Below, piece after piece: positions 1-12,504 of a stretch of DNA of 12,504 nt. The translations under genes and the position numbers were made by a program. The first letter of the stretch is position 1. The number at the start of each line of letters is the position of its first letter. The notes beneath the pieces are model-generated. The model was not told where the DNA came from and ran no database searches. It saw only the letters and a program-made list of their open reading frames with translations. Origin of the DNA: Halovenus sp. Its GTDB lineage: Archaea > Halobacteriota > Halobacteria > Halobacteriales > Haloarculaceae. The stretch spans positions 1-12,504 of the forward strand of contig JAQCNG010000061.1 of assembly GCA_028275145.1 (NCBI GenBank). The letters are read 5' to 3'.

Positions 1-465
1 CGCTCGGTCCGGGTGGAGGCACCGCTCTCGACGGTCTGGGCGTTTCACTCGACGGAGGATGGACTGACCGCGCTGACGCCAGACTGGATGCGGATGCGCG
101 TCGAGTCGGTCCGCGGTCCGGACGGGGAGGAGGACCCGGAGGTGCTCGACGCCGGGTCGACACTGGAGGCGTCGGTCCGGCCCCTGGGGGTCGGCCCTCG
201 GCAGGGGTGGACCTCCGAGATCGTCGAACGCGAACACGACGGCACCAGCGCCTACTTCCGGGATACGATGTCTGACGGCCCGTTTGCCGCCTGGGAGCAC
301 ACACATCTGTTTTTCGCCGACGGTGAGGAGACAGTTATCACCGACACGGTCTCGTACGAACTGCCGCTCGGACGCGTCGGCGAAGCTATCGGTCCGCTGG
401 CGTACGTGGGGTTCGAGCCGATGTTCCGCTTTCGACACCGGGAGACGAAGCAACTACTCGAGTGA
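1..465 (+). CDS. SRPBCC (START-like) domain protein, 5'-truncated by the window edge
   Basis: The reading frame is open from base 1 and ends at TGA 463-465, leaving 154 visible residues. A GTG at position 13 could serve as a start, but the codons before it read R-S-V-R. Haloarchaeal proteins of this type usually begin with a few residues followed by R-x-V-x-V-x-A-P, so the true start is probably just outside the window. The visible part fits the SRPBCC/polyketide cyclase-dehydrase fold. It opens with VEAPLSTVWAFHS, has a central G-W-T-S-E-I strand and a T-H-L-F-F strand with acidic turns, and ends in a helix (F-R-F-R-H-R-E-T-K-Q-L-L-E). These small hydrophobic-cavity proteins bind lipids or other apolar ligands; no substrate can be inferred. 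The gene is convergent with the copper ATPase gene, with a 13-nt gap. I see no membrane segment or signal peptide in the visible part. Confidence 0.75.
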   Translation, partial: RSVRVEAPLSTVWAFHSTEDGLTALTPDWMRMRVESVRGPDGEEDPEVLDAGSTLEASVRPLGVGPRQGWTSEIVEREHDGTSAYFRDTMSDGPFAAWEHTHLFFADGEETVITDTVSYELPLGRVGEAIGPLAYVGFEPMFRFRHRETKQLLE

Positions 466-478
466 GCAGTTCCGGGAC

Positions 479-2983
479 TCATTCCTCGTCGGGAACGGGG
501 TCACGGGCGGAGTTCGTGACGACGAGCAGACTGCTGGATGCCATCGCCAGCGCGGCCAAAAGCGGGTTGATAAACTGCGCAAGCGCCAGCGGAATCGCGA
601 CCCCGTTGTAGACAAAGGCCCACGCGAGGTTCTCGCGGATGCGCCGTGCGGTTCCGTTCGCGACGGCGAACACCGCCGGCACCCGGTCGATGCGGTCCCC
701 GAGCACGACCGCGTCGGCGGCGTCGGTGGCGAGTTTTGTCCCGCTCTCGAGGGCGATTCCGACGTCGGCGGCCGCCAGCGCCGGCGCGTCGTTGCGCCCA
801 TCTCCGACCATCGCGACGGTCCCGTCAGCGGTGAGTCGGCGGACCGTCTCGGCTTTCGCGTCCGGTGGCACGCCGTCGAACACGGTGTCGATTCCCCCGT
901 GTCCCCGCAGGCGGTCGGCCGCCGCCCCTTCGTCGCCGGTCAGCACCACCACCTCGCGGCCGGTTCCGACCTGCTCTACGACCGCTTCCCACCCAGAACG
1001 CGGCGAGTCCCCCACGGCGACGACACCCAGCGCACGACCGGCCCGGCCGACGACGGCCGGCACGTCGCCGCGCTCGCGTGCCCGCTCGACCGCATCCTCG
1101 ACGACCGGGCCGAGGGTATGCTCCTCGCGGACCAGCGCCGGGTGGCCGACGACGACACGCCGGCCGGCCACCCTCGCGGCGACACCGCGGGTGTGTTGCT
1201 CGAACGAGGTGACCGCGCCGTTCTGGTCGCTGCCAGCGGCCTCGGGACCGACCTGCCCGCCGGACGTGTCGACGGTCCGGCCGCCCCCGTCGGTGACCGC
1301 CCCGGACGGCCCCGCGTTGTCTCCGCTCGCCCGGCGGTCCGCGCCGGCGACCACTGCCTCGGCAATCGGGTGTGCCGAGTGGCGCTCGACGGCCGCCGCG
1401 AGCGCCAGCAGGTCGTCCTCCCCAGCTGGAGCGGCGCCCGCGTCTCCGGCATCCGGGGTCGTCGTGGCCGAATCCGTCTCCCGGGTGTGGTCTGTCTCCG
1501 CGGCCGGTGTTATCTCGGTGACGGCCATCTCGCCGTCGGTCAGGGTGCCCGTCTTGTCGAACACCACCGTGTCGATGTCGTCGCCGTCCTCGAACAGTGC
1601 GGGCGTGGTGACAACCACCCCGCGGTCTGCGGCCGACTGGAGACCCGATGCGACAGCGAGTGGTGTCGCCAGTCCGAGCGCGCAGGGACAGGAGACGATG
1701 AGCACCACCAGCGAGGAGAGCAGCGCCTGCTGGAGCGGGGCCCCTGTGAGCAACAGGACGGCCCCCACGGCGGCCGCGAGCACGAGCACCAGCGGGACGA
1801 ACACGACAGCGAGACGATCGGCGAGTCGCTGTGCGCCGGGCCGGGTCGCCTGGACGTCCCAGAGCAACTCGACGACGCGGTCGAGCGTGCTCTCTGCGCC
1901 CTCGCCAGCCTCGACCACGAGCGGCGAATCCGTCACCACGGTTCCGCCGCGGACCTCGTCGCCGGGCCGTCTTGTTCTGGGCAGTGACTCCCCAGTGACC
2001 AGCGCCTCGTCCACGGCGGCAGTGCCCTCCCGTACCGTACCGTCGACGGGGATTCGTTCGCCCGGGTCCACGACCAGTCGGTCACCCGGTTCGACCGCCT
2101 CGACCGGGACCGACTCCCCGTCGGCGCGGGTCGCCTCCGACACCTGCAGTTCGGTGAGGTCCGCGAGTAGCCCTGCCGTGCGGTGTTTGATGCGCGACTC
2201 GTAGTGGGTTCCGACGGTCACGGCCAGCACCACCACGATTGTAACGTCGTAGTAGAGGTCGGTACCGCCGGCGAGCAGTCGGGCGGTGCTGTACAGGTAC
2301 GCGGCAGTCGCCGCGACGGCCACGAGCAGGTCGACGTTCGGCCGCCGGGTCCGGAGACTGACGTAGGCCCCGCGGAGCACCGGCCGGCCGGTGTACAGCA
2401 GGATGATGGCCGTCACGATTGCCAGTTGTCCGTAGAGATACGCGCCGTCGAAGGTGCCGAGTTCGACAATCGGGTCGAACCCGAAGTACCGTGGATACAG
2501 AAAGAGCGCGTACCAGGTCATCGCCATCATCCCGAAGATACCCCCGACGAGCAGTCGACTCGCCGCACCGGGGCCCTCCGAACCGTCCTCGTCGCGGTGG
2601 CGGGCACGGTAGCCCATCCCCGAGAGCGCGTCCGCGAGCGCGTCTGTGTTCGTCACCTCGGGGTCGTAGACGACCCGGACAGTCTCGGTGGCGTAACTCG
2701 CCTCCGCGTGGTGGACACCGGACTGGTCGCCCGCGGTGGACTCCAGATACAGTTCGCAGGTCGAGCAGTGCATCCCCTCGACAGAGAGATGGGTCGTCTC
2801 CGCGCCCTCCGGCGGGTCCCGCTCGGGCGGGGAGCGACGGTGCTCGCGGAGTTGATCGGGGTCGACATCGCCGAGTGTGCGGTAGACATCGAGACAGCCG
2901 CGACAGCAGAACGTGCCGTCGACGTCGCCGGCACTCACGCCGCCGTCGTCGACTGGCAGGTCACAGAGCGTACAGCCTGTCAT
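479..2983 (-). CDS. copA: Copper-translocating P1B-type ATPase (CopA/FixI-like)
   Basis: This is an 834-residue membrane ATPase expected to export Cu(I) from the cytoplasm using ATP. The frame stays open for 33 more codons, but I place the start at ATG 2983: GGAGG lies 6 nt before it and the cysteine-rich domain begins right after. Domains in order: a CxxC plus CCxxC metal-binding region (Cys4, Cys7, Cys26, Cys27, Cys30) like the N-terminus of FixI/CcoI; an HMA domain with GMHCSTC (Cys73, Cys76); and about eight membrane helices from residue 143. Catalytic motifs are TGES (330-333), CPC (432-434), DKTGT (Asp476, phosphorylated), HP (538-539) and GDGRNDAP (727 onward). Cu(I)-type ligand motifs follow: Tyr792-Asn793, and Met814 with the serines at 816-818. 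The nucleotide-binding domain carries two acidic/Gly-rich low-complexity stretches (about 495-525 and 548-595). It lies 28 nt downstream of a small membrane-protein gene and is divergent from the ba3 oxidase operon, suggesting copper supply for oxidase assembly. General copper detoxification is the alternative. Confidence 0.93.
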   Translation of the reverse strand: MTGCTLCDLPVDDGGVSAGDVDGTFCCRGCLDVYRTLGDVDPDQLREHRRSPPERDPPEGAETTHLSVEGMHCSTCELYLESTAGDQSGVHHAEASYATETVRVVYDPEVTNTDALADALSGMGYRARHRDEDGSEGPGAASRLLVGGIFGMMAMTWYALFLYPRYFGFDPIVELGTFDGAYLYGQLAIVTAIILLYTGRPVLRGAYVSLRTRRPNVDLLVAVAATAAYLYSTARLLAGGTDLYYDVTIVVVLAVTVGTHYESRIKHRTAGLLADLTELQVSEATRADGESVPVEAVEPGDRLVVDPGERIPVDGTVREGTAAVDEALVTGESLPRTRRPGDEVRGGTVVTDSPLVVEAGEGAESTLDRVVELLWDVQATRPGAQRLADRLAVVFVPLVLVLAAAVGAVLLLTGAPLQQALLSSLVVLIVSCPCALGLATPLAVASGLQSAADRGVVVTTPALFEDGDDIDTVVFDKTGTLTDGEMAVTEITPAAETDHTRETDSATTTPDAGDAGAAPAGEDDLLALAAAVERHSAHPIAEAVVAGADRRASGDNAGPSGAVTDGGGRTVDTSGGQVGPEAAGSDQNGAVTSFEQHTRGVAARVAGRRVVVGHPALVREEHTLGPVVEDAVERARERGDVPAVVGRAGRALGVVAVGDSPRSGWEAVVEQVGTGREVVVLTGDEGAAADRLRGHGGIDTVFDGVPPDAKAETVRRLTADGTVAMVGDGRNDAPALAAADVGIALESGTKLATDAADAVVLGDRIDRVPAVFAVANGTARRIRENLAWAFVYNGVAIPLALAQFINPLLAALAMASSSLLVVTNSARDPVPDEE

Positions 2984-3011
2984 GAGATGCCTCCAGAGCG
3001 GGCCGGCCTGG

Positions 3012-3218
3012 TCAGCCGGACGGGGTGGTGGTGTGGTCTGCATCCGCCGCCGGGCCGAACATGAGCACGATGCTGACCGCAACCAGCACCGTGTCGACCA
3101 CGGTAACGAGGGCGATGACCGGCGTCATCTCGCCCGACCACAGCGCGAAGGCACCGAACGGCAGCAGCGCCGCAAACGAGAGTGTGGCCACGAGTCGTGG
3201 TGTGACGTCCATGAACAT
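3012..3218 (-). CDS. Small two-helix membrane protein, leader gene of the copper ATPase operon
   Basis: This 68-residue protein has two predicted membrane helices (about 8-27 and 32-54) and a short hydrophilic, Thr/Asp-rich tail. I do not recognise a named family. The frame continues upstream to an ATG at 3317, but that start would overlap the divergent oxidase gene. The in-frame ATG at 3218 has a TATA-like element (TATTTAAT, minus strand) centred about 25 nt upstream, which fits a leaderless transcript; a second ATG lies two codons later at 3212. Its stop is 28 nt before the copper ATPase start, which has its own GGAGG, so the two are probably co-transcribed. Its position beside a FixI-like ATPase and a terminal oxidase recalls the small membrane protein CcoS/FixS of bacterial oxidase assembly clusters. 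However, CcoS has one helix and no sequence relationship is visible, so a role in oxidase copper loading is inferred from context only. Confidence 0.75.
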   Translation of the reverse strand: MFMDVTPRLVATLSFAALLPFGAFALWSGEMTPVIALVTVVDTVLVAVSIVLMFGPAADADHTTTPSG

Positions 3219-3239
3219 CCCGAGGTTGGTCCGTGAGCG

Positions 3240-3247
3240 ATTAAATA
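3240..3247 (-). promoter_or_regulatory. TATA element for the small membrane protein/copper ATPase operon
   Basis: Read on the minus strand the sequence is TATTTAAT. It is centred about 25 nt upstream of ATG 3218, the distance expected when transcription starts at or next to the start codon. There is no Shine-Dalgarno sequence before 3218, which supports a leaderless message. Confidence 0.6.
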
Positions 3248-3256
3248 CGGCCCCCT

Positions 3257-3275
3257 GTTCCCGGGGAGTGGGAAC
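3257..3275. promoter_or_regulatory. Inverted repeat between divergent promoters, candidate shared operator
   Basis: GTTCCC (3257-3262) and GGGAAC (3270-3275) form perfect 6-bp arms around a 7-nt spacer. The dyad centre, 3266, is almost exactly midway between the two TATA elements (centres about 3243.5 and 3290). It lies about 50 nt upstream of both presumed transcription starts. That places it just upstream of the BRE positions of both promoters, where a dimeric regulator could act on both operons. The sequence and geometry are seen directly; the regulatory role is inferred. Confidence 0.5.
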
Positions 3276-3285
3276 TGACGGCCCC

Positions 3286-3293
3286 TTGAATAT
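3286..3293 (+). promoter_or_regulatory. TATA element for the cbaDBAE operon
   Basis: TTGAATAT is centred about 26 nt before ATG 3316, consistent with a leaderless transcript starting at cbaD. The surrounding sequence is GC-rich, so this short AT-rich stretch stands out. Confidence 0.55.
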
Positions 3294-3315
3294 CCACCGG
3301 AAGTTACCCCGAGCC

Positions 3316-3498
3316 ATGAGTCAGGCGTCCGAACCGGCCGACCCGGAGGTGGAGATGGAGCGAGAGATCGAACACGACGAGTTCGACCCCATCGGGACGC
3401 TCGTTCTGATAGCAATTTACTTTCTCATCATCAGCGCACTGTGGATATTCATGTACTTTATCGAGTTTCTCGGCCGCCCGACCCCAATGGTGGTGTGA
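3316..3498 (+). CDS. cbaD: Small membrane subunit of ba3-type cytochrome oxidase (subunit IIa/CbaD-like)
   Basis: This is a 60-residue protein with an acidic N-terminal third and a single long membrane helix (about 26-52), ending in GRPTPMVV. It is the first gene of the oxidase operon, and its stop is 3 nt before the subunit II start. ATG 3316 is chosen because a TATA-like element sits 26 nt upstream and translation from any earlier start would run through the divergent promoter region. Thermus ba3 oxidase has a single-helix subunit IIa, and the Natronomonas ba3 oxidase locus contains a small gene called cbaD. Position, size and topology support the assignment, but sequence similarity is hard to judge by eye in so short a protein. 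Expected role: a structural subunit packed against subunits I and II in the cell membrane. Confidence 0.75.
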   Translation: MSQASEPADPEVEMEREIEHDEFDPIGTLVLIAIYFLIISALWIFMYFIEFLGRPTPMVV

Positions 3499-3501
3499 GA
3501 G

Positions 3502-4017
3502 ATGGAGATACACAGGTACGAGAAACTCTGGTTCGGGGCGGCGCTGGTGCTCATCGTCGGGTTCATCGCGACGGTGGTCTACGGTGCGGCCGGTGTGGGC
3601 ATCAGCATGGTCGACGACGACGGCGGGACGATAGACCCGAACAACGTCACCGACCACCCGAAGTTCGAGCAGACCGGGCTCCACGAGGCCGAGGGTGACG
3701 ACGCGGACTACGAGGCCAGCGTCATCGCCCGTCGGTTCATCTTCCAGGGGGCCGACCCGCTCGAGGTGCCCGAGAACAGCGTCATCACGTTCTACATCAC
3801 CTCACCGGACGTGGTCCACGGGTTCAAAATCGTCGACACGAACGCGAACACCATGGTCATCCCGGGACAGGTAACCGAGATGACCGTCGAGTTCGACGAA
3901 CCAGGCGAGTACGGCATCCTCTGCAGCGAGTTCTGTGGCGCGGGCCACGAGAACATGGCGGGCCAACTCACCGTCGTCCCGGAGGAGGAGTGGGGCGGAC
4001 TGGGGGGTGATAGCTAA
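3502..4017 (+). CDS. cbaB: ba3-type cytochrome oxidase subunit II (CuA subunit)
   Basis: This 171-residue subunit II accepts electrons from a soluble donor, probably a halocyanin in haloarchaea, and passes them to subunit I through the binuclear CuA centre. One N-terminal membrane helix (about 10-32) anchors an extracellular cupredoxin domain. The CuA ligands are all visible: His106 in SPDVVHGFKI, then Cys141, Glu143 (backbone), Cys145, His149 and Met152 in CSEFCGAGHENM. The N-terminal Y-E-K (Glu7) matches the Y-E-K of Thermus ba3 subunit II, whose Glu15 forms the entrance of the K-type proton pathway. The protein has one anchoring helix, like Thermus ba3 subunit II, instead of the usual two. 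The start follows the cbaD stop by 3 nt, and the stop overlaps the cbaA start by one base (TAATG). Confidence 0.95.
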   Translation: MEIHRYEKLWFGAALVLIVGFIATVVYGAAGVGISMVDDDGGTIDPNNVTDHPKFEQTGLHEAEGDDADYEASVIARRFIFQGADPLEVPENSVITFYITSPDVVHGFKIVDTNANTMVIPGQVTEMTVEFDEPGEYGILCSEFCGAGHENMAGQLTVVPEEEWGGLGGDS

Positions 4018-5756
4018 TGGCGGTGTTCGCCGAGCGGTACCCCAGCGACGCGAAGGTGGTCCGGATGGCGCTCGGGAGTTCCTTTGTCGCGCTGTTTCTG
4101 GGCGGGTTGATGGGGCTGATACAGGCCTTGCACCGGACTGGCTATCTCCGCATCATCGACGACTCCACGTACTACACGGTGTTGACCCTGCACGGTGTTG
4201 CGCTCGTGTTGCTTTTCACCATCTTCTTTCTCGTGGGATTTTTCCACTGGGCGGTGGTCGATAGCCTCGACCGGACCTCGGAGAGCACCCGGTTCACACA
4301 GCTGTGGTACGCGCTGATGAGCCTGGGTGCGGCGATGTCGTCGGTCACGATTCTCGGTGGGTTCGTCGGCGAGGTGGACGTGAGCGCGGACGTGCTCTAC
4401 ACGTTCTACACGCCGCTAGAGGCACATCCGCTGTTCTACGCCGGGCTGGCGATGTTTCTCGTCGGGACGTGGCTGGCCGGTGTCGACTGGTTCCGGTCGT
4501 GGTACAACTGGAAACAGAGCCACGGCGGCGAGCGCACACCCCTACGGACGTTCATGGTGCTGACGACGATGTTGATGTGGTATCTGGCCACCTTCGGCGT
4601 CGCCGCCGCTGTACTGGTGTTCATCCTGCCGTGGACGCTCGGACTGGTCGACACGGTCAACCCGCTGTTGACGCGGACGCTGTTCTGGTTCTTTGGCCAC
4701 CCGGTGGTGTACTTCTGGCTGATGCCGGTGTACATGCTCTGGTACGTCATCCTGCCGAAACTGGCCGGCGGACGGCTGTTCAGCGACCCGCTCGCACGCA
4801 TCGTGTTCGTGCTGTTCCTGATTCTCTCGGTGCCGACCGGTATCCACCACCAGTATCTCGACCCCGGTATCGCCGAGGGGTTCAAGTTCCTCGCCACCTC
4901 CAACACGATGTTCCTGTTGTTGCCCAGTCTGCTGACTGCATTCACCGTCGTGGCGAGTCTGGAACACGGTGCACGACAGCGCGGCGGAACGGGCTACGTG
5001 GGCTGGCTCCGCGCCCTGCCCTGGCGCAAGCCGGCGTTCACCGGGATGGCACTCGCGGGCCTGATGTTCGCCGCCGCCGGCTTCTCGGGGATGGTCAACG
5101 CCGGGCTCAATCTCAACTATCTCGTCCACAACACGCTGTGGGTGCCCGGTCACTTCCACCTGACCGTCGGCACCGCGGTGGCGCTCTCGTTTATGGCCTC
5201 CACCTACTGGTTCCTGCCGAAGATAACGGGTCGGGAGATATTCAGCCGTCGACTGGGACTGGCACAGGTGCTCACCTGGTTTTTCGGCATGGTGCTGATG
5301 TCGAACGCCATGCACCGCGCGGGTGTCGGCGGCGTTCCGCGCCGGACCGCCGACCCCACCTACGAGGGTGTCGAGTTCACGAGCGTGCTCGGGAACATAA
5401 ACGAACTCAGACTGCAGATCGCGCTGGGTGGTGTCATCCTCTCGCTCTCGCTGGTGCTGTTTTTCACCCACCTGCTGCTCTCGTGGTTCGACATCGGAAC
5501 GAGCAGGCAGGCGACGGCCGACAGCATCCCGCCGGCGCTGTCCGGCCCCGAGAACGCGCCGAAGGTGCTCGAGAACCTCCAGCTCTGGAGTGGTATCGCC
5601 ATCGTGCTGGTGTTGCTCACCTACGTCCTCCCGATAGCCGCCATCGTCTCTGGCAACGGCTGGTTCGGCAGTGTGGAGCATCCCGCGGGGATGGTCGAGC
5701 CAATCTGGCTGCTCGCGCTCGATATCGGGAGACAGCATCTGGCGGTGATGGTATGA
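4017..5756 (+). CDS. cbaA: ba3-type cytochrome oxidase subunit I
   Basis: This 579-residue polytopic protein is the catalytic subunit of a B-type haem-copper oxidase; it reduces O2 to water and pumps protons. Ligands visible: His59 (LHG) and His381 for the low-spin haem; His379 for the high-spin haem (VPGHFH); His228 for CuB in GHPVVY with the cross-linked Tyr232; and His277-His278 for CuB. From Tyr232 onward the key residues sit exactly five positions earlier than in the Thermus ba3 enzyme as I remember its numbering. The K-type proton pathway residues (Tyr232, Tyr239, Tyr243, Ser304, Thr307) are conserved, and no D-pathway motif is seen, as expected for the B family. The start overlaps the cbaB stop by one base, with GGTGA about 10 nt upstream as a likely ribosome site. 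The end overlaps cbaE in ATGA, so translation of the operon is probably coupled. Confidence 0.97.
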   Translation: MAVFAERYPSDAKVVRMALGSSFVALFLGGLMGLIQALHRTGYLRIIDDSTYYTVLTLHGVALVLLFTIFFLVGFFHWAVVDSLDRTSESTRFTQLWYALMSLGAAMSSVTILGGFVGEVDVSADVLYTFYTPLEAHPLFYAGLAMFLVGTWLAGVDWFRSWYNWKQSHGGERTPLRTFMVLTTMLMWYLATFGVAAAVLVFILPWTLGLVDTVNPLLTRTLFWFFGHPVVYFWLMPVYMLWYVILPKLAGGRLFSDPLARIVFVLFLILSVPTGIHHQYLDPGIAEGFKFLATSNTMFLLLPSLLTAFTVVASLEHGARQRGGTGYVGWLRALPWRKPAFTGMALAGLMFAAAGFSGMVNAGLNLNYLVHNTLWVPGHFHLTVGTAVALSFMASTYWFLPKITGREIFSRRLGLAQVLTWFFGMVLMSNAMHRAGVGGVPRRTADPTYEGVEFTSVLGNINELRLQIALGGVILSLSLVLFFTHLLLSWFDIGTSRQATADSIPPALSGPENAPKVLENLQLWSGIAIVLVLLTYVLPIAAIVSGNGWFGSVEHPAGMVEPIWLLALDIGRQHLAVMV

Positions 5757-5992
5757 AACCGCCCGGCCCTGTCGGGGTGACGATGCTGCTCGCGTTTGCC
5801 ACCGTGGCTGTCATCGAGTTCCGGACGGTGCTCTCGATGCTCGGCATCGACGTTGCGGCACCGGCGTACTACCCGGTGGCGGCACTGGTCGTCGTGGTAG
5901 CCGTCGCCGCGCTCCTGGTGGTGCCCGACGGCGAGCAGTCGACACCGAGCGACGAGGAGGAGACCGGCGAGGGAAATCCGAGTGAGGCGTAA
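5753..5992 (+). CDS. cbaE: Small two-helix membrane protein, last gene of the ba3 oxidase operon (CbaE-like)
   Basis: This 79-residue protein has two predicted membrane helices (about 8-30 and 38-57) and an acidic C-terminal tail rich in Glu, Ser and Thr. Its ATG overlaps the cbaA stop (ATGA), and GGTGAT at 5744-5749 is a good ribosome site for re-initiation. The name follows position: the Natronomonas ba3 oxidase locus ends with a small membrane gene called cbaE. Function is not established; an accessory or assembly subunit is likely. It is clearly part of the oxidase operon. No T-rich terminator is visible after its TAA, only a 5-bp hairpin (6053-6072). Confidence 0.72.
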   Translation: MKPPGPVGVTMLLAFATVAVIEFRTVLSMLGIDVAAPAYYPVAALVVVVAVAALLVVPDGEQSTPSDEEETGEGNPSEA

Positions 5993-6085
5993 CCGTCACA
6001 GCGCCATCGCCCCGACATCGAACCGCCGCCAGTTCGTATCCGGGTGTCGACACTGCCGGCTCTCGCAGGCAGAGACACGGGCGAG

Positions 6086-6105
6086 ATACTATCAGCAATA
6101 CTACC
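6086..6105. promoter_or_regulatory. Direct repeat upstream of acs, candidate activator site
   Basis: ATACTATC (6086-6093) and ATACTACC (6098-6105) agree at seven of eight positions. They are 12 nt apart start to start, about one helical turn. The pair is centred about 52 nt before the acs start codon and about 25 nt upstream of its TATA element, a usual place for an upstream activating sequence in haloarchaea. The repeat is seen directly; the role is inferred. Confidence 0.35.
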
Positions 6106-6116
6106 ATATCCAGGGA

Positions 6117-6123
6117 ACTTAAG
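6117..6123 (+). promoter_or_regulatory. TATA element of acs
   Basis: ACTTAAG is centred about 28 nt before ATG 6148 and is part of a short AT-rich run in the gap after cbaE. No Shine-Dalgarno sequence precedes the start codon, so a leaderless acs message is likely. Confidence 0.5.
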
Positions 6124-6147
6124 ACACAAGCGGTCGATACTGTGACC

Positions 6148-8118
6148 ATGAGCGAGGAGCCACAACTGGAGGCCAGACTCGAGGCACAGGAGGCGTTCGA
6201 GCCACCAGCCTCCTTTGTCGAACAGGCGAACGTGACAGACGAGTCCATCTACGAGGCGTTCGAGGAGGAGTGGCCGGCGGCCTGGGAGCGGGCGGCCGAC
6301 CTGCTGGACTGGGAGCGCGAGTGGGACCAGACCCTCGACGACAGCGAGGAACCGTTCTACGAGTGGTTCGTCGGGGGCGAACTGAACGCCTGTGCAAACT
6401 GTGTGGACCGGCATCTCGACGAGCGGGGTGACCAACCGGCAATCGAGTGGGTCGGCGAACCCGGCGAGACGCGAACCTACAGTTACAGCGAGCTCCACGA
6501 GGAGGTAAACGCCGCCGCCGCCACACTGCGTGACCTGGGTGTCGAGACGGACGACGTGGTGACGCTGTACATGCCGATGATTCCCGAGTTGCCCATCGTC
6601 ATGCTCGCGTGTGCCCGAATCGGCGCGCCACACTCGGTGGTGTTTGCTGGTTTCTCCGCGAGTGCCCTCGCCGAACGGATGGAGGCGGCCGACTCGGACG
6701 TGCTCGTGACCTGCGACGGCTACTACCGCAGGGGTTCCCCCCTCGACCACCTCTCGAAGGCCCGCGAGGGACTGGACCAGGTCGACGAGGCGACGACAGT
6801 CGTGGTCGAGCGCCTCGGCGAGGACGCCCCCTCGACTGTCGGGTCGGAACACGTATACGGTGACCTGGTCGACCCCCACCGTGGCAGCGAGGTCGAACCG
6901 GTCACGCGGGACGCCGAGGATATGCTCTTTCTGATGTACACCTCGGGGACAACAGGCAAGCCGAAGGGTGTGAAACACACCACCGGGGGGTACCTCTCGT
7001 ACACCGCCTGGACGAGCCACGCGGTGCTCGACATCGAACCAGCCGACACCTACTGGTGTGCGGCGGACATCGGCTGGATCACCGGCCACTCGTACATCGT
7101 CTACGGCCCGCTCGCGCTCGGGACGACCACGGTCATGTACGAGGGGACACCCGACTACCCCGAAAAGGACCGCCTCTGGGAGATCGTCGACGACTACGAT
7201 GTGAATCAGTTGTACACCGCGCCGACGGCAATCCGGTCGTTCATGAAGTGGGGCACAGAACACCCCGACACACACGACCTGTCGAGTCTGCGACTGCTTG
7301 GCACGGTTGGTGAACCAATCAACCCCCGCGCCTGGAAGTGGTACTACAGGCACATCGGCGGGAGCTCCTGTCCGGTTGTCGACACCTGGTGGCAGACCGA
7401 AACCGGCGGGATGATGATCTCGACACTGCCCGGCGTCGGGACGATGAAACCCGGCACCGCGGGACCGCCACTGCCGGGCATCGGCGCGGACGTGGTCGAC
7501 TCGGAGGGCGTCTCGGTTGCGCCGGGTGAGGCCGGCTATCTCGTCGTCGACAGACCCTGGCCGGGGATGTTGCGGACCCTCTACCAGAACGACGAGCGGT
7601 TCCTCGAGGAGTACTGGAACTCGTACTCCGACCCCGAGGACGGGGAGTGGGTGTACAGTCCGGAGGACGGCGCGAAACTCGACGACGACGGCTACATCAC
7701 CGTTCTCGGCCGTGTCGACGACGTGGTCAACGTCTCGGGTCACCGCATCGGGACGATGGAGGTCGAGTCGGCGATTGTCGGTGTCGAGGGCGTCGCCGAG
7801 GCCGCAGTCGTCGGTTCGGACCACCCCGTCAAGGGGGAGGTCATCTACGCCTACGCCATCACCGAGGAGGGGCAACCGGAGACCGAGTCGTTCCGCGAGG
7901 AGATAGTCGAGAGTGTCGAGGACGGCATCGGTTCCTTCGCCCGTCCGGCGGAGGTGGTGTTCACGCCCGAACTCCCGAAGACACGGTCGGGCAAGATTAT
8001 GCGCCGACTCCTCGCGGACATCGCCAACGACGATACACTCGGCAACACCAGCACGCTCCGGAATCCCGACATCGTCACCGACATCCAGCAGGAGGTCCGC
8101 GAGGAGGAAGACAGGTAG
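6148..8118 (+). CDS. acs: Acetyl-CoA synthetase (AMP-forming)
   Basis: This 656-residue cytoplasmic enzyme activates acetate to acetyl-CoA through acetyl-AMP, consuming ATP and CoA. The length matches the family (about 650). Motifs of the adenylate-forming superfamily: the P-loop-like YTSGTTGKPKGV (264-275), WWQTETGG (414-421) with the acetate-pocket tryptophan and catalytic Glu418, the hinge/A8 region GRVDDVVNVSGHRIG, and the C-terminal PKTRSGKIMRR. Lys616 in that last motif is the catalytic lysine whose acetylation controls activity in other species. I prefer ATG 6148 over the GTG at 6142, because a TATA-like element lies 28 nt upstream of the ATG. The gene stands alone, 155 nt after the oxidase operon. 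Propionyl-CoA synthetase is a close relative, but the overall sequence reads as classic Acs. Confidence 0.95.
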   Translation: MSEEPQLEARLEAQEAFEPPASFVEQANVTDESIYEAFEEEWPAAWERAADLLDWEREWDQTLDDSEEPFYEWFVGGELNACANCVDRHLDERGDQPAIEWVGEPGETRTYSYSELHEEVNAAAATLRDLGVETDDVVTLYMPMIPELPIVMLACARIGAPHSVVFAGFSASALAERMEAADSDVLVTCDGYYRRGSPLDHLSKAREGLDQVDEATTVVVERLGEDAPSTVGSEHVYGDLVDPHRGSEVEPVTRDAEDMLFLMYTSGTTGKPKGVKHTTGGYLSYTAWTSHAVLDIEPADTYWCAADIGWITGHSYIVYGPLALGTTTVMYEGTPDYPEKDRLWEIVDDYDVNQLYTAPTAIRSFMKWGTEHPDTHDLSSLRLLGTVGEPINPRAWKWYYRHIGGSSCPVVDTWWQTETGGMMISTLPGVGTMKPGTAGPPLPGIGADVVDSEGVSVAPGEAGYLVVDRPWPGMLRTLYQNDERFLEEYWNSYSDPEDGEWVYSPEDGAKLDDDGYITVLGRVDDVVNVSGHRIGTMEVESAIVGVEGVAEAAVVGSDHPVKGEVIYAYAITEEGQPETESFREEIVESVEDGIGSFARPAEVVFTPELPKTRSGKIMRRLLADIANDDTLGNTSTLRNPDIVTDIQQEVREEEDR

Positions 8119-8284
8119 GTGCTCCTCGATCCACAGGAGGCTCGCGCGGAGGATGTCATCCTGTCGGGCGGGCGTCCCGGCACCTGAGGACAGCGCAGGG
8201 GTCGACGCGATGCTCAGATTCGACAGCACCCGGAGCGTTCCGCGACTGCGCGACGGCGTGTTCGTCGTCGACTGACCACCCGAA
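8119..8284 (+). other. Intergenic segment with coding-like fragments, possibly a relic
   Basis: This 166-nt gap lies between acs and the convergent sepF gene. Two frames look weakly coding. The frame following directly on the acs stop reads about 22 codons (L-L-D-P-Q-E-A-R-A-E-D-V-I-L) before TGA. A second frame holds a 40-codon ORF (ATG 8153 to TGA 8275) ending R-L-R-D-G-V-F-V-V-D. The two could be parts of one decayed gene, or simply GC-rich background. The ATG at 8153 is directly abutted by GGAGG, too close for a normal ribosome site. I recognise no family. Confidence 0.2.
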
Positions 8285-8644
8285 TCACTCGCCGAGTCGC
8301 TCGCGACTGATGCGGACGCCGGTCGGTGCGATGATGATCTGGTCGTCGTTTTTCTGTGCGATATCGCCGTCCACCTCGTTGACCACCTGCTGGAGTTCGT
8401 CGATGATGTGCTCCATCGTCCTGTCCTGTGTGCTGTGTCGGGTCACATCCGCGAGGACGATGTCGCCGTCGTAGACAGCATCCTTTATATCGATGACGTC
8501 GGTTTTCTCGCCGATGCGTGCGATGTGGATGTTCGTCCCCGCGGCGGCGTTCTCCATCGGCATTCCGTCTGCCGAGAGTTCGACGTAGTCCTCTTTGCGC
8601 CGGGTTCCTTCGTTGTCGCCAAGTATCGTGTCCATCAGGCCCAT
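8285..8644 (-). CDS. sepF: Cell division protein SepF (archaeal type)
   Basis: This 119-residue protein anchors FtsZ filaments to the membrane during division. The N-terminal MGLMDTILG can form the membrane-binding amphipathic helix. A variable linker follows (about 10-38), then the SepF core (about 39-119) with IHIARIGEKTDVIDIKDAVYDGDIV split over its first strands, the helix T-M-E-H-I-I-D-E-L-Q-Q-V-V-N-E, and the closing strand D-Q-I-I-I-A-P-T-G-V-R-I. Length and motifs match haloarchaeal SepF, which works with FtsZ1. The start at 8644 has a TATA-like element about 28 nt upstream and no ribosome site, so it is probably leaderless. It is monocistronic here, convergent with acs and divergent from the tRNA-Pro gene. 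Confidence 0.93.
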   Translation of the reverse strand: MGLMDTILGDNEGTRRKEDYVELSADGMPMENAAAGTNIHIARIGEKTDVIDIKDAVYDGDIVLADVTRHSTQDRTMEHIIDELQQVVNEVDGDIAQKNDDQIIIAPTGVRISRERLGE

Positions 8645-8666
8645 ACTTGTTCCCCGACCCGCGGGT

Positions 8667-8678
8667 GTTTAGGTTTTA
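8667..8678 (-). promoter_or_regulatory. TATA-like element of sepF
   Basis: Read on the minus strand the sequence is TAAAACCTAAAC, centred about 28 nt upstream of the sepF start codon. It is the only AT-rich stretch in the sepF upstream region. Confidence 0.45.
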
Positions 8679-8723
8679 CGTCGGACGCGGTTCACGGCGG
8701 TCCTCGGTCGAACCGCAACGAAA

Positions 8724-8731
8724 CGCTTAGG
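8724..8731 (+). promoter_or_regulatory. TATA-like element of the tRNA-Pro gene
   Basis: CGCTTAGG is centred about 30 nt before the first base of the mature tRNA, consistent with a start a few bases upstream and a short 5' leader removed by RNase P. Confidence 0.4.
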
Positions 8732-8757
8732 CCGTTCACCTGCTCATTGGTACACAT

Positions 8758-8830
8758 GGGACCGTAGGGTAGCTTGGTATCCTCCGGGCCTTGGGTGCCC
8801 GCAACCGCGGTTCAAATCCGCGCGGTCCCA
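8758..8830 (+). tRNA. tRNA-Pro (anticodon UGG)
   Basis: The 73-nt sequence folds fully as a tRNA. Acceptor stem GGGACCG (8758-8764) pairs with CGGTCCC (8823-8829), and the discriminator is A 8830. The D arm contains GGTA after the AGCTT loop start. Anticodon stem CGGGC/GCCCG (8785-8789, 8797-8801) closes the loop CTTGGGT, giving anticodon TGG at 8792-8794, which reads CCA and other proline codons. T stem CGCGG/CCGCG closes the loop TTCAAAT. There is no intron, and CCA is not encoded (the next bases are TCC), so it must be added after transcription. Confidence 0.95.
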
Positions 8831-8832
8831 TC

Positions 8833-8859
8833 CTGTCGCGAACACCCCGTGAGCGACAG
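8833..8859 (+). other. Stem-loop just 3' of tRNA-Pro
   Basis: CTGTCGC (8833-8839) pairs perfectly with GCGACAG (8853-8859) around a 13-nt loop, starting 2 nt after the tRNA end. It would lie in the 3' trailer of the precursor and could mark processing or termination. No T-run follows. Confidence 0.4.
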
Positions 8860-8874
8860 ATACACCACCGGGGA

Positions 8875-8893
8875 TTTGTGCCCAATACACAAA
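8875..8893. promoter_or_regulatory. Inverted repeat TTTGTG-N7-CACAAA
   Basis: Perfect 6-bp arms (8875-8880, 8888-8893) flank a 7-nt spacer. The repeat lies between tRNA-Pro and the small disrupted gene, 64 nt before its ATG. It could be an operator for that gene or part of the tRNA transcript end. Arm and spacer lengths equal those of the repeat at 3257-3275, but the sequence differs. Confidence 0.3.
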
Positions 8894-8957
8894 GAGCCGT
8901 GTCGTCCGGGCGCGGGCAGCCGAAAACGTCGCGGAGACGCCACAGATCCGGTACCGC

Positions 8958-9222
8958 ATGGACCCGACAGAGCAGTTCGAGATTGTCGAGTCCGTCGAGA
9001 GCGCGGACCTCGAGGTGGTCGGCTTCTACCCACTCACACCCGACCGGGCCAACAGCGCCGAGTGAGACCGACCGTGACCGGGCGACCTGGCCGGACCACT
9101 CCTACGTTATCCGTGTGCTCGATGGGTCCCCGTTCGTCGGGTCCTGGCGCTACCGGGACGAGCGTGACCGGTTCGAACAGGAGACGGTGTCCGTTCGGGA
9201 GACGACACCGGCCTCCTCGTGA
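8958..9222 (+). pseudogene. Small acidic protein gene, apparently frameshifted
   Basis: Two coding-like pieces lie end to end in different frames. The first, from ATG 8958, reads MDPTEQFEIVESVESADLEV and continues to R-A-N-S-A-E, ending at TGA 9063-9065 after 35 codons. The second, in another frame from about 9061 to TGA 9220-9222, reads D-H-S-Y-V-I-R-V-L-D-G-S-P-F-V-G-S-W-R-Y-R-D-E and continues acidic to P-A-S-S. It has no ATG of its own. Joined by a one- or two-base shift near 9045-9062, they would make one protein of about 88 residues with haloarchaeal composition. The frame of the second piece can be read back into the tRNA, but its residues there are Arg/Ser-rich and not protein-like. 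I recognise no family. A recent mutation, a sequencing error or programmed frameshifting are all possible. Bases 9223-9297 up to the convergent E1-like gene hold nothing I can identify. Confidence 0.45.
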
Positions 9223-9297
9223 GCGCAACCGGCCGTGACCGATGCACCCGAGTAGCGGGTCGGCAGTCCAGACAGGTACGATTCACCTGGTCGACGG

Positions 9298-10152
9298 TCA
9301 GTCGCCGACTTCGACCCCGGGCTCCTCGGCCCCGGCATCGATTGCACAGGTCGCCGAGTAGTCCACATCGTGGACGGACTCGATTGCCGGGTCCTGACCA
9401 CAGACGGGGCAGTCGTCCTGTTTTGGAATCTCGACGCGGTCGAACTCCATCTCGAGGGCATCGAAAAACAGCATCGACCCGTCGAGAGACTCGCCGGCTT
9501 CGATAACGTGTTTCACCGTCTCGGTCGCCTGGAGACTCCCGACTGTGCCGGGGAGCACACCGAGGACACCCGCAGTGGCGCAGTTCGGGACCATCCCCGC
9601 CGGTGGTGCCTCGGGAAAGAGACACCGGTAACAGGGCGAGTCGTCGTCACCGGCGAAGGTGGTCACCTGCCCCTCGAACTTGAAAATAGAGCCGTGTGAG
9701 AACGGGATACCGGCGAGCGTACAGGCGTCGTTGACCAGGTACCGCGTCGCGAAGTTGTCGGTTCCGTCGACGACAAAATCGTACTCCGAGATCAGGTCGT
9801 CGATGTTGTCCTCGTCGACCCGTGTTTCGTGTCTGTTCACGTCGATGTCGGGGTTGAGATTCGCCACGAACTCCGCGGCGGAGTCCACCTTCTTCCGGCC
9901 GACATCGTCGTCCCCGTGGAGTATCTGCCGCTGAAGATTCGAGAGTTCGACGACGTCGTCGTCGGCGATGCCGAGCGTGCCGACACCCGCGGCCGCGAGA
10001 TACTGGATGACGGGGGAGCCGAGCCCACCCGCCCCGAGAACGAGAATCTCCGTATCGAGCAGTGACCTCTGTCCCTCCGGACCGACGTTGTCCATTCTGA
10101 TGTGTCGCGAGTATCTGTCGAGCTGTGTCGCGTCGAGGTCGAGACCACTCAT
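9298..10152 (-). CDS. ubaA: E1-like ubiquitin-activating enzyme UbaA (MoeB/ThiF/HesA family)
   Basis: This 284-residue enzyme should adenylate the C-terminal glycine of small archaeal modifier proteins (SAMPs), which serve in protein conjugation, tRNA thiolation and molybdopterin synthesis. Evidence: the nucleotide-binding GAGGLGS (about 40-46) of the Rossmann fold, N-L-Q-R-Q (72-76) with the catalytic arginine, D-G-T-D-N (129-133), and the zinc site formed by Cys174/Cys177 and Cys248/Cys251. The catalytic cysteine is probably Cys191 in VPNCATAG. There is no C-terminal rhodanese domain, so sulfur relay would need a partner. The acidic tail after residue 265 is slightly longer than I expect. 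ATG 10152 has TTATAC (minus strand) centred 25 nt upstream and no ribosome site, so it is probably leaderless. Haloarchaea usually carry one such gene for all these roles. A ThiF-only role is less likely. Confidence 0.9.
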   Translation of the reverse strand: MSGLDLDATQLDRYSRHIRMDNVGPEGQRSLLDTEILVLGAGGLGSPVIQYLAAAGVGTLGIADDDVVELSNLQRQILHGDDDVGRKKVDSAAEFVANLNPDIDVNRHETRVDEDNIDDLISEYDFVVDGTDNFATRYLVNDACTLAGIPFSHGSIFKFEGQVTTFAGDDDSPCYRCLFPEAPPAGMVPNCATAGVLGVLPGTVGSLQATETVKHVIEAGESLDGSMLFFDALEMEFDRVEIPKQDDCPVCGQDPAIESVHDVDYSATCAIDAGAEEPGVEVGD

Positions 10153-10155
10153 ACG

Positions 10156-10181
10156 TATAAAAGGAGTCTTTGCTGTATAAC
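10156..10181. promoter_or_regulatory. Divergent TATA motifs: ubaA (-) and a plus-strand transcript (+)
   Basis: On the minus strand TTATAC (10175-10180) sits 25 nt before the ubaA ATG and is its likely TATA box. On the plus strand TATAAAAGG (10156-10164) is a near-ideal archaeal TATA box that would start transcription near 10186. TATAAC (10176-10181) would start near 10204, where the first hairpin of the following array begins. No plus-strand protein gene follows, which points to an RNA product. Confidence 0.45.
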
Positions 10182-10185
10182 ACCG

Positions 10186-10530
10186 ACGCTCCGGAGAAAT
10201 ACTGCCGTTACCGCCGGAGTGAGACTCTACGGCTCTCTAGGGTGGGTCACGCGCCGGGGTGTTGGATGCTCCCCGCACTCCCATCGCTGGCCGGTGTCAC
10301 ACGCGCCATCGGTGCGTGGTGTCGGTCGACAGTCCGGCCGTGAACTCACCTCGAGGTCAAGTGGTTCGAGAGAGTTCGTCTCTCGTCAGCTGCTCGCGGG
10401 CATCGCCCGCTCGCAGGTTCGTTGGACCTTGTCCAACGTTCATCACGGAGGAGTCCCTCTTCCAAACGACCCCGGGGCAGTCGTCCTGTACCGCCTGTAC
10501 AAGTATCGCCTGCTGGGACAGTGGTCCTGC
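10186..10530 (+). ncRNA. Candidate structured RNA: array of tandem hairpins
   Basis: This gap between ubaA and the permease holds no convincing coding frame but many stems. GCCGT/ACGGC (10204-10233) encloses GGAGT-GAG-ACTCT (10216-10228). GGCCGG/CCGGCC plus TGTC/GACA (10289-10339) encloses an 8-bp stem with loop ATC (10300-10318). CGGGG/CCCCG lies at 10255-10275. CGAGAGA/TCTCTCG (10367-10385) has a 5-nt loop. GCGGGC-ATC-GCCCGC lies at 10396-10410, CGTTGGAC-CTT-GTCCAACG at 10420-10438 and GGAGGAG-TCC-CTCTTCC at 10447-10463. Weaker stems lie at 10487-10501 and 10516-10527. Several stems contain G.T pairs that are stable only in a plus-strand RNA. The conserved cores of SRP RNA and RNase P RNA are absent. 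Ends are approximate and no T-rich terminator is visible. Alternatives are a decayed mobile element or a 3' untranslated region of the permease transcript. Confidence 0.4.
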
Positions 10531-10537
10531 CCGAGCG

Positions 10538-11518
10538 CTACCGTACCGACGAGGTCGGCTCGTCGGAACTCTGCTGGCCACCGCGGCCGGAGTTTCGGAC
10601 CGTCGCGGCGATGCTTCTGCTCCCGATGAGGAGAAAGCCGCTCAGCACAACGGCGAACCCAACGAGCGTCACCGCCGAGAGCGCCTCTCCGAGCAACAGC
10701 CACCCCCCGAGTGTCGAAACAATCGGGATGAGGTAGAACACCAGATTCGCACGGGTCGCGCCGGCCGTGTCGATCAGCGCGAAGTAGGCGAGATAGGCGA
10801 CTGCGCCCGAGAACACGCCGACGTAGACGAGCGCGGCGACTGCTGTCGGCGTGACAGAGACACTGGCGACGGACTCGCCCGCGCCCAGACTCAGCAGATG
10901 CGAGAGAACGGCGGCGAGCGGGACCCCCCAGACCGTTCGGGCCGTGCTCGAAAGCGTCGTATCGGCCCACCTGATGGCGACGGCACCGAACGCGCTCGCA
11001 ACTGCCCCGGCAGACAGGATGGCAATCCCGGACGCACTAACGCCCCCACCGGACGGGTTCGCGACGAGAACGACACCGGCGAGACCAAGCGCCATACCGA
11101 CCCCGGCCCGGACGGAGAACCGCTCGTCCGTGAGCAACACAGCGGCAAAGACCGGCGTCAGTATCGGGTTCAGACTGAACACGATGGCGGCCACGCCGCT
11201 CGTGGTGTACTGCTGGCCGACGAACAGGAACACGTTCGTGAAGCCGATGACGAGCAGGCCCGTGGCGGCGATTCCGACCACGTCGCCAACTGTTCGGGGC
11301 CTGAGGTCGCTCCGGGACATCGACACGGCGGCGTACGAGGCGAGTACGACCGCACCGATATCGAACCGAATCGCGACGAACAACAGTGGGGGCAGGTACG
11401 CGAGCCCGGCTTTCGCCGCGACGAAGGTGCCACCGAACAACACGGCGGCGGTCAGGAACAGCGCCAGCGTTCGCTGAACACCCACTCTATCGGCCCTCGC
11501 GGCGATATCGGCGGTCAC
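10538..11518 (-). CDS. DMT-superfamily permease, EamA family
   Basis: This 326-residue membrane protein has ten predicted helices in two EamA repeats (about 17-154 and 164-298), the layout of drug/metabolite exporters such as RhaT/YdcZ-type carriers. Family marks include A-A-V-L-F-G-G-T-F-V-A-A-K in helix 1, N-P-I-L-T-P-V-F-A-A-V-L-L near the end of the first repeat, and N-L-V-F-Y-L-I-P-I-V-S near the end of the second. The C-terminus after residue 300 is hydrophilic (Ser/Gln/Arg/Asp). The longest start is GTG 11518, since an in-frame stop lies upstream at about 11543; AGGA about 10 nt before it may be a weak ribosome site. A later GTG 11 codons in (codon 12, just before the first helix) is also possible. 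Substrate is unknown; amino acids, nucleosides or drugs are all exported by relatives. The divergent neighbour encodes a regulator that may control it. Confidence 0.88.
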   Translation of the reverse strand: MTADIAARADRVGVQRTLALFLTAAVLFGGTFVAAKAGLAYLPPLLFVAIRFDIGAVVLASYAAVSMSRSDLRPRTVGDVVGIAATGLLVIGFTNVFLFVGQQYTTSGVAAIVFSLNPILTPVFAAVLLTDERFSVRAGVGMALGLAGVVLVANPSGGGVSASGIAILSAGAVASAFGAVAIRWADTTLSSTARTVWGVPLAAVLSHLLSLGAGESVASVSVTPTAVAALVYVGVFSGAVAYLAYFALIDTAGATRANLVFYLIPIVSTLGGWLLLGEALSAVTLVGFAVVLSGFLLIGSRSIAATVRNSGRGGQQSSDEPTSSVR

Positions 11519-11568
11519 TCGTGGTCCTGCGGAACGGGAGTATCACAGTACAATGTAGGGGCCGAACC

Positions 11569-11594
11569 CTGATAAAGAAATTTATAAAAAATTG
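11569..11594. promoter_or_regulatory. AT-rich island with TATA elements, likely permease promoter
   Basis: This run is strikingly AT-rich for the window and contains TTTATAAA. On the minus strand it would start transcription around 11550, giving the permease a short 5' leader of 30-40 nt. Plus-strand firing is also possible but would need a longer leader to reach the regulator. Confidence 0.45.
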
Positions 11595-11661
11595 CACGAC
11601 TGCCAACACCGGCACCCGGCGTACGGCCTGCAGGGGCTGAAATCTTTGCACGGTACGAAGC

Positions 11662-11668
11662 GGTTATC
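11662..11668 (+). promoter_or_regulatory. TATA-like element of the HTH regulator gene
   Basis: GGTTATC is centred about 27 nt before ATG 11692. There is no ribosome site before the ATG, so a leaderless message is likely. The element is weak compared with the AT-rich island further upstream. Confidence 0.35.
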
Positions 11669-11691
11669 CCCGACGCAGTCGTTGTATCAGT

Positions 11692-12489
11692 ATGGATGCC
11701 GCACTGTCAGAGCTCGAGTTTCTCGCCCGGTCGGAGAACAGAGTTCGGGTGTTACAACTGCTCGCAGCGGAGTCTCACACGCGTGGTGAGTTGGGTGAGA
11801 AGACAGGTGCCTCACAGGCGACGCTCGGACGGATTCTCGAGGATTTCCGTGCCCGGTCGTGGGTCCGCCGGGAGGCCGACGGGTACGTCGCAACCGCAAC
11901 CGGGCAGTTACTCGCCGAGGGGCTGGCTGAGTTGCTCACGACGGTCGAGACCGAGCGAAAGTTCCGGGACATCGTGCCGTATCTGCCGACCTCCGCACAG
12001 GGGTTCGACCTCACCCAGTTTGCCGATGCGACGGTCACGGTGCCGACCCAGACGAGGCCAACTGCCCCGCTACAGCGCGTACTCGAACGGATGCGGAGTG
12101 CCGAGACACTCAGAGCCGTCTCACACACGCTCAACGAGCGGAGTCTGTCCGTTATCACAGACCGGGTTACCGCCGGCGAACAGCGTTTCGAGGGGGTGTT
12201 CACGGAGGCCGCAATCGAGACGCTGGCAGCCGACGAGACGTCGTGGGCCGCGCTGACCGACCTCGCTGCCAGTGACAGCGCACAGCTGTGGGTCCAGAGC
12301 GCCGACGTGCCGCTGGCCGCGACAGTCAGTGACGGGACAGTCACACTCCTGGTTCGCGACGACGACGGACTCGTCCAGGCGGCACTCGAAACAGAACGGC
12401 CGGCTGTCCGGGAGTGGGTGACCGACACGGTTGCCCGATACAGGGAGACGGCCACCCCGTTCACCCCAGCGTCGTACCTCGCAGACTGA
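11692..12489 (+). CDS. Winged helix-turn-helix transcriptional regulator (FilR1/HVO_A0261-like)
   Basis: This 265-residue protein has an N-terminal winged helix (about 8-70): T-R-G-E-L-G-E-K-T-G-A-S-Q-A-T-L-G-R-I-L is the helix-turn-helix, and the following R-R-E-A-D-G-Y-V-A-T is the wing. A linker helix rich in Glu and Leu follows (72-95), then a C-terminal region (about 125-255) like the middle/ligand domain of FilR1-type archaeal regulators (DUF1724), ending with the tail T-P-A-S-Y-L-A-D. Haloarchaeal genomes carry many paralogues of this layout, and for most the signal and targets are unknown. It is divergent from the EamA permease with a 173-nt shared upstream region, so control of the permease and of itself is plausible. 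Fifteen bases follow its stop before the window ends. Confidence 0.85.
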   Translation: MDAALSELEFLARSENRVRVLQLLAAESHTRGELGEKTGASQATLGRILEDFRARSWVRREADGYVATATGQLLAEGLAELLTTVETERKFRDIVPYLPTSAQGFDLTQFADATVTVPTQTRPTAPLQRVLERMRSAETLRAVSHTLNERSLSVITDRVTAGEQRFEGVFTEAAIETLAADETSWAALTDLAASDSAQLWVQSADVPLAATVSDGTVTLLVRDDDGLVQAALETERPAVREWVTDTVARYRETATPFTPASYLAD

Positions 12490-12504
12490 CTGTGAGACGG
12501 CCGG

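Follow-up and report, generated by a model that had tools for sequence, protein, structure and literature searches.

The window considered here is the whole 12,504-nucleotide stretch of contig JAQCNG010000061.1 from Halovenus sp. (assembly GCA_028275145.1). In this window, a gene for an EamA-type permease (10538..11518, minus strand; PF00892) is followed in the same direction by ubaA (9298..10152, minus strand), which encodes the SAMP-activating E1 enzyme and matches NF047750 above its cut-off. Between the two genes lies a gene-less, PATE-like element of 157 bp (10340..10496, minus strand), which is oriented as both of them, toward which the permease gene reads, and whose limits were obtained from an alignment of its dispersed copies. 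On the minus strand, the element begins at 10496 just after a target-like 5-mer, TGTAC, that adjoins its left end (10497..10501), and it closes at 10340 with the right-end terminal 5-mer TTCAC (10340..10344). Its left-end tail, which extends from the outer stem to the target (10478..10496), is common to the left ends of two complete TnpB transposons, L037 and L197.

The boundaries were read from 40 aligned rows, consisting of the window and 39 copies from four genomes and including left ends of longer elements; TNYAC occupies the left-end boundary in 28 of these rows, and TTCAC the right-end boundary in 22. The window element has no terminal inverted repeats, its ends reading AGGCGGTACA... and ...GAGTTCAC on the element strand, and no target duplication, with TGTAC on one flank and GGCCG on the other. 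In this it differs from a MITE, which would carry terminal inverted repeats related to a transposon.

Hairpins and covariation

The region had previously been described, in an initial annotation made from the letters alone, as a dense and improbable array of tandem hairpins spanning 10186-10566 and as a candidate for a new structured RNA of the plus strand. The stems at 10367-10385, 10396-10410, 10420-10438, and 10447-10463 are confirmed both by reading the letters and by script, and the density holds for the element itself: 10340-10496 contains three perfect stems of at least 6 bp with loops of 3-5 nt, a number reached by 1 of 1000 dinucleotide shuffles, and five stems under the same criteria when G.T pairs are allowed, which none of 1000 dinucleotide shuffles reach. 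In contrast, 10186-10339 is no better than chance, with no perfect stem and two stems with wobble, the latter attained by 459 of 1000 shuffles; the stems at 10216-10228 and 10300-10318 can be found in the letters but do not rise above chance, and the supposed 10-bp stem at 10289-10339 actually consists of 6 bp and 4 bp separated by a 2-nt bulge. The 8-bp stem at 10546-10566 is likewise present, but it falls inside the permease reading frame, and the orthologue of genome G003 has lost the inner half of this stem. Fold z-scores are -4.19 (plus strand) and -3.50 (minus strand) for 10340-10473, -4.60 for the minus strand of 10353-10473, and -2.62 (plus) and -3.57 (minus) for the whole of 10186-10566, while 10186-10330 behaves like shuffled sequence, with -0.16 on the plus strand and +0.98 on the minus strand.

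The folded part of the element is organized as an outer stem (10349..10358 with 10468..10477) and the hairpins that it encloses. In the window copy, the outer stem contains one A.C mismatch, and 90.4% of its cells are paired across 37 copies. HP1 (10367..10385; 7 bp in the window) and HP2 (10445..10465; 7 bp at 10447-10463, including one G.T) are, respectively, the right-end-side and left-end-side hairpins of a two-hairpin block, whereas the four-hairpin class has two extra hairpins: HPa (10390..10416), composed of 6 bp at 10396-10410 inside a 4-bp stem (10390-10393/10413-10416), and HPc (10420..10438), composed of 8 bp with a 3-nt loop and flanked by HP1-like letters. Across the same 37 copies, the proportion of paired cells is 95.2% for HP1, 97.1% for HPa, 91.4% for HPc, and 87.3% for HP2, with two-sided changes in 3/8, 2/10, 3/8, and 5/9 of their pairs, respectively.

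These values were counted on an alignment of 37 rows (A1), in which L057, L064, and L078 of the 40 rows were omitted, using a structure drawn by hand from the sequence. Overall, 92.3% of 1610 cells are paired, and 15 of 45 pairs, distributed across all five helices, show two-sided changes. The two-sided cells number 55, compared with 7-17 when the partners are slid and 12.5 on average after shuffling, a covariation that is strong but does not amount to a probability, because the rows share ancestry and were themselves used to draw the structure. RNAalifold alone proposed 27 pairs, 9 of them with two-sided changes, and recovered HP1 together with parts of HP2 and HPc; in the register used, it yielded neither HPa nor the outer stem. 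Among the 164 non-Watson-Crick cells, there are 40 G.T, 37 A.C (in the plus reading), and 87 others. If selection acted on a single RNA strand, one of the first two types would be expected to predominate, so their near equality gives no sign of such selection, and the earlier claim that G.T pairs point to a plus-strand RNA is not supported, neither strand being favoured. The mismatches fit single-stranded-DNA hairpins used by a transposase, or the mutational correction of palindromes, at least as well.

Template switching between the arms of imperfect palindromes can correct them by mutation. If this process generated the covariation, no selection on structure would be needed, and the element would be a passive remnant, an explanation in keeping with the strand symmetry of the mismatches and with two-sided changes that often occur in blocks, for example arms GAGAGA/TCTCTC versus GAGAAT/ATTCTC. 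However, TnpB transposons whose reading frames are intact retain the same block at their ends, and 38 of the 43 genera in the order sample contain related blocks, so that palindrome correction is considered unlikely to account for the pattern.

A plus-strand gene for a new structured RNA, with its start near 10186, could likewise draw on the covariation, on the favourable plus-strand fold of 10340-10473, and on the lack of an Rfam family, since the Rfam search gave no match at gathering score within the window; three matches in 10100-10650, all below that score, look like chance. Against it, the left half of the proposed RNA folds ordinarily, and the TATA motif TATAAAAGG at 10156-10164, which had been put forward as its promoter, is absent from the one orthologue checked (G015), which retains the minus-strand TTATACAG in front of ubaA. 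In addition, the wobble cells lack a plus-strand bias, the element is a dispersed repeat, and in boundaries, ends, and relatives it corresponds to a transposon of the opposite strand. This candidate was rejected and is regarded as extremely improbable. Hairpins alone are no demonstration of a new RNA gene. What persists of the original proposal is a non-coding structured element with real covariation: the core of the structure was right, and its extent, strand, and nature were wrong.

As a separate observation on ubaA, genome G015 (L093, L095) contains a second, partial ubaA match about 3.6 kb off, and the same conserved upstream promoter stretch is found at both; the second match is either a duplication or an assembly artefact.

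Dispersed copies and parent TnpB transposons

A DNA search of the own genome with 10150-10566 as the query returned 16 matches, comprising the window and 15 others, all of which map within 10314-10502 of the query. In the first genome sample, 25 of 40 genomes, including the own genome, contained a match, and a search of the named genome collection for an exact 26-base piece of HPa located it in 16 stretches, nine in Halovenus sp. LUM.45 and seven in the halophilic archaeon J07HX64. A covariance model (R1) built from the 37 copies detected related blocks in 46 of 57 genomes and 21 of 22 genera of the family, and in 76 of 99 genomes of the order sample, the own genome being included in both cases. 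The own genome gave 18 R1 matches (17 in the order-wide run, in which fewer candidates were scored), and seven among the 16 matches listed are of the four-hairpin type over the whole model. Many R1 matches have one of two sizes, about 160 bases with four hairpins or about 109 bases with two, the smaller class being without an insert of about 54 bases that holds HPa and HPc. The genome G032, from the same order, is unusually dense in such blocks, with 26 R1 matches in about 2.7 Mb, and those listed belong mostly to the 109-base class.

Not every aligned copy is a solo element. At least five (L059, L061, L063, L073, and L090) have internal left-end sequence in the right-end position and therefore appear to be left ends of longer elements, and L068 and L069 are probably of the same sort; in the surroundings of these seven copies, a complete tnpB is found only at L059, which corresponds to L197. 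At L012 1480-1660 (G018), a chain of hairpins is seen in which another two-hairpin block is inserted within the HP1 palindrome, recalling the small repeats that are said, in the available text of PMC3119063, to enter PATE palindromes in Haloquadratum.

Full-length relatives of the block were found as TnpB transposons. L037, in the own genome, is a 1581-bp element that encodes an intact TnpB (PF01385 and PF07282; NF040570, the RNA-guided TnpB subfamily) and carries the two-hairpin block as a direct copy at either end, and TnpB proteins of the L037 kind (66% and 89% identical) are also encoded, in two other genomes, by L195 and L196, each of which has blocks at both ends. L197, from archaeon J07HX64, is a 1582-bp IS1341-type element whose tnpB shares 89% identity with the L037 gene over 410 residues and whose left end is formed by the four-hairpin block, with 86% identity to the window across 152 bases. 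The target of L197 is also TGTAC, and its right end, which is without the hairpin block, reads GACCCCGGGGTGAGTTCAC compared with GACCTCGAGGTGAGTTCAC in the window. In the window copy, the four-hairpin block is directly contiguous with the left-end tail on one side and with the right-end tail on the other.

Two further features of these transposons were observed. The last codons of tnpB traverse the right-end hairpin block in L037 (block at 1012-1116, tnpB end at 1029), and the same is seen at the TnpB C-termini of L195 and L196, so that the block serves both for coding and as a transposon end. In L197, a 39-residue MazE/AbrB-like frame (PF04014; 2370-2489) separates the left end from tnpB, and a similar frame precedes tnpB in L037; this frame is possibly a small regulator carried by the element.

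The stretch 10340-10496 is accordingly one among many dispersed copies, with ends that match complete TnpB transposons, a 5-nt target-like motif adjoining it in unduplicated form, and hairpins that covary. It is very probably a non-autonomous transposable element of the IS200/IS605 superfamily, that is, a PATE on the minus strand, and there is high confidence that it consists of two ends of an IS1341-type TnpB transposon, the left and the right, fused without the tnpB gene. With 157 bp, it is too short for transposase coding; it has palindromes near its termini, and its ends are held in common with IS605-type transposons (L037 and L197). At both ends it matches L037 and L197, which stand for the haloarchaeal IS1341-type (tnpB-only) transposons of the IS200/IS605 superfamily, but unlike them it is without tnpB. 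It is a well-formed mobile element of a known kind, belonging to a four-hairpin family. A match to a decayed transposon had been named in advance as an outcome that would refute a structured RNA, and the result comes near to this, although the element is a recurrent end-only derivative and no one-off wreck. An apparent orphan RNA is thereby recast as a mobile element, and the analysis also provides L197 as a full-length parent transposon, a likely placement of the boundaries, and a covariance model that detects related blocks in most genomes of the order sample.

Mobility and comparison with known PATEs

In the IS200/IS605 superfamily, TnpA binds the end hairpins of one strand and cuts beside short end motifs, and the element moves as single-stranded DNA; gene-less copies can use TnpA supplied in trans. 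By analogy, a Y1 transposase (TnpA) acting in trans would recognise the end hairpins of the window copy, with putative cuts next to TNYAC and after TTCAC, and the element would then move as single-stranded DNA. The own genome contains 13 TnpB-domain matches and two Y1-transposase matches. As for its origin, the element may have arisen through loss of the core between repeated end blocks, a proposal that follows the scheme given for Haloquadratum PATEs in the available part of PMC3119063 and would suit the two size classes.

The sites of individual copies were compared among relatives. For copy L002, both flanking genes were located in three of six relatives, of which two have a shorter spacer from which the block is absent (197 versus 296 bases in G015, and 68 versus 302 in G004), and the third, G002, has a longer spacer of 643 bases without a block match. 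This comparison would fit mobility, although a letter-exact empty site was not found: when it was sought through the flanks of L002 and L004, none could be aligned, and the far side of L004 was unmatched in the relatives. For the site in the window itself, the relatives examined contain no orthologue.

The closest described counterparts are the PATEs of Haloquadratum walsbyi (Dyall-Smith et al. 2011, PMC3119063). According to the portions of that article used here, these elements, like the one in the window, are gene-less, have near-terminal palindromes, and are without terminal inverted repeats or target duplication; their ends resemble IS605-type transposons, and they are end-only derivatives formed via core deletion. 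An unduplicated short target adjoining the left end is also the general anatomy of IS200/IS605 elements, as is commonly known and as the same portions describe. The window element differs in its joined block of four hairpins and in its genus, a difference judged by comparing descriptions alone. Two other elements are of related make-up. The PATE of the Halorubrum virus HRTV-DL1, of 489 bp, is of the same kind by its authors' name, and the sections consulted of PMC10544981 report strong transcription from one end, which shows that expression of a PATE is possible; a search of the phage collection with the window element gave no hit at E 0.01. In Halanaerobium hydrogeniformans, a bacterium, a single-copy PATE-like element of about 271 nt that keeps the last 58 nt of tnpB is described in part of PMC7290912, and it resembles the window element in having IS605 ends and no transposase gene. 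No description of the four-hairpin family was found in the literature searched, which included the accessible text of PMC3119063, PMC12558985, PMC10544981, and PMC7290912, and the literature search found no paper on transposon repeats of Halovenus.

Transcription context of the copies

In another reading, a PATE copy would additionally act as a stand-alone, omega-like guide RNA for a TnpB made elsewhere. Read-through from the permease gene would give a minus-strand RNA in which the hairpin block would serve as the TnpB-binding scaffold and the flank past TTCAC as the guide, and TnpB acting in trans might cut element-free alleles, leading to the retention of many gene-less copies. The available text of PMC12558985 reports that Halobacterium produces omega RNAs at tnpB ends, and, as in the haloarchaeal omega RNAs (sotRNAs) described there, the right-end block of the window element lies at the position of the omega RNA end and is followed by a flank that is a possible guide; the right end and flank of such a location are kept, with tnpB absent. 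The permease reads into the element, and the strong one-end transcription of the viral PATE (PMC10544981, in the sections cited above) is a further point in favour.

A tendency in the same direction was seen in an exploratory count at 41 loci (40 copies from seven genomes and the window), made with a crude caller based on G+C by codon position and mixing solo copies with left ends of longer elements: the gene on the left-end side is directed into the element at 26 loci and away from it at 11, with no call at 4 (p 0.020), and tandem gene pairs run with rather than against the element orientation by 13 to 4 (p 0.049). The right-end side, however, is unbiased, with 21 genes directed away, 18 towards, and 2 without a call (p 0.75), and these gene calls are crude and the bias exploratory. 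Several features also speak against a guide RNA. Unlike the omega RNAs in the text seen of PMC12558985, the window element is without the tnpB-derived upstream part, and the pairing conservation specific to one RNA strand that would be expected of such an RNA was not found, the wobble cells being free of strand bias. L197 itself has no hairpins at its right end. Moreover, the 20-base flank has no second target in the own genome under three mismatches; when up to three were allowed for this putative guide, five further places were found, all with three mismatches, compared with one for the reversed control. An additional role as a guide RNA is therefore judged quite improbable for a PATE copy. 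If the copies are transcribed, they could be used to test whether gene-less IS200/IS605 derivatives employ TnpB guides in trans.

An unrelated peculiarity emerged from the same gene calls: at six of the 41 loci (L231, L237, L239, L242, L250, and L255), the TGA stop of a convergent gene falls, according to the crude caller, inside the right-end GTGAA, as if this motif of the element supplied the stop codon of the neighbouring gene.
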